DNA from: an uncultured Bacteroidota bacterium | Lineage (GTDB): Bacteria > Bacteroidota > Bacteroidia > Flavobacteriales > Flavobacteriaceae | Reading direction: 5' to 3' | NCBI GenBank assembly: GCA_913060705.1 | Contig: CAJXTX010000001.1 | Coordinates: 62,001-126,000, forward strand | DNA: 64,000 bases | Shown here: piece by piece, positions 1 through 64,000 of the stretch | Position numbering within the stretch: the first letter of the stretch is position 1 | Layout of the letters: the number at the start of each line of letters is the position of its first letter | The notes under the pieces: model-generated | Database searches by the model: none | What the model saw: the letters and a program-made list of their open reading frames with translations, nothing else | What the model was told of the DNA's origin: nothing | Made by a program: the position numbers and the translations under genes

Positions 1-1
1 A

Positions 2-493
2 ATGCTTCAGAATAATGAGTCTGAATCAAGCCTTAGGGTTCTTGATATCATGAATAGTAATTCGGCCATAACCGGAAAGGTTGAGTTGGTTTATGAAGGA
101 GAACAAGAGGGGGCTGATTTTGTAGCTCAAGAGTTAATTAAGAAGGCTGTTCTCCATCTTTTTGAACAGCATTTTCCAAAGATTGATAAATTAGAAAAGA
201 AAGGTGTAGCCACTCCTTACGATTCTCTTTACACCTGGTTCTTTGAAAACGACCCTATTGAATTGTTAGATGATGCTCCCGATGATTTTTACCGAAGTGA
301 ACTTGATCGAATTAAGCCGTTAGATGAGCTGCTTAAAGAGCACTATCCTGATTGTAGTAAAGAGGAACGGTATTTTTTTAAAGAAATCATCCTCTGGGGA
401 TTAGTCGCTAAAGATAAACTGAATAGTAGCCGTATCGACGACAAAACATCCTTTAACGACCTCTATAACAGTTATTTTTCAGGTTTAGAGTAA
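2..493 (+). CDS. C-terminal part of a magnesium-chelatase-like (BchI/ChlI-type) AAA+ ATPase; 5' end lies outside the window
   Basis: SITGKVELVYEGEQEGADFVAQ...LFPKIDKLEKKG..TPYDSL..WFFE resembles the C-terminus of flavobacterial Mg-chelatase-like ATPases; the ATG at base 2 is probably an internal Met. Confidence 0.6.
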   Translation: MLQNNESESSLRVLDIMNSNSAITGKVELVYEGEQEGADFVAQELIKKAVLHLFEQHFPKIDKLEKKGVATPYDSLYTWFFENDPIELLDDAPDDFYRSELDRIKPLDELLKEHYPDCSKEERYFFKEIILWGLVAKDKLNSSRIDDKTSFNDLYNSYFSGLE

Positions 494-496
494 GGT

Positions 497-913
497 TTAG
501 GCGGATAAAACCTGAGCACTAGTGTCTATGAGCTGTATTTGATCTTTCAATCGTTCAATGAGCAGATTCATCATGCGTTTATTTAAAGAGGAAGAGTCTT
601 CACTATACGTCTCAAATTCTTCCACAGTGAATTGGCCTATAATCATGCCTTTTAATTTGTTCCTGAATTTTTGATCCCGCTGAATACTGTTTTCGATATA
701 CTCTAATTTTTTGGGAAGACTCAGTTCGTGAAAAACGCTTTTATGTTTCTTGGTGTAATTTTTGAACGCCGATATAAACAGCTCATTCTGAAGTTTAAGG
801 ATAGGTCTTAAAGTCGCATTTTGAAAATACTCATCCCTACTCATGTTATCATGAATCTTAGAAGTGGGGATCTGTGGGCGCTGCTGAAGAATTTTTTCAG
901 AACGTGTTGACAT
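497..913 (-). CDS. Conserved Bacteroidota hypothetical protein (138 aa)
   Basis: Intact ORF in tail-to-tail arrangement; resembles a Bacteroidota family of unclear function (sometimes labelled glyoxalase, not supported by visible motifs). Confidence 0.6.
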   Translation of the reverse strand: MSTRSEKILQQRPQIPTSKIHDNMSRDEYFQNATLRPILKLQNELFISAFKNYTKKHKSVFHELSLPKKLEYIENSIQRDQKFRNKLKGMIIGQFTVEEFETYSEDSSSLNKRMMNLLIERLKDQIQLIDTSAQVLSA

Positions 914-948
914 GATTGGGCAAAATTTAGGTTAAAAGGAGAAACCTC

Positions 949-1812
949 TTAATCAAGATAGGATTGCAATAGATCGTTTTTTGCTGATTTTCGAAGTTTG
1001 CGAATAGCTTTTTCTCTTATCTGCCTAACCCTTTCACGCGTCAAATCAAAGGCACTCCCTATTTCATCTAATGTCATTGTAGCGTTCTGGCCTATGCCGT
1101 AATACAAACGAAGGACATCAGCCTCTCTTTCTGACAGTGTATCTAAAACACGGTGAATCTCTGTACTCAGCGATTCATTGATAAGATCATGGTCAGGTTG
1201 GGGCGAAACGTCTGATGACATGACATCATATAGGTTTGAATCTTCTCCTTGCTCGAATGGAGCGTCCATCGAAATGTGTCTTCCGGAATTTTTTAAAGAT
1301 TGTTTTACCTCAGTAACTGTCAATCCAAGCTCTTCTGCAATCTCTTCAGCCGATGGGGGACGTTCATGAGCTTGTTCGAGATATGAAAAGGTCTTATTTA
1401 TTTTATTGATTGAACCAATCTTATTCAAGGGCAGACGTACTACACGAGATTGCTCTGCCAAGGCTTGCAGTATGCTCTGACGAATCCACCAAACGGCATA
1501 AGATATAAACTTAAAACCACGTGTTTCATCGAATCGCTGAGCGGCCTTCACTAGGCCTAGATTTCCTTCATTGATAAGGTCGGGAAGCGTTAAGCCTTGA
1601 TTCTGATATTGTTTAGCTACAGAGACTACAAATCTCAGATTGGCATTTACTAAAATTTCAAGCGCTCTTTGGTCACCCTTCTTTATTTTCTGTGCGAGTT
1701 CAACCTCTTCTTCGGCGGTAATTAAATCGATACGGCTGATATCTTGAAGGTACTTATCTAGCGATTTAGATTCTCTATTCGTGACCTGCTTAACGATTTT
1801 AAGTTGTCTCAT
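949..1812 (-). CDS. rpoD: Primary sigma factor RpoD/SigA, short Bacteroidota type
   Basis: [57 protein letters not shown] (region 2) and [28 protein letters not shown] (region 4); start set at [12 protein letters not shown]. Confidence 0.95.
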
Positions 1813-1970
1813 GGGCTTGAAATTTGAATACATATTACAACCCTTAATAGGCCTAATCAATAGAACCTTGGTTGGTTTATCAAGAAGTTATCACCAAGCG
1901 ATTTATTTGAATAAAGTCATTCGTACTACATCTATTTATGGCTATTTTTGCAAAATTAGACCCCTTAAAA

Positions 1971-3482
1971 ATGGCCAACAGCCCATCTAATTCTAAAGAA
2001 CTCTATGCGTATCAGAAGAAAGACCTTTTGAGGATCTTTGACGCGCTTGATTCTGTAGAAGAGGGCACAAATCTACTCTATCAACTGCCCACAGGCGGGG
2101 GTAAAACCGTAGTGTTTAGTGAAATTGCCAAGCGCTTCATTCAAGAGCGAAATAAAAAGGTGGTTGTACTTACGCATCGTATCGAGTTGAGCGCTCAAAC
2201 TTCAAAGATGCTCAATGACTTTGGTGTTACCAATAAGGTCATCAATTCTTCGGTTAAGGAGATAGAACGAAACGATCCACATATGTGTTATGTGGCGATG
2301 GTTGAAACCCTGAATAACCGATTGAATGATGAAAAGATCGTCCTCGAAAATATTGGACTTGTTATTATAGACGAAGCGCACTACAACTCTTTCAGAAAAC
2401 TCTTCAAATATTTTGAACAGCCCTACGTGCTCGGAGTAACAGCGACACCGCTCAGTTCAAATATTAAACTTCCGATGAAAGATTTCTACAGGAAATTAAT
2501 TGTAGGGGAGTCCATTCAATCTCTTATAGATAAAGGCTTTTTGGCAAAAGCAGTGGTACATCGTTACGATTTGAGTTTACAGGGATTAAAGCTTGGGATC
2601 AATGGCGATTATACGGTTAAAAGTAGTGATGCTTTTTATGCGAACTATGGAATGTTAGGCAAGCTCCTTACGGCCTATAATGAGAATGCAAAAGGGAGTA
2701 AAACGCTTATATTTAATAACGGAATCAATGCTTCTGTAGCCGTCTATGAGACCTTTAAGCGTGTAGGCCTTCCAATTCGACACCTCGATAACAAGCATTC
2801 TTCGAAAGAGCGACAAGAAATACTCTCTTGGTTTAAACAGACACCTGACGCCATTTTAACGTCTGTCAGCATTTTAACTACTGGCTTTGATGAACCCTCG
2901 GTCGAGACAGTGATATTGAATCGTGCCACGCGTTCGCTGACTTTGTATTTTCAGATGATAGGACGAGGTTCAAGGGTGCTGAAAAACAAAGACACCTTCT
3001 CTATTATTGATTTAGGGAACAACACCTTACGATTCGGGCCTTGGAGTGACCCTATTGACTGGAACGATATTTTTCACTTTCCGGATTTTTACCTCGAAAG
3101 CATCAAAAGTGATGAAGAGATTGAACGCAATTTTGAATATGAAATTCCTGCAGAGGTAAGGGCGAAGTTTTCTAAGTCTTCTTCTGTTACCTTTGATATC
3201 AAAGAGCGCTACAAAGAATTGTTTGCCAGGGGAGAGCGACCTAAGAAGGTGCTTGAAGAAAGTATCGAACAGCATGCTCACATGTGTATTGAAAACAGCA
3301 ATACGATTACAGAAGCGCGACAATTGATGATTTTGCTTGATGAGGATATTAAGAATCGTGTCAAACAATACACCTATTGTATCATGAACACGACGAAAAA
3401 CTATAGAGAGTGGTTAGAAGAAGATTATGTCCGTAAGCTTAGAATTAAGCTTGTTCAAAGTTATGCTCGGATAGAGTCTTAA
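1971..3482 (+). CDS. DEAD/DEAH-box superfamily II helicase
   Basis: LPTGGGKTVVF (Walker A), VIIDEAH (motif II), GVTATPL (motif III), QMIGRGSR (motif VI); start moved to 1971 because a -7-like element precedes it. Confidence 0.85.
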   Translation: MANSPSNSKELYAYQKKDLLRIFDALDSVEEGTNLLYQLPTGGGKTVVFSEIAKRFIQERNKKVVVLTHRIELSAQTSKMLNDFGVTNKVINSSVKEIERNDPHMCYVAMVETLNNRLNDEKIVLENIGLVIIDEAHYNSFRKLFKYFEQPYVLGVTATPLSSNIKLPMKDFYRKLIVGESIQSLIDKGFLAKAVVHRYDLSLQGLKLGINGDYTVKSSDAFYANYGMLGKLLTAYNENAKGSKTLIFNNGINASVAVYETFKRVGLPIRHLDNKHSSKERQEILSWFKQTPDAILTSVSILTTGFDEPSVETVILNRATRSLTLYFQMIGRGSRVLKNKDTFSIIDLGNNTLRFGPWSDPIDWNDIFHFPDFYLESIKSDEEIERNFEYEIPAEVRAKFSKSSSVTFDIKERYKELFARGERPKKVLEESIEQHAHMCIENSNTITEARQLMILLDEDIKNRVKQYTYCIMNTTKNYREWLEEDYVRKLRIKLVQSYARIES

Positions 3483-3508
3483 AGGACCTCACCTCACAAT
3501 TAGAGCTT

Positions 3509-4348
3509 ATGGAAACACTATTCGAAACGGTAAAGGAATACAAAGACATCACCTTTAAGCGTTCTGGTGCTATTGCGAGAATCGCCATCAACAGACCCGA
3601 GGTTAGAAACGCCTTTCGTCCGTCTACAACTAGTGAATTGTACGACGCCTTTTATGCGGTTTCAGAAGATCCGACTATTGGAGTCGTACTCTTAACAGGT
3701 GAGGGTCCTTCTCCGAAAGATGGTGTTTTTGCCTTTTGTAGTGGAGGAGATCAAAAATCAAGGGGTGATCGAGGATACGTAGGAGATGATGGAAAACATC
3801 GTTTAAATATCCTTGAAGTTCAGCGACTTATTCGTTTTATGCCTAAAGTGGTTATTGCAGTGGTTCCTGGATGGGCAGTAGGCGGAGGGCATAGTTTGCA
3901 CGTTACTTGCGATCTCACCCTGGCCAGTGAAGAGCATGCAAAATTCAAACAGACGGATGCAGACGTCACCTCATTTGACGGAGGGTATGGATCGGCCTAT
4001 TTAGCAAAAATGGTAGGGCAGAAACGTGCTCGTGAAATTTTCTTTTTAGGCAAAACCTACTCGGCTCAAGAAGCCTATGAAATGGGCATGGTGAATAAGG
4101 TAGTTCCTCATCAAAGGCTCGAGCAGACTGCTATAGAATGGGCAAATGAGATTTTAGAAAAATCGCCTACCTCTATAAAAATGCTTAAGTATGCGATGAA
4201 TTTAACAGATGATGGGATGGTAGGGCAGCAACTCTTTGCAGGAGAGGCTACGCGTTTGGCCTACATGACAGATGAGGCTAAAGAAGGTAGAGATGCTTTC
4301 TTAGAGAAGAGAAAGCCCAATTTTGATAAAGATAAATGGATTTCATAA
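3509..4348 (+). CDS. menB: 1,4-dihydroxy-2-naphthoyl-CoA synthase
   Basis: Crotonase fold; FCSGGDQKSRG...PGWAVGGGHSLHVTCDLTLAS...TDADVTSFDGGYGSAYLA typical of MenB. Confidence 0.95.
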   Translation: METLFETVKEYKDITFKRSGAIARIAINRPEVRNAFRPSTTSELYDAFYAVSEDPTIGVVLLTGEGPSPKDGVFAFCSGGDQKSRGDRGYVGDDGKHRLNILEVQRLIRFMPKVVIAVVPGWAVGGGHSLHVTCDLTLASEEHAKFKQTDADVTSFDGGYGSAYLAKMVGQKRAREIFFLGKTYSAQEAYEMGMVNKVVPHQRLEQTAIEWANEILEKSPTSIKMLKYAMNLTDDGMVGQQLFAGEATRLAYMTDEAKEGRDAFLEKRKPNFDKDKWIS

Positions 4349-5742
4349 TGAACGTATTTAGACATCCCCTAGTATATATTCTGGCGTGTTTCGTCCACAG
4401 TTATTCGCAAGATTTAAGTTTTGCAAAGGAGCTCTTTGAAAATCACGAAACCTATAAGGTAGAAGGGTTTGAGCAAAGGCGAATAAAACAAGCCGAAGTG
4501 TTATCAGCTATTGAGAAGACCGTTACGCAATACCCTGGTGTTTTTCAATCTCGAATCGTTGGCAAATCCGTACAGGGAAGACCCTTGCCTATGTTGAGTT
4601 TTGGAAACGGGGCTATAGATGTATTGATGTGGTCTCAGATGCACGGCAATGAATCAACGGCAACTCGGGCCCTTTTTGATCTTTTACATTTCATTGGAGA
4701 TCAACAAGACACCCCTCGCGTTAAAAATATATTGAGTGCTTTGCGTATTCACATCATTCCTATGCTCAATCCAGATGGTGCTCAGGAATTTCAGCGTGAA
4801 AACGCATTAGGGATAGACCTGAACAGGGACGCTCTACGCCTCGTTTCTCCAGAAGCGCAAACCCTTAAGCGTATTAGGGATAGTCTAGATGCTGATTATG
4901 GATTTAATCTTCACGATCAAAGCAGGTATTACAATGTAGAGCGCACGCCAAAGCAGGCAAGCATTTCATTCTTGGCCACCGCCTACAATTATGAGAAAGA
5001 GATGAACGAGAAGCGCACAGATGCTGCTCAGTTGATCGGTTACCTTCACGCTATAAATGAACAATTTATACCCGGACACACAGGGCGGTACAATGATGAC
5101 TTTGAACCACGCGCCTTTGGAGATAACATTCAATTATGGGGCACGCGTCTCATTTTAGTTGAAACCGGAGGATTCCCAGAGGATCGCGAAAAATCTATGG
5201 GAAGAAAAATGAATTATGTCCTTATAGGATCAGCTCTTGAGGCTGTAGCAACTTCTTCATTTGAGCAAGTAGAGGCATCAGTCTATTGGAATATTCCTGA
5301 AAACGACAGAAAACTTTTTGATCTTAAAATTGAGAAGGTTCTGGTTACTGTAGCGCAGCAATCGTTTGTCTTAGATTTAGGGATTAATTTAAATGAAGAG
5401 GATGTACAATCAGGTTTTGTACTTGATGCGAGTATAGAAGATAGGGGAGATCTCAGTACTTATTATGCCTACGAAGTAATAGATGCCGAGGGTTATGAAC
5501 TCATTGTCCCAAAACGTTATCCTAAAAAAATTAAAACGAATAAGCAGAGAAATAAGCTCATACGTGAAGGATATGCCTTTAGTAGATTGAATAAAGAAGG
5601 AAACTTTGGATTTACCGGGCTTCAATCCGTCAAACCTTCATTAGAGGATGCCTATACACATGTTACCTTCTTTTTACAAAAAGACGGAAAACTAGAGATA
5701 TTGGTATTGAACGGTGAAATAATAAAACTATCTGATTATTAG
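4348..5742 (+). CDS. M14-family zinc carboxypeptidase-like secreted protein
   Basis: Signal peptide; MHGNESTATRA (HxxE) and IIPMLNPDGAQ...DLNRD; start overlaps the menB stop (TAATG). Confidence 0.8.
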   Translation: MNVFRHPLVYILACFVHSYSQDLSFAKELFENHETYKVEGFEQRRIKQAEVLSAIEKTVTQYPGVFQSRIVGKSVQGRPLPMLSFGNGAIDVLMWSQMHGNESTATRALFDLLHFIGDQQDTPRVKNILSALRIHIIPMLNPDGAQEFQRENALGIDLNRDALRLVSPEAQTLKRIRDSLDADYGFNLHDQSRYYNVERTPKQASISFLATAYNYEKEMNEKRTDAAQLIGYLHAINEQFIPGHTGRYNDDFEPRAFGDNIQLWGTRLILVETGGFPEDREKSMGRKMNYVLIGSALEAVATSSFEQVEASVYWNIPENDRKLFDLKIEKVLVTVAQQSFVLDLGINLNEEDVQSGFVLDASIEDRGDLSTYYAYEVIDAEGYELIVPKRYPKKIKTNKQRNKLIREGYAFSRLNKEGNFGFTGLQSVKPSLEDAYTHVTFFLQKDGKLEILVLNGEIIKLSDY

Positions 5743-5798
5743 TGATTTAAATACCATTACTTAAATAATTTAATTTACCTTAATTAAATATTCAATAC

Positions 5799-6734
5799 TT
5801 GAAACCTAAGTCTAACATAATCAAATACTTAGCCTTTTTTTCGATCTATACGATATGGGGATCCACGTATATGTTAAATAAAGTAGCGGTTTCAGAGTTA
5901 CCACCGTTTATGTTGGCAGGGATTCGATTTTGTACTGCTGGAGTGCTCATGCTATTTCTTGCGCGTTCACTAAAGAAGGATATCCGAATCTCATTACGAC
6001 AGATGAAAAATAGCATGATTGCAGGCTTCTTATTCCTAGCGATCGGAAACGGTGTTGTCGTATGGGCTCTCTCTTACGTAGACAGTGGTTTCGCTGCTCT
6101 CGTTATTGCTTCTCAACCCTTGATTGTTTTGTTGCTACTTCGCATCATTGAAAAGAAACCTATCAAAAAACTCTCATGGATAGGTGTCGGTATAGGATTT
6201 ATAGGGATGCTCTTGTTGGTAACGCAAAAGCAAATTAGACAAGATGAATCTAGCCTTTTAGGTATACTCATGATTATAGGCTGTGTCATCACTTGGGGTT
6301 ATGCTAGTATTTTTGTGGGTAAGGCAGACTTGCCAAGAAATTATTTAGTGAATTCGGGATATCAGATGGTCTTTGGGGGAATCAGTCTAGTGCTGATGAG
6401 TCTTATTAAAAATGAAGATTGGATTATTCCAACGCTTTGGAGCACCCCAGTACTATGGTCAATGTTGGGCTTGATCGTGTTCGGAAGTCTTGTGGCGTTT
6501 ACATCGTTTAATTATTTATTGAAAACGGTGAGTCCTGAAAAAGTAGCTACCTCAACCTATATCAATCCAATCGTTGCTATGATCCTAGGGGCTGTAGTAC
6601 TGAATGAAACCTTAAGTGGCCAAAGCATAATGGCTGCATTAATTTTGTTGACAGGAGTTTATTTCATCAATATGAAGCGTAGTCCGGCCGTATACCTAAG
6701 AAGACGCGCCATGCGAAGAATTCGTAATATCTGA
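5799..6734 (+). CDS. EamA/DMT family transporter
   Basis: About ten hydrophobic segments; YTIWGSTYMLNKVAVSELPPF and VSPEKVATSTYINPIVAMILGAVVLNE; TTG start. Confidence 0.85.
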   Translation: MKPKSNIIKYLAFFSIYTIWGSTYMLNKVAVSELPPFMLAGIRFCTAGVLMLFLARSLKKDIRISLRQMKNSMIAGFLFLAIGNGVVVWALSYVDSGFAALVIASQPLIVLLLLRIIEKKPIKKLSWIGVGIGFIGMLLLVTQKQIRQDESSLLGILMIIGCVITWGYASIFVGKADLPRNYLVNSGYQMVFGGISLVLMSLIKNEDWIIPTLWSTPVLWSMLGLIVFGSLVAFTSFNYLLKTVSPEKVATSTYINPIVAMILGAVVLNETLSGQSIMAALILLTGVYFINMKRSPAVYLRRRAMRRIRNI

Positions 6735-6771
6735 AATAGTCCTATAATTTATATTATGTAAAATAGAAAAT

Positions 6772-7710
6772 ATGAGTATCTCACAAGTACCTTCAGTAAA
6801 TCTCACCCACTACGTTTCAGGCGATCGCAATGACCAACTACGATTTATTGAAGAAACAGGTAATGCTTTTTCGACTATCGGATTTGTAGCACTATCAGGA
6901 CATTACCTAGATCAAGAACTCACGGATAACTTATACCGCGTAGTAAAGGAATTCTTTGCGCTGCCAGAAGAAACTAAAAAGAACTACGAAATAGAAGGCT
7001 TAGCCGGCCAACGTGGCTACACCTCGTTCGGAAAAGAAACCGCAAAGGGTTTTAAAGTGCCAGACCTAAAAGAGTTTTGGCATTTCGGTCAATACTTGGA
7101 TCCTGATGGTATTTATCCTCCCAATTGCATGGTTAAAGAGCTTCCTGAGTTCAATACCTATGGCCAATTAGCTTTTGAGGCTTTAGAAAAAACCGCTTTA
7201 GAGCTTCTAAGGGCACTATCAGAATACCTAGAACTACCAAAGCATTACTTTGACGAATTCATCATTGGTGGTAATTCTATTCTACGCCCTATTCACTATC
7301 CTCCCGTCGGTCAAAACGCCCAAAATGCAGTTCGCGCTGCGGCACATGGAGACATTAATCTGATTACGCTATTGATGGGAGCTCATGGTAAAGGTTTGCA
7401 AGTACAACGCTTAGATGGAGAATGGATCGACGCCATCGCCGCTCCTGATGAGCTTATGATTAATGTGGGTGATATGCTTTCAAGACATACAAACAATCGT
7501 TTAAAGTCTACCATTCACCGTGTTATCAATCCAGAACGTACTCAGAACGCGTCTAGATATTCTATTCCGTTCTTTATGCATCCTAAACGCGATATGCCAC
7601 TGAACGTCTTACCTCACTGCATCAGCGAGGAGCACCCCAAACAGTACGAGGATATTACCGCTGGAGAATTTCTAAACGAACGCCTACGTGAATTAGGATT
7701 GATGAAATAA
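6772..7710 (+). CDS. 2-oxoglutarate/Fe(II)-dependent oxygenase, isopenicillin-N-synthase-like family
   Basis: AAHGDINLITLLMGAHGKGLQVQRLDGEWIDA...GDMLSRHTNNRLKSTIHRV (HxD...H and RxS region). Confidence 0.9.
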   Translation: MSISQVPSVNLTHYVSGDRNDQLRFIEETGNAFSTIGFVALSGHYLDQELTDNLYRVVKEFFALPEETKKNYEIEGLAGQRGYTSFGKETAKGFKVPDLKEFWHFGQYLDPDGIYPPNCMVKELPEFNTYGQLAFEALEKTALELLRALSEYLELPKHYFDEFIIGGNSILRPIHYPPVGQNAQNAVRAAAHGDINLITLLMGAHGKGLQVQRLDGEWIDAIAAPDELMINVGDMLSRHTNNRLKSTIHRVINPERTQNASRYSIPFFMHPKRDMPLNVLPHCISEEHPKQYEDITAGEFLNERLRELGLMK

Positions 7711-7713
7711 GCT

Positions 7714-8052
7714 ATGGATCTATCAGATCAACTTAAAAATCTATTTCCCGATCACATTCCTGAAGATGATGCAGATACTGGATCCACTCATACCTCCCTA
7801 CCCTTTTACATTCATCAAACCCCACCTTTAGAATGTGTTTATGAAAAAAGAAAGGGAAAACCTACAACGGTGATTAAAGGGTACCAAGGAGCGAATCAAG
7901 ACTTTAAGCAGTTAAGCAGTGCCCTAAAATCTATGCTTAATGTAGGCGGAGGAATTGCTCAAGAAACTATCGTTATCCAAGGAGACTACCGAGATAAAAT
8001 AATGACCTATTTAAAAGAGTGTGGGTTCACTGTAAAGCGGGTTGGTGGGTAA
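7714..8052 (+). CDS. SUI1/eIF1-like translation factor (YciH-like)
   Basis: C-terminal SUI1 pattern: KGYQGANQDFKQLSSALKSMLNVGGGI...ETIVIQGDYRDKIMTYLKECGFTVKRVGG. Confidence 0.85.
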   Translation: MDLSDQLKNLFPDHIPEDDADTGSTHTSLPFYIHQTPPLECVYEKRKGKPTTVIKGYQGANQDFKQLSSALKSMLNVGGGIAQETIVIQGDYRDKIMTYLKECGFTVKRVGG

Positions 8053-8712
8053 TTTCCAATCTATGGGTTTAAGGTGATGTTTTTCTAAAAATTGATTGGC
8101 TTTATTGAAATGATCGTTTCCGAACCATAAGCCTCTATTAGCACTTAATGGTGAGGGATGTCCTGATTTTAGAATCAGGAGGTGATTTTGATCCAAAAAT
8201 GGGACTCCTAATTTTTGAGCTTGGTTCCCCCAAAGCATAAGCACCATAGGCTTCTTCATCTCTACTAAAAAAGAAAGTGCCTTTTGAGTGATTCGCTCCC
8301 AACCCATTCCTTTATGACTGTTTGGTAAACCGCATTCAACAGACAAAACAGTGTTAAGTAAAAGAACACCTTGATCTGCCCAATACGTAAGGTCTCCATT
8401 GCTTACCGCCTCATTACCGCTCTCTTTGAGTATATTCTTTAGGGATGCCGGAATATGTCCTTTTTTTGCCGTTGAGAAGGCCAATCCATCGGCAATGCCT
8501 GGTGATGGATAGGGATCCTGACCAAGTATAATTACCTTCACAGCTGATGCATCACAACGTTCAAATGCACGAAAAATGTTGTCTGCAGGAGGCATGCATT
8601 GATGCTCGCTATAGGCTTCTTTGATAGCTGTCTCTATTTCTTGAATGCGACTAGAGATTTCCTCGCTACTTAAGAACTCATTCCAACCTTGAATGGGCAA
8701 TTTAAAAAACAC
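8011..8712 (-). CDS. ung: Uracil-DNA glycosylase, family 1
   Basis: VIILGQDPYPSPGIADGLAFS, LLLNTVLSVECGLPNSH, SGHPSPLSANRG; GTG start. Confidence 0.95.
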   Translation of the reverse strand: MFFKLPIQGWNEFLSSEEISSRIQEIETAIKEAYSEHQCMPPADNIFRAFERCDASAVKVIILGQDPYPSPGIADGLAFSTAKKGHIPASLKNILKESGNEAVSNGDLTYWADQGVLLLNTVLSVECGLPNSHKGMGWERITQKALSFLVEMKKPMVLMLWGNQAQKLGVPFLDQNHLLILKSGHPSPLSANRGLWFGNDHFNKANQFLEKHHLKPIDWKLPTNPLYSEPTLF

Positions 8713-8715
8713 AGT

Positions 8716-8723
8716 TAAAGATA
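8716..8723 (-). promoter_or_regulatory. -7-like element (TATCTTTA) for ung
   Basis: One mismatch to TAnnTTTG, 3 nt before the GTG start at 8712. Confidence 0.4.
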
Positions 8724-8734
8724 GCCAAAGCCTG

Positions 8735-8742
8735 TATCTTTG
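8735..8742 (+). promoter_or_regulatory. Bacteroidota -7 element (TATCTTTG) for mutS2
   Basis: Matches TAnnTTTG, 11 nt before the ATG at 8754. Confidence 0.5.
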
Positions 8743-8753
8743 TGCTCCTAAGA

Positions 8754-10907
8754 ATGAATGCAGTTTTTAAAAAGGCCCTTGTAGATCTTGAGTTTGATGC
8801 TGTTTGCAATCAAATAGCCCTTCTATGCACCAATGAGAAGGCAAAAGAAGATGCAGTTGCACTACCCATTTACTTTTCAGAAGATGAGGTAATGCGAACA
8901 CTACGCTATACTTCAGAATATCTCTCGAGTTTTGAGAATGAAAACCGTATTCCAAACCACGGGTTTGACAGCATTAGCGAAGAACTCGGATTATTGAGAA
9001 TTGAGAATACAGCTATTGAGCCTGAAGGGCTTCAGCGCATCGCACAAGTTTGCACGCTTTTTGAAGCGCATTACAAGTTCTTTAAGAAATTCAACACCTA
9101 CTATCCTACCCTAGCTTCTAGGCTTGATTCCCTAGTGTATGAGGCGGAGATCAAAAAACAAATTGGTGAGGTAATAGATCGTTTTGGGGTTATCAAATCG
9201 AATGCCTCTCCTGTATTAAACGACTTAAGGCGCTCGATTAATGAGGTGCGCGCAAAAATCAACCAAAGTTTTGGTGCCTCATTAAGTCATTACACCAAAT
9301 TGGACTACCTGGATGACATCAGAGAATCAGTGATTGAAAATCAACGGGTTTTGGCGGTGAAAGCCATGTACCGTAGAAAGGTCAAAGGAAGTCTTCTAGG
9401 GTCATCTAAAACAGGATCTATTGTTTATATCGTTCCTGAATCTACCCAACAGCACTCTCGTGCATTGGCCGATTTACTCTACGAAGAAGGTCAAGAAATT
9501 AGAAGGATCTTATTGCTTCTCACATCATTTATACGTCCATTTCGCAGAGATCTAGAGCTATACACACGTTATCTTATTCAGATTGATATTATTGCAGCAA
9601 AAGCGAGGTACGCTCAAAAGATCAATGGGATTATGCCTGAGGTGAACTCATCGCAACACTTGTTTTTAAAGGATGCTTATCATCCATTGCTTCTTATCCA
9701 GAATCGTAAAGAAAACAGAGTGACAAAACCTCAAACCATTGAGCTTCATCCTGAAAATAGAATTATTGTTATTTCTGGACCAAATGCGGGGGGTAAGAGT
9801 ATTACGCTTAAAACCGTTGGACTCCTTCAGCTCATGATTCAAGCTGGGATACTAATACCTGTTCACAGAAGCAGTACAGTATGCTTGTTTGAAAATTTTA
9901 TGACCGATATAGGCGATAATCAGTCTATTGAAAACCACCTTAGCACCTATAGCTTTAGACTCAAAAATATGCGACAGTTTTTGCAGAAATGCGACGAGTC
10001 TACCCTGTTTTTGATTGATGAATTTGGTACAGGTTCTGATCCAGAACTTGGCGGAGCTCTTGCTGAGGCGTTTTTAGAAGAATTTTATGAGCGCAAATCC
10101 TTCGGCGTAATTACTACGCATTATTCGAATCTTAAATTATTGGCAAACGAGCTAGAGCATGCTACTAATGCGAATATGTTATTCGATAATAAGAGCCTTG
10201 AGCCCATTTATCAATTGGTTTTAGGTGAGGCAGGTAGCTCATTTACATTTGAGGTTGCTGAAAAGAACGGTATCCCCTACCGCTTTTTGAATCGAGCAAA
10301 GAAAAAGATTGAACGCGGAAAGGTTCGATTTGATCAAACCATAGCAAAGCTTCAGAAAGAGCGCTCAAAGATGACTAAGACTGAATCAGCCTTAGACGAG
10401 CAGGCCCAACGCGCCAAAAAAGAGGCAGAGCGACTCGAGAAACTCAATGAAAAACTCGACGACAAATTGAGAAGTTACCAACAATTATACGATTACCACC
10501 AGCGAATGATTCAGCTTGGTCAAAAGCTTGATGAGCTATCGGAACGCTATTTTGTAGATCAAAAGAAGCGGACTCTGATCAGTGGGGTCTTACATTTGGT
10601 AGAGACTGAGAACAGTAAGCGAAAGAAGAAAAACGCTACAGAAGTTAAAGCCGAACGAAAGACTAAAAAGGTTCAAGAGCGGTCTCTAAAGCAAGAAATC
10701 AAAGAGCTGCCCAAACAGTCAAAGCCCAAGACCGATAAAACGAAAAAAGCCAAGCCGAATATTAAGAGTTTTAAAATTGGGGATCGTGTTCGATTAGAGG
10801 AGAGCAAATCAACTGGAACGATAGATGCTATTGAGAAGGAAATTGCGACAGTCAATTATGGTATGTTCACAACAAAGGTTCATTTGTCGAAGCTAGAAAA
10901 AACGTAA
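8754..10907 (+). CDS. mutS2: MutS2-family ATPase lacking a recognisable Smr domain
   Basis: VISGPNAGGKSITLKTVGLLQLM (Walker A), LFLIDEFGTGSDPELGGALAEA (Walker B); protein ends after a KOW-like segment. Confidence 0.85.
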   Translation: MNAVFKKALVDLEFDAVCNQIALLCTNEKAKEDAVALPIYFSEDEVMRTLRYTSEYLSSFENENRIPNHGFDSISEELGLLRIENTAIEPEGLQRIAQVCTLFEAHYKFFKKFNTYYPTLASRLDSLVYEAEIKKQIGEVIDRFGVIKSNASPVLNDLRRSINEVRAKINQSFGASLSHYTKLDYLDDIRESVIENQRVLAVKAMYRRKVKGSLLGSSKTGSIVYIVPESTQQHSRALADLLYEEGQEIRRILLLLTSFIRPFRRDLELYTRYLIQIDIIAAKARYAQKINGIMPEVNSSQHLFLKDAYHPLLLIQNRKENRVTKPQTIELHPENRIIVISGPNAGGKSITLKTVGLLQLMIQAGILIPVHRSSTVCLFENFMTDIGDNQSIENHLSTYSFRLKNMRQFLQKCDESTLFLIDEFGTGSDPELGGALAEAFLEEFYERKSFGVITTHYSNLKLLANELEHATNANMLFDNKSLEPIYQLVLGEAGSSFTFEVAEKNGIPYRFLNRAKKKIERGKVRFDQTIAKLQKERSKMTKTESALDEQAQRAKKEAERLEKLNEKLDDKLRSYQQLYDYHQRMIQLGQKLDELSERYFVDQKKRTLISGVLHLVETENSKRKKKNATEVKAERKTKKVQERSLKQEIKELPKQSKPKTDKTKKAKPNIKSFKIGDRVRLEESKSTGTIDAIEKEIATVNYGMFTTKVHLSKLEKT

Positions 10908-11254
10908 TGGATGCCCCTACTATCATCTACGACTCAACATGTGCTTTTTGCTCGGGCTCTATAGAATGGGTGGCCAAGCGAGATCCAAAACACTACTTTA
11001 ACTACGCCTCATCAACATCTGAATTAGCGATTGATTGGATGAAATCTAGAGGTGTAAACCCTATTCTGGCCGATAAAACGGTGATTCTGGTTGTGCCTAA
11101 AGAAGGATGGTATATACGTTCTGAAGCCTTACACAGGATCTGTATAAAACTTCAGCCCAAACCGTGGTGGAACTTTATTTTCAATCTACTTCCTTACTCT
11201 TTTCTCGATATCGGATATAAGATTATCGCTTATTTCAGAAGCTCGATTAGATGA
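10907..11254 (+). CDS. DCC-family thiol-disulfide oxidoreductase-like protein
   Basis: IIYDSTCAFCSGSIEWVAKRDPKHYFNYAS (DxxCxxC) at the N-terminus. Confidence 0.85.
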   Translation: MDAPTIIYDSTCAFCSGSIEWVAKRDPKHYFNYASSTSELAIDWMKSRGVNPILADKTVILVVPKEGWYIRSEALHRICIKLQPKPWWNFIFNLLPYSFLDIGYKIIAYFRSSIR

Positions 11255-12402
11255 TCTAGTCGTTGATCTACAGGCTCTTGACGATCAAAGGAATGACTCA
11301 TGTATTCAAGCGACGAAAAGAGGCCGTTTGATTTTAGGTTCTGTACAAGCGCTGCGTATTCTGAGGAGGTCTTTCCCGAAAAAAGTAGGTCTTTGTCTAA
11401 AGCGTTACGCTGTTGGTAGAGCTCCACAAATCCGGGTAAATACAATCGATCTTTTGTAAAACCACCTCCACGATAAAGGCGTGTGACCATATTAAAGGCT
11501 CTATCATTAGAAAGCCCAAATGTTTTGGTAAGGGCGTCAAAGGCTTCTACAAAGGTCACTCCTTTCACCACATAATCGGCCGTAATCACTCTTAAGGCTA
11601 ACTCAAATAAGCGGTCATAGTCTAGAGCTCCACAATAATATTCAGATAATACGGCGAGTCCCTCTTGAGTTTGTACGTTAAACGGAAATCCCAAAGAAAA
11701 GATTTTTAATTGCTGCTTTTCTGCATTGAAGGTGGTCACGAGATGTACCCCGATTTCGTGATGAGCCAACGACTTAAGTTCTTGAGCCGAAAAACGTTCT
11801 CCCTTCTTGATCAATACGGCTTTTTGGCTATTACTCACCATAGCCTTAGAACTCATGTGTGTCACCGCTTTTACAGTGACCTCGAATCCGTAATTTGATA
11901 CAAACTCTTTCATGAATTGCACTGCTTCTTCCGCTGAGAAATTTTTGATTGCGGGAGTTTGGTCGTTAAAATTCGGAGCTGCGTTCACTATAATTGAAGC
12001 CCACTCTAATTCCTTCTGTGTTGGCGCTCCAAAAGTTTTCAAACTTGATCGCAAAAAGAGAGGTTCTTTCCCTACATGTTGGAGGCAATCCAAAACACCA
12101 CTAAAATACCATCTAACCTCCTGATAAAAGTCTGCAACACCTTGTTCTTCAATTTTTTGGATTTTTAATTTGAAGAGTTCCTTCCGAATGCGCTCAATAT
12201 TAAGTGGGCATTTGGGGTATCTAAATTGCGGAGACTCGATAAACTTGCTTTTAAAGAACTGCTGTTTGACCTTCTCAGTATTGATTGGATTTATGTAGAG
12301 CAACAATTCTACTTTTCCGAGAAGTTTATGCAAGCTCGAGTCAATCTCCTGAAGTTTCTCAAATGCTACCTTCATAAGCTCAATTAGCACGCATTTGATC
12401 AA
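11230..12402 (-). CDS. DUF1704 / QEGLA-motif zinc metallopeptidase (MATCAP-like family)
   Basis: LAHHEIGVHLVTTFN (HExxxH) followed by TQEGLAVLSEYYCG (QEGLA). Confidence 0.85.
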   Translation of the reverse strand: MIKCVLIELMKVAFEKLQEIDSSLHKLLGKVELLLYINPINTEKVKQQFFKSKFIESPQFRYPKCPLNIERIRKELFKLKIQKIEEQGVADFYQEVRWYFSGVLDCLQHVGKEPLFLRSSLKTFGAPTQKELEWASIIVNAAPNFNDQTPAIKNFSAEEAVQFMKEFVSNYGFEVTVKAVTHMSSKAMVSNSQKAVLIKKGERFSAQELKSLAHHEIGVHLVTTFNAEKQQLKIFSLGFPFNVQTQEGLAVLSEYYCGALDYDRLFELALRVITADYVVKGVTFVEAFDALTKTFGLSNDRAFNMVTRLYRGGGFTKDRLYLPGFVELYQQRNALDKDLLFSGKTSSEYAALVQNLKSNGLFSSLEYMSHSFDRQEPVDQRLDHLIELLK

Positions 12403-13186
12403 CTACCATTTGCATCTTAGTGGTGGTGTCTTGAATAGCGTTCTCATACAATTCACCTGTAAGCTCATCGCAATAAAACTTTTTAAATTCAGTGGCAAAT
12501 ACTAGTACATTTTTATAGTGCGTAGAGAGGTGTTTCAAGAACGCCCCTTTACCATAAAATGTATCGTTTTCAGCCACCCAGTAGGTATCAAATACTCTGG
12601 TGAGTGTCTTGAGATAAGTATTCATTACGCCGCTCCATTTCTGCATGTCGATTTGACTTGTTCCAATATTAATTTCAGGAACAGCTCTATCCCATCTTTT
12701 AAAATTATAGCTATGAATATCGAAAACCAGTATAGGTTGTTCAGAGAAATAGTTGACAAGGGACTTTACAAGGCAATCTATTACCTGATAACATCTTCTA
12801 TACCGTTTTAAAGCCTCTTCTCGCTCTTTGGCAGTAAGCGGACGACTCCAAATAGTTTTTCCCCAGGCGGTTTCATAAACTGCCTCTGATTCTGTTCGAT
12901 TCAGATCGTAATAATACCTGCTGTCTAAGCCCTTAAACAAAATGGGTATATCTCCTAAAAAACGTGCTGTACAAGGATCTTCCTCGTACCAACGCTCTTG
13001 CTCTGAAAGCACGCAATTCTGCTGAAGATGATGCGGAAAGTGGTGTCCGTCATGTATGGCAGCCCCTATTATGGGTTCGTAGGAGGAAATTTTAAGGTGA
13101 AAACAGTGCTCTGAGTCTATAGCCTCAAACGGTATTCTCTTTGCGATCAACGCACAAATCTCTTCTAGAGATAGTTCTTGTTGCAT
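12380..13186 (-). CDS. N-formylglutamate amidohydrolase-like protein
   Basis: IGAAIHDGHHFPHHL, ILVFDIHSYNFKR, INIGTSQ; 23-nt overlap with the DUF1704 gene. Confidence 0.75.
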   Translation of the reverse strand: MQQELSLEEICALIAKRIPFEAIDSEHCFHLKISSYEPIIGAAIHDGHHFPHHLQQNCVLSEQERWYEEDPCTARFLGDIPILFKGLDSRYYYDLNRTESEAVYETAWGKTIWSRPLTAKEREEALKRYRRCYQVIDCLVKSLVNYFSEQPILVFDIHSYNFKRWDRAVPEINIGTSQIDMQKWSGVMNTYLKTLTRVFDTYWVAENDTFYGKGAFLKHLSTHYKNVLVFATEFKKFYCDELTGELYENAIQDTTTKMQMVVDQMRAN

Positions 13187-13195
13187 AGTACTTCT

Positions 13196-14227
13196 CTATG
13201 AATCTTGAACCTCAGAGCGCAATTTTGAGCGTCTATTGATCTTAAAGAGCATATCATCTACTTTCTCCTCAATAAAATCGATCACCTTTCTTTGAACCTT
13301 TGTCTTGTTCATTTTATTCACCGGCACTACTCCACCAGGAGACATCACATTCACTTCAATAAGCTTACCATTGATAACGTCTATCCCTACAAAGTATAAC
13401 CCGTCTTTAACGAGTTTAGGACCAATCTTCTTACAAATAGTCAACTCGTGTTTGGTCAAACTGTGCTTTTCATACGTTCCTCCTACAGAAAGATTTGAAC
13501 GGTGGTCTTTAGCATCTGGAACACGACGGACCGCACCTATAGGCTCTCCATTAAGGAGTAAGATTCGGATATCTCCTTTCTCAGCTCCTTCAACGTATTC
13601 TTGCAATATCACATAGTTTGAAGAGCCGTCTGAATTGGTCAGGTAAAAGTCAAGGAGTGAATTGATATTTTTCATCGCTGACTTTTCAATGAGTATAACC
13701 CCTGAGCCCCCGTAACCATTGAGTGGCTTCAAAATCATTTTATCTGATTTTGACTCTTCTATTTGACGCACGAGATAGTCCTTGTTTTTAGAAACGTGCG
13801 TATTGGGTATCACATCTTCATGAATATTACCAAAGGCTGCTGTATACAACTTGTTGTTCGCCTCTCTTAAACCTTCAATAGAGTTAAGGATGAATACATC
13901 GTCCTTAACACTATCTAAGAAATTGAGCATCAACGGATCCATGGGTGGATTTGCCCGCATAAAGATGCAATCAAATCCGGCTAGAGGAAGCATTTGGTGT
14001 CTGAAAGAACACCCCTTGTAAAAGGTTTTGATGCTTGCCGGAACCTTATCAGGACTTTTTATCACCTGACAAAAAGCAGATGTAACACGATCTCGAATGG
14101 TCAAGTTTCCGGGTGTACAAATCGCAACTTTGTGTCCTCTTGAAACACACTCGTGAATAAAAGTAAGGGTGGTATCTCGTTCAGGGTTAATGCTTTCCCA
14201 TGGATACATTAAAAAACAGATGTACAT
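13196..14227 (-). CDS. ATP-grasp ligase, glutathione-synthetase-like
   Basis: MILKPLNGYGGSGVILIE, YVILQEYVEGAEKGDIRILLLNGEPIGAVRR, FVGIDVINGKLIEVNVMSPGG. Confidence 0.85.
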   Translation of the reverse strand: MYICFLMYPWESINPERDTTLTFIHECVSRGHKVAICTPGNLTIRDRVTSAFCQVIKSPDKVPASIKTFYKGCSFRHQMLPLAGFDCIFMRANPPMDPLMLNFLDSVKDDVFILNSIEGLREANNKLYTAAFGNIHEDVIPNTHVSKNKDYLVRQIEESKSDKMILKPLNGYGGSGVILIEKSAMKNINSLLDFYLTNSDGSSNYVILQEYVEGAEKGDIRILLLNGEPIGAVRRVPDAKDHRSNLSVGGTYEKHSLTKHELTICKKIGPKLVKDGLYFVGIDVINGKLIEVNVMSPGGVVPVNKMNKTKVQRKVIDFIEEKVDDMLFKINRRSKLRSEVQDS

Positions 14228-14240
14228 AAAATAGAGCGTG

Positions 14241-15560
14241 TTACTTTTTAATTGCGTCTAAATGATCGTCCCAATTTTTAGGTTTAGGATCATGTAACTT
14301 ATTCAGCTTTTTAGCTACAATAGAGGCTACGGTTGCATCACCCGTCACATTTACCACTGTTCTGCACATATCTAATGGCCTATCAACAGCAAAAATCAAA
14401 GCCAGTCCGATCGCTAACTTTTCTGACGGAAAGCCAATGGATTCTAAAACGATAACTAACATGACCATACCCGCTCCCGGCACTGCAGCTGCTCCAATGG
14501 AAGCCAATAAGGCGGTCAATATAATCGTTAATTGGTTGCCTAAAGTTAAATCAAAGCCAAGTGCTTGTGAAATAAAAACTGCTGCGATAGCCTGATACAC
14601 ACTGGTTCCATCCATATTGATTGTAGCACCCACAGGTAAGACAAAACTGCTCACCTCCTGATCTACACCTACGTGCTCTTCAAGACGTTCCATGGTTACC
14701 GGAAGGGTTGCAGCACTAGAGGAGGTTGAAAAAGCCAACAATTGCGCTGGACTCATTTGTTTGATAAACCAGAAAGGATTTTTTTTCACAACGAACTTGA
14801 CCAATACCATGTAGAATAAGATCATTACGAATAGCCCGAAGACGAGTAAGAATGAATACTTCATTAAGGCCACAAGTAGCTCAGGATTGTTACTAGAAAC
14901 TACTACGCTTGATAATAATGCAAACACCGCATAGGGAGCAAAGAGCATGATCAAATCGACCATCTTTAGTATCACATCATTCAGTGTATCAAAAAGCTGC
15001 TTTATCGGTTTCGCCTTCTTCTCTCCAATTAAGAGCATTGAGATGGCGAAAAAAATGGCAAAAAAGATAACCTGAAGCATTAAGCCATTGTTCGAAAGCG
15101 CTGCAAATAAATTATCGGGTACCATGTCGACTACAAACTGAAGTGGTCCGGCTTCTTTTTGAGCGCTAGCTGTGGCAATCTTTGAGGTAACCCCACTGTC
15201 TGAAGCGTAGGTATCTGTTAAGCTCGAGATTGTTTCTTCACTAATTCCATTACCAGGATTAAAGGTATTTACCAATCCAAGACCGATAAAAATAGCGACA
15301 ACGGTGGTCATCATGTAGAGTCCAAAGGTGCGAAGCCCCATATCCTTAAACTTGGCAATGTCCTTTAAATCTGAAATCCCTTTAATCAGAGAGGCTAGGA
15401 TTAGCGGTACTGCAATCAGTTTCAACAGACGCACAAATATGGTTCCAATTGGAAGGACCCAATCTGAAACGAAAGATGAACCCCAATCGAAGAAGGTCAT
15501 TACAAAGCCAAAGATGACTCCGGCTACCATTCCAATCACGATTTTCCAATGCAATGCCAT
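14241..15560 (-). CDS. Dicarboxylate/amino acid:cation symporter (DAACS, GltP/GltT-like)
   Basis: AFSTSSSAATLPVTMERLEE...SSFVLPVGATINMDGTSVYQA...AVDRPLDMCRTVVNVTGDA. Confidence 0.95.
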   Translation of the reverse strand: MALHWKIVIGMVAGVIFGFVMTFFDWGSSFVSDWVLPIGTIFVRLLKLIAVPLILASLIKGISDLKDIAKFKDMGLRTFGLYMMTTVVAIFIGLGLVNTFNPGNGISEETISSLTDTYASDSGVTSKIATASAQKEAGPLQFVVDMVPDNLFAALSNNGLMLQVIFFAIFFAISMLLIGEKKAKPIKQLFDTLNDVILKMVDLIMLFAPYAVFALLSSVVVSSNNPELLVALMKYSFLLVFGLFVMILFYMVLVKFVVKKNPFWFIKQMSPAQLLAFSTSSSAATLPVTMERLEEHVGVDQEVSSFVLPVGATINMDGTSVYQAIAAVFISQALGFDLTLGNQLTIILTALLASIGAAAVPGAGMVMLVIVLESIGFPSEKLAIGLALIFAVDRPLDMCRTVVNVTGDATVASIVAKKLNKLHDPKPKNWDDHLDAIKK

Positions 15561-15565
15561 AGCTA

Positions 15566-16630
15566 TTAAATTTTAGAGGTTTTTGCCATCATAATGTGAT
15601 CTGCGAGCACCAATGCGGCCATAGCTTCTACTATAGGCACGGCTCTCGGAACCACACATGGATCGTGACGACCCTTGCCATGGTTGGTTTCAATCTTACC
15701 CTCATTGGTGAGTGATTCGTAGGATTGTAATAGAGTTGCCACCGGCTTGAAAGCTACGTCAAAATAAATATCCATGCCGTTTGAGATGCCTCCCTGAATT
15801 CCTCCACTGAAATTCGTTTTTGTGGTACCATCCTCGTTGAAATAGTCATTGTGATCACTTCCAAGCATAGCAGCCCCCTCAAATCCACTTCCATAAGCAA
15901 AGCCTTTTACTGCATTTATAGAAAGCATAGCCGCCCCTAGATTGGCATGTAACTTTTCAAATACGGGCTCACCCAATCCAACCGGCACATTTTGAATAAC
16001 ACATCGTATCACACCGCCTACAGTATCGCCTTTCTTCTTAACCTCACTGATATAGGAGATCATTTTCTCAGCCATTCCTGGATCCGGACAGCGAACTACA
16101 TTTTCTTCAGCACGCTCAAGTTCTAACTCTTGATAGGGCTGTTCTAACTTTAAAGAGCCCACTTGGATGACAAATGCTTTAATGGCTATGGGGCTTATGT
16201 ATTGTTTAGCAATTGCACCGGCCACCACTCTAGATACCGTTTCTCGCGCAGATGAGCGACCTCCTCCTCTATAATCTCTAAAGCCATATTTCTTATCGTA
16301 AACAAAATCGGCATGAGAGGGTCTATACGAGTTTTGTATGTGCGAATAGTCCTTTGATTTTTGATTGGTATTCTGAATAGTGAAACCGATGGGCGTTCCG
16401 GTTGTTACGCCTTCGAAAATTCCTGAGTGGAAAACTACTGCATCAGGTTCTTTTCGTTGTGTAGTTATTTTAGATTGACCTGGCCTACGCCTTTCGAGGT
16501 CTTTTTGCACCATTGATTCATCGATACGAACTCCCGCAGGGCATCCGTCGATTATACCTCCGAGCGCTGGTCCGTGCGATTCACCGAAGGTTGTGAGCCG
16601 AAATAAGTTCCCAAAACTATTTGAGGCCAT
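15566..16630 (-). CDS. aroC: Chorismate synthase
   Basis: [30 protein letters not shown]...[19 protein letters not shown]...[20 protein letters not shown]. Confidence 0.98.
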
Positions 16631-16773
16631 GGAATACGAATAAGGTTGAGCAAGCTAAAATAGCGCACTTTTTCTAGAAAGCCTTGTTAACGATTTATTA
16701 TCACAGCCTTCATGATTAATTAAGTTTTGTGTGATGTACACTTCAGTAATTTCGATTTTGCAATCATATCGTA

Positions 16774-17646
16774 TTGAAAAAAAGAAAAATAGATATTTCT
16801 GTCATCTCTGACGTTCACTTAGGAACCTATGGATGTCATGCAGATGAACTCCTCACCTATCTCAATAGCATTGAGCCCAAAAAGCTTATTCTAAATGGTG
16901 ATATTATCGATATTTGGCAGTTTCGCAAGCGATTTTTTCCTTCCTCTCACCTCAAAGTATTAAAGAAAATTATCGGTATGGCTTCAAAGGGTACCGATGT
17001 CTATTACATTACTGGTAATCACGATGAGATGCTTAGAAAGTTTTCGGGACATTCTATGGGACGTTTCAAATTGGTAGATAAGTTGGTCCTAGAACTGGGT
17101 AATGAGAAGGCCTGGATCTTTCACGGTGATGTATTCGATATTTCTATTCAAAATGCCAAATGGCTTGCAAAACTTGGCGGATGGGGATACGATCTACTCA
17201 TTCTTATCAATCGTTTCGTCAACTGGATCTTACTTAAGATGGGCCGTGAAAAGTATTCCTTATCAAAACGCATAAAAAACAGCGTAAAAGGTGCCGTAAA
17301 GTACATACAGAGCTTCGAAAAGGTTGCCGCTGAATTAGCGATAGATAATGAATATGATTATGTGATATGTGGACACATCCATCAACCAAAAAAGGAGGTT
17401 TACCAAAACAACAAAGGAAGAACAACCTATCTCAATTCTGGAGACTGGGTAGAAAATTTAACCGCACTTGAGTACAGCCTTAAACGCTGGAGGATCTATA
17501 ACTATAATCATGACAAACTCTCTCCTTTCTTTGTGGACGAAGACCTAAAAGAAATGGACCTGGATGAACTCATCGCCTCGATTACTAAAAAAGAAGAAGG
17601 GCTAAGAAATATTGAAATTGTAGATGACTCAAGAGACGACGATTAG
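16774..17646 (+). CDS. Calcineurin-like metallophosphoesterase, LpxH-like
   Basis: SDVHLGTYGCHADEL, LNGDIIDIWQFRKRFFPSSH, YYITGNHDEMLRKF, ICGHIHQPKK; TTG start. Confidence 0.88.
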   Translation: MKKRKIDISVISDVHLGTYGCHADELLTYLNSIEPKKLILNGDIIDIWQFRKRFFPSSHLKVLKKIIGMASKGTDVYYITGNHDEMLRKFSGHSMGRFKLVDKLVLELGNEKAWIFHGDVFDISIQNAKWLAKLGGWGYDLLILINRFVNWILLKMGREKYSLSKRIKNSVKGAVKYIQSFEKVAAELAIDNEYDYVICGHIHQPKKEVYQNNKGRTTYLNSGDWVENLTALEYSLKRWRIYNYNHDKLSPFFVDEDLKEMDLDELIASITKKEEGLRNIEIVDDSRDDD

Positions 17647-20531
17647 GTCTTTAAGGCCGTTGCCAACACCTCAATAGGATGCAATGCTTTTTTCTGAGTT
17701 CCGTCTTTTATTTGATGCCTGCAACTCGTTCCGTTGGCAACAATCAAGGTTTCTTCTTCAGCAGAGTTCACCGCCTTAAATAATTTCAAACCTCCTATTT
17801 TCATAGAAAGATCATAGTGCTCTTTTTCGTAGCCAAAAGAGCCCGCCATTCCACAACAACCCGTAGCCATTAAGGTGACCTCATAAAACGGAAAGGCATT
17901 TAGAAGATCAAAGGTGATCTTTTGGTTGGAATGGGCTTTCTGATGGCAATGTACGTGAACCTTTACTTTCCGATTGCGGTCAGTGAAACGATTCAGACTA
18001 ATTTTTTCCGATTTCAATTCGTTTAATAGAAACTCTTCGATAAGAAAACTGCGCTTTTTTAAGGTCTCTACTAAGGGATCAGATAGTAAACGTGGGTATT
18101 CGTCTCGAAAACTAAGTATCCCGGAAGGCTCTAATCCCACAATAGGCAACTCACGCTCTAGATAAGGTTTAAAGACAGAAAGACTATTATTTGCGCATAC
18201 TTTGGCTTGTTTTAAAAATCCTTTAGACAAGAAGGAGCGCCCACTTTCGGCATAAACAAGATGCAACCCATACCCTAAGCTGTTCAACACATCTATAGAA
18301 GCCTTAAGTAAAGAAGTGTCTAAATAACGGGTAAACTCATCAATATAGAGTACAATTTCTTGTTGAACTACATTGGGTTTCTTTAAAGAAGCATAATAAG
18401 AGTGATAGTTGAAAGCGTGTACTTTAGGTAGGGATCGTTTTTTTGCAATTCCGAGTGCCTTCTTTAACAACAAACCTACCGGACCTTTTAAAAGGGCATT
18501 AGACAGCGTTGGGGTGAAGGCTGCCAAACGATTTAATTGAGTGCTGTAGGCAAAAAATCGGCTTCTAATGGAGTAGCCATTCTGCTCTTGGAATTGAAAG
18601 AGGTACTCGGCCTTTAGTGTAGACATGTCTACATTTGAAGGACACTCGCTCGCGCAAGCTTTACAACTCAAACACAAGTCTAATGCGTCAACAACTTCTT
18701 TTTGATTAAAGGCTTCACTTTCACTTTGTTGGGTCATGAACATGCGTAAGGCATTCGCACGTGCACGCGTTGTATCCTTTTCATCTAAACTTGCATGATA
18801 ACTCGGACACATTCCTCCTTTTGCTGATGCTGTCTTTCTACAATCCCCACTACCATTGCACTGTTCGACCGCACGCAGGTATCCTTGAGTATCAGAAAAG
18901 TCTAGGAAGGTGCTGATTTTAGGTTCTTTGCGCTCAGGCTCATAGCGCAAGTTGCGATCCATAGGATACGAATTGACTATTTTACCAGGATTAAAGATTC
19001 CATTAGGATCGAACAGTTTCTTGATTTCTTTGAAAAGTGTATAATTCTTTTCACCTACGAGTTCAGGCAGAAACTCCGCTCGAACAATACCGTCCCCGTG
19101 CTCCCCACTGAAACTTCCTTTATATTTCTTAGTCAAGCGCATTACATCCGTGGTGATCGCCCGAAATAAAGCAACATCTTCGCTCTTCTTTAAATTCAAA
19201 ATGGGTCTAAGATGTAATTCTCCGGCCCCTGCATGGGCATAATAAACTGCCTTTTGATCATACCCTTTCATAAGGGTTGAAAACTCCATAATGAAAGGCT
19301 TCAAATCATTTAATGCCACGGCGGTATCTTCTATACAGGCTACCGCCTTTTTATCACCAATCATATTTCCTAAAAGCCCTAGTCCTGCTTTTCTCAACTC
19401 ATGAGCCTTGTTAATATCCTCTCCCTGTAGAATAGGAGCTGCATAGCTTTCGGAGTGCTTTTCAATATGGAGAAGTAAAGCATTTGTTTTTTCTTCAAGA
19501 GCTTCTTCTGAATGAGCTCTAACCTCAAGCATAAGTAAGGCTTCAGGGTCATTCTCAACGAAAGAACGCGTTTCAGCGTACAACTTATTTCCCTTCGTGC
19601 AATCTAAAATCACCTTGTCCATCATTTCGCAGGTGTATAGCTCGTGTTCCATCACTATTGCTACATCTGACAAACACGCTTCCAAAGTATGGTAGTGAGT
19701 GACCACCATCGCCCCATATTCCGGGGGTAAGTGATCAAGCGCAACCTCTATTTCGGTAGTGAAAGCCAAGGTCCCTTCACTTCCACAAAGCAGTGGCGTA
19801 ATGTCTAAATGCTGTCCAGAACTTGCATCTAAACGCGCTTTAAGCAAGTCGATGGCATAACCAGTATTTCTTCTATGAATCTCTGGTTTCGGAAAATTTG
19901 ATCTGATTTCTTCACCGACTTCCTCTGGAGCAAGTAACGACTTCAATCCTTCTTCTATATGTTGACCAAATTCACTTTGATCAGTAGACGATGCTGTCCT
20001 CCCAAATTCATGGATCGTTGCATCTGAAAGTACGGTTCTGACGCGTAACACCTTATCACGTGTTACGCCGTAACGAATTGAGGTTGTTCCAGAACTATTA
20101 TTTCCAACCATTCCCCCGATAGTGCACCGATTCGCCGTAGAGGTGTTCGGGCCAAAGAATAACCCAAAGGGCTTTAGATAAGCATTCAACTCGTCGCGGA
20201 TGACTCCAGGCTGAACGCGGATCGTCTTATTCTTTTCATCAAAAGATAAAATCTGATTCATGTGTTTGGAGGTATCTACCACAACACCCTCACCAACACA
20301 TTGGCCAGCCAAAGAGGTACCTGCTGCTCTAGGAATTAACGGCACTTGATTATCTTTCGCCCAACGCACAATGAGCTTTAAGTCTTCTTCATCTTTAGGA
20401 AAAGCAACTCCCATAGGAGTCATTTGATACACCGATGCATCGGTGGCATAGATCGCACGATAGAGTTCATCGTCTAAGAGTTCTCCTTTAAACGAAGCTT
20501 TCAATGCGCTAAAAATGCTTAAACTATTCAT
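17643..20531 (-). CDS. FAD-linked oxidase (GlcD/Dld-like) fused to 4Fe-4S and cysteine-rich (CCG-type) domains
   Basis: PRAAGTSLAGQCVGEGVVVDTS (FAD-binding PCMH), GGMVGNNSSGTTSIRYG, CLSCKACASECPSNVDM, MATGCCGMAGSFGYEKEHY. Confidence 0.92.
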   Translation of the reverse strand: MNSLSIFSALKASFKGELLDDELYRAIYATDASVYQMTPMGVAFPKDEEDLKLIVRWAKDNQVPLIPRAAGTSLAGQCVGEGVVVDTSKHMNQILSFDEKNKTIRVQPGVIRDELNAYLKPFGLFFGPNTSTANRCTIGGMVGNNSSGTTSIRYGVTRDKVLRVRTVLSDATIHEFGRTASSTDQSEFGQHIEEGLKSLLAPEEVGEEIRSNFPKPEIHRRNTGYAIDLLKARLDASSGQHLDITPLLCGSEGTLAFTTEIEVALDHLPPEYGAMVVTHYHTLEACLSDVAIVMEHELYTCEMMDKVILDCTKGNKLYAETRSFVENDPEALLMLEVRAHSEEALEEKTNALLLHIEKHSESYAAPILQGEDINKAHELRKAGLGLLGNMIGDKKAVACIEDTAVALNDLKPFIMEFSTLMKGYDQKAVYYAHAGAGELHLRPILNLKKSEDVALFRAITTDVMRLTKKYKGSFSGEHGDGIVRAEFLPELVGEKNYTLFKEIKKLFDPNGIFNPGKIVNSYPMDRNLRYEPERKEPKISTFLDFSDTQGYLRAVEQCNGSGDCRKTASAKGGMCPSYHASLDEKDTTRARANALRMFMTQQSESEAFNQKEVVDALDLCLSCKACASECPSNVDMSTLKAEYLFQFQEQNGYSIRSRFFAYSTQLNRLAAFTPTLSNALLKGPVGLLLKKALGIAKKRSLPKVHAFNYHSYYASLKKPNVVQQEIVLYIDEFTRYLDTSLLKASIDVLNSLGYGLHLVYAESGRSFLSKGFLKQAKVCANNSLSVFKPYLERELPIVGLEPSGILSFRDEYPRLLSDPLVETLKKRSFLIEEFLLNELKSEKISLNRFTDRNRKVKVHVHCHQKAHSNQKITFDLLNAFPFYEVTLMATGCCGMAGSFGYEKEHYDLSMKIGGLKLFKAVNSAEEETLIVANGTSCRHQIKDGTQKKALHPIEVLATALKT

Positions 20532-21182
20532 TTAATTTTTTCTATTTAACACCCAGAAAAACAATAACAGAGGCACCAACAATGCTGCAAGTAACAATGG
20601 ATTTGAGAATAATGTTCCAGGCCTTAACAAAGCGGTAAATAAAAAGCCTCCTATGGCACCTCCGAAATGTGCTGCGTGTCCTATCCCATCATTGTTTTTG
20701 TACATTCCGTAGACAGAATACATCAAAAACCCAAAACCAAAGAGTGGTGCAGGAATAGGGAGTGGTATGGGCATAATCATAAGCTGCATTCCGGGATATA
20801 GTAATATTGAAGAATAGACTATACCAGAGACAGCTCCCGAAGCGCCAACTGCAGAGTAATAACTATCGTTTCGGTGTACCCAAAGGGTGAAGAGGTTTCC
20901 AAATATTAAGCTCAGCAGAAAAACCGAATAAAACTTCCACCCGCCTAATAAGCCATAAACGGTTGGGGCGAAAAAATAATAACTAATTCCATTAACAAGA
21001 AGATGCCAATATCCAACATGTAAAAATCCAGAACTCAACATGCGATACCACTGTCCTGAACGAATAGCGTTGATACTGAATGTATAGCGGTTGAACCACT
21101 CCTCATCATTAAACCCTTTTAATGAAATGAGTGCTATAAGCACTAATAATAATGTAGTCGGATGTGATAGTGTTTGAAGCAT
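20532..21182 (-). CDS. Rhomboid-family intramembrane serine protease
   Basis: VGASGAVSGIVYSSI (GxSG) and IGHAAHFGGAIGGF; multiple TM segments. Confidence 0.88.
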   Translation of the reverse strand: MLQTLSHPTTLLLVLIALISLKGFNDEEWFNRYTFSINAIRSGQWYRMLSSGFLHVGYWHLLVNGISYYFFAPTVYGLLGGWKFYSVFLLSLIFGNLFTLWVHRNDSYYSAVGASGAVSGIVYSSILLYPGMQLMIMPIPLPIPAPLFGFGFLMYSVYGMYKNNDGIGHAAHFGGAIGGFLFTALLRPGTLFSNPLLLAALLVPLLLFFWVLNRKN

Positions 21183-21193
21183 CGTATAGGCTT

Positions 21194-21201
21194 CAAATAT
21201 A
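21194..21201 (-). promoter_or_regulatory. -7 element (TATATTTG) for the rhomboid gene
   Basis: Matches TAnnTTTG, 11 nt before the start codon. Confidence 0.45.
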
Positions 21202-21220
21202 CTTATCTTTACCCGCCAAT

Positions 21221-22108
21221 ATGATAGCCTTCCTCGTATTTATTCTGGTACTTCCTTTGATCTATACCCTATCGTTGGCGCCCTTTTCTATTCTTCACGG
21301 ACTAGCGCGATTGTTGTCCTTTTTACTCAACACTGTTTTAAACTACAGACGAACTCTGGTCGAGGAGAACATAGCAAAGGCTTTTCCTCAATACTCCTCC
21401 AAGCAAATCAAAGAAATCTCTAAAAAGTTTTACCTGCACTTCTCAGACCTCTTTATTGAAATTATCAAGGCCATAACCTTGAGCAATCGCGCCTTTAAAA
21501 AGCGCTACACTGTAAGTGGTTTTGATCAAATAGAACAGGTTCTCAATCAAAATAGATCTGCCATCATTATGGCAGGTCATCAAAGCAATTGGGAATGGAC
21601 CTCGGCCTTATCGCTCTACACAACGCATCGTTTTTATGCCATTTACCAGAAAATAAACAATAAGTATTTTGACGCTTTTATGCGAAAAAATAGAGCAAGA
21701 ACAGGTCTACATCTTCTCCCCACCTATCTCACAAAGAAGACCATTGCCGAGCATCACGAAAAGAAAGAAGTTGGACTGTATGGATTTCTAAGCGACCAAT
21801 CTCCAACCCTTAAAAAAACTAAGTTGTGGACTGAATTCTTCGGGCGCTACGTACCCGTGCACACAGGAGCAGAAGAATTGGCACGAGAATTCGATTTAGC
21901 GGTTTTTTATATGGATTTAAAAAAGGTAAAGCGCTCCCATTACCACGCCCATTTCTCGCTACTTGCTGAGCATCCAGCGACATTAGAACCTTTTGTGCTT
22001 ACCAAAAAGTTTTTGTCAAAGGTCGAAACCAGTGTAAAAGAACAACCTGAGACCTATTTATGGACGCATCGTAGGTTCAAGCACGAGAGAATAAAAGAAA
22101 ACTCCTAG
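21221..22108 (+). CDS. LpxL/HtrB-like lysophospholipid (lipid A) acyltransferase
   Basis: N-terminal TM, ENIAKAFPQYS, MAGHQSNWEWTSAL (HxxxxE/D variant), DQSPTLKKTKLWTEFFGRYVPVHTGAEELA. Confidence 0.88.
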   Translation: MIAFLVFILVLPLIYTLSLAPFSILHGLARLLSFLLNTVLNYRRTLVEENIAKAFPQYSSKQIKEISKKFYLHFSDLFIEIIKAITLSNRAFKKRYTVSGFDQIEQVLNQNRSAIIMAGHQSNWEWTSALSLYTTHRFYAIYQKINNKYFDAFMRKNRARTGLHLLPTYLTKKTIAEHHEKKEVGLYGFLSDQSPTLKKTKLWTEFFGRYVPVHTGAEELAREFDLAVFYMDLKKVKRSHYHAHFSLLAEHPATLEPFVLTKKFLSKVETSVKEQPETYLWTHRRFKHERIKENS

Positions 22109-23502
22109 AATTCAGCGCTTATTTCACTCATCATCTTTTTGAAATCTTCAGCAAGCGCATCCGCTTGATTCTGAGTTTTAGCCTCGGTATAGATGCGAAC
22201 AATTGGTTCAGTGTTAGATTTTCTGAGATGTACCCAGGACTCTTCAAAATCTATTTTTACTCCGTCAATAGTAGAGGGTTTTAGATGCTTATAGCGCTGA
22301 GCCACTTCATTTAAAACCTTCGATAACTCTTCGTCCTTGAGCTGAAGCACTAGCTTTTCTTTGGTCATAAAATAACTTGTATAAGAAGTCCGAAGCGTTG
22401 AGACCGCAATCTCTCTTTCGCTTAACAGCATCAAGAAAAGAGCGATTCCAAGTAGGGCATCTCGTCCGTAATGATTCTTTGGATAAATAACCCCTCCATT
22501 TCCTTCGCCTCCGATCACCGCACCGACTTCTTTCATTTTAGCCACCACATTAACCTCTCCTACGGCCGAAGCATGATAGCTAACATCATAGGAAGCCGAG
22601 AGGTCTTTAAGTGCCCGTGTAGAGGATAAGTTAGAAACACATGGCCCTTTTGTCTTACTCAAAATGTAATCCGCACAAGCCACCAAAGTGTATTCTTCAC
22701 CAAACATTTCTCCTTTTTCATCCACTATAGCCAGTCGATCGACATCTGGATCAACAGCAATTCCAAAATCGGCTCCCTCTTTCTTTACCGTTTGCATTAA
22801 CTCCTGCAAGTTGCGTTCTAATGGCTCTGGATCATGAGGGAATTTTCCATGTGGCTCAGAAAACAACTCAACAACCTCTGCTCCTAAATCACGCAATAAA
22901 ACCGGAACTGAGATTCCTCCACTTGAGTGAACACTATCCGTAACAACCTTGAATTTTTTAGAACGTATAAGTGACGGATCTATCCCATCAAGTTTCTTGA
23001 TCTTCTCTATGTGCTTTTGAATGTAGCCAAGCTTTAGCGTATGTTTTCCTAACGCATCGTAACTGCAGTAAGTGAAGGCTTCATCTTTAGCAATTTGAAG
23101 TAATTTTTGACCGTCTGCCGCACTTAAGAATTCTCCGTGTTCATTCAATAACTTAAGGGCATTCCATTGGGCAGGATTGTGGCTAGCCGTTAAAATCACG
23201 CCGCCATGCGCCTTCTCATTCACTGTGGCAAATTCGACTGTTGGTGTAGTAGACAACCCTAAATCGATTACATCGATCCCCATACTTATAAGTGTATGCA
23301 TCACTAAGCCTTGGACCGTTTCACCAGAGACCCTAGCATCTCGTCCGACCACTACCTTGATTTCTTCAGCAGCCTTATGCTTTATTTGAATCATTCGGGC
23401 AAATGCGGAGGTAAACTTTACAACATCTAATGGAGTCAGATTATCACCAGGACTGCCGCCTATCGTCCCCCTTAGCCCTGAAATTGATTTAATTAAAGTC
23501 AT
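22105..23502 (-). CDS. glmM: Phosphoglucosamine mutase / phosphohexomutase
   Basis: GVILTASHNPAQWNALKLLN (active-site serine), DPDVDRLAIVDEKG, GEGNGGVIYPKNHYGRDA. Confidence 0.88.
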   Translation of the reverse strand: MTLIKSISGLRGTIGGSPGDNLTPLDVVKFTSAFARMIQIKHKAAEEIKVVVGRDARVSGETVQGLVMHTLISMGIDVIDLGLSTTPTVEFATVNEKAHGGVILTASHNPAQWNALKLLNEHGEFLSAADGQKLLQIAKDEAFTYCSYDALGKHTLKLGYIQKHIEKIKKLDGIDPSLIRSKKFKVVTDSVHSSGGISVPVLLRDLGAEVVELFSEPHGKFPHDPEPLERNLQELMQTVKKEGADFGIAVDPDVDRLAIVDEKGEMFGEEYTLVACADYILSKTKGPCVSNLSSTRALKDLSASYDVSYHASAVGEVNVVAKMKEVGAVIGGEGNGGVIYPKNHYGRDALLGIALFLMLLSEREIAVSTLRTSYTSYFMTKEKLVLQLKDEELSKVLNEVAQRYKHLKPSTIDGVKIDFEESWVHLRKSNTEPIVRIYTEAKTQNQADALAEDFKKMMSEISAEF

Positions 23503-23519
23503 AATTGCTTGGTGTTCTT

Positions 23520-23527
23520 CAAAGATA
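23520..23527 (-). promoter_or_regulatory. -7 element (TATCTTTG) for glmM
   Basis: Matches TAnnTTTG, 17 nt before the ATG. Confidence 0.5.
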
Positions 23528-23568
23528 CCCTAGATTTCAATTAAATTAGGTCCGTTAATAAGGCTATT

Positions 23569-25251
23569 ATGCGCATCACCACTATCTTTTTGAGTCTGTT
23601 GATCCTTTCAGGCTGTCAAAACCCCACATCGTCTTCTCAAGAACACTTCACTCAGGCCGCGGTTGTCAGCTCACGAATAGAGGCTTCAGAGATCGGAGCA
23701 GCCATTTTAAAGGAAGGAGGAAATGCTTTTGACGCCATGATTGCCACAGAATTGGCGTTGGCTGTTGCCTATCCTTTTGCAGGTAATATTTCTGGGGGTG
23801 GATTTATGGTATTTAGAAAGGCTGACGGAGCTACAGGTAGTCTTGATTACAGAGAAATGGCTCCTCTTAAGGCTGGGGCTAACTTTTATCTTGATGATAA
23901 CGGAAATGTAATTCGTGGCAAAAGCACACTTGGTGCAAATGCTGTGGGAGTTCCTGGCACAGTAGCGGGACTTTTCGCTGTGTACGATTCGTTGGCGTCA
24001 CTGCCCTTTGAACGCTTGATTCAACCTGCTATCGATCTTGCAAGAAAAGGAGTTGTTGTAACTGAAAATCAAGCGCGTCGCTTGGCCTATTACGATTCGT
24101 TATTCACCACCGTGAATGGACGTGTATTGACACGCTTTTCTGGTAGCGTGGCTGGAGACACCCTTGTGTATCCTGAACTTGCGTCTACTATGGAGAAATT
24201 AAGAGATCATGGACGTGATGTGTTTTACAAGGGAGAAATTGCCGAGAAAATCGCTGCCTTTATTCAAAGTAATGGAGGGATTATTGAGGTTGCAGATTTA
24301 GCAGCTTATGAGGCTAAATGGAGAACGCCTGTTTTCATTCATTTTAAAGGCTATGATCTAATTTCTATGGCCCCACCTAGTAGTGGTGGAATCACCATGG
24401 CTCAAATTTTCGGTATGCTAGATCGTCCTCTTACGCCTGAAATAGCCCTAGACAGTCCGGAATATATTCATTTGTTAACCGAATCGTTTAGAAGGGCTTA
24501 TGCTGATCGCAATCATTTTCTTGGAGATCCAGACTTTGTGAGTATTCCTGCAAACGACATGAGCTCAAGTGAATATCTAGAAGAACGTATGGCTACTTTC
24601 AACCCTGAGAAAGCCACGCCTTCATCTGAGGTTACCCATGGTGAGATCACCCCGATATTTGAGTCAGATGAAACCACGCATTATTCCATTATCGATAGTT
24701 ACGGCAACGCCGTGTCGGTAACCACTACTCTAAACGGAGGCTATGGTTCAAAATTGTTTCATGAAGAACTAGGCTTCTTCTACAACAATGAAATGGATGA
24801 TTTTAGTGCAAAACCAGGCGTCCCTAATATGTTTGGTCTGATTGGCTCAAAGGCGAATGAGATTGCTCCCGGAAAACGAATGCTCAGCAGTATGACCCCT
24901 ACAATCGTAGAAAAGGACGGTGAACTCTTTATGGTGATCGGAACACCTGGAGGCTCCACGATCATAACAGCAGTAGCTCAAACCTTCTTAAGGGCAGCGC
25001 TTTACAATAGACCGATGCAAGAGTCTGTGGATGCTGGACGTTTTCACCATCAATGGAAACCCGATATACTGATCCTTGAACCCAACCGCTTTAGTCCTGA
25101 AACTATTGAATCGCTTCAGGCGAAAGGACATCGAATTTCAGAAGAGACTAACCGCATCATAGGCAAGGTAAATGCACTAAAGATTCACTCAGAAAAAGGA
25201 ATAGAAGTTGGAGCTGATTCAAGAGGGGATGAAGCTGCTGCAGGATTTTAA
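23569..25251 (+). CDS. ggt: Gamma-glutamyltransferase, predicted lipoprotein
   Basis: LSLLILSGCQN lipobox; DETTHYSIIDSYGNAVSVTTTLNGGYGS nucleophile Thr region; GTPGGSTIITAVAQ. Confidence 0.93.
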   Translation: MRITTIFLSLLILSGCQNPTSSSQEHFTQAAVVSSRIEASEIGAAILKEGGNAFDAMIATELALAVAYPFAGNISGGGFMVFRKADGATGSLDYREMAPLKAGANFYLDDNGNVIRGKSTLGANAVGVPGTVAGLFAVYDSLASLPFERLIQPAIDLARKGVVVTENQARRLAYYDSLFTTVNGRVLTRFSGSVAGDTLVYPELASTMEKLRDHGRDVFYKGEIAEKIAAFIQSNGGIIEVADLAAYEAKWRTPVFIHFKGYDLISMAPPSSGGITMAQIFGMLDRPLTPEIALDSPEYIHLLTESFRRAYADRNHFLGDPDFVSIPANDMSSSEYLEERMATFNPEKATPSSEVTHGEITPIFESDETTHYSIIDSYGNAVSVTTTLNGGYGSKLFHEELGFFYNNEMDDFSAKPGVPNMFGLIGSKANEIAPGKRMLSSMTPTIVEKDGELFMVIGTPGGSTIITAVAQTFLRAALYNRPMQESVDAGRFHHQWKPDILILEPNRFSPETIESLQAKGHRISEETNRIIGKVNALKIHSEKGIEVGADSRGDEAAAGF

Positions 25252-25261
25252 TCGCTTAGAC

Positions 25262-26020
25262 CTAGGCCTTACGCACCATGCGCTCCTTTAATTCGCGCAT
25301 AGAATCTTTTAATTCGTTAAGTAGTTGTAGACTCTGATCTTGTTCAAGAACAAAAGTAATCTTGCTACTCACCTCCCATAGTTCTTGAATTTGGTAAGCA
25401 TGGACCTCATAAGGTTCATAATTAGGATTTATCGATTGTAAGGTCAATCTGTTGTTCATTGGATACTGGATTACCTTTTTGACCATCACACTATCTTCAA
25501 GCACCACTACATACATTTTTGAAGGTCTTAGGGTATCTAATGACTCGACAGCTCTAGCTAACACCCAATCGCCTGGGTTTAAAGCTGGCATCATACTCTC
25601 TCCTTCTACCTGAAAACCTCTATAGGTAGCGTTTCTGAATTCTTTCAGTGGCAAATCGAACGCAGGTAATTTTTGATACCAATTTCTATCTAAAATATTC
25701 TGAGGATATCCTGCCGCTGCCTTAGCCTCTACGAGTAATACATTTTCCTTTTGCTCTGAGTTTACAGTGACTACCTTCGGAAGGGTCTGAACCGATTGCC
25801 CCCCTAAACGCATTTTATCGCTCGCCCCAAATAACCAAGAGGGATTGATGTTGTGCTCTTCATAAAGTTTAGCTACTACATAACCCGGCAGCTTCGTTTT
25901 TGCACGTTCTATATCCGCCGTTGAGCCACTCAGTCCTAAATAGCTTCCAAATTCAGACTGGGTAAAGCCTAATTCTTTTCGTAAAAGGGCAAATCTTTGC
26001 GCAGAATCTGATAAAGTCAT
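25262..26020 (-). CDS. XRE-family HTH regulator with S24 (LexA/CI-like) peptidase domain
   Basis: N-terminal HTH (LRKELGFTQSEFGSYLGLSGSTADIERAK); Ala-Gly (EAKAAAGYPQN), Ser (VEGESMMPALNPGDWV) and Lys (VMVKKV) of S24 peptidases. Confidence 0.85.
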   Translation of the reverse strand: MTLSDSAQRFALLRKELGFTQSEFGSYLGLSGSTADIERAKTKLPGYVVAKLYEEHNINPSWLFGASDKMRLGGQSVQTLPKVVTVNSEQKENVLLVEAKAAAGYPQNILDRNWYQKLPAFDLPLKEFRNATYRGFQVEGESMMPALNPGDWVLARAVESLDTLRPSKMYVVVLEDSVMVKKVIQYPMNNRLTLQSINPNYEPYEVHAYQIQELWEVSSKITFVLEQDQSLQLLNELKDSMRELKERMVRKA

Positions 26021-26033
26021 GCCTTAAAAGTAC

Positions 26034-26065
26034 GGATTTATTCCGAATGAATTAGGAAATATTCC
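26034..26065. promoter_or_regulatory. Tandem operator-like elements between the XRE-S24 gene and uvrA
   Basis: GGATTTATTCC (26034-26044) and GGAAATATTCC (26055-26065), starts 21 bp apart. Confidence 0.5.
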
Positions 26066-26078
26066 AATAGTAATACCG

Positions 26079-26086
26079 TATTTTTG
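26079..26086 (+). promoter_or_regulatory. Bacteroidota -7 element (TATTTTTG) for uvrA
   Basis: Matches TAnnTTTG, 16 nt before the TTG start. Confidence 0.5.
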
Positions 26087-26102
26087 AATCAAATTTTCCG
26101 AA

Positions 26103-28937
26103 TTGTCATCGATCCGCATTACCAATGCTAAAACCCATAATCTCAAGGATATCTCTATTACTATTCCTAGAGAGAAGCTTGTTGTACTCACTGGCTTATC
26201 GGGTAGTGGTAAATCTTCACTCGCCTTTGACACCATATATGCAGAAGGGCAACGCAGGTATATCGAAACCTTCTCAGCCTATGCAAGACAGTTTTTAGGC
26301 AATCTAGAACGTCCAGATGTAGACGCTATTGAAGGTCTTTCACCGGTTATAGCCATCGAACAAAAGACCACGTCCAGGTCACCTCGCTCTACGGTCGGCA
26401 CCGTTACCGAGATTTATGATTTTCTTCGCTTGCTCTTTGCTCGGGCCTCAGACGCCTACTCTCCTGAAACCGGAAAGCGCATGGTTCGCTATACTAATGA
26501 AGAAATAGTTTCGCGTATTCTCGAGCAGTTCAGTGGTCAAACGGTTACTGTCCTTTCTCCGATTATCCGCTCACGTAAAGGACATTACCGAGAGCTCTTT
26601 GAAACCATTTTAAAACAAGGATTTCTAAAGGTTCGCGTAGACGGAGAAATTCAATCGATTCAACCGGGCTTAAAACTCGATCGCTACAAGATTCACGACA
26701 TTGAAATGGTGATTGATCGCATCAGTGTGAGCAGCCAAGACATCAAGCGATTAACACAAAGTGTAGAACTTGCACTTAAAAAAGGGAACCAAGTGCTCAT
26801 GTTAGAGACCGCTGAAGGTGAAATTCACTATTTCAGTTCAGCCCTTATGTGTCCCGAATCTGGAGTTTCTCTTGATATACCAGAACCCAATAGTTTCTCA
26901 TTTAACTCTCCCAAAGGAATGTGTCCCTCCTGCAGAGGTTTAGGACAAATTAAGGTGATTGACACACAAAAAATGTTTCCCGACAAGAAGTTGAGTATTC
27001 GAAAGGGTGGCATAGGTCCATTAGGGAGCTTTAAAAAAAATTGGTCCTTTACCCAGATTGAACACATTGGTCATTTGTACAATTTTACCTTAGATAGCAC
27101 CATTGAATCGTTATCAGAAGAGGCTAGAACTGCGCTTTTAAAGGGAATAAAGGAGCGCATCACCATTCCGTCTAAAACCCTAGGAGTCACAAGGGAGTAT
27201 GCTATTGATTTTGACGGCTTAGAGACCTTTATCTTACAGCAATATTACGACTCGGATTCAGCCTCAATAAAGCGCTGGGCCTCGGATTTTCTTGAAGATG
27301 CACATTGTACCTCTTGCAATGGTTCGAGACTAAAGCATGAAGCTCAACTTTTTAAAATTGATGGAAAAACCATAACGGATTTAGTGAATTATTCTATCTC
27401 TGATTTACATTCCTTCTTTGAAAACATAGAAAGCAGACTTGAATCACAGCAAGCCGTCATTGCAGCGGATGTGCTCAAAGAGATCAAAATGAGACTGCGA
27501 TTTCTCGACGAGGTCGGACTGAGCTACCTTACCCTTAATAGAAGTGCACGCTCTTTATCGGGTGGAGAGGCACAGCGGATCCGTCTAGCGACTCAAATAG
27601 GTTCTCAACTTGTTGATGTGCTCTATATTTTAGACGAACCTAGTATAGGACTGCATCAACGTGACAATATGAGACTTATTGGCGCTTTAGAGGAGTTACG
27701 AGATATAGGGAATTCAGTATTGGTAGTTGAGCACGACCGCGATATGATTGAATGTGCAGATCATGTGATCGACATTGGACCAGGTGCCGGAAGACATGGT
27801 GGAGAAATTGTATTTGAAGGATCTCCTGCAGAGATGAAGGCTACTAATACCTTAACAGCACAATACCTGAATAACCAAAAAAGTATTGCTACACCTTCTA
27901 CACGCAGAAAGGGATCGGGAGATTTCGTACAACTCTCAGGATGCACCGGAAACAATTTGAAAAATGTAACCGTAAAAATTCCCTTAGGAACCTTAACGCT
28001 TGTAACAGGGGTTTCAGGCAGTGGTAAGTCTACGCTCATCAACGAAACCCTCTACCCTATTTTAAACAATCATTACTTCAATGGGGTTCAAAAACCTTTG
28101 CCCTACCTGAAGGTAAAGGGACTTGATCATTGTGATAAGGTTATTGACGTCAATCAAGCACCCATCGGAAGAACTCCAAGGTCTAATCCGGCCACCTATA
28201 CGGGTGTCTTCTCAGAAATCCGTTCGCTCTTTGCTAAAACGACTGAAGCCGTTATTCGTGGGTACAAACCCGGACGCTTCAGTTTCAATGTTACAGGTGG
28301 ACGTTGCGAAACCTGTGGAGGTGGCGGCCAAAAAGTGATTGAGATGAACTTTTTACCGGATGTATTGGTAGAATGTGAGACATGTCGCGGAAAACGCTTT
28401 AATCGCGAAACATTAGAAATCCGATACAAAGGCAAGAGCATTTCAGACGTGCTTGAGATGACCATTGAAGAGGCATGTGCTTTTTTTGAAGCCATTCCTA
28501 AGATTCACCGTATTCTGAAAACATTGAACGACGTCGGATTGGGTTACATCACCCTTGGACAATCTTCAACAACCCTTTCAGGGGGTGAGGCACAACGCGT
28601 TAAACTAGCCACAGAATTAGCCAAGCGAGACACAGGGAAGACTATTTATATCTTGGACGAGCCTACTACAGGACTTCATTTTGAAGATGTTCGGATTCTT
28701 TTAGAGGTGCTGAATAAATTGGTAAACAAGGGCAATACGGTCATTGTAATTGAACACAATTTAGACGTAATACGGCAAGCCGACTACATCATAGACGTAG
28801 GGCCTGAAGGTGGGGAAGCCGGTGGTTGCATTGTTGCTACAGGAACTCCTGAAGAAATCATTAAGGCAAAAGACAGCCTAACCGCTGCTTTCTTAAAAAA
28901 TGAATTAGATTCGTTTAAACCCGTAGCCATAACATAA
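26103..28937 (+). CDS. uvrA: Excinuclease ABC subunit A
   Basis: TGLSGSGKSSLAFDTIYAEGQRRYIETFSAYARQFL; CxxC zinc motifs; two ABC signatures (LSGGEAQRIRLATQIG, LSGGEAQRVKLATELAK); TTG start. Confidence 0.98.
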   Translation: MSSIRITNAKTHNLKDISITIPREKLVVLTGLSGSGKSSLAFDTIYAEGQRRYIETFSAYARQFLGNLERPDVDAIEGLSPVIAIEQKTTSRSPRSTVGTVTEIYDFLRLLFARASDAYSPETGKRMVRYTNEEIVSRILEQFSGQTVTVLSPIIRSRKGHYRELFETILKQGFLKVRVDGEIQSIQPGLKLDRYKIHDIEMVIDRISVSSQDIKRLTQSVELALKKGNQVLMLETAEGEIHYFSSALMCPESGVSLDIPEPNSFSFNSPKGMCPSCRGLGQIKVIDTQKMFPDKKLSIRKGGIGPLGSFKKNWSFTQIEHIGHLYNFTLDSTIESLSEEARTALLKGIKERITIPSKTLGVTREYAIDFDGLETFILQQYYDSDSASIKRWASDFLEDAHCTSCNGSRLKHEAQLFKIDGKTITDLVNYSISDLHSFFENIESRLESQQAVIAADVLKEIKMRLRFLDEVGLSYLTLNRSARSLSGGEAQRIRLATQIGSQLVDVLYILDEPSIGLHQRDNMRLIGALEELRDIGNSVLVVEHDRDMIECADHVIDIGPGAGRHGGEIVFEGSPAEMKATNTLTAQYLNNQKSIATPSTRRKGSGDFVQLSGCTGNNLKNVTVKIPLGTLTLVTGVSGSGKSTLINETLYPILNNHYFNGVQKPLPYLKVKGLDHCDKVIDVNQAPIGRTPRSNPATYTGVFSEIRSLFAKTTEAVIRGYKPGRFSFNVTGGRCETCGGGGQKVIEMNFLPDVLVECETCRGKRFNRETLEIRYKGKSISDVLEMTIEEACAFFEAIPKIHRILKTLNDVGLGYITLGQSSTTLSGGEAQRVKLATELAKRDTGKTIYILDEPTTGLHFEDVRILLEVLNKLVNKGNTVIVIEHNLDVIRQADYIIDVGPEGGEAGGCIVATGTPEEIIKAKDSLTAAFLKNELDSFKPVAIT

Positions 28938-29617
28938 TGTCATATTCAACCAAAGATTGGAACGAAATTAAGTCGAACGACTCATGGGCCCTGTTTAAGA
29001 TAATGGGCGAATTTGTTGAGGGATACGATCGCATGGCCAAAATTGGTCCTTGTGTTTCTATCTTCGGTTCGGCGCGTACTCCTGAAGATACAGAGACATT
29101 TGCTTTGACCTCTGAAATCGCTAAAAAGCTTTCAGAACAAGGATTTGGCATCATTACGGGTGGTGGTCCTGGGATCATGAAAGCTGCAAACAAAGGGGCG
29201 ACAGAAGCTAAGGGAATTTCAGTAGGACTAAATATTAAACTTCCTTTTGAACAGCATCCAAATGAATACATCGATATTGATAAGAGTATTTACTTCGACT
29301 ATTTTTTTGTCCGTAAAGTGATGTTTGTAAAGTATGCCCAGGGCTTTGTTGTTATGCCAGGAGGTTTTGGAACGTTAGACGAGCTTTTCGAAGCCCTAAC
29401 CCTCATTCAGACGCATAAAATTCAGCATTTTCCCATAATCCTAGTGGGAACTTCATTTTGGAGTGGGCTATTAGAATGGATTCAAAACACGCTTCTTGCT
29501 CAAAAAACCATTTCCAAAGAAGATTTAGATCTATTTAAGATGGTAGACACCGCTGACCAAGTCGTTGAAACCATACTAGAATTCTACAAAGGGAAAGAGC
29601 TAAGACCGAACTTCTAA
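28937..29617 (+). CDS. TIGR00730/LOG-family Rossmann-fold protein
   Basis: SIFGSARTPED, GFGIITGGGPGIMKAANKGA, GFVVMPGGFGTLDELFE (PGGxGTxxE). Confidence 0.92.
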   Translation: MSYSTKDWNEIKSNDSWALFKIMGEFVEGYDRMAKIGPCVSIFGSARTPEDTETFALTSEIAKKLSEQGFGIITGGGPGIMKAANKGATEAKGISVGLNIKLPFEQHPNEYIDIDKSIYFDYFFVRKVMFVKYAQGFVVMPGGFGTLDELFEALTLIQTHKIQHFPIILVGTSFWSGLLEWIQNTLLAQKTISKEDLDLFKMVDTADQVVETILEFYKGKELRPNF

Positions 29618-32419
29618 ATGAGAAACATTCTTCTGTTGTTGTGGTCTCTACTAGGAGTCGTACCTCTCCTTATCGCTCAAGAAAAGTGTGAATACACAAC
29701 AATAGAAGCCTATTTATATCCTAATCACTCAGAAGAAAGCTTAGAGGTTCAGAGCATCGTACGTTTTAAAAATTCAGATTTCATTCGCAACGACACGCTC
29801 TATCTTTACGATTGGAATCACGCTTTTTCATCAAAAAATTCTTCATTAGGACGCGCCTTTCAACAGCGCTTTGACCGCGGTTTTCATTGGGCTCGGGAGG
29901 AAGAAAGAGGCTACACCACCGATTTAGAAATCTTACTCAATGGAGTGTCTCTGCCTTACGAGCGCATCGATTATGACGTTCTAAAGCTTGCAATTCAAGG
30001 TGCAGAAGAAGACTTTACTCTATTGGAACTCAATTACTCCCTCAAACTTCCTAGTTCTAAGTTTACGGGCTACGGTATTAATGAAGAAGGAACTTTGGTG
30101 TTGAAAAACAATTTGATCCTTCCTATTCCACTAGAAAATGGAAGTTCTCGAGTATATCATCATCAAAACAAAATCAATCAACGAACGGGTTTGGTCGCGT
30201 ACACTATTCGTTTTGATCGAGGAGATAACCATTTTATTCATAGCGATTTATCTCCAATTTCGTATTTTGATTTTCAAGGAATAGTTGCAAGCCCACCCCT
30301 TTTCATTATTGATCACGACGACACGAGCCTCATTCATTATAGAACCTCTGAATGGTCTATACATCTCGATGATGAATTGATAAAAGGACTCTCCGAACCC
30401 AAACCGCATTTGAGCCGCATTATTGATTTCGTTGAAGATTACTTGCCAGGAACTGAAACGGACAATTTGGTTCTAACGGTTAATGAATACAATGAAGCTC
30501 CAATTTCTCTCATTGCAGATATCCCCGCACTCTTATCTCCCTATCCCGAGGGATTCATTGAAGAATTAAAACTTGTAAAGACGTTATTGCGCAAACAACT
30601 CCTGCTGAAGTTTGATAGCAATATGAGCGAGGAACACTTTTATTTAGACGGCTTTGTCCAATACCTCCTAGAACGCTACATCGAAACATATTATCCAGGA
30701 ATTAAACTCATAGGAAAATTCAACAGATTGTGGCCGCTTAATCGCTACACTTTGGGAGAAATTCAGCTCAAAGACTACTTTAAATGGCTTGCCCGTTACA
30801 TCGATAATAAAAACCTAGACCAGCCCTTATTAACGTCAACATCAGCGTTGTTAAATTATAATTACAGTATTGCTAATCCTGTCCGCGCGGCACAGCTCTT
30901 TCACATGAGTTTTAATCCACGAACATCACCTGAAAGTAGTGCTGCACTTTTAGATTTTCAAAGGGCATCTGCTCTTACACCCGGTGTTTCAGGTTTTGAT
31001 TTGAAATGGTTTTTCAATCCTCAATCAACGGTACCAGTAGTATCGGAGCGCTTACTGCAAAACCGTCAACGAATTGATTTCAAATTCACGGATTTTAAGA
31101 GAGCGAAGAACAAAGATTCAATCCTTCTTCACTATAACGGCGCATACCCCTTACCGGTTAAGGTGTCGCAATACGTCGGTGATCAAGAGGTAGATTCTAA
31201 ATGGATTTCTAATGAGAATCATGAAACTTGGGTTTCGTTCGACACCCAAAAGAGGTCACGATACATTGTCAACCCCGAATTGGAGTCTCCTGAATTTACA
31301 ACCATTAACAACACCTATAATCCCCGAGGCGGTATTCTTAAAAAGCCAATAAAAATATTACCTATTACCGATCTTGACGACTTGAGATACAGTCAGTTAT
31401 TCGTAACCCCACAAGTTTTATTTAACATTTATGACGGGGTATCTTTAGGTGCTCAACTCTCTAATAATACATTGGTTACTAAGCCCTTTGAATACGAACT
31501 ATCTCCTTATTATTCTAGAAAAGAAAAGGCCTTGATTGGGGCATTTAAGTTTTCAAGTAATTTCTGGGTAAATGACAAGAATAGAAGTCGTATTTCAGCT
31601 GGTATTTTCGGGCTCAGTCAGCATTTTGACATCAACTCGAGATACAGTACCGTAACTCCTTATGTAGCGATTAGTCAAAATGTATCCGGAATCACTTCTA
31701 GAACGAACCAATCTTTTCTTGCTAGACTGCGATCTGTTAGCCGTTCTATAGACCAAAACAGTATTGAAACTCAACCCTTAGATAATCCGGATTATGTTGT
31801 GTTTAATCTGCGCTATCAAAAAACAAAACAAAGTCTTTTCGATTACCGCAGTCTTTTAGGGGATCTTCAGCTTACTCCAGAATTCATTAAACTCTCGTCC
31901 TCTACGGAATACCGAAAACTCTTTGACAACAACACTCAACTCAGCTTTCGTTTGTACGGAGGTGTCTTTCTAAAAAACATTCAATCCAATGGGTATTTTG
32001 ATTTCTCTATCGGAAGACCCAATGACTATTTGTACGACTACAGTCTCATCGGTCGATCTGAATCAGAGGGATTGTCTGCACAACAGCTTATTCGTGGAGA
32101 AGGAGGATTTGTATCCTCTGTAGATCAAGGATTTTCAAATGGGGCTATTGCAGCGTCAAATGTAGCCGTCAACCTTTGGCGCTTCATAGAGGTGTACACA
32201 GAGCTTGGATACTTAAAAAACAAGGGTGAAAAAGCACGCTATTTATACGGTTCAGGACTGCGTTTAAATCTCGTTCCTGATTATTTAGAGATCTACCTTC
32301 CGGTTCACAACCATACGGGCTTTGAAGCCTTTGACAAAGACTATAGTTCAAAGATTCGGTTTGTCTTAAGTCTTGAAATAGAGACCTTAAGCAGATTGTT
32401 TACGCGCTCACTCTTCTAA
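29618..32419 (+). CDS. Secreted M1-aminopeptidase-like protein without a visible HExxH motif; C-terminal beta-rich, barrel-like region
   Basis: Signal peptide; FYLDGFVQYLLERYIETYYPG resembles the segment after the zinc motif in M1-like proteins; no HExxH in the translation. Confidence 0.55.
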   Translation: MRNILLLLWSLLGVVPLLIAQEKCEYTTIEAYLYPNHSEESLEVQSIVRFKNSDFIRNDTLYLYDWNHAFSSKNSSLGRAFQQRFDRGFHWAREEERGYTTDLEILLNGVSLPYERIDYDVLKLAIQGAEEDFTLLELNYSLKLPSSKFTGYGINEEGTLVLKNNLILPIPLENGSSRVYHHQNKINQRTGLVAYTIRFDRGDNHFIHSDLSPISYFDFQGIVASPPLFIIDHDDTSLIHYRTSEWSIHLDDELIKGLSEPKPHLSRIIDFVEDYLPGTETDNLVLTVNEYNEAPISLIADIPALLSPYPEGFIEELKLVKTLLRKQLLLKFDSNMSEEHFYLDGFVQYLLERYIETYYPGIKLIGKFNRLWPLNRYTLGEIQLKDYFKWLARYIDNKNLDQPLLTSTSALLNYNYSIANPVRAAQLFHMSFNPRTSPESSAALLDFQRASALTPGVSGFDLKWFFNPQSTVPVVSERLLQNRQRIDFKFTDFKRAKNKDSILLHYNGAYPLPVKVSQYVGDQEVDSKWISNENHETWVSFDTQKRSRYIVNPELESPEFTTINNTYNPRGGILKKPIKILPITDLDDLRYSQLFVTPQVLFNIYDGVSLGAQLSNNTLVTKPFEYELSPYYSRKEKALIGAFKFSSNFWVNDKNRSRISAGIFGLSQHFDINSRYSTVTPYVAISQNVSGITSRTNQSFLARLRSVSRSIDQNSIETQPLDNPDYVVFNLRYQKTKQSLFDYRSLLGDLQLTPEFIKLSSSTEYRKLFDNNTQLSFRLYGGVFLKNIQSNGYFDFSIGRPNDYLYDYSLIGRSESEGLSAQQLIRGEGGFVSSVDQGFSNGAIAASNVAVNLWRFIEVYTELGYLKNKGEKARYLYGSGLRLNLVPDYLEIYLPVHNHTGFEAFDKDYSSKIRFVLSLEIETLSRLFTRSLF

Positions 32420-32464
32420 GCCCCATAATTGTGTATTTTTGCCTGGCGCATTCTACGCGATCTT

Positions 32465-34861
32465 ATGGGAAACAGCGAGATGACATTTCAAGAGTTTCGA
32501 GACGAAATTCTTAACGACTACAAGACTGCATATACGAGTCGTATATGTAGCATACTAGGGCGAAAAGAAGTGTTACTCGGAAGAGCGAAGTTTGGAATTT
32601 TTGGGGACGGAAAAGAGCTTCCTCAAATTGCCATGAGTAAGTTTTTCAAAAAAGGAGACTATCGCAGTGGCTATTACAGAGACCAGACCTTTCATCTTGC
32701 CCAAGGATTACTGACCCCTGTTTCTTTCTTTCACACGCTCTTTGGCACCACTGATTTAGAGCATGAACCCATGCACGGTGGACGTCAAATGACCGGACAT
32801 TTTTCAAGCCCAATGTGGAACGATCAGGTGGGTTGGTTAGATCAAACACAACAATTCAACTCCACCTCTGATGTGTCTTCAACAGGTGGACAAATGCCAC
32901 GTTTACTTGGTCTTGCCCAAGCGTCTTCATTTTATCGCTCGCAATCGGATAAGGTTGACTCGGCATATTTTTCAAACAACGGAAACGAGATTGCATGGGG
33001 AACCATCGGTAACGCCTCTACTTCTGAAGGCGTATTCTTTGAAGCCATGAATGCCGCTGCAGTAATGCAAGTTCCTATGCTAATGAGTGTATGGGACGAT
33101 GAATACGGAATTTCAGTTGGCCCCGAGTATCACACGGTAAAACAAAGTATTTCAAAGGCGCTCAAAGGGTTTAAAAGAAACGACAAGTATAAGGGCCTAG
33201 AGATTATAGAGGTTAAAGGATGGGATTATGCAGCGCTTGTTGAAGCCTATCAGAAGGCTGAGCAGTTATGCCGGGAGCAACATATTCCTGTACTTGTTCA
33301 CGTCATTGAATTAACCCAACCCCAGGGACACAGCACCTCTGGTTCTCATGAACGTTATAAGAGTGAAGAACGACTCGAATGGGAGCGCGAAAACGACTGT
33401 CTTAAGCGGTTCAAAGAATGGATTATTGAGAAAGGCTTTTCAGATGAAACAGCCATTGAAGAATTAGAACGCGAAATCGAAATTAACGTTGCTGAAGCCA
33501 AAAAAACAGCTTTCGCAGAGTTCCAGCAACCAGCCTTGCACTATAGAAATGAATTGATTCAGACTATTGAAAAGAATAACATTTCTTTAGAAGCACCTTT
33601 ATCAGATAGTCTTAAAGCCTTGAAGGTGAAAAAATTGGTTTTAAAACGCGATGTACTTTCATTGGCTAAAGGAATGCTCATTAAGCAAGGATCACAGTTA
33701 AGTGCAGCTGCTAAACATTCACTCAATGAATTAATTCTCTCTATACAAGAAGCAGAACAGCGTCACTACAGTTCTGAATTGATAGATCATACCGACAAGG
33801 CTCTTATGAAGGTTCACCACCTTAAAGCAACCTATGATCAAGACGCAGAAACGGTTGATGGCCGACAGATCTTACTTGAAAATTTTAAAGCTATAATGCA
33901 CCAAGATGCTCGAGTACTCATTTTCGGGGAGGATTCGGGGCAAATTGGTGGTGTGAATAAGTCTCTTGAAGGACTTCAGGAAATGTTTGGGGTCGAACGC
34001 GTTTTTGACACCAGTATTCGCGAAGCAACTATTATTGGTCAAGGCCTCGGGTTGGCAATGCGGGGGTTACGACCTATAGCAGAAATACAATATCTCGATT
34101 ATATTTTCTATGCTTTGAACATCTTAACGGATGATCTAGCCACCTTAAGGTACCGCTCAGTTGGACAACAAATTGCACCTTTAATCATCAGGACGCGTGG
34201 ACACCGTTTAGAAGGAATTTGGCATTCAGGTTCGCCCATGGGTGGTTTGGTACATTTGTTAAGAGGAATCCACATCCTTTCGCCTCGAAACATGACGCAG
34301 GCTGCTGGCATGTACAACGCACTCTTAAAAGCCAATGAACCAGGATTAGTCATTGAACCTCTAAATGCCTACCGCCTAAAAGAGAAGCTACCTAACAACC
34401 TTGGTCAATTCACTGTTCCGATTGGCGAGGTTGAAATACTATCAAACGGAACGGATATAACGGTAGTGAGTTACGGTTCAACATTGAGGATTGTACAAGA
34501 AGTCATTCATCAGCTTGAGACTTACGGAATCTCGATTGAGCTAATCGATGTTCAAACCCTTTGGCCCTTTGATCAAGCCAAGGCATGCGTTGAGAGTTTA
34601 AAGAAAACCAATCGACTCGCCATCATCGATGAAGATGTACCTGGAGGATACTCAGCCTTCTTACTGCAACAGATTCTTGAACACCAAGAAGGTTACCGAT
34701 TTTTGGATAGCAAGCCTATCACTATAAGTGCTAAAGAACATCGGCCTGCATATGGATCTGACGGTGATTATTTTTCTAAACCCAATGCGGACGAGATATT
34801 TGAAAAACTCTACACTCTTATGTATGAGTCAAATCCGTCGCGATTTGAAAAACTATTCTAA
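32465..34861 (+). CDS. Fused E1 alpha-beta thiamine-diphosphate 2-oxoacid dehydrogenase
   Basis: Alpha-like N-half (QMTGHFSSP..., GNASTSEGVFFEAMNAAAVMQVPMLMSVWDDEYGIS) and beta-like C-half (VLIFGEDSGQIGGV, FDTSIREATIIGQGLGLAMRGLRPIAEIQYLDY). Confidence 0.93.
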   Translation: MGNSEMTFQEFRDEILNDYKTAYTSRICSILGRKEVLLGRAKFGIFGDGKELPQIAMSKFFKKGDYRSGYYRDQTFHLAQGLLTPVSFFHTLFGTTDLEHEPMHGGRQMTGHFSSPMWNDQVGWLDQTQQFNSTSDVSSTGGQMPRLLGLAQASSFYRSQSDKVDSAYFSNNGNEIAWGTIGNASTSEGVFFEAMNAAAVMQVPMLMSVWDDEYGISVGPEYHTVKQSISKALKGFKRNDKYKGLEIIEVKGWDYAALVEAYQKAEQLCREQHIPVLVHVIELTQPQGHSTSGSHERYKSEERLEWERENDCLKRFKEWIIEKGFSDETAIEELEREIEINVAEAKKTAFAEFQQPALHYRNELIQTIEKNNISLEAPLSDSLKALKVKKLVLKRDVLSLAKGMLIKQGSQLSAAAKHSLNELILSIQEAEQRHYSSELIDHTDKALMKVHHLKATYDQDAETVDGRQILLENFKAIMHQDARVLIFGEDSGQIGGVNKSLEGLQEMFGVERVFDTSIREATIIGQGLGLAMRGLRPIAEIQYLDYIFYALNILTDDLATLRYRSVGQQIAPLIIRTRGHRLEGIWHSGSPMGGLVHLLRGIHILSPRNMTQAAGMYNALLKANEPGLVIEPLNAYRLKEKLPNNLGQFTVPIGEVEILSNGTDITVVSYGSTLRIVQEVIHQLETYGISIELIDVQTLWPFDQAKACVESLKKTNRLAIIDEDVPGGYSAFLLQQILEHQEGYRFLDSKPITISAKEHRPAYGSDGDYFSKPNADEIFEKLYTLMYESNPSRFEKLF

Positions 34862-35859
34862 GGTCGCATAACCAGACTCAATTCTTGATAGAGTTGAGCA
34901 GTGCTATTTGCTGAATTCACCTGTCCTACTCCTTTAGAAGCCAAATCAATTTGTTTTAATCCACTCATAATTCTAGTTAAACGCTTCATAGAATAAATTC
35001 GAGCTGCATTTTGATAATCTTTAATAAAATAAGGAGAGACACCAAGGGCTTTGGCCGCTTCAGCTTTATTCGAAAGTGCATGGTATTTAAACACCTTTGA
35101 AAAAAAAGACGAAAGCACCGGCAAAGTCATTTGAATGGGGTAATCCTTAGAGTTTTCTGAGAAATAGTTCAAAATACCTACGGCCTTTTGAAGCTGACCA
35201 GCACTGAGGGCTTTTTGCATCTCAAATACATTATAGTTTCTGTGAATACCCACATACTTTTCAATGTGTTCAAGTTTTATAGTAGTAAGATCAGGAATGG
35301 CAAGCTGTATTTTTTCGATTTCACTTTTGATGCGTCTAAGGTCCGCCCCTATAAACGAAAGCAACAATTGCTTCGCTTCAACATCCATCGCTATATTATG
35401 TTGCGATAAATGAGTTTCTAACCATCCAGGAAGTTCATTTTCATACAGGGGTTTACATTCATAAAGTCCTTGAAGCTTATCTACCTGTTTTACTATTTTC
35501 TTGCGTTTATCTATCGATCCGCTATGTATTAATAATACCAGTATACATTGAGGATTTGGATGCTCTAAATACGCCTCTAAATCAGCAAGTTGACGGATCA
35601 GACTTTGGGCTTGACGTACAATAACCGCAGTATATTCATACATCATTGGCAGTTGCCTGGCTCGTTCGACGACTTCACTCATGCTAGTGTCCGAACCATA
35701 CAAAACCGTTTGATTAAAATCTCTTAAATCTTTTGGAATGACACGGTCTTCAAACCATTGACCAATTTCTTCTACAAAGAAAGACTCTTCGCCATATATC
35801 AGATAGCAAGGGGCGAACGTCTTCGCCTCAAGATGTCTTTTTAATTGCTCAAATCGCAT
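34858..35859 (-). CDS. holA: DNA polymerase III subunit delta
   Basis: CYLIYGEESFFVEEIGQWFE; overall HolA-like length and pattern (LSFIGADLRRIKSEIEKI). Confidence 0.9.
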   Translation of the reverse strand: MRFEQLKRHLEAKTFAPCYLIYGEESFFVEEIGQWFEDRVIPKDLRDFNQTVLYGSDTSMSEVVERARQLPMMYEYTAVIVRQAQSLIRQLADLEAYLEHPNPQCILVLLIHSGSIDKRKKIVKQVDKLQGLYECKPLYENELPGWLETHLSQHNIAMDVEAKQLLLSFIGADLRRIKSEIEKIQLAIPDLTTIKLEHIEKYVGIHRNYNVFEMQKALSAGQLQKAVGILNYFSENSKDYPIQMTLPVLSSFFSKVFKYHALSNKAEAAKALGVSPYFIKDYQNAARIYSMKRLTRIMSGLKQIDLASKGVGQVNSANSTAQLYQELSLVMRP

Positions 35860-35885
35860 AGGAAAATGGTACTTTTGATCGCCTT

Positions 35886-36335
35886 ATGGAACTCGCCATT
35901 TTGAATTTACCCTCGGCTCGGTTTAGGGTTAAAAATACCGAAAACCGAACGCTCATCTGGGATAATATCCGAAAAAAATATCTCCCATTAACTTCAGAAG
36001 AATGGGTTCGTCAGCACTTTGTGCATTATTTGGTCCATCATTGTGGGGTAAGGCCTCAGCGTATTTTATTGGAAAAGAAAGTAATGACAGCAATGAAGGC
36101 TTCTCGATTTGATATTGCAGTCGTAAATAGCGACCGCTCCATTTCCCTAATTGTAGAGTGTAAGGCTAGTGAAATATCCCTTAATGAGGATGCAATAGCT
36201 CAACTTCTGCGCTATGCCTACGAATTAAAATCGCGATATTTAGCGCTGACCAATGGCATGCAGCACTTTTATTTTGAATGGGATTCAGATACATTAGAAT
36301 ACCATCAGATCAATTCGGCACCGACCCTAGTATAG
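35886..36335 (+). CDS. Stand-alone type I restriction HsdR N-terminal-like (PD-(D/E)xK) domain protein
   Basis: RFDIAVVNSDRSISLIVECKAS (D...ExK core), AQLLRYAYELKSRYLALTNG; divergent from holA. Confidence 0.8.
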   Translation: MELAILNLPSARFRVKNTENRTLIWDNIRKKYLPLTSEEWVRQHFVHYLVHHCGVRPQRILLEKKVMTAMKASRFDIAVVNSDRSISLIVECKASEISLNEDAIAQLLRYAYELKSRYLALTNGMQHFYFEWDSDTLEYHQINSAPTLV

Positions 36336-36338
36336 TCC

Positions 36339-37337
36339 ATGAAAGAATTAGCGATCGTTATTTTGAATTACAACGGAAGGAAGCTGTTAGAAGAATTCCT
36401 TCCCTCCGTCATTTCGCATTCTAACGAAGCCTCTGTTTATGTAATTGACAATAAATCTGAGGACGATTCTATCGACTGGCTTGAAGCACAATACAATGAC
36501 CAGTTGACCATTATTCCTTTAGCTAAAAATCACGGATTCGCCGGAGGGTACAATGAAGGTCTTAAACGAGTAAATGAACCCTATTGGTGCCTGCTCAATT
36601 CAGATGTTCGCGTCACCGAGAATTATACCGTACGGCCTCTTGAACTATTAAAAGAGAATGCTACTATAGCTGCTGTCCAACCAAAAATTAAAAGCGAAAA
36701 GCGCCCGGACTTTCTTGAATACGCAGGCGCGGCAGGGGGATTTTTAGATTATTTTGGATACCCTTTTTGTCGTGGAAGGCTCTTTCAGCACATCGAGAAG
36801 GATAACGGACAATACGATGACGAAATAGAGGTCTTTTGGACCACAGGAGCATGTATGTTCATAAAACGCTCAGCCTTTGAAAATGTGGGGGGCTTTGACT
36901 CCGCTTATTTCGCACATCAAGAAGAAATCGATTTGTGCTGGAGACTTCACCACAAAGGCCTTAAATTTCTATACACCTCAAAAAGTACAGTCTATCATTT
37001 GGGTGGTTCAACTTTGACAAACCAGAATCCCTTTAAAACCTATCTTAATTTTAGAAACTCGCTCTTTACCTTAGTCAAGAACCTCCTTGCCTTTGAACTA
37101 CCACTTATTATACTGAATCGACTGCTATTAGACGGTATTGCCGGAATTGTTTTTCTCTTTCAAGGTAAACCCAAGCACACCTTTGCAATTTTAAAAGCTC
37201 ATTTCAGCTTTTATTATGCCCTCCCTCGACTCATGAAACAAAGGCGTAGCATTCAACCTAAGTATCGAACTCGAAAACCTTTATCTATTGTAATTCAGCA
37301 CTTTGTGCTAAATCGCAAAAAGATTTTAAAATACTAG
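36339..37337 (+). CDS. Family 2 glycosyltransferase
   Basis: LAIVILNYNGRKLLEEFLPSV, VYVIDNKSEDDSIDWL, NHGFAGGYNEGL, LNSDVRV. Confidence 0.93.
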   Translation: MKELAIVILNYNGRKLLEEFLPSVISHSNEASVYVIDNKSEDDSIDWLEAQYNDQLTIIPLAKNHGFAGGYNEGLKRVNEPYWCLLNSDVRVTENYTVRPLELLKENATIAAVQPKIKSEKRPDFLEYAGAAGGFLDYFGYPFCRGRLFQHIEKDNGQYDDEIEVFWTTGACMFIKRSAFENVGGFDSAYFAHQEEIDLCWRLHHKGLKFLYTSKSTVYHLGGSTLTNQNPFKTYLNFRNSLFTLVKNLLAFELPLIILNRLLLDGIAGIVFLFQGKPKHTFAILKAHFSFYYALPRLMKQRRSIQPKYRTRKPLSIVIQHFVLNRKKILKY

Positions 37338-37353
37338 GAAGGTATTCTGTGTT

Positions 37354-37369
37354 TGGCAAAGTATTTGCT
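37354..37369 (+). promoter_or_regulatory. Sigma54-type -24/-12 element upstream of the OmpA lipoprotein gene
   Basis: TGGCAAAGTATTTGCT: TGGCA-N6-TTGCW, GG-N10-GC spacing; 27 nt before the ATG at 37397. Confidence 0.6.
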
Positions 37370-37396
37370 ACTTTTAAGGGTGAAAAATATATTCTC

Positions 37397-38260
37397 ATGA
37401 AATTAAAAGTTTTAACTGTTGCAATTGCTGCACTCACTTTAGGGTCTTGTGTCTCTTCAAAACGATTCAATACCGTAAACAAAGATTTAGAAAGTACAAA
37501 GGCTGAATTGGCTTCAACTAAAAGAACCATGAACGATTATGCTTCTGAAATAGGAAAGTATGAGGCTCAGGTTAAAGCCCTTTCAGAACAGAACAGTTTC
37601 TTAAGATCAAACAATCAAGATTTGATCAATAATATGGACAATTTCACCACCCTTACCTCAAAAGGGGCTGAAAACCTTGAAAAAACTCTCGAAAGTCTTA
37701 AAGAGAAAGAGTTAACCATTAACAAGCTTCAAAGTGCTATTACAAGAAGAGATTCTGTAAACCTTGCCTTAGTCGCTAGTCTTAAAGGTGCACTCGGAAA
37801 CTTAAACGACCAAGACATTGAGATCAACGTAGAGAAAGGAGTAGTTTTCGTTTCAATCGCCGATAAGCTTTTGTTCCAAAGCGGAAGTTACAGCGTATCA
37901 GCTGAAGCGAAGCGTGTTTTAGGAAAAGTAGCTACTGTGGTCAATGCAAAGCCTGATTTCGAATTTATGGTTGAAGGACACACGGATAATGTTCCTTACA
38001 AAACAAATGCTGAAATCAAAGACAATTGGGACTTATCAGTAAAACGTGCAACTGCTATTGTTCGCATTTTACAGAACGAGTTTAAGGTAGACCCAAAACG
38101 CATGACTGCTGCGGGAAGAAGTTATTACGCTCCTCTAGTTGAAAACAACTCAGCGGCGAATCGTGCGCGTAACAGAAGAACTAGAATTGTTGTTTTACCA
38201 AAATTGGATCAGTTTTATTCAATGATTGAAGACGGCATGAAGGATCCTGCCATTCAATAA
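37397..38260 (+). CDS. OmpA-family lipoprotein
   Basis: Lipobox ALTLGSCVSS; coiled coil; FMVEGHTDNVPYK...NWDLSVKRATAIVRIL...GRSYYAPLVENNSAANRARNRRTRIVVLP. Confidence 0.95.
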   Translation: MKLKVLTVAIAALTLGSCVSSKRFNTVNKDLESTKAELASTKRTMNDYASEIGKYEAQVKALSEQNSFLRSNNQDLINNMDNFTTLTSKGAENLEKTLESLKEKELTINKLQSAITRRDSVNLALVASLKGALGNLNDQDIEINVEKGVVFVSIADKLLFQSGSYSVSAEAKRVLGKVATVVNAKPDFEFMVEGHTDNVPYKTNAEIKDNWDLSVKRATAIVRILQNEFKVDPKRMTAAGRSYYAPLVENNSAANRARNRRTRIVVLPKLDQFYSMIEDGMKDPAIQ

Positions 38261-38284
38261 GCGAGATTCCTTTACTACTAAAAC

Positions 38285-38312
38285 AAAAACCCTCCAATTT
38301 TGGGGGGTTTTT
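38285..38312. terminator. Bidirectional intrinsic terminator between ompA-like and uvrD genes
   Basis: AAAAACCCTCC-AATTTT-GGGGGGTTTTT inverted repeat with flanking A/T tracts. Confidence 0.85.
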
Positions 38313-40634
38313 TTATGAGAGTAAGGTAAGTTTAGCGAAGCGCAGTAACAATTTTTTGACTCCACCCGAATCAAATGCTATTTCGGCCTTACGTTCTGGA
38401 CCAAGTCCTTCGATAGCTTTCACTACGCCGTGACCAAAACGCTCATGATTCACTTTAGAACCTATCACAAGATCATCGTATTGGGACGCTGCAGATGTAA
38501 CACTAGAGGATTGCGGCTTTAATTTTCTCAATCGTCTAAGTTGATCCTCAGTAGGTTTTTTGCGCCCCTCTGGCATACTGCCTTTAGGCTTTACTGTTCG
38601 CAATTTACTACGATCAACTTCCCCAAAAAGTGACGGGTCTACGAATCGACGAACTGCACCGCCAAAATCTACAGCCTGATTATCTACATATTGATCGTCA
38701 ATCTCTGCAATGAATCGACTAGGTTCTGCGTCAATGAGTTTTCCCCATCGGTATCTATTAATGGTGTAAGTGAGGTAAGCTTGCTCCTCTGCCCTGGTTA
38801 AAGCCACATAAAACAGACGTCTTTCTTCTTCTAATTCAGAACGCGTGTTCATGCTCATGGCTGAAGGAAACAAATCTTCTTCCATACCCACCACGAAGAC
38901 AGTCTTAAATTCGAGTCCCTTTGCGAGGTGGATAGTCATTAATGCAACTCGATCATCATTCTCTGTAGCGTTGTCAAGGTCAGTAGCAAGAGCTACATCT
39001 TCTAAAAACTCTTGTATAGATCCAGTAGCTCCATCAATCTCCTTTTGACCTTCTACAAAATCTTGAATACCATTAAGCAATTCCTCAATATTTTCAAGCC
39101 GGGTTATACCCTCTGGAGTGCCGTCTTTTTTAAACTCTTGAATGAGACCTGTCTTTCGGGCAATGTGATCGGCAGTTTCAAAGGCGTTGTGTTCGTTACT
39201 AAAAATCTGGAAGCTCCTTACCATAATACAGAACTGCTCTAGTTTTGATCGTATTGAAGAACTAATAGAGGCGGATTTTAATTGATTTTGATCCTCTGCA
39301 AATTCAAAAATTGATTGTCCATTGGCTCTTGCCGCAACTGAAAGTTTTTCAAGAGTGGTTTGCCCAATACCACGAGCAGGAAAATTCACTACTCTCATGA
39401 AGGCTTCTTCATCTTTTGGATTCACTACTAGGCGCAAATATGCAAGGACATCCTTTATTTCTTTGCGCTGATAAAACGAAAGACCACCGTAAATCCTGTA
39501 CGGAATGTCTCTTTTTCTCAAAGCATCCTCTATCGCTCTAGACTGCGAATTCGTGCGGTAGAGTATGGCAAAATCCCCATTTGAGGATTGTGTATTCATC
39601 TTAGTTTCAAAGATGGTGCTTGCGACATAACGCCCTTCATCTGCATCTGTAGGACTTCTGTGAACCACAATTTTATTCCCAAGATCATTTGAAGTCCAAA
39701 CATTCTTCTCTAACTGGTCTCTGTTATTCTTAATCACAGAATTAGCAGCACTTACAATAGTAGAAGTAGATCGGTAGTTCTGTTCGAGTCTATACACCTC
39801 TACTCCTTCGTAATCCCGCTGAAAATTCAACATATTATCAAGATTAGCACCTCTAAAAGAATAGATACTTTGCGCGTCGTCCCCTACCACACAAATATTT
39901 TGATAGCGATCTGATAAGGCTCTTACGATTAAATACTGCGAATGATTGGTATCCTGGTACTCGTCTACCAGAATATACTTGAACCTTTCTTGGTACTTCA
40001 ACAGTACCTCAGGAAAACGATTAAGGAGTTCATTGGTGCGAAGTAAAAGATCATCAAAATCCATGGCGCCAGCACGAAAACAACGATCAACATACTCCTT
40101 GTAGATTTCTCCTAGACGAGGGCGTCTAGCAATAGCGTCAGCCTCTTGAAGTTCAGGATTTTGAAAATACGCCTTTACCGTTATCAGGTTATTTTTATAC
40201 GACGAGATGCGCTGTTGTATTTGCTTGTATTTGTAAACGTCCTTATCAAGCCCCATTTCTTTAATAATCGAGTTGATAAGTCGCTGTGAATCTTGGGTGT
40301 CGTATATACTGAAGTTACTCGGAAAGCCTAAATGATGACCATCCGAACGCAGCAATCTGGCAAAAACGGAGTGAAAGGTGCCCATCCATAGATTCTTAGC
40401 CTCAGACTCGCCTACCAAAGCGCCTATTCTCGATTTCATCTCACGCGCAGCCTTATTGGTGAATGTAAGGGCTAAGATCGAAAATGAATCTACACCGTTT
40501 TCGATTAAATGAGCGATGCGATAGGTAAGCACTCGCGTCTTTCCTGAGCCGGCGCCAGCAATCACCATTGAAGGCCCATCCTTATGCAAAGCAGCATTTC
40601 GTTGGGCCTCATTTAAAGCGTCTAAAAACTTCAT
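38313..40634 (-). CDS. uvrD: UvrD/PcrA-type superfamily I DNA helicase
   Basis: VIAGAGSGKTRVLTYRIAHLI, LTFTNKAAREMKSRI, ILVDEYQDTNHSQY, VALMTIHLAKGLEFKTVFVVGMEEDLFP. Confidence 0.95.
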   Translation of the reverse strand: MKFLDALNEAQRNAALHKDGPSMVIAGAGSGKTRVLTYRIAHLIENGVDSFSILALTFTNKAAREMKSRIGALVGESEAKNLWMGTFHSVFARLLRSDGHHLGFPSNFSIYDTQDSQRLINSIIKEMGLDKDVYKYKQIQQRISSYKNNLITVKAYFQNPELQEADAIARRPRLGEIYKEYVDRCFRAGAMDFDDLLLRTNELLNRFPEVLLKYQERFKYILVDEYQDTNHSQYLIVRALSDRYQNICVVGDDAQSIYSFRGANLDNMLNFQRDYEGVEVYRLEQNYRSTSTIVSAANSVIKNNRDQLEKNVWTSNDLGNKIVVHRSPTDADEGRYVASTIFETKMNTQSSNGDFAILYRTNSQSRAIEDALRKRDIPYRIYGGLSFYQRKEIKDVLAYLRLVVNPKDEEAFMRVVNFPARGIGQTTLEKLSVAARANGQSIFEFAEDQNQLKSASISSSIRSKLEQFCIMVRSFQIFSNEHNAFETADHIARKTGLIQEFKKDGTPEGITRLENIEELLNGIQDFVEGQKEIDGATGSIQEFLEDVALATDLDNATENDDRVALMTIHLAKGLEFKTVFVVGMEEDLFPSAMSMNTRSELEEERRLFYVALTRAEEQAYLTYTINRYRWGKLIDAEPSRFIAEIDDQYVDNQAVDFGGAVRRFVDPSLFGEVDRSKLRTVKPKGSMPEGRKKPTEDQLRRLRKLKPQSSSVTSAASQYDDLVIGSKVNHERFGHGVVKAIEGLGPERKAEIAFDSGGVKKLLLRFAKLTLLS

Positions 40635-40729
40635 ATTCCTTTCTCTTTCGCACAGTGAAATTATTGAATTTGCTAAGGTCGTGCCCTTTCTTCTTTATAT
40701 ATTTAGTAACAAGTTTTTAATCTTCTTTT

Positions 40730-42019
40730 ATGCAACTTATTTCAAGAGCTGCTTGCAGTTCAATTTTCTTTCTTATCCTCTCTGCGACATACGGTCAATC
40801 GCTTTCAGATCAAGAGTTTAGTTCTATTGAGAAAAAAGTAATCGAATGGCGAAGAGATTTTCACCAACACCCTGAACTCAGTAATAGAGAGGTTGAAACG
40901 GCAAAGAAAATAGCAAAACACCTCAAAGGATTAGGCATCGAGGTCACAACAGGAGTTGCTCACAATGGAGTTGTTGGACTATTAAAGGGAAATCAACCTG
41001 GGCCCGTTATAGCATTACGCGCCGATATTGATGCCTTACCTGTAACTGAAAGAAACGATTTACCTTTTAAATCAACAGTCAAGGCTCAGTTTTTGGGTGA
41101 AGAGACTGGTGTTATGCATGCATGTGGACACGATACGCATACGGCTATACTCATGGGGGTTGCCGAAATCCTTACAAGGCACAAAGACCAATTAAAAGGT
41201 ACCGTTAAATTCATCTTTCAACCCGCTGAAGAAGGTCCTCCTCCGGGTGAAGAAGGAGGTGCACTGCTCATGGTCAAAGAAGGCGTTCTTGAAAACCCAA
41301 AAGTAGATGCCGTGTTCGGCCTCCATATTAATTCAGAAACTCCAGTAGGCACCATACGTTACAAAACTGGAGGCCTCATGGCCTCCGCACAACGATTTGT
41401 GATCAACGTTCATGGTAAACAAACGCATGGATCTCAACCTTGGTCTGGAGTAGATCCCATTTACATTAGTTCACAAATCATTGATGGCCTTCAATCGTTA
41501 ATCAGCAGAGAATCCAATCTCCTCAAAGAAGCGGCTGTTATTAGCGTAGGAAAAATAAAAGCTGGGCTGCGATTCAACATCATTCCCGAATCAGCAGAGA
41601 TCATTGGTACCATTCGAACGTTAGATTATGACATGAGAGATCTAATCGAAGAACGGATGCATGAGATGGTTCCACAAATAGCAAATGCTTTTGGTGGTAC
41701 CGCTGAAGTTGAGATCACAGAAATGACAGATATCACCTATAACGATGCTGATCTTGTAGCCCAGATGCTTCCTAGTGTAGAGAAAGTGTTAGGTAAAGAG
41801 AATGTAAAGCTTACCAAAGCCACTACCGGAGCAGAAGATTTCTCTTACTTTGTGCGTGATGTCCCAGGGTTCTTTTTCTTTTTAGGTGGAATGACTCCCG
41901 GAAATCAGACCCCTTACCCACATCACACTCCAGATTTTAAAATAGATGAGTCAGGAATGATCTATGGGGTAAAAGTGTTAAGTCAAATGACCTTGGATTA
42001 CTTAAATGCTAACGATTAA
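40730..42019 (+). CDS. M20-family amidohydrolase (hippurate/IAA-amino acid hydrolase type), signal peptide
   Basis: VIALRADIDALPV, MHACGHDTHTAILMGVAEIL, FIFQPAEEGPPPGEEGGALLMV, TGAEDFSYF. Confidence 0.93.
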   Translation: MQLISRAACSSIFFLILSATYGQSLSDQEFSSIEKKVIEWRRDFHQHPELSNREVETAKKIAKHLKGLGIEVTTGVAHNGVVGLLKGNQPGPVIALRADIDALPVTERNDLPFKSTVKAQFLGEETGVMHACGHDTHTAILMGVAEILTRHKDQLKGTVKFIFQPAEEGPPPGEEGGALLMVKEGVLENPKVDAVFGLHINSETPVGTIRYKTGGLMASAQRFVINVHGKQTHGSQPWSGVDPIYISSQIIDGLQSLISRESNLLKEAAVISVGKIKAGLRFNIIPESAEIIGTIRTLDYDMRDLIEERMHEMVPQIANAFGGTAEVEITEMTDITYNDADLVAQMLPSVEKVLGKENVKLTKATTGAEDFSYFVRDVPGFFFFLGGMTPGNQTPYPHHTPDFKIDESGMIYGVKVLSQMTLDYLNAND

Positions 42020-42742
42020 ATGAAAAGAATCTCACTCTTCATACTTGGTTTACTCTTTATTCCTTTTGTAGCTGCGCAAAAAAAAGCAGATTTATTAGAG
42101 GATAATCGTGCCTTAAATGCTCTAGTAGAACGTAACGAAGCTACCATTCGCGAGCTCCAACAAAACATCTCAAGACTTGAGGCCATTAACGAAACCTATA
42201 AGTTTGAATCGGACAATCTAAAGACCACCAATAAAGCTCTTATGGAGCGTTTGAGCAAATTCGCCAACCAATCGGTGACCAACATTATGAATATAGGTGA
42301 TCAGATTGAAAGCATGCGATCTTTAGAGAAACAAAATCAATTTTTGAAGAGTACACTTACAAGACATGATTCGATTCTCATTGAAACGCTAAAAAAACTT
42401 AGGCCGTTTGTATCAAAGGCAAAAGGAATGGTACTTGAACCTGGTGGAGTGCGTTTTCCTTTTGCTCAAAACGCCCAAATTGTGCTAGACTCATTACATA
42501 CCGATAAGCGTATTCAAAGTATTGATTCTGTGCTAAATCTTCATCCTTTTTATCAGCTCGAAATCATTCACAATGCGCCTAACACCTCTTTTAAAGATGC
42601 CCTGTTTAAAACGTTTACAGAAACACTGAATCAACCGGTTGAACGCTTCAGTTTCTCTCGCACACTTGCGGATACGTTGTATTTAAGGTTAGCGCCAAAC
42701 CATACCACCTTCTACAAAGAAGTTAGGGCGATGTTACAATAA
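42020..42742 (+). CDS. Secreted coiled-coil protein with a possibly degenerate OmpA-like C-terminus
   Basis: Signal peptide; heptad-rich N-half; C-half layout resembles the OmpA lipoprotein at 37397-38260 but lacks the GHTDN motif. Confidence 0.5.
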   Translation: MKRISLFILGLLFIPFVAAQKKADLLEDNRALNALVERNEATIRELQQNISRLEAINETYKFESDNLKTTNKALMERLSKFANQSVTNIMNIGDQIESMRSLEKQNQFLKSTLTRHDSILIETLKKLRPFVSKAKGMVLEPGGVRFPFAQNAQIVLDSLHTDKRIQSIDSVLNLHPFYQLEIIHNAPNTSFKDALFKTFTETLNQPVERFSFSRTLADTLYLRLAPNHTTFYKEVRAMLQ

Positions 42743-42744
42743 AC

Positions 42745-43629
42745 TTAGGGAGTAAAGTGCTGCTTCGCATGCAAGTACCCTCTTTGCCACCAACGAATCA
42801 TTCTTTTTTGATCAAAAAGTAAAGGGTTCTGCGTTAGAAGGGTCGGGGTATAGATGAAATTTAGCTTCACCCCTTTTGACTTTGCCCTTAATTCTCCTAG
42901 AGAAATATTGTGTTCTTCAATTTGGTCAAGTGAAAAACCAAACATACCTAGCATTAAGTCAAAGGCATTGGAGGTGGGCAGTCGGTGTGCTTGTTTCTTT
43001 TCTTGCCTTAAGACAATGATATCGATCTCCTTTGCACCTGCTTCGATGGCACGATCAACTGAAACAATACTTCCTAATCCACCATCAGCATACTCATAGC
43101 CATTTTTTGAAACCAACGACATGAAAGGAATATAATTGGCCGATATCCAGATCCAATCTAGAAAGTCTTCGTAATTAAAATCTTTAATCGATTTATATTC
43201 TACTCCATTCTTACTCAGATTAGATACCGTGACGATGACATCCATACTGCTTTTCTTAACGGACTCGAATTCGAAGGCGGTAATATGTCGTTCTAGAAAT
43301 GCACGTAGATTTTTGCTCTCTCCGAAGGTTTTATTTCCACGCAGAAAACTGCGTAAAACATTTAAGTGATTCATCTCTAGTTGAACAACTCCATCATTTT
43401 TTCTCGTGTAAAAGGGATTTAGATTAAAGATTTGAGAACTATTCACTTCTTTGTACACTGAATGGAGTTTCTCTATTTTTCCTAATGCCAAATGAATAAG
43501 TAGAAGACTACCTGTAGAGGTGCCAACAAAAAGATCGTATTTTCTTTTTTGTTCTTCTATTAGATATTGGGCTACTCCTCCGGCAAAAGCTCCTTTACTG
43601 CCGCCCCCTGATATTACTATCGCTCGCAT
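42745..43629 (-). CDS. Patatin-like phospholipase
   Basis: ISGGGSKGAFAGGVAQYL (oxyanion loop), VGTSTGSLLL (GxSxG), YADGG (Asp dyad). Confidence 0.92.
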   Translation of the reverse strand: MRAIVISGGGSKGAFAGGVAQYLIEEQKRKYDLFVGTSTGSLLLIHLALGKIEKLHSVYKEVNSSQIFNLNPFYTRKNDGVVQLEMNHLNVLRSFLRGNKTFGESKNLRAFLERHITAFEFESVKKSSMDVIVTVSNLSKNGVEYKSIKDFNYEDFLDWIWISANYIPFMSLVSKNGYEYADGGLGSIVSVDRAIEAGAKEIDIIVLRQEKKQAHRLPTSNAFDLMLGMFGFSLDQIEEHNISLGELRAKSKGVKLNFIYTPTLLTQNPLLFDQKRMIRWWQRGYLHAKQHFTP

Positions 43630-43665
43630 TCAAATGGATTATTTCATTCAACGCTCTAATTTAGA

Positions 43666-43673
43666 TAAGTTTG
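43666..43673 (+). promoter_or_regulatory. -7 element (TAAGTTTG) for recG
   Basis: Matches TAnnTTTG, with TTTC 20 nt upstream; 5 nt before the ATG at 43679. Confidence 0.45.
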
Positions 43674-43678
43674 TGCGT

Positions 43679-45790
43679 ATGCAAGCCTCTTCCATCTTAG
43701 CGTCCCCAATATCAGCCATCAAAGGGCTTGGACCAAAGCGTGCTGTGATCATAGAGAGGGAGCTAAGTATTCGAACAGTTTATGAGCTTCTATTCTTTAT
43801 TCCTAATCGCTATATCGATAAGAGAGCATTAACTCCGATCTCATCTATCACACTTGAAAATAGCATCGTACAGACTCAAGGAATACTGCAAAACATAAAA
43901 CTTGTCAAACAGGCAAAAGGATATCGATTGTCGGCAGAATTGATCGATAACAATCATCGTCTTGAATTGGTGTGGTTCAAGGGACATCAGTATATCGAAA
44001 AACAACTCAAGGAGGGCCAGAGCTATAAGGTTTATGGTAAAGTGTCGCGTTTTCAGGATCGATTTAGCATGGCACACCCAGAGCTAAGTCAAATTTCGAT
44101 TCAACCGGAGCAAGACTTTAGAGGTCATATCGAACCCCTCTACCCCATTCCCGAGAAATTACAGAAGGCTGGGATTACCCAACGCCTCCTCCGCTCCATT
44201 CTTCAACCCATTGTTAAATCCATTGACTTTAAACTTTACGAGACCCTACCTGCTTACATCATAAAGGAACAGCTACTCATAGATAAAACCTCGGCTTTGG
44301 TACATCTTCATGCACCTACTCAGATGCAAGAAACACAACGGGCTTTAGATCGGCTAAAGTTTGAAGAGCTATTTTACATGCAATTGGGGCTGCTTTATCG
44401 AAAAATCCAACAGAAAACTGCCATCAAGGGCCAACGATTTGAGGCGGTTGGGACACCCTTTCTAACCTTCTACGAATCTCATTTACCTTTTGAATTAACA
44501 GGAGCTCAAAAACGTGTGCTACGTGAAATACGAAACGACATGGGTTCAGGGCTTCAAATGAATCGCTTACTTCAAGGTGATGTAGGGTCCGGAAAAACCA
44601 TGGTTGCGCTTATGGCCTGTCTCATTGCAATAGGTAATGAGTCTCAAGCTTGTATTGTGGCTCCGACAGAGATTTTAGCACAACAACACTACCAAGATAT
44701 AGCCTCAAAACTGGCTACCTTAAAGATATCAGTTAAGCTCTTAACCGGTTCAACACCTAAAAAAGAACGTACCGTATTACACGAAGAGCTTCGTTCGGGA
44801 GCGCTACATATTTTGATCGGAACGCACGCTGTTTTTGAAGATACGGTGATGTTTAAAAATCTTGGACTGGCGATTATTGATGAACAACATCGCTTTGGAG
44901 TCGCACAACGCTCTAAACTGTGGAAAAAGGCTAAAGTACCTCCACATATTCTAGTAATGACGGCAACTCCCATTCCTAGAACCTTAGCCATGAGCACCTA
45001 CGGAGACCTTGACATCTCAATCATTGATGAGCTACCTCCTGGAAGATCTCCTATCATTACTTCACATAGAACAGATCGTTCAAGATTAAAGGTTTTCGGA
45101 TTCATTCGCGAACAAATTAAGCTAGGTCGTCAGGTATACATTGTATACCCCCTCATCCAAGAATCCGCTGCATTAGATTATAAAGATTTAATGGACGGAT
45201 ACGAGAGTCTATGTCGCGAATTTCCAAGTCCTGAGTATGCCCTATCCATTTTACATGGACAAATGGGCGCAGAGGCCAAGCAGTATGAAATGAATCAATT
45301 CGAGAATGGAACCACTCAAATTATGGTGGCGACTACTGTCATTGAGGTTGGGGTGAATGTTCCAAACGCCACGGTCATGATTATCGAGAGCGCAGAGCGC
45401 TTTGGTTTGGCTCAATTGCATCAGCTACGAGGTCGTGTCGGTAGAGGTGCACATCAATCGTACTGTATACTTATGACGAAAGACAACTTATCAGAAGATG
45501 CAAGAACTCGAATTCAAAGTATGGTGAAATACAGTAGTGGATTTGACCTCTCCGAAATTGATCTGAGACTGAGAGGGCCTGGAGATCTAATGGGAACACA
45601 GCAAAGTGGCTCCCTTCAATTAAAGTTCGCTGATTTAGTCGATGACGTGGCTCTGATGAGCACTATTCGAGCACTTGTCCAAGCTCTTCTTGAGAAAGAC
45701 GAAACCCTAGCGTTACAAGAACACGAGTGTGTGAGATCCACCCTGCAAATGCTGGTGAGAGGAAAATTGCTCTGGAGTTATATCAGTTAG
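43679..45790 (+). CDS. recG: ATP-dependent DNA helicase RecG
   Basis: SPISAIKGLGPKRAVIIERELSI wedge domain, LLQGDVGSGKTMVALMA, AIIDEQHRFGVAQR, LRGRVGRGAHQSYC; start at 43679 chosen from RecG N-terminus and -7 element position (43634 is the alternative). Confidence 0.93.
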   Translation: MQASSILASPISAIKGLGPKRAVIIERELSIRTVYELLFFIPNRYIDKRALTPISSITLENSIVQTQGILQNIKLVKQAKGYRLSAELIDNNHRLELVWFKGHQYIEKQLKEGQSYKVYGKVSRFQDRFSMAHPELSQISIQPEQDFRGHIEPLYPIPEKLQKAGITQRLLRSILQPIVKSIDFKLYETLPAYIIKEQLLIDKTSALVHLHAPTQMQETQRALDRLKFEELFYMQLGLLYRKIQQKTAIKGQRFEAVGTPFLTFYESHLPFELTGAQKRVLREIRNDMGSGLQMNRLLQGDVGSGKTMVALMACLIAIGNESQACIVAPTEILAQQHYQDIASKLATLKISVKLLTGSTPKKERTVLHEELRSGALHILIGTHAVFEDTVMFKNLGLAIIDEQHRFGVAQRSKLWKKAKVPPHILVMTATPIPRTLAMSTYGDLDISIIDELPPGRSPIITSHRTDRSRLKVFGFIREQIKLGRQVYIVYPLIQESAALDYKDLMDGYESLCREFPSPEYALSILHGQMGAEAKQYEMNQFENGTTQIMVATTVIEVGVNVPNATVMIIESAERFGLAQLHQLRGRVGRGAHQSYCILMTKDNLSEDARTRIQSMVKYSSGFDLSEIDLRLRGPGDLMGTQQSGSLQLKFADLVDDVALMSTIRALVQALLEKDETLALQEHECVRSTLQMLVRGKLLWSYIS

Positions 45791-47193
45791 TTTAACCTTC
45801 TAAAACTCAAAGCTTCTGCCAATTGTTCTTCCAAAAGGTGAGAACTCTGATCTAAGAACATCATTGAAAACGATGTTTGAAGCCAACGATTTAAGCTTCT
45901 CACTGATCCTTTATCAGCCCCCAAAACTTCTCGAATAAACGACATCCCATCTTTTGAAATAGGCAATTCGCGGTAAGAGGTAACGGGTGAATCGAACGAA
46001 TATTTCATTTTCATCTCATTTCTATAGGCAATTGCTTGTTCTAGCTTGTAACGAACTTTTGCAGAATCAAGTAAGTCAAACTTGTCGTCCAGATTGGGTT
46101 TGTGGACCTGAACAATGAGGTCAATACGATCTAAAAAAGAGGATGAGAATGAAGAAGTACTTAGTTCTCGTAGATCCTCATTACAACTACCGACAAGCGT
46201 AAATAATGCGGGATAACGTGCCGTGCTTTGATTTGTATCTAAAATGGCTGCAGTGTCCTCAAGTCCCAATTTTATGGTTTCAAGTTTAAGTTTCGAAAAA
46301 TGATCCAATTCATCAGCAACGACCAGTCCATGATGGGCCAAAGAAATTGCTCCAGGATAGGCCTGGCGTCCTCCCCCATAAATTTCAGCCACGCTCATTT
46401 TAGGGTGTATGTGGGCGACCGGAAGGCATTCGGACAGCGGTTTATTTCTCTTAATCTGAATGGGCCAAAGGCTATTCTTTTGTTCTTCGTTTAAGGCAGG
46501 TAAAACCTTCATATAGTGTTGTATGATTGAGGTCTTGCCTATTCCTGGTTTTCCGAATAATACTAAATGATGCCTTCCGACAATCGCCAATTCTAAGGCT
46601 CGAGTTGCCATAGGTTGAGAAAAGTAAGGTGTCAGCTCACTATCGCTAGAGGCCTTTACCTGTTTAACCTCAACAGGACGAATGCGTCGCGTTTCTAAAA
46701 ATTGCAAGAGATCTGTAAGCGTACGAATTCCGACGAGGATTATCCTCTTCGATTTGGGAAGCTGCTGGATGTTTGCTTCTGGTAAAATGAGATGCGTTGC
46801 TTTAGCTTTGAGCGCAGCTACATAAAATTTCTCTGGGTACTCTAGTTTGATGGCACTGCCATTGAGATCAAAGCTACCTACAAAAACATCCTTGTACTTG
46901 CCGACATGTTTCTGACCTTTTAATGCAACAATCAAAAGGGCAAAAACAGCCATCTCTGATGCTTTATAGGAGGTGCTGTTCCCAGAAATTGAGGCTTGAA
47001 AAACATATCTTACTCCTTTGAGACGAAGGCTCATTCGATCTAATAAGATCCTAGCCCGATCAAACTGATCTTTTATTAAGGCTAAAGGTATACCTGAACT
47101 ACGCACACCGAATCCCTTTTGCAAGGTGAGAGAGATCGTGCTTATTTCTACATCAATACCTTTTTGAACCACAGTCTTTTGAGCATAAACCAT
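45787..47193 (-). CDS. Divergent YifB/ComM-like Mg-chelatase-family AAA+ ATPase
   Basis: N-terminal Lon-protease-like region (GFGVRSSGIPLALIKDQFDRARI), LFGKPGIGKTSI Walker A, GAISLAHHGLVVADELDHF Walker B. Confidence 0.75.
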   Translation of the reverse strand: MVYAQKTVVQKGIDVEISTISLTLQKGFGVRSSGIPLALIKDQFDRARILLDRMSLRLKGVRYVFQASISGNSTSYKASEMAVFALLIVALKGQKHVGKYKDVFVGSFDLNGSAIKLEYPEKFYVAALKAKATHLILPEANIQQLPKSKRIILVGIRTLTDLLQFLETRRIRPVEVKQVKASSDSELTPYFSQPMATRALELAIVGRHHLVLFGKPGIGKTSIIQHYMKVLPALNEEQKNSLWPIQIKRNKPLSECLPVAHIHPKMSVAEIYGGGRQAYPGAISLAHHGLVVADELDHFSKLKLETIKLGLEDTAAILDTNQSTARYPALFTLVGSCNEDLRELSTSSFSSSFLDRIDLIVQVHKPNLDDKFDLLDSAKVRYKLEQAIAYRNEMKMKYSFDSPVTSYRELPISKDGMSFIREVLGADKGSVRSLNRWLQTSFSMMFLDQSSHLLEEQLAEALSFRRLN

Positions 47194-47244
47194 CCTCCAA
47201 AGAAAGGATAGCTTACCGCAAAATTCATTCAGTAGCTAAAGGTG

Positions 47245-49182
47245 TTAGTGCTTTTCAGATAAAGCACGCTCTATCCAGGCCAAAAAGGTGCTTCTCGAAC
47301 TGAATTGAATGGGCTCTTGAATCACGGTCAAGTCTGGATCCAGTAGTACGTAGAAAGGCTGTGAAATGGACTTAAAGTTTACCGCCTGAAATAAGGACCA
47401 ATACTGCCCTACGGTGCGTATCGATTTAATGCGACCATCCGGTAATTGGTATTTTCCTTTTAAAGAAGGCAGCAAGTCAGTTCTATCGTCAACATACAAA
47501 CTAACAAGAATAACTTCTTCTTTGAGGTATGAATAGATACGTGGGTCGCTCCAAACCTCAGCTTCCATTCTGCGACAATTCACGCACGAATACCCTGTAA
47601 AGTCAATCAAAATAGGTTTGTTTTCATCTTGAGCTCTCTGCAAGCCTTCTTCGAAATTCAGCGCGCAATCAAGACCTAAAGGACATGGCGTTTCTTCGGC
47701 GTTCAAAGTATAATACAACGGAGGAGCAAACGTATTTATGACACCTCCTCTTAAGGGATCCTTCAGTGAAACCCCACTAACAATGGCGAGCCACAATACA
47801 GGCAATAGAAAAAGTATTCTTACTATTCGATTCGAGGCGTCCTTAAAAACCCCAACAAGTAAGTAGAGCGTGGCACTCACTCCAATGACAAACCAGATAC
47901 CGACGATAACCTCATACTTGAATAGCGACCAACCCGCGACCAGATCGGTATTCGATAAAAATTTAAATGCTAGAACAAGCTCGATAACCCCTAACACGAA
48001 CTTCACGGTATTCATCCATTCTCCACTTTTCGGAAGTTTCGATAAGGCACTAGGAAAAAGGGCTAAAAGCATGAACGGGAGTGCTAATGCTAACCCAAAA
48101 GCAGTTAATATGACTAGCAATGAAACTCCAAAAGTTCCCGCTTCTGTTTGGGTCGCTAAGGCACCTAACACTCCTCCTAGTATAGGTCCAGTACATGAAA
48201 AAGAGGCTAAAACTAAGGTTAATGCCATGAAAAGCACTGAAACAAAGCCTTTGGTTCGATCACTCTTTTGATCGGTGATACGAATCCAACTAGAGGGAAG
48301 ATTCAATTCGAAGCGAAAAATAAACGATAGTGCAAAGAGTAATAGCACAAGAAATAGCAAGAAATTCACCACTGGATGACTGGCGATCTCATTAAATAAT
48401 TGGGGATCTGCCTTTGATCCTAAGAGGAATGGAAGTCCTAGGCTTACATATAATACAACGATAGAAGCCCCGTAGAGTAAAGCCCAGGGTTTGGCATTCT
48501 TCTTTTGATTAAAATACGAAACCGTTAGTGGAATGATAGGAAGTACACAGGGGGTTAAAAGTGCTAATAGCCCTCCAGCAAATCCTAATAAAGCAAGGCT
48601 CCATAAATTCAAGGGACTGTCTTCAGACCCAATACGCTCAAGATGATGTTCGTCCTTAAGGTCGAGTTTAAGATCAAGTGCCAATTTTTTTTCATCCTTA
48701 GCTTCCACCAAATTTTCAACGTTAAGAGTAGCAGGAGTCGGCTCAATTTGGAACACAAAATCTTCACTTGCAGAAATACACAGCTCTTTACAAACCTGGT
48801 AATACAGCGTGATTTCGATAGGCTTCGATAGGTCGTATATCTCCACCACTTGTTCAAAGCGTACTTCATTACTGAAGATTTGTTCGGTGACTTCAAAAAC
48901 GTCGTTATAATAGGCCTCCGGAGTAGGTTCCAATACAGGTCCTATCCGTTTATAAGCATCGGTCTCGATGAATTCAAAAAATGCCGGTTGACTGCCCCCT
49001 TCAGGTGAATACTGAGAGAAGATATGCCAACCCTCTTCAATCGTTGCATTGAAGATTAATCTGTATCGAGAGTCCTCTATTTCTTCCCACTGCGTATCCC
49101 AAGAAACCTGAGTCGCACTAAATTGGGTGTAACCCGAAAACCATAGGCATAATGCCAGAAAGAAAACTGCTATTCTTGCCAT
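47245..49182 (-). CDS. dsbD: Thiol:disulfide interchange protein DsbD-like
   Basis: N-terminal DsbD-alpha-like domain, TM core with FAGGLLALLTPCVLPIIPLTVSYF, C-terminal FTGYSCVNCRRMEAEVW thioredoxin domain. Confidence 0.92.
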   Translation of the reverse strand: MARIAVFFLALCLWFSGYTQFSATQVSWDTQWEEIEDSRYRLIFNATIEEGWHIFSQYSPEGGSQPAFFEFIETDAYKRIGPVLEPTPEAYYNDVFEVTEQIFSNEVRFEQVVEIYDLSKPIEITLYYQVCKELCISASEDFVFQIEPTPATLNVENLVEAKDEKKLALDLKLDLKDEHHLERIGSEDSPLNLWSLALLGFAGGLLALLTPCVLPIIPLTVSYFNQKKNAKPWALLYGASIVVLYVSLGLPFLLGSKADPQLFNEIASHPVVNFLLFLVLLLFALSFIFRFELNLPSSWIRITDQKSDRTKGFVSVLFMALTLVLASFSCTGPILGGVLGALATQTEAGTFGVSLLVILTAFGLALALPFMLLALFPSALSKLPKSGEWMNTVKFVLGVIELVLAFKFLSNTDLVAGWSLFKYEVIVGIWFVIGVSATLYLLVGVFKDASNRIVRILFLLPVLWLAIVSGVSLKDPLRGGVINTFAPPLYYTLNAEETPCPLGLDCALNFEEGLQRAQDENKPILIDFTGYSCVNCRRMEAEVWSDPRIYSYLKEEVILVSLYVDDRTDLLPSLKGKYQLPDGRIKSIRTVGQYWSLFQAVNFKSISQPFYVLLDPDLTVIQEPIQFSSRSTFLAWIERALSEKH

Positions 49183-50432
49183 ACGTATAAGGTTTTACTG
49201 GATGGAAAGGTACTATCGTTTTGAATATCGATCCCATCATAGCCTAGGCAACTTAAGGTTTGGTTTTTGTATTTGACCACATGAAGTCTTTCTTTTAAAA
49301 TGGGATTGACCTTCATATCTCTTAAAACTTTTGAGAGTTTCTTAGGGCTTTTATATTGCCGCAAGAGGACCGTGTCTGAGGTACTCCACTTTCTAACCTC
49401 AATAGCTGATAGTTCCGCTTCGTTACGCACTTTTACCTCATAAACCCGAGTTTTAAAAGCTTTACGGTCCTTACGAGGGTCGTCAAACGAAAGCGTGTAG
49501 TGAAGCTTTAAAGTTGCAAGAGAGGTGAGTAACAACTGTTGATTAAAGGTATAAACCCTATGCGACAAAGAACTTACCTCTTTTCCGTTTTCAGCATCCA
49601 ATAGTTGGCTTAATGCCTTAAAATCTTTAAATCCATAAGGCTCAAATAACAACTGAAGAAGATCTAAATGGTTCTCATACGCTTTCAGTTTATCAATACT
49701 GAAAGCCTCCCAATAGGCGCCTTGAGTGCAAACTTCATCGAAGAGAAGTCTTCTATACGCATCTTGAAGCCTTAGTGTTCGCTTAAAGTAAGAAAGACTA
49801 TAGCGCAGCTTTTCGTCGGAATGAGAGAGCTGTTTGTTTAAATCGTTAAGGATTTGGTTTCGCACAAAGTTTCTTAGATACTCATTCTTTGCATTACTGG
49901 AATCTGTTCTGTGCTCAATTTGGTTACGGTGAGCATAATCAATGAGCTGAAGTTTAGAAACATCTTTTAAGGGTCTCAATACCCATTGATTATGATCAAT
50001 TCCACTTAAGCGATGCAACGAGGCGCCACTAAAAACGCTCATCAGCATTCCTTCAATACTGTCATCTTCGTGATGTGCTGTTAGCACAAAGTCATACCCC
50101 TTACTTTTAAGCAATGCGTTAAACCAGTTGTATCGAAGATTTCTTGCCTCTTCTTGAATACTTTTTGACTGGTCAAGCTGAAATACTTTACTGAAGTACG
50201 GAACATTGAAATCTCTCGCCAGGTTTTGAACAAAAAGAGCATCGAACTCACTCTCTTCAGCCCGCAATTGATAGTTGGCATGGGCAATTCCAAAAGTAAA
50301 TCCCTTTCGATGAAGAAGATGTCCGAGCACCACACTGTCCACTCCTCCACTACACGCTAAAAGGAGGTTTTTAGAGCGGAACGATTCTAGGCTTTTTTCA
50401 AAAACCTCTTCAATATGGATTTTTTCAGACAC
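49170..50432 (-). CDS. tilS: tRNA(Ile)-lysidine synthase
   Basis: LLACSGGVDSVVLGHLL PP-loop, AHANYQLR, TAHHEDDSIEGMLM, ...RNFVRNQILNDL. Confidence 0.92.
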   Translation of the reverse strand: MSEKIHIEEVFEKSLESFRSKNLLLACSGGVDSVVLGHLLHRKGFTFGIAHANYQLRAEESEFDALFVQNLARDFNVPYFSKVFQLDQSKSIQEEARNLRYNWFNALLKSKGYDFVLTAHHEDDSIEGMLMSVFSGASLHRLSGIDHNQWVLRPLKDVSKLQLIDYAHRNQIEHRTDSSNAKNEYLRNFVRNQILNDLNKQLSHSDEKLRYSLSYFKRTLRLQDAYRRLLFDEVCTQGAYWEAFSIDKLKAYENHLDLLQLLFEPYGFKDFKALSQLLDAENGKEVSSLSHRVYTFNQQLLLTSLATLKLHYTLSFDDPRKDRKAFKTRVYEVKVRNEAELSAIEVRKWSTSDTVLLRQYKSPKKLSKVLRDMKVNPILKERLHVVKYKNQTLSCLGYDGIDIQNDSTFPSSKTLYVWQE

Positions 50433-51859
50433 TAAACATGAAGGGCCCTGTTTTCTGTAGCCGCAAGGGCAGCTTCTTTAACGGCTTCTGCATAGGTTGG
50501 GTGCGCGTGTGACATGCGCGCAATATCTTCAGCTGAAGCTCTAAATTCCATAGCGGTCACGGCTTCTGCAATTAGGTCGGCACAACGCGCACCAATCATA
50601 TGAATACCCAACACTTCATCGGTTTGCTGATCTGCTAAAATTTTAATGAACCCATCTATATCACCGCTTGCTCTAGATCTTCCCAACGCACGCATCGGGA
50701 ATGAACCAGATTTATAGGAAACACCTGATGCTTTCAGTTGTTCTTCGGTCTGGCCTACCGAAGCCACCTCTGGCCAAGTGTACACCACAGAAGGTATAAG
50801 ATTGTAGTTGATGTGGGGTTTTTGTCCTGCTAGTACTTCAGCGACAAAAACGCCCTCCTCTTCTGCCTTGTGGGCGAGCATGGCTCCTTGTATCACATCG
50901 CCGATAGCATAAATGTGTTTCTCAGCAGTTTGCAAATGCTCGTTTACCGCGATTCGTCCTCTTTCATCAAGTGCTAACGAGGTGTTTTCAAGTCCTAAAC
51001 CTTCGGTATTTGGAACTCTACCCACTGAAACCAAAGCGTAATCTCCTTCAAGAACTACTTTTTCTTCTTTTTTCGATAAGGCCTCCACAACTACAAGATC
51101 TCCGTTTCTCTCTACCTTTTGAACGGCATGAGAAATGTAGAATTTAATTCCTTGTTTCTTTAAGACCTTCATGAGCTCTTTAGAAAGAGCGCTATCCATA
51201 GAAGGTGTAATACGATCAGCGTATTCCACCACACTTACTTCTGCACCTAATCTTCGATATACCTGACCCAATTCAAGGCCAATTACTCCTCCTCCTATCA
51301 CCACAAGATGCTTTGGTATCTCTTTGAGAGACAAGGCTTCAGTCGAAGTGATAATCCGCTCCTTATCAAGTGCTATAAAGTTGAGACTACCGGGTTTTGA
51401 TCCCGTAGCGATGATGAACTTGTCTGCTGTATATTCTTGAGTTCCTTCAGAACCACTAACCGTAAGCGTATTCGAATCTTTAAAGCTCCCTAGCCCCCTT
51501 AAAACGGTAATCTTGTTTTTATCCATTAAAAAGTCGATACCCTTAACGGTCTGATCAACAACGGATTGCTTTCGAGCAATCATAGCTTCAAAGTCTAATG
51601 AAATCTTACCTTCAATGTCAATACCATGTGCTTTACTATCGTGCAAAATCGTCTCATAATGATGAGAAGAATCTAACAAGGCTTTTGAAGGAATACATCC
51701 CACATTCAAACAGGTACCTCCTAAAGTGTTTTCCTTTTCAACAATAGCGGTATTCATCCCGAGTTGTGCGCAACGGATTGCAGCTACATATCCTCCAGGT
51801 CCAGCACCGATAACGATAACATCAAACTTTTGCATAATGGATCTATAATTGTCCTGCAA
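50432..51859 (-). CDS. lpdA: Dihydrolipoyl dehydrogenase
   Basis: VIGAGPGGYVAAIRCAQLG, GGTCLNVGCIPSKALL, VIGGGVIGLELGQVYRRLG, HAHPTYAEAVKEAAL. Confidence 0.96.
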   Translation of the reverse strand: MQDNYRSIMQKFDVIVIGAGPGGYVAAIRCAQLGMNTAIVEKENTLGGTCLNVGCIPSKALLDSSHHYETILHDSKAHGIDIEGKISLDFEAMIARKQSVVDQTVKGIDFLMDKNKITVLRGLGSFKDSNTLTVSGSEGTQEYTADKFIIATGSKPGSLNFIALDKERIITSTEALSLKEIPKHLVVIGGGVIGLELGQVYRRLGAEVSVVEYADRITPSMDSALSKELMKVLKKQGIKFYISHAVQKVERNGDLVVVEALSKKEEKVVLEGDYALVSVGRVPNTEGLGLENTSLALDERGRIAVNEHLQTAEKHIYAIGDVIQGAMLAHKAEEEGVFVAEVLAGQKPHINYNLIPSVVYTWPEVASVGQTEEQLKASGVSYKSGSFPMRALGRSRASGDIDGFIKILADQQTDEVLGIHMIGARCADLIAEAVTAMEFRASAEDIARMSHAHPTYAEAVKEAALAATENRALHV

Positions 51860-51962
51860 AATTAAGACGTTTTAACGGTAAACGCTAGCAGATCTTTGTT
51901 AATGCACCGCAGTATAAATTGGCAGAAACAGGCTATTTGTCGTAATATCGCAAGATAATCAC

Positions 51963-53408
51963 TTGCCTATGAGTTCTTCTCGATCTATCCGTCTTAGTGA
52001 GGCCCTTTTTCCATTGATTGCTTTAATCGTAATGCTAGCGATCAACGTCTTTTATTTTAAAGATGCTAGTCTAGACGGATCCAATCAATTTGTTCTCTTG
52101 TTAGGCGGAGCCGTAGCGGCTATAGTCGGATTCGCCAAAGGTGTTTCTTACGAAGAAATGATGAATGCTGTGGCGGAAAATTTAAAGTCAACTTCTTCAG
52201 CCTTACTCATTCTACTCATGGTGGGCGCCCTTTCTGGAACTTGGTTATTGAGCGGGATCATACCCACTATGATTTACTACGGTATTCAGCTCTTAAATCC
52301 GAGTATTTTTCTCCTAGTCAGCGTCTTAGTTTGTGCGCTAATTTCTGTTGCTACCGGTAGCTCTTGGACCACCTCGGCAACCGTAGGGATCGCATTAATT
52401 GGAGTGGGTAACGCGATGGGAATCCCTATGGGGATGACTGCTGGCGCTATTCTCTCAGGAGCCTATTTTGGAGATAAAATGTCTCCTTTAAGTGACACCA
52501 CAAACCTTGCCGCAGCGATGGCGGGGACAGATTTGTTTACCCATATCCGTTATATGCTTTACACCACCGTTCCTACACTGGTGATTACACTTATTGTTTT
52601 CGGTATTTTAAGTTTTAATATTGAACCTGCTGCCGCTGTTGAAACAGCTGGCCTTCTCAACGCCATTACCGAATCCTTTACCATTACTCCTTGGCTCTTT
52701 GCCGTTCCTGTACTTGTGATAGCTTTAATTGTTCGTAAAACTCCCCCACTGGCAGCCCTTTTAATAGGAACCTTAGGAGGAGCCGTTGCGGCATTACTAT
52801 TTCAACCTGAACTCATTCTCGCCTTAAGCGGAAGTACTGAGCTTAATTTTGAATCGGTTTATATCACCCTTTTAAATGCAATCACCGTAGACCTTGCTGT
52901 AGAAAGCTCAAATACAGTGCTCAATGATCTGTTCACTTCTGGTGGAATGGCGGGTATGTTAGGAACGATATGGCTCATCATCTGTGCGATGGTTTTTGGA
53001 GGCGTTATGGAGTCTATAGGGGCGCTTTCAAAAATTACAGCCGCTTTACTCAAACTTTCAAAATCGACTTTTGGTCTGGTGGCTAATACCGTGGGAAGTT
53101 GTTTGGCATTAAACGTAACGGCTTCAGATCAATACTTAGCAATTGTCGTTCCGGGGAAGATGTTTGCTAAAGCTTACGAGCAAAAAGGACTAGCCCCTGA
53201 AAATCTCAGCCGAACCATTGAAGATTCAGGGACAGTTACTTCTGTACTAGTTCCTTGGAATACCTGTGGAGCATACCACAGCAGTGTTTTAGGAGTTTCA
53301 GTCTTCGAATATTTCGCTTATGCGGTCTTCAACTATGTTAGCCCATTCATGACCTTACTATTTGCTGCTTTGTCACTTAAAATCCGAAAATTAGTTCCAA
53401 GCACCTAA
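51963..53408 (+). CDS. nhaC: NhaC-family Na+/H+ antiporter (start may be 51969)
   Basis: TGSSWTTSATVGIALIGVGNAMGIPMGMTAGAILSGAYFGDKMSPLSDTTNLA; about 12 TM segments. Confidence 0.92.
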   Translation: MPMSSSRSIRLSEALFPLIALIVMLAINVFYFKDASLDGSNQFVLLLGGAVAAIVGFAKGVSYEEMMNAVAENLKSTSSALLILLMVGALSGTWLLSGIIPTMIYYGIQLLNPSIFLLVSVLVCALISVATGSSWTTSATVGIALIGVGNAMGIPMGMTAGAILSGAYFGDKMSPLSDTTNLAAAMAGTDLFTHIRYMLYTTVPTLVITLIVFGILSFNIEPAAAVETAGLLNAITESFTITPWLFAVPVLVIALIVRKTPPLAALLIGTLGGAVAALLFQPELILALSGSTELNFESVYITLLNAITVDLAVESSNTVLNDLFTSGGMAGMLGTIWLIICAMVFGGVMESIGALSKITAALLKLSKSTFGLVANTVGSCLALNVTASDQYLAIVVPGKMFAKAYEQKGLAPENLSRTIEDSGTVTSVLVPWNTCGAYHSSVLGVSVFEYFAYAVFNYVSPFMTLLFAALSLKIRKLVPST

Positions 53409-53459
53409 GTCCGCACTTATCCCTGCACCCAGCAAGGAATTGTCGTAATTTAGACGTCC

Positions 53460-55796
53460 ATGAGTCGAGCAGCAAAATCAACCACAAAAAAAGCCAAGTT
53501 CCGCATCGTTTTTGGGGCCTTTCTCTTCTTTGTAGGATTGGCGAGTCTTATCGCAAGCATTTCTTTTCTGCTTCATTGGAAAACCGATCTCAGTGCTATA
53601 GAGGCCATTGGTAACACCTCTCAAATCGTTCAAAATACGCTCAATCATCTTGGAGTATGGATCGGTTATATATTGGTTTATAGAGGGTTTGGCATTGCAG
53701 CTATGCTCGTCCCTTTGACTGTAACTCTTACTGGATTCTCTTTATTTTTTGATACCCTTACCCCTAAACGGTTTCTAAATTGGTGGTCTACGTCTTTGTT
53801 TTGGATGCTATGGATCACTTTTTTGTTCTATCTCGTTTTAGAAGCGGGATCCATCTTTTCGGGAGTGGTAGGATTTGAAGTTGGTCAGCTAATTACCAGC
53901 TATATAGGAAGTCTAGGTTTACTCTTTACTTTATTATTCTCAGCTATCGTTTATACGGTTGTAGCTTGGTCGTGGACCCCTCAACTACAGTTTCCGAGGA
54001 TCCATTTTTCATTACCCAAAATCAGTCTACCCTCTTTAAAGCGAGGTGATAGGCTTAAAGAGCAGCCAACCGAAGACGAGTCAGCATCAGAAGAAACCAT
54101 CGATTCTATCGAAAAGGAAGAAGTCCCTCTTCAAGAAGAACTCATCCTTGAGTCCACACCAGCAACCGTTAGTACAACACCTCAAAAATCAGAAGAAACT
54201 TCAACCGAAGAAGTAGCTCTAGAAATCAATGCGTCCGAGGAGGACGAATTTGAAAAGAAATCGAAACAACTTGTAGAAGATTTTGGCGAGTTCGATCCTA
54301 CCCTTGAACTGAGCAAATACCAGGCTCCTCACATTGACTTACTGGACAAGCACGGAGGAGACCAATCACATATAGAGATTGATAAAGAAGAGTTAGAGGC
54401 CAACAAAAATCGCATTGTTGACACCTTAAATAATTACAATATTGCCATTGAGCGCATTACTGCTACGGTGGGCCCGACAGTAACCCTTTATGAAATTGTA
54501 CCTGAAGCGGGGATTCGTATTTCAAAAATCAAGAATCTAGAGGATGATATAGCGCTATCGCTATCTGCCCTTGGTATACGCATAATAGCTCCTATTCCTG
54601 GCAAAGGGACTATTGGTATCGAGGTTCCTAATAAGCATGCGGCTATCGTAAGTATGCGATCAGTCATCGCTTCGAAAAAGTTTAGCGCAGCCCCCTTTGA
54701 CCTTCCCATCGCGTTCGGTAAGACAATCTCCAATGAGACCTTCGTGGTCGATCTGGCCAAAATGCCTCACTTATTGATGGCTGGTGCCACCGGACAAGGA
54801 AAAAGTGTGGGGCTCAACGCCGTACTAACTTCGCTGCTTTACAAAAAACATCCTGCAGAAATCAAGTTTGTCCTCGTCGATCCCAAAAAGGTCGAGCTGA
54901 CACTTTACAATAAAATAGAACGTCATTTTCTAGCCAAACTTCCCAATTCAGAGGATGCCATTATTACAGATACCAAAAAGGTAATCAATACGCTCAATTC
55001 TCTCTGCTTAGAGATGGACGATCGCTACGACTTACTAAAGGCGGCAATGGTGCGCAATATCAAAGAGTACAACGCGAAATTCGTAAAGCGTAAGCTTAAC
55101 CCTAATGACGGACATCGCTTTTTACCCTATTTAGTCCTAGTGATCGACGAGTTTGCAGATTTGATCATGACGGCAGGTAAAGAAGTTGAAACTCCCATTG
55201 CACGTTTAGCTCAACTTGCTCGAGCGATTGGGATTCACTTAATCATTGCTACGCAAAGGCCTTCAGTAAATGTAATTACTGGTATCATTAAGGCTAATTT
55301 CCCGGCACGATTAGCCTTCAGGGTAACTTCAAAAATAGATTCTAGAACGATTCTAGATGCGTCGGGCGCAGATCAACTTATCGGTAGAGGTGATATGCTT
55401 TATACGCAGGGAAATGAAATGATCAGATTGCAATGTGCTTTCGTGGACACTCCTGAAGTAGAGAAAATCACAGACTACATCGGTTCACAACGTGCCTATG
55501 CAGATGCCTATTTGCTTCCGGAATACGAGGCAGATGAAAGCTCTACATTGCTGAGTGATTCTGTAGATGAACGCGATCCCTTATTTAAAGAAGCAGCAGA
55601 AATTGTTGTTGGTGCTCAACAAGGATCTACTTCACTCATTCAGCGCAAAATGAAAATCGGATACAATCGAGCGGGTAGAATTATTGATCAACTTGAAGCT
55701 GCTGGAATAGTAGGACCCTTTGAAGGTTCTCGCGCGAGACAAGTTTTATTTAAAGATCTCACTAGCTTACAATCATTTTTCGATACAGAATCCTAA
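53460..55796 (+). CDS. ftsK: FtsK/SpoIIIE DNA translocase
   Basis: N-terminal TMs, LLMAGATGQGKSVGLNAVLTSLLYKKHPAEIKFVLVDPKKVELTLY, VLVIDEFADLIMTAGKEVETPIARLAQLARAIGIHLIIATQRPSVNVITG; C-terminal gamma domain. Confidence 0.97.
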   Translation: MSRAAKSTTKKAKFRIVFGAFLFFVGLASLIASISFLLHWKTDLSAIEAIGNTSQIVQNTLNHLGVWIGYILVYRGFGIAAMLVPLTVTLTGFSLFFDTLTPKRFLNWWSTSLFWMLWITFLFYLVLEAGSIFSGVVGFEVGQLITSYIGSLGLLFTLLFSAIVYTVVAWSWTPQLQFPRIHFSLPKISLPSLKRGDRLKEQPTEDESASEETIDSIEKEEVPLQEELILESTPATVSTTPQKSEETSTEEVALEINASEEDEFEKKSKQLVEDFGEFDPTLELSKYQAPHIDLLDKHGGDQSHIEIDKEELEANKNRIVDTLNNYNIAIERITATVGPTVTLYEIVPEAGIRISKIKNLEDDIALSLSALGIRIIAPIPGKGTIGIEVPNKHAAIVSMRSVIASKKFSAAPFDLPIAFGKTISNETFVVDLAKMPHLLMAGATGQGKSVGLNAVLTSLLYKKHPAEIKFVLVDPKKVELTLYNKIERHFLAKLPNSEDAIITDTKKVINTLNSLCLEMDDRYDLLKAAMVRNIKEYNAKFVKRKLNPNDGHRFLPYLVLVIDEFADLIMTAGKEVETPIARLAQLARAIGIHLIIATQRPSVNVITGIIKANFPARLAFRVTSKIDSRTILDASGADQLIGRGDMLYTQGNEMIRLQCAFVDTPEVEKITDYIGSQRAYADAYLLPEYEADESSTLLSDSVDERDPLFKEAAEIVVGAQQGSTSLIQRKMKIGYNRAGRIIDQLEAAGIVGPFEGSRARQVLFKDLTSLQSFFDTES

Positions 55797-55797
55797 T

Positions 55798-56451
55798 ATG
55801 AAGTTGAACTTATTTTTTGGTGCACTCGGTGCATTTTTCGTTTTGAACCTTTCAAATCTTAACGCTCAGAGCTCGAGTATTAAGGCAGAAGCCTTACTCG
55901 ATAGCGTATACAGTAAGATGTCTCGTTACGATCATGTGGCGCTCGAATTTGAATACGTGTTAGAAAATAAAGAGGCTGACATTCGACAAAGCACACCCGG
56001 TAAGGTATATATCTCAGGTTCGAAATATAGACTAGAACTCTTCGGCAGTACGCAACTCTTTGACGGTTCAACAACTTACAGTATTATTCCTGAAAATCAA
56101 GAAGTCGTTATCACCCCAGCATCGCGCACAGATGAATCAGGTCAAATCAATCCTTCTGAACTCTTTTCGTTCTACAAAGAAGGGTACCGCATTGAAGAAG
56201 GCGTTGAATGGTCTGTGAACCAAGCCGAGGTCGTCTTATATCCTATCGATTCAGAGGCAGAAATCGAAAAGGTGATCGCAAAAATAGACCCGCTCAACTA
56301 CCGCATAAATGCATTGGTACAATTTGGCTTTAATCAAACGCAGACCACCATCACGGTAACTCAATACGACACGGACTCATCCGTAGACCAAGGCCTTTTT
56401 GTCTTCGACAAGGCCGCTTACGAAAGTCAAGGATTTTACATCATCGAATAA
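55798..56451 (+). CDS. LolA-like outer-membrane lipoprotein carrier protein
   Basis: Signal peptide; PGKVYISGSKYRLELFGSTQLFDGSTTYSIIPENQEVVI pattern; located between ftsK and lptF/G. Confidence 0.8.
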   Translation: MKLNLFFGALGAFFVLNLSNLNAQSSSIKAEALLDSVYSKMSRYDHVALEFEYVLENKEADIRQSTPGKVYISGSKYRLELFGSTQLFDGSTTYSIIPENQEVVITPASRTDESGQINPSELFSFYKEGYRIEEGVEWSVNQAEVVLYPIDSEAEIEKVIAKIDPLNYRINALVQFGFNQTQTTITVTQYDTDSSVDQGLFVFDKAAYESQGFYIIE

Positions 56452-56458
56452 GCACTGA

Positions 56459-57955
56459 ATGCGGATTTTAGACCGATACTTACTCCATCAATTTGTTCGC
56501 ACCTTCTTTAGTGTATTTCTGATCGTACTCTTTATTTTCATTTTTCAGGCGATTTGGCTTTTTATTGATGAACTCGCAGGAAAAGATCTAGATCTTGAAA
56601 TCATAGGCAAGTTTTTACTCTATTACATGCCTACCATCATTGATGACGTGCTCCCGCTAGCGGTCTTAGTCACCTCTATCTTGACTTACGGGTCATTTGC
56701 TGAGCACTACGAATTTGCTGCCATTAAAGCTTCTGGAATCTCTTTTTTAAGGGCGATGCGTAGCACCCTTGTTTTTTCCGTCTTCCTTGGTATCGCTGCA
56801 TTCTTTGTATCAAACAATCTCATCCCTGCAGCCGAGCAGAAAATTTTCAATCTTAGACGAAATATTGCAAAAGTAAAGCCCTCTGCAGCTTTAGTTGAGG
56901 GTATCTTCACTGACATTGAAGGAACCAACATGAACATGAAGGTGCGTGAGAAATACGGTGAAAACGATCGCTACCTAAGGGATGTTCTCATTCATCAAAA
57001 GGCGGCGAATCAGCAGAACACCGTGGTGATTAGCGCCAAAGAAGGCGAATTTATAAGTAGTAAAGAGTCTGAGCTTTTAAAACTCGTCTTGTACAACGGA
57101 TACTACTATGAGGAGATTCTGTTGAAGAAACCGGAAGACATTAAGAAACAACCCTTTGCAAGAGCATCGTTTGACACGTATATCAAGTTTATTGATCTCT
57201 CAAGCTTGAATGAAATCGATCTTGAAGAGCAATCTTCAATTACAACAGACAAGATGAAGCCCACACGTCAACTGTTAAGAGATATAGACTCTCTAGAAAT
57301 AGACACCAAAGAACAACTTGTCCAATATTCTGAGTCTACGATGAGACGTATGGCGGCTACATTTAGACTTAAAGAGCGTACTGAAGACGAAAATGAGGTG
57401 GCCTATCACGAGGAATGGATCTCACAATACCTTCCGGTATCTGATCGTGATTCTTTATTCTTTAAAAATTATGCGCAGGCCGAGCTCCTTTCTGTGCTCC
57501 CCACTTATCAGCGCTCTAGTGCTATACGATCAGCAACCAATCAGTTAGATAACCTGAGAATCATCGCTTCAACCAAATCAACAGAGATGGGAAAGCGATT
57601 TGAATTCTACAACCGTCATATCATATCACTTCATAAAAAGTTTGCCCTCGCCCTTTCGTGCATACTCTTATTTTTCGTTGGAGCTCCGATTGGAGCGCTC
57701 ATTCGAAAAGGTGGTCTCGGCTTACCTATGGTGATTGCCATTGTGTTATTCCTGAGCTACTATTTCCTAGGAGTATTTGCAGAGAATTATGCAAAAAGAG
57801 GAAATATCCACCCTATTATCGGAGCCTGGTTTTCTACCTTTGTCATGCTCCCTGTGAGTATTTATGTCACTCGAATGGCAGTACTCGACAGAGGAATCAA
57901 AGGAGGTTCTTTAAGTTTTAAATACCTCTGGGAACTCCTTAGAAAAAGACGATAA
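56459..57955 (+). CDS. LptF/LptG (YjgP/YjgQ) family permease
   Basis: MRILDRYLLHQFVRTFFSVFLIVLFIFIFQAIWLFIDELAGKDL and C-terminal TM block. Confidence 0.92.
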   Translation: MRILDRYLLHQFVRTFFSVFLIVLFIFIFQAIWLFIDELAGKDLDLEIIGKFLLYYMPTIIDDVLPLAVLVTSILTYGSFAEHYEFAAIKASGISFLRAMRSTLVFSVFLGIAAFFVSNNLIPAAEQKIFNLRRNIAKVKPSAALVEGIFTDIEGTNMNMKVREKYGENDRYLRDVLIHQKAANQQNTVVISAKEGEFISSKESELLKLVLYNGYYYEEILLKKPEDIKKQPFARASFDTYIKFIDLSSLNEIDLEEQSSITTDKMKPTRQLLRDIDSLEIDTKEQLVQYSESTMRRMAATFRLKERTEDENEVAYHEEWISQYLPVSDRDSLFFKNYAQAELLSVLPTYQRSSAIRSATNQLDNLRIIASTKSTEMGKRFEFYNRHIISLHKKFALALSCILLFFVGAPIGALIRKGGLGLPMVIAIVLFLSYYFLGVFAENYAKRGNIHPIIGAWFSTFVMLPVSIYVTRMAVLDRGIKGGSLSFKYLWELLRKRR

Positions 57956-57958
57956 TAC

Positions 57959-59071
57959 ATGAATTCTAGCTTAGATAGTATACGTTCAGCCATTGATGCC
58001 ATTAAGAATGGTGAAATCATAATCGTTGTTGACGATGAGAATCGCGAGAACGAGGGTGATTTTGTAATGGCTGCAGAAAAAGTCACTCCTGAGGCGATCA
58101 ATTTTATGTCGAAGTATGGAAGAGGCCTGATCTGTGCGCCTCTCACCGGAACCAGGTGTGAACAGCTTGGTTTGTCTAAGATGGTCAACGACAACACCGA
58201 CCCTATGAAAACCGCCTTCACGGTTTCAGTAGACCTCAAAGGAAATGGCGTAACCACGGGTATATCTGCAAGTGACCGATCGAAGACGATCATGGCCCTC
58301 ACCCAAAATGAAACAAAACCAGAAGATCTCACGCGTCCAGGTCATATTTTTCCTTTGATTGCAAAAGAAGGAGGAGTGTTGCGAAGAACAGGGCACACTG
58401 AAGCAGCAATCGACATGGCAAAGCTAGCAGGCCTTTCGCCTGCGGGTGTAATCGTTGAAATCATGAATGAAGACGGAAGCATGGCCCGATTTGACGACCT
58501 GCTAAAGGTTCGGGATGAATTCAATTTGAAGATGATCAGTATTGAGGATCTCGTCGCCTACCGTATGATGAACGACAGCCTTATTGAGCGTGTTTTCACC
58601 AAAGATATTGATACGATATACGGCAAATATTTATTGACTACTTATAGGCAGACTACTAATGATGCCATTCACGTTGCCCTAACCAGAGGGGTTTGGAAGA
58701 GAGGTGAATCTGTGCTTACTCGTATTCAGCCCTATGATAGCGCGATGTCTTTCGTTTCGTTTTTAAAAGGAGATCAAAATAAAAGCCTAGAACGTATCTT
58801 TAAACTCGCCGCTGACGCAGATAAGGTCGCTCTGCTCTTTATCAATAAACAGTCCAATGCCTCAGATTTTCAATACCATATTCAAGAGCTCATTGGAACG
58901 CGTAATGACGAAGAAATCCGAAACATGGATGACAAAGACTTTGGAATTGGGGCGCAAATACTACATGACCTCAATCTAGTATCGCTCCGCTTAATGTCTA
59001 ATTCTTCACCTATCCACCGGGTCGGACTCAGTGGTTACGGCCTTCAGATTGATGAGGTTCAACCCTACTAA
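57959..59071 (+). CDS. ribB: 3,4-dihydroxy-2-butanone-4-phosphate synthase with degenerate GTP-cyclohydrolase-II-like C-terminus
   Basis: IIVVDDENRENEGDFVMAAEKVTPEAINFM, GRGLICAPL, RPGHIFPLIAKEGGVLRRTGHTEAAIDMAKLAG; C-terminal domain contains no cysteine. Confidence 0.93.
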   Translation: MNSSLDSIRSAIDAIKNGEIIIVVDDENRENEGDFVMAAEKVTPEAINFMSKYGRGLICAPLTGTRCEQLGLSKMVNDNTDPMKTAFTVSVDLKGNGVTTGISASDRSKTIMALTQNETKPEDLTRPGHIFPLIAKEGGVLRRTGHTEAAIDMAKLAGLSPAGVIVEIMNEDGSMARFDDLLKVRDEFNLKMISIEDLVAYRMMNDSLIERVFTKDIDTIYGKYLLTTYRQTTNDAIHVALTRGVWKRGESVLTRIQPYDSAMSFVSFLKGDQNKSLERIFKLAADADKVALLFINKQSNASDFQYHIQELIGTRNDEEIRNMDDKDFGIGAQILHDLNLVSLRLMSNSSPIHRVGLSGYGLQIDEVQPY

Positions 59072-59820
59072 AAGAACCAGAGTTTAACGGCCATTAATAC
59101 CACCATTACAAAGAGAGAGGCTCGTATAAAGCCTTCGCCTTTCTTGACAGATAGTCGAGCAGCAATCCACCCTCCTAGCATATTACCAAAAGCCAATAGA
59201 AGGCCTATTAGCCAATCGATCAAATCGTTCCAAATGAAAACAGCAAGCGCAGCACTCGTGTAGATTGCTGTCACGAGCATCTTAGTAGCGTTGGTTCGAA
59301 TAAGGTTTAGCCCGTTAAAGAGATTAAGCCATAGAATCATAAGCAACCCCATACCCGCGTTTATAAATCCTCCATAGACTCCTAGTAACAAAAAGACAAC
59401 TAAGGTTAACCAAAGGGGCTTCCCATTTAATCGCTCTAGGCTTACAGCCCGCTTAATTCTGGGCTGTAAAATCATCAGTACCACAATAATAATCATGATG
59501 ATCGCCAACACCTTGTTAAAGAGACTCTTGTCAAATTCAACAGCAATCATGGCCCCGAATACCGCCCCAATAGTAGCTGCCAATCCTAAGTAAAGGCTAA
59601 AAGGCATTACGCTTACCTTCTTACTTTTAAAACCTGCGGCTGCAGAAAGGGCAGATAGCATAATTCCAAGGCGATTGGTGGCGTTGGCAACGGTAGGATC
59701 AAGCCCCACAAGAATCATTGCAGGTAAAGTGATAATCGATCCTCCTCCAGCTACCGTGTTTACAAAGCCCGCTATGAACCCCACCACGGTAATAAGAAGC
59801 CATTGAAGTTCTTCAACCAT
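59068..59820 (-). CDS. TauE/SafE-family membrane transporter
   Basis: GFIAGFVNTVAGGGSIITLPAMILVGLDPTVANATNRLGI; repeat-type TM protein. Confidence 0.92.
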   Translation of the reverse strand: MVEELQWLLITVVGFIAGFVNTVAGGGSIITLPAMILVGLDPTVANATNRLGIMLSALSAAAGFKSKKVSVMPFSLYLGLAATIGAVFGAMIAVEFDKSLFNKVLAIIMIIIVVLMILQPRIKRAVSLERLNGKPLWLTLVVFLLLGVYGGFINAGMGLLMILWLNLFNGLNLIRTNATKMLVTAIYTSAALAVFIWNDLIDWLIGLLLAFGNMLGGWIAARLSVKKGEGFIRASLFVMVVLMAVKLWFF

Positions 59821-59824
59821 GGAC

Positions 59825-59832
59825 CAAAGATA
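59825..59832 (-). promoter_or_regulatory. -7 element (TATCTTTG) for the TauE/SafE gene
   Basis: Matches TAnnTTTG, with TTTG 23 nt upstream; 4 nt before the ATG. Confidence 0.5.
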
Positions 59833-59868
59833 CCCGCATTTGAGTATATTTAGCTCAAATATCTAATC

Positions 59869-60747
59869 ATGAAATTCACAAACCTCTTTATTCTTCTGAT
59901 ACTTATAAGCGCTTGTGGCACATCACCCACAAAAGAATTAGATGATGACTTAGGCCTTATGCTCTACACGATCAGAGAAGAAATGAAAGATAATCCAAAA
60001 GAAAAACTAACTCGTGTGGCTGAGATTGGTTACGATTATGTTGAGTCAGCGGGATATGAGAACGGTCTTTATTACGGGATGACCCCAAATGATTTTAATG
60101 ACTACATGAAGTCGATTGATCTTGAACCCATGAGTTCGCACCAAGGCTCAATGACTTACGAAAATGCTGATCAAGAAATTGCAGACGCGGTTGCCGCTGG
60201 ATTCAAATTTGTCGTGATTCCTGTACCTCCAATGGGCATGTTTACGTACAACTTTGAAACGCGTACTATGGGAATGAAAGGGAGTCCAGAGGAACTTGTC
60301 AACTTTTTAAATACAGTCGGAGAAAAAGCATCAAAAGCAGGATTGTCTCTGCTATACCACAATCACGACTTTGAATTTAAACCAAACGAAGATGGTCTTG
60401 TTTTAGCAGAATACATTCTTGAAAACACAGATCCTCGCTATGTCAACTTTCAACTTGATCTGTATTGGGCAACTGTAGCCGGAGCTGACATCAAAGGATT
60501 CATCAATAAGTACCAAGGTCGTATAAAAGCATTTCATGTGAAGGACATGAACGAAGATGGAAGCATGGCGCCTGTGGGTCAGGGTAAGATCGACTTTGCA
60601 ACTATTTTTACGCTGCGCGAGAAAGCCGGTTTAGAGTTTTTTGTGGCGGAACAAGATTACACCGGTGAAATCAGTCCAATGGAAGCTATTGTAATCTCTC
60701 ACGAAGGATTAGAGCTTATTGCCGAGAGTTTTGACGCGGAAGACTAA
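59869..60747 (+). CDS. Sugar phosphate isomerase/epimerase-like TIM barrel, predicted lipoprotein
   Basis: Lipobox LILISACGTS; LGLMLYTIREEM, LLYHNHDFEF, FQLDLYWATVAGAD, FHVKDMNEDGS. Confidence 0.9.
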   Translation: MKFTNLFILLILISACGTSPTKELDDDLGLMLYTIREEMKDNPKEKLTRVAEIGYDYVESAGYENGLYYGMTPNDFNDYMKSIDLEPMSSHQGSMTYENADQEIADAVAAGFKFVVIPVPPMGMFTYNFETRTMGMKGSPEELVNFLNTVGEKASKAGLSLLYHNHDFEFKPNEDGLVLAEYILENTDPRYVNFQLDLYWATVAGADIKGFINKYQGRIKAFHVKDMNEDGSMAPVGQGKIDFATIFTLREKAGLEFFVAEQDYTGEISPMEAIVISHEGLELIAESFDAED

Positions 60748-60767
60748 ACACTATACTACCTAAAATA

Positions 60768-60792
60768 AAAAAGCGCCTTGTAGGCGCTTTTT
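60768..60792. terminator. Bidirectional intrinsic terminator between epimerase and peroxiredoxin genes
   Basis: AAAAAGCGCC-TTGTA-GGCGCTTTTT stem-loop followed by a T tract. Confidence 0.88.
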
Positions 60793-60805
60793 CTTTTTGA
60801 TACTA

Positions 60806-61459
60806 TTAGAGTTGCTTTTTGGCGAGATAAAAATCAATTTTCTCTACGCTTGTATCGGCAATTCTAGCATCCATCTCTTCAAGTGTCTTAGGCGGTGGAA
60901 CGATCACCTTGTCACCTGGTTGCCAATTTAAAGGAATAGCCACTTTATTTGCGTCACTGTATTGAAGTGCCTTAAGGGCTCTTACGATCTCATCCATATT
61001 ACGCCCCACATTTAAGGGATAATACATGATGAGTCGAATCTTTTGCTCAGGATCAATGAAGAAAACGGCGCGCACAGCAGCTGTTTCACTTTCGTTCGGC
61101 TGAAGCATTCCATAAAGCTTAGAAACTTTCATGTCTAAGTCAGCGATGATCGGAAATTGAAAATAAACACCTGTCTTTTCACGTACATTATTCACCCAAG
61201 CCAAATGCGAGTGAATAGAGTCAATTGAAAGTCCTATTAAAGCGGTATTATGCTCATCAAAGGTGGATTGATTTTCGGCAAAGCCGCTCATCTCTGTGGT
61301 ACACACTGGAGTAAAGTCAGCGGGATGTGAGAATAGAACTTTCCATTTACCCGGTGCATAGTCAGAAAATTTCATCTTTCCTGTAGTAGTTACGGCCTCA
61401 AAATCAGGAGCGGTATCTCCGATTCTAGGCATACTATAGATTTCTTGATTTGATTCCAT
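60806..61459 (-). CDS. 1-Cys/Prx6-type peroxiredoxin
   Basis: MPRIGDTAPDFEAVTTTGKMKF, LFSHPADFTPVCTTEMSGFAE, WQPGDKVIVPPPKTLEEM. Confidence 0.95.
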   Translation of the reverse strand: MESNQEIYSMPRIGDTAPDFEAVTTTGKMKFSDYAPGKWKVLFSHPADFTPVCTTEMSGFAENQSTFDEHNTALIGLSIDSIHSHLAWVNNVREKTGVYFQFPIIADLDMKVSKLYGMLQPNESETAAVRAVFFIDPEQKIRLIMYYPLNVGRNMDEIVRALKALQYSDANKVAIPLNWQPGDKVIVPPPKTLEEMDARIADTSVEKIDFYLAKKQL

Positions 61460-61490
61460 TGGATAGTGTTTTTGGGATTATTTTATAGTA

Positions 61491-61498
61491 CAAAGGTA
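61491..61498 (-). promoter_or_regulatory. -7 element (TACCTTTG) for the peroxiredoxin gene
   Basis: Matches TAnnTTTG, 31 nt before the ATG. Confidence 0.45.
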
Positions 61499-61622
61499 CC
61501 TGGAGTGGTTAGGTTATCTGGAAAGCTTCAATCCTTTGATTTTATTTCATTATCGTATTTTCTTATGTGTGACAACGGTTACATAAGTTTTAATGATAAT
61601 GTTTTAGTTAAAGGATACTTTG

Positions 61623-61793
61623 GGATTAAGCGCAAAAGCGCTTGATCCAGAAAGGGAGATCCTACTCCCAAAAAGCCCTCCCGCAGCACTTCGTGCCGCG
61701 GTGTGCTTCTTCATTTCTCGCCTGTGTTGAGCAAGCTCAACAGGCCGAAAAGAAAAAGCCCTCACACCGTTTGGTGCAAGGGCTTTTTGGGAG
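61623..61793. repeat. Multi-hairpin intergenic locus with a 15-bp perfect inverted repeat
   Basis: CTCCCAAAAAGCCCT (61665-61679) and AGGGCTTTTTGGGAG (61779-61793) enclose or neighbour several further hairpins. Confidence 0.75.
61753..61788 (-). terminator. Intrinsic terminator downstream of tRNA-Ser
   Basis: AAAAAGCCCT...AGGGCTTTTT with inner CACC..GGTG pairing. Confidence 0.8.
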
Positions 61794-61878
61794 CGGAGAG
61801 AGAGGGATTCGAACCCCCGGAGGTGTGACCCTCAACGGTTTTCAAGACCGCCGCATTCGACCACTCTGCCATCTCTCC
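61794..61878 (-). tRNA. tRNA-Ser (anticodon UGA)
   Basis: Minus strand GGAGAGATGGCAGAGTGGTCGAATGCGGCGGTCTTGAAAACCG...GGGGGTTCGAATCCCTCTCTCTCCG: 7-bp acceptor stem, long variable arm, T-loop GTTCGAATC. Confidence 0.95.
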
Positions 61879-61918
61879 TATTGGGGGGCAAATATAAATC
61901 GATTTAATCATAAAATAA

Positions 61919-61947
61919 AAAATGCCGCACAAAAAAGCGCGGCATTT
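61919..61947 (-). terminator. Intrinsic terminator downstream of dnaK
   Basis: AAATGCCGC...GCGGCATTT stem flanked by A/T tracts. Confidence 0.85.
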
Positions 61948-61969
61948 CTGTTCAAATGAAAAAGTTAGA

Positions 61970-63877
61970 TTATTTCACCTCTTCAAAATCCACATCTTCT
62001 ACATTATCAGACGCGTCTTGTGAAGTATTTGCATCTGCTGAACCGCCTCCATTTTCTGCTGAACCAGCAGCGTCAGCTTGTGCCTTATACATTTCTTCAG
62101 AAGCATTTTTCCATGCTTCGTTGATAGCATCTAAGGCAGGTTTAATCGCAGCTACATCTTTAGATTCAAAGGCCTTCTTGAGTCCCTCAAGTCCTTCTGT
62201 AATTGGTTTCTTCTTGTCTTCAGACAATTTATCTCCAAATTCAGACAATTGCTTTTCGGTTTGGAAGATCATTTGATCCGCTTGGTTTAAGGTTTCAGCA
62301 TTCTCTTTAGCTAGATTATCCGCCTCTGCATTTGCCTCAGCCTCAGCCTTCATCTTCTCGATTTCTTCTTGGGTCAAACCAGAAGAAGCTTCAATTCTAA
62401 TGTCCTGAGACTTACCTGTAGCCTTGTCTGTCGCAGAAACCTTAATGATACCGTTAGCATCAATATCAAAGGTCACTTCAATTTGAGGTGTTCCTCTTGG
62501 TGCAGGCGGGATACCGTCTAAGTGAAAGCGTCCGATCGTTTTGTTGTCTGCAGCCATGGGTCGCTCCCCTTGAATTACATGGATTTCAACTGATGGCTGA
62601 TTGTCAGCAGCAGTCGAGAACACCTGAGATTTCTTCGTTGGAATAGTCGTATTTGACTCAATTAATTTAGTGGCTACACCTCCCATAGTCTCAATTCCAA
62701 GAGACAGAGGGGTTACATCTAAAAGAAGAACATCTTTGACATCACCTGTCAGCACACCTCCTTGAATTGCAGCACCTACGGCAACTACTTCGTCAGGGTT
62801 CACTCCTTTTGATGGAGCTTTTCCGAAGAACTTTTCTACAGCGGCTTGTACGGCAGGAATACGGGTTGATCCCCCTACTAAAATAATTTCGTCTATATCG
62901 CTTTTCGAGAGACCTGCAGCCTTTAAAGCAGATTCACAAGGTTTGATCGTGCGCTCTACTAAATCTGCAATAAGTTGTTCAAACTTCGCCTTAGATAGCG
63001 TACGAACAAGGTGTTTAGGCCCTGAAGCGGTTGCTGTCACATAAGGAAGGTTGATTTCTGTTTGATTCGAAGAAGAAAGCTCGATTTTAGCCTTTTCAGC
63101 TGCTTCACGCAAACGTTGCAGAGCCATTGAATCTTCACGAAGATCGATAGACTCATCGGCCTTAAATTCTTCTGCCAACCAATCGATGATTTTCTGATCA
63201 ACGTCGTCTCCTCCTAAGTGGGTATCACCATCCGTAGCAAGTACTTCAAAAACTCCGTCCCCTAATTCTAGAATAGAAACGTCATGTGTACCTCCTCCGA
63301 AGTCGAATACTACAATTTTCTGGTCGCTATTTTTCTTATCTAATCCGTATGCTAAAGAAGCTGCGGTAGGCTCGTTAATGATACGCTCTACGGTTAATCC
63401 GGCAATTTCCCCTGCCTCCTTAGTCGCTTGACGCTGTGCATCGTTAAAATAGGCCGGTACGGTAATTACGGCACGCGTCACAGATTGTCCAAGATAGTCT
63501 TCTGCAGTCTTCTTCATTTTCTGAAGAATCATTGCCGAAAGTTCTTGAGGTGTGTAAAGGCGATCGTCAATTTTAACTCTTGGCGTATCATTGTCTCCTT
63601 TTACCACTTCATAAGGAACGCGATTTACTTCTTTAGAAGATTCTGAGAATTTATTTCCCATGAAACGCTTCACCGAATAAATGGTTTTATGTGGATTGGT
63701 TACCGCCTGTCTTTTTGCCGGATCACCCACCTTGATTTCTCCTCCTTCAACGAATGCGATCATTGACGGAGTGGTTCTCTTTCCTTCAGCGTTTGGAATA
63801 ACAACAGGGTCATTACCTTCCATCACCGAAACACAAGAGTTTGTAGTTCCTAAGTCGATACCTATAATTTTGCTCAT
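61970..63877 (-). CDS. dnaK: Molecular chaperone DnaK (Hsp70)
   Basis: [38 protein letters not shown]...[23 protein letters not shown]...C-terminal EDVDFEEVK. Confidence 0.99.
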
Positions 63878-63908
63878 AACTGAATGATTACTTTTTTCTT
63901 CTCTACTG

Positions 63909-63924
63909 GGCAATCATTATGCCA
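63909..63924 (-). promoter_or_regulatory. Sigma54-type -24/-12 element upstream of dnaK
   Basis: Minus strand TGGCATAATGATTGCC: TGGCA-N6-TTGC, with GG-N10-GC spacing. Confidence 0.6.
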
Positions 63925-63935
63925 TACCACAATTC

Positions 63936-63950
63936 ATGACAAGCTGTCAT
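63936..63950. promoter_or_regulatory. Inverted repeat ATGACA-AGC-TGTCAT upstream of the dnaK -24/-12 element
   Basis: Perfect 6-bp arms around AGC, centred about 20 bp upstream of the -24 GG. Confidence 0.55.
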
Positions 63951-64000
63951 AATACATCGCGTTTCTTTTTTTCAGAGTACCTTTGAAGACAGGCTTTAGC

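Follow-up and report, generated by a model that had tools for sequence, protein, structure and literature searches.

Within the 64,000-nucleotide stretch of marine bacterial DNA that we analyzed (the window), a run of minus-strand genes raises the question of whether an amide ligase and two zinc hydrolases act together in one pathway. The initial annotation had placed four ORFs and five motifs here. The ORF check of the window found all four ORFs on the minus strand at the positions claimed, and GYGGSG, EVNVMSPGG, DIHS, HEIGVH, and QEGLA are each present in the sequence. The first gene of the module (positions 13196 to 14227) encodes a 343-amino-acid GshB-like ATP-grasp ligase of the PRK12458 subfamily, as assigned by Pfam, NCBIfam, and alignments. 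Its ATP-binding loop, GYGGSG, lies at 13700 to 13717, with G171, G173, and G174 invariant (alignment A2), and EVNVMSPGG (13331 to 13357) contains the aligned metal-site Glu and Asn, with SPGG replacing the SPTC of Escherichia coli GshB. The second gene (12380 to 13186) encodes a 268-amino-acid zinc amidohydrolase of the N-formylglutamate amidohydrolase (NFGA) fold, identified from PF05013, an AF2 model, and a PDB match. In its DIHS motif (12710 to 12721), D156 and H158 are invariant (alignment A5), and H158 is a putative third zinc ligand. The third gene (11230 to 12402; 390 amino acids counted from a TTG codon, with a probable ATG start at 12375) encodes a MATCAP/DUF1704 metallopeptidase, recognized from PF08014 and homology to KIAA0895L. 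Alignments place its HExxxH zinc-binding motif, HEIGVH, at 11743 to 11760 and the QEGLA motif, whose Glu is a putative third zinc ligand, at 11653 to 11667. The zinc-site residues are conserved in the alignments.

The fourth ORF (14241 to 15560, minus strand) encodes a GltP-like SDF symporter (PF00375; E value, 3e-124), which the initial annotation had counted as a DAACS member of the system. This gene is nearly universal in Flavobacteriaceae, and of the 16 genomes tested that lack the module, 15 have it. In the eight module-free genomes where we read the site, it kept its position in the order aroC-gltP-DCC-mutS2, with DCC and mutS2 seen where the contig reaches. It was also missing from class B loci (described below) and from class A loci elsewhere. 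Because the symporter gene occupies the same chromosomal place without the module, we rejected it as a member and consider it a flanking housekeeping gene. Pfam matches and neighborhood comparison identified two further conserved flanks outside the module, aroC (15566 to 16630, minus strand) and, on the opposite side, a gene for a DCC1-like thiol-disulfide oxidoreductase (10907 to 11254, plus strand). The gene at 8742 to 10907 (plus strand) is presumably a mutS2-like conserved flank, also outside the module, a name that we take from family knowledge and its consistent position.

We determined how the three remaining genes are distributed. MATCAP was found in 21 of 59 related genomes and strong ligase matches in the identical 21, of which 20 also had the NFGA. 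Among 396 sampled Bacteroidota genomes, MATCAP was present in 20, and the 19 genomes with a strong ligase match all belonged to these 20. The Fisher P values for co-occurrence, uncorrected for phylogenetic relatedness, were 2e-16 (59 relatives) and 2e-31 (396 Bacteroidota). We rechecked partners missing by ORF calling with tblastn, and most absences were ORF-calling failures. A scan of GTDB contigs gave 573 candidate MATCAP loci, and we took the best-scoring 80, so that fractions of these 80 are not unbiased estimates. The ligase gene was beside MATCAP in 79 of the 80, with the last locus ending at a contig edge, and an NFGA or an AspA/AstE-type deacylase was also present in 73. These best 80 of 573 loci came from Bacteroidota, Gammaproteobacteria and other Proteobacteria, Planctomycetota, Gemmatimonadota, Acidobacteriota, Calditrichota, Kiritimatiellota, and Campylobacterales, and their intergenic gaps were often −4 to +30 nt. 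The usual gene order in the family of the window is ligase-NFGA-MATCAP, and rhizobial plasmids have NFGA-MATCAP-ligase. Cultured carriers of the module include Leeuwenhoekiella and Sinorhizobium meliloti, the latter with its copy on pSymB. Pairwise identities of the three proteins correlated across loci (r = 0.91 to 0.94), which is consistent with the inheritance of the three genes as a unit. Since the genes travel together across many phyla, the three enzymes almost certainly work as one unit. The initial annotation had proposed a conserved module and a neighborhood search in which missing co-occurrence would count against it; co-occurrence was strong in the relatives, the phylum sample, and the multiphylum loci. 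We propose that the three genes form one ATP-driven amide ligation-and-hydrolysis module, a reading to which we assign about even probability.

Other candidates at these loci did not hold up. We considered asnB, dNK, CorA, and Macro as a common extra partner and rejected them, as the neighbors vary by clade. An apparent 956-amino-acid ligase fusion in one genome (G286) was rejected as only a long open frame of high-GC DNA. Two loci (L135 and L143) have more than one ligase gene (two or three) together with a pair of MATCAPs; loci with several ligases are not predicted by a simple on/off cycle.

Could the ligase be an ordinary glutathione synthetase that is a chance neighbor of two unrelated hydrolases? 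It has both GshB domains (GSH-S_ATP, PF02955, 3e-55; GSH-S_N, PF02951, 2e-23), aligns with E. coli GshB (1gsa) over its full length, and retains the conserved Arg positions and the ATP- and metal-site residues. It also scores above the cutoffs of the PRK12458 "glutathione synthetase" subfamily (447 versus 408 bits) and of PRK05246 glutathione synthase (289.6 versus 272 bits). However, it falls below the TIGR01380 equivalog cutoff (244.8 versus 299.05 bits), and it has FRSN and SPGG (SPGG or SPGA among its relatives) where GshB has TRGN and SPTC. These replacements are RimK-like: the ribosomal protein S6-glutamate ligase RimK shares the FRSN...GG loop and the SPG motif with the ligase but lacks the GSH-S_N half, and its overall score is far lower than that of GshB (92 versus 232 bits). 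Neither type of gamma-Glu-Cys ligase (PF04262 or PF04107) was detected in the genome of the window, which is ~90% complete. PF04262 was found in 0 of 59 relatives and PF04107 in 7, the genome of the window not among them. The absence of a detected glutamate-cysteine ligase argues against ordinary glutathione synthesis, and the gshA homolog that the initial annotation had raised as a counterargument was not seen. Together with the near-perfect co-occurrence of the ligase with MATCAP, the family cutoffs and the undetected glutamate-cysteine ligases make an ordinary glutathione synthetase very improbable.

The amidohydrolase matched the FGase family (PF05013; 3e-14; 54 bits versus a cutoff of 28.9), and its AF2 model had a pLDDT of 93.4. 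The best PDB match of the model was an NFGA (2q7s; TM score, 0.72), and carboxypeptidase A folds were more distant. The protein shares the fold and the putative zinc ligands of the HutG N-formylglutamate amidohydrolases (2q7s and 2odf), but it is only ~17% identical to 2q7s, and no histidine-degradation genes were found in its immediate neighborhood. In other loci, AspA/AstE-type deacylases fill its slot. The NFGA and AspA/AstE families hydrolyze N-acyl-Glu and N-acyl-Asp. In two relatives, a GCS2-NFGA-ATP-grasp neighborhood places an NFGA beside other amidoligases. This arrangement, like the two loci with multiple ligases and MATCAPs, would suit a sequential pathway rather than an opposed one, in which the ligase or ligases build a small peptide or peptide-like metabolite and NFGA/AspA and MATCAP trim an N-acyl or C-terminal protecting residue. 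We regard such stepwise biosynthesis as possible but not probable, as we saw no further conserved gene for tailoring, transport, or regulation beside the module in the best 80 of 573 loci. The most likely reading is that an amino acid is reversibly joined to an acceptor through an amide bond, with the ligase and the hydrolases sharing one product.

The third protein matched PF08014 strongly (3e-86; 290 bits versus a cutoff of 27). Its score against TIGR02421, the QEGLA family, fell below the cutoff (299.1 versus 338.65 bits), and the window protein represents a shorter, divergent class. The match to human KIAA0895L (chain 7z5g) was weak with the single sequence (5e-6) and clear with a profile (4e-19). 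The HExxxH motif and the third ligand Glu align with 7z5g, and the MATCAP/TMCP tubulin carboxypeptidases (KIAA0895 and KIAA0895L; PF08014) share these residues, the domain, and a conserved KD...YL..G block with the bacterial protein. Unlike these enzymes, the version in the window is bacterial, is encoded in an operon with the ATP-grasp ligase and the NFGA-fold enzyme, and has no tubulin to act on.

This homology raises the possibility of protein-tail editing, in which the ligase would add and MATCAP and NFGA would remove C-terminal residues on one or a few bacterial proteins, much as tubulin is tyrosinated or glutamylated. RimK, which shares FRSN and SPG with the ligase, acts on a protein C terminus. 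Two Photobacterium loci have a DUF413 gene immediately upstream whose product has an acidic tail, in one case ending in SDDDIDY. The tail of the second ends differently (DLDI), so we rejected DUF413 as the substrate and keep it as a lead only. The ligase retains the small-molecule GshB architecture and had no match to the TTL family (PF03133) among Pfam matches at an E value of ≤0.1. We searched within 900 bp of the modules for a conserved small carrier ORF as well and found none in the best 80 of 573 loci. On balance, we think tail editing unlikely. In the tubulin tyrosination cycle (TTL with VASH, MATCAP, and CCP), an ATP-grasp ligase likewise works alongside enzymes of the MATCAP and carboxypeptidase folds, but the module ligase belongs to another ATP-grasp family; the resemblance may be functional. 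A bolder form of this idea is that the module is a bacterial counterpart of the tubulin-tail code, with the ligase writing and MATCAP and the carboxypeptidase-fold enzyme erasing an amino acid at the C terminus of bacterial proteins, and that the eukaryotic detyrosinase derives from a ligase-coupled bacterial system. We consider this quite doubtful. Under the reversible-ligation reading, the acceptor is more likely to be a small acid or a peptide than a protein.

The MATCAP loci fall into two classes. Class A, to which the window belongs, has a MATCAP of ~385 amino acids with the NFGA adjacent or fused, and we found NFGA-MATCAP fusions in two relatives (G038 and G037) and two Photobacterium genomes. 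The initial annotation had described a 23-nt overlap between the NFGA and MATCAP genes. This overlap needs the upstream TTG start at 12402, while an in-frame ATG at 12375, 4 nt past the NFGA stop, fits the aligned N termini better, and the overlap is therefore probably not real. Class B has a MATCAP of ~610 amino acids, and its loci additionally encode a separate NFGA or AspA-like enzyme. Relative to the human enzymes, class B adds an N-terminal domain of ~250 amino acids that resembles an inactivated NFGA (hhalign probability, 92% for one alignment pair and 58% for another). In the aligned sequences, the position of the NFGA zinc His is Trp, Tyr, or Phe in 32 of 35 and His in 0 of 35. The AF2 model of this region was confident (pLDDT, 92). 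Among the solved structures that matched it best were M14-like metallopeptidases, at low TM scores (~0.3 to 0.45) and mixed with nucleoside phosphorylases. We conclude with moderate confidence that the class B N-terminal domain is a degenerate NFGA domain.

Genomes in which the module is incomplete were also informative. One relative (G015) has only a ligase remnant at the site, consisting of the first 67 residues followed by a stretch matching the C terminus, and neither MATCAP nor NFGA was found. A class A MATCAP without an adjacent ligase or NFGA (G017) has lost the zinc-binding His and Glu (HEIGVN and QAG). Vibrio sp. HDW18 has a fused NFGA-MATCAP with no nearby ligase, and DMYA replaces DIHS in its NFGA part. 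These decay patterns suggest mutual dependence among the enzymes. Stand-alone MATCAPs, with no ligase next to them, also occur in gammaproteobacteria (Pseudoalteromonas and Legionella) and in one further genome (G241), showing that MATCAP need not always have a ligase.

ATP-grasp ligases make amide bonds through acyl-phosphate intermediates. In the proposed module, the GshB-like enzyme would convert a carboxylate to an acyl-phosphate and join it to an amino acid, the MATCAP peptidase would take the C-terminal residue off the ligase product or a relative of it, and the NFGA-fold enzyme, or the AspA/AstE-type deacylase in other lineages, would cleave the remaining acyl-amino-acid bond. We observed the identity of the genes, their intact active sites, and their co-occurrence, fusion, and decay together, and we infer the direction of the reaction, the acidic residue, and the acceptor. 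Because NFGA, AspA, and AstE act on N-acyl-Glu/Asp and TMCP1/2 deglutamylate, ligation of an acidic amino acid is favored, and by family resemblance alone the residue is probably Glu or Asp. TMCP1/2 belong to the MATCAP family; they process the tails of tubulin and are active as deglutamylases (PMC10499314). The ligase/carboxypeptidase cycle that the initial annotation suggested fits everything seen; the conserved three-enzyme part of that claim stands, and the symporter does not belong to it. Ligation by an ATP-grasp enzyme (LysX) followed by metallopeptidase release (LysK) is also found in the LysW/amino-group-carrier systems. Those systems differ in that no conserved small carrier gene was found near the 80 modules searched, with a carrier elsewhere being possible, and in the peptidase family.

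Bacterial MATCAPs are annotated merely as "QEGLA motif protein," and their nearly constant partner is called glutathione synthetase where no glutathione pathway is detected. Recognition of the module corrects both annotations, yields a bounded three-enzyme system, and shows that, in bacteria, relatives of a human tubulin carboxypeptidase sit next to an amide ligase. Discovery of the acceptor would bring to light either a reversible peptide-like metabolite or a protein modification, new in each case, across Bacteroidota, Proteobacteria, Planctomycetota, and others. We found no biochemical account or description of the module in the literature searched; an earlier in silico description may exist, and such neighborhoods may be mentioned in the amidoligase survey that Iyer and colleagues published in 2009.

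One published data set touches on the regulation of the module. In Photobacterium damselae, adjacent "GshB" and QEGLA genes were induced 38- and 27-fold, respectively, in 1% versus 3% NaCl, and rimK was also up 52-fold at low salt (PMC10308900). We speculate that the low-salt induction could reflect control of the glutamate pool.

The module of GshB-like ATP-grasp ligase, N-formylglutamate-amidohydrolase-fold enzyme (NFGA), and MATCAP/DUF1704 metallopeptidase varied in composition among the loci we compared. The ligase gene occurred in tandem, with two or three copies per module, in six loci (L135, L143, L121, L122, L124, and L157), and two of these loci carried two MATCAP genes inside one module. 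In some genera, a rhodanese gene and an uncharacterized gene of ~110 amino acids were inserted between the ligase and NFGA genes (L068, positions 7461 to 8303; L066, positions 8357 to 8692; and L201). These inserted genes persist at sites that have lost the other module genes.

Directly 5′ of the module in two Photobacterium loci (L214, positions 3715 to 4182, and L216, upstream of the ligase) and one Vibrio locus (L209, positions 3864 to 4223), there was a divergent LysR gene together with a DUF413 (MaoP-like) gene. The encoded DUF413 proteins have an acidic C-terminal tail, with a different ending in each (SDDDIDY, DLDI, and TEED). The DCC1-like thiol-disulfide oxidoreductase gene flanking the module in the window (positions 10907 to 11254, plus strand) showed ~75% identity to that of close module carriers and only ~25% identity to that at the same site in module-free genomes of the same genus (L202, L203, L205, and L207).

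Standalone MATCAP genes, which lack an adjacent ligase, adjoin murI (glutamate racemase) and lie near an AbgT p-aminobenzoyl-glutamate transporter gene in Legionella (L211) and Pseudoalteromonas (L210), a possible hint at glutamate. The sole phage record found with MATCAP was that of Pseudomonas phage Y1 (OQ572403.1; L215), which is marked UNVERIFIED. Genes near this MATCAP, named by eye, encode a LysS-like protein, a TetR-type regulator, and an OmpA-like protein. Because these surroundings look like a bacterial chromosome, the record may contain host DNA. Separate from the module, genomes G017 (L085) and G024 (L086) have a GCS2-ATP-grasp-NFGA neighborhood, apparently another NFGA-linked amidoligase system.
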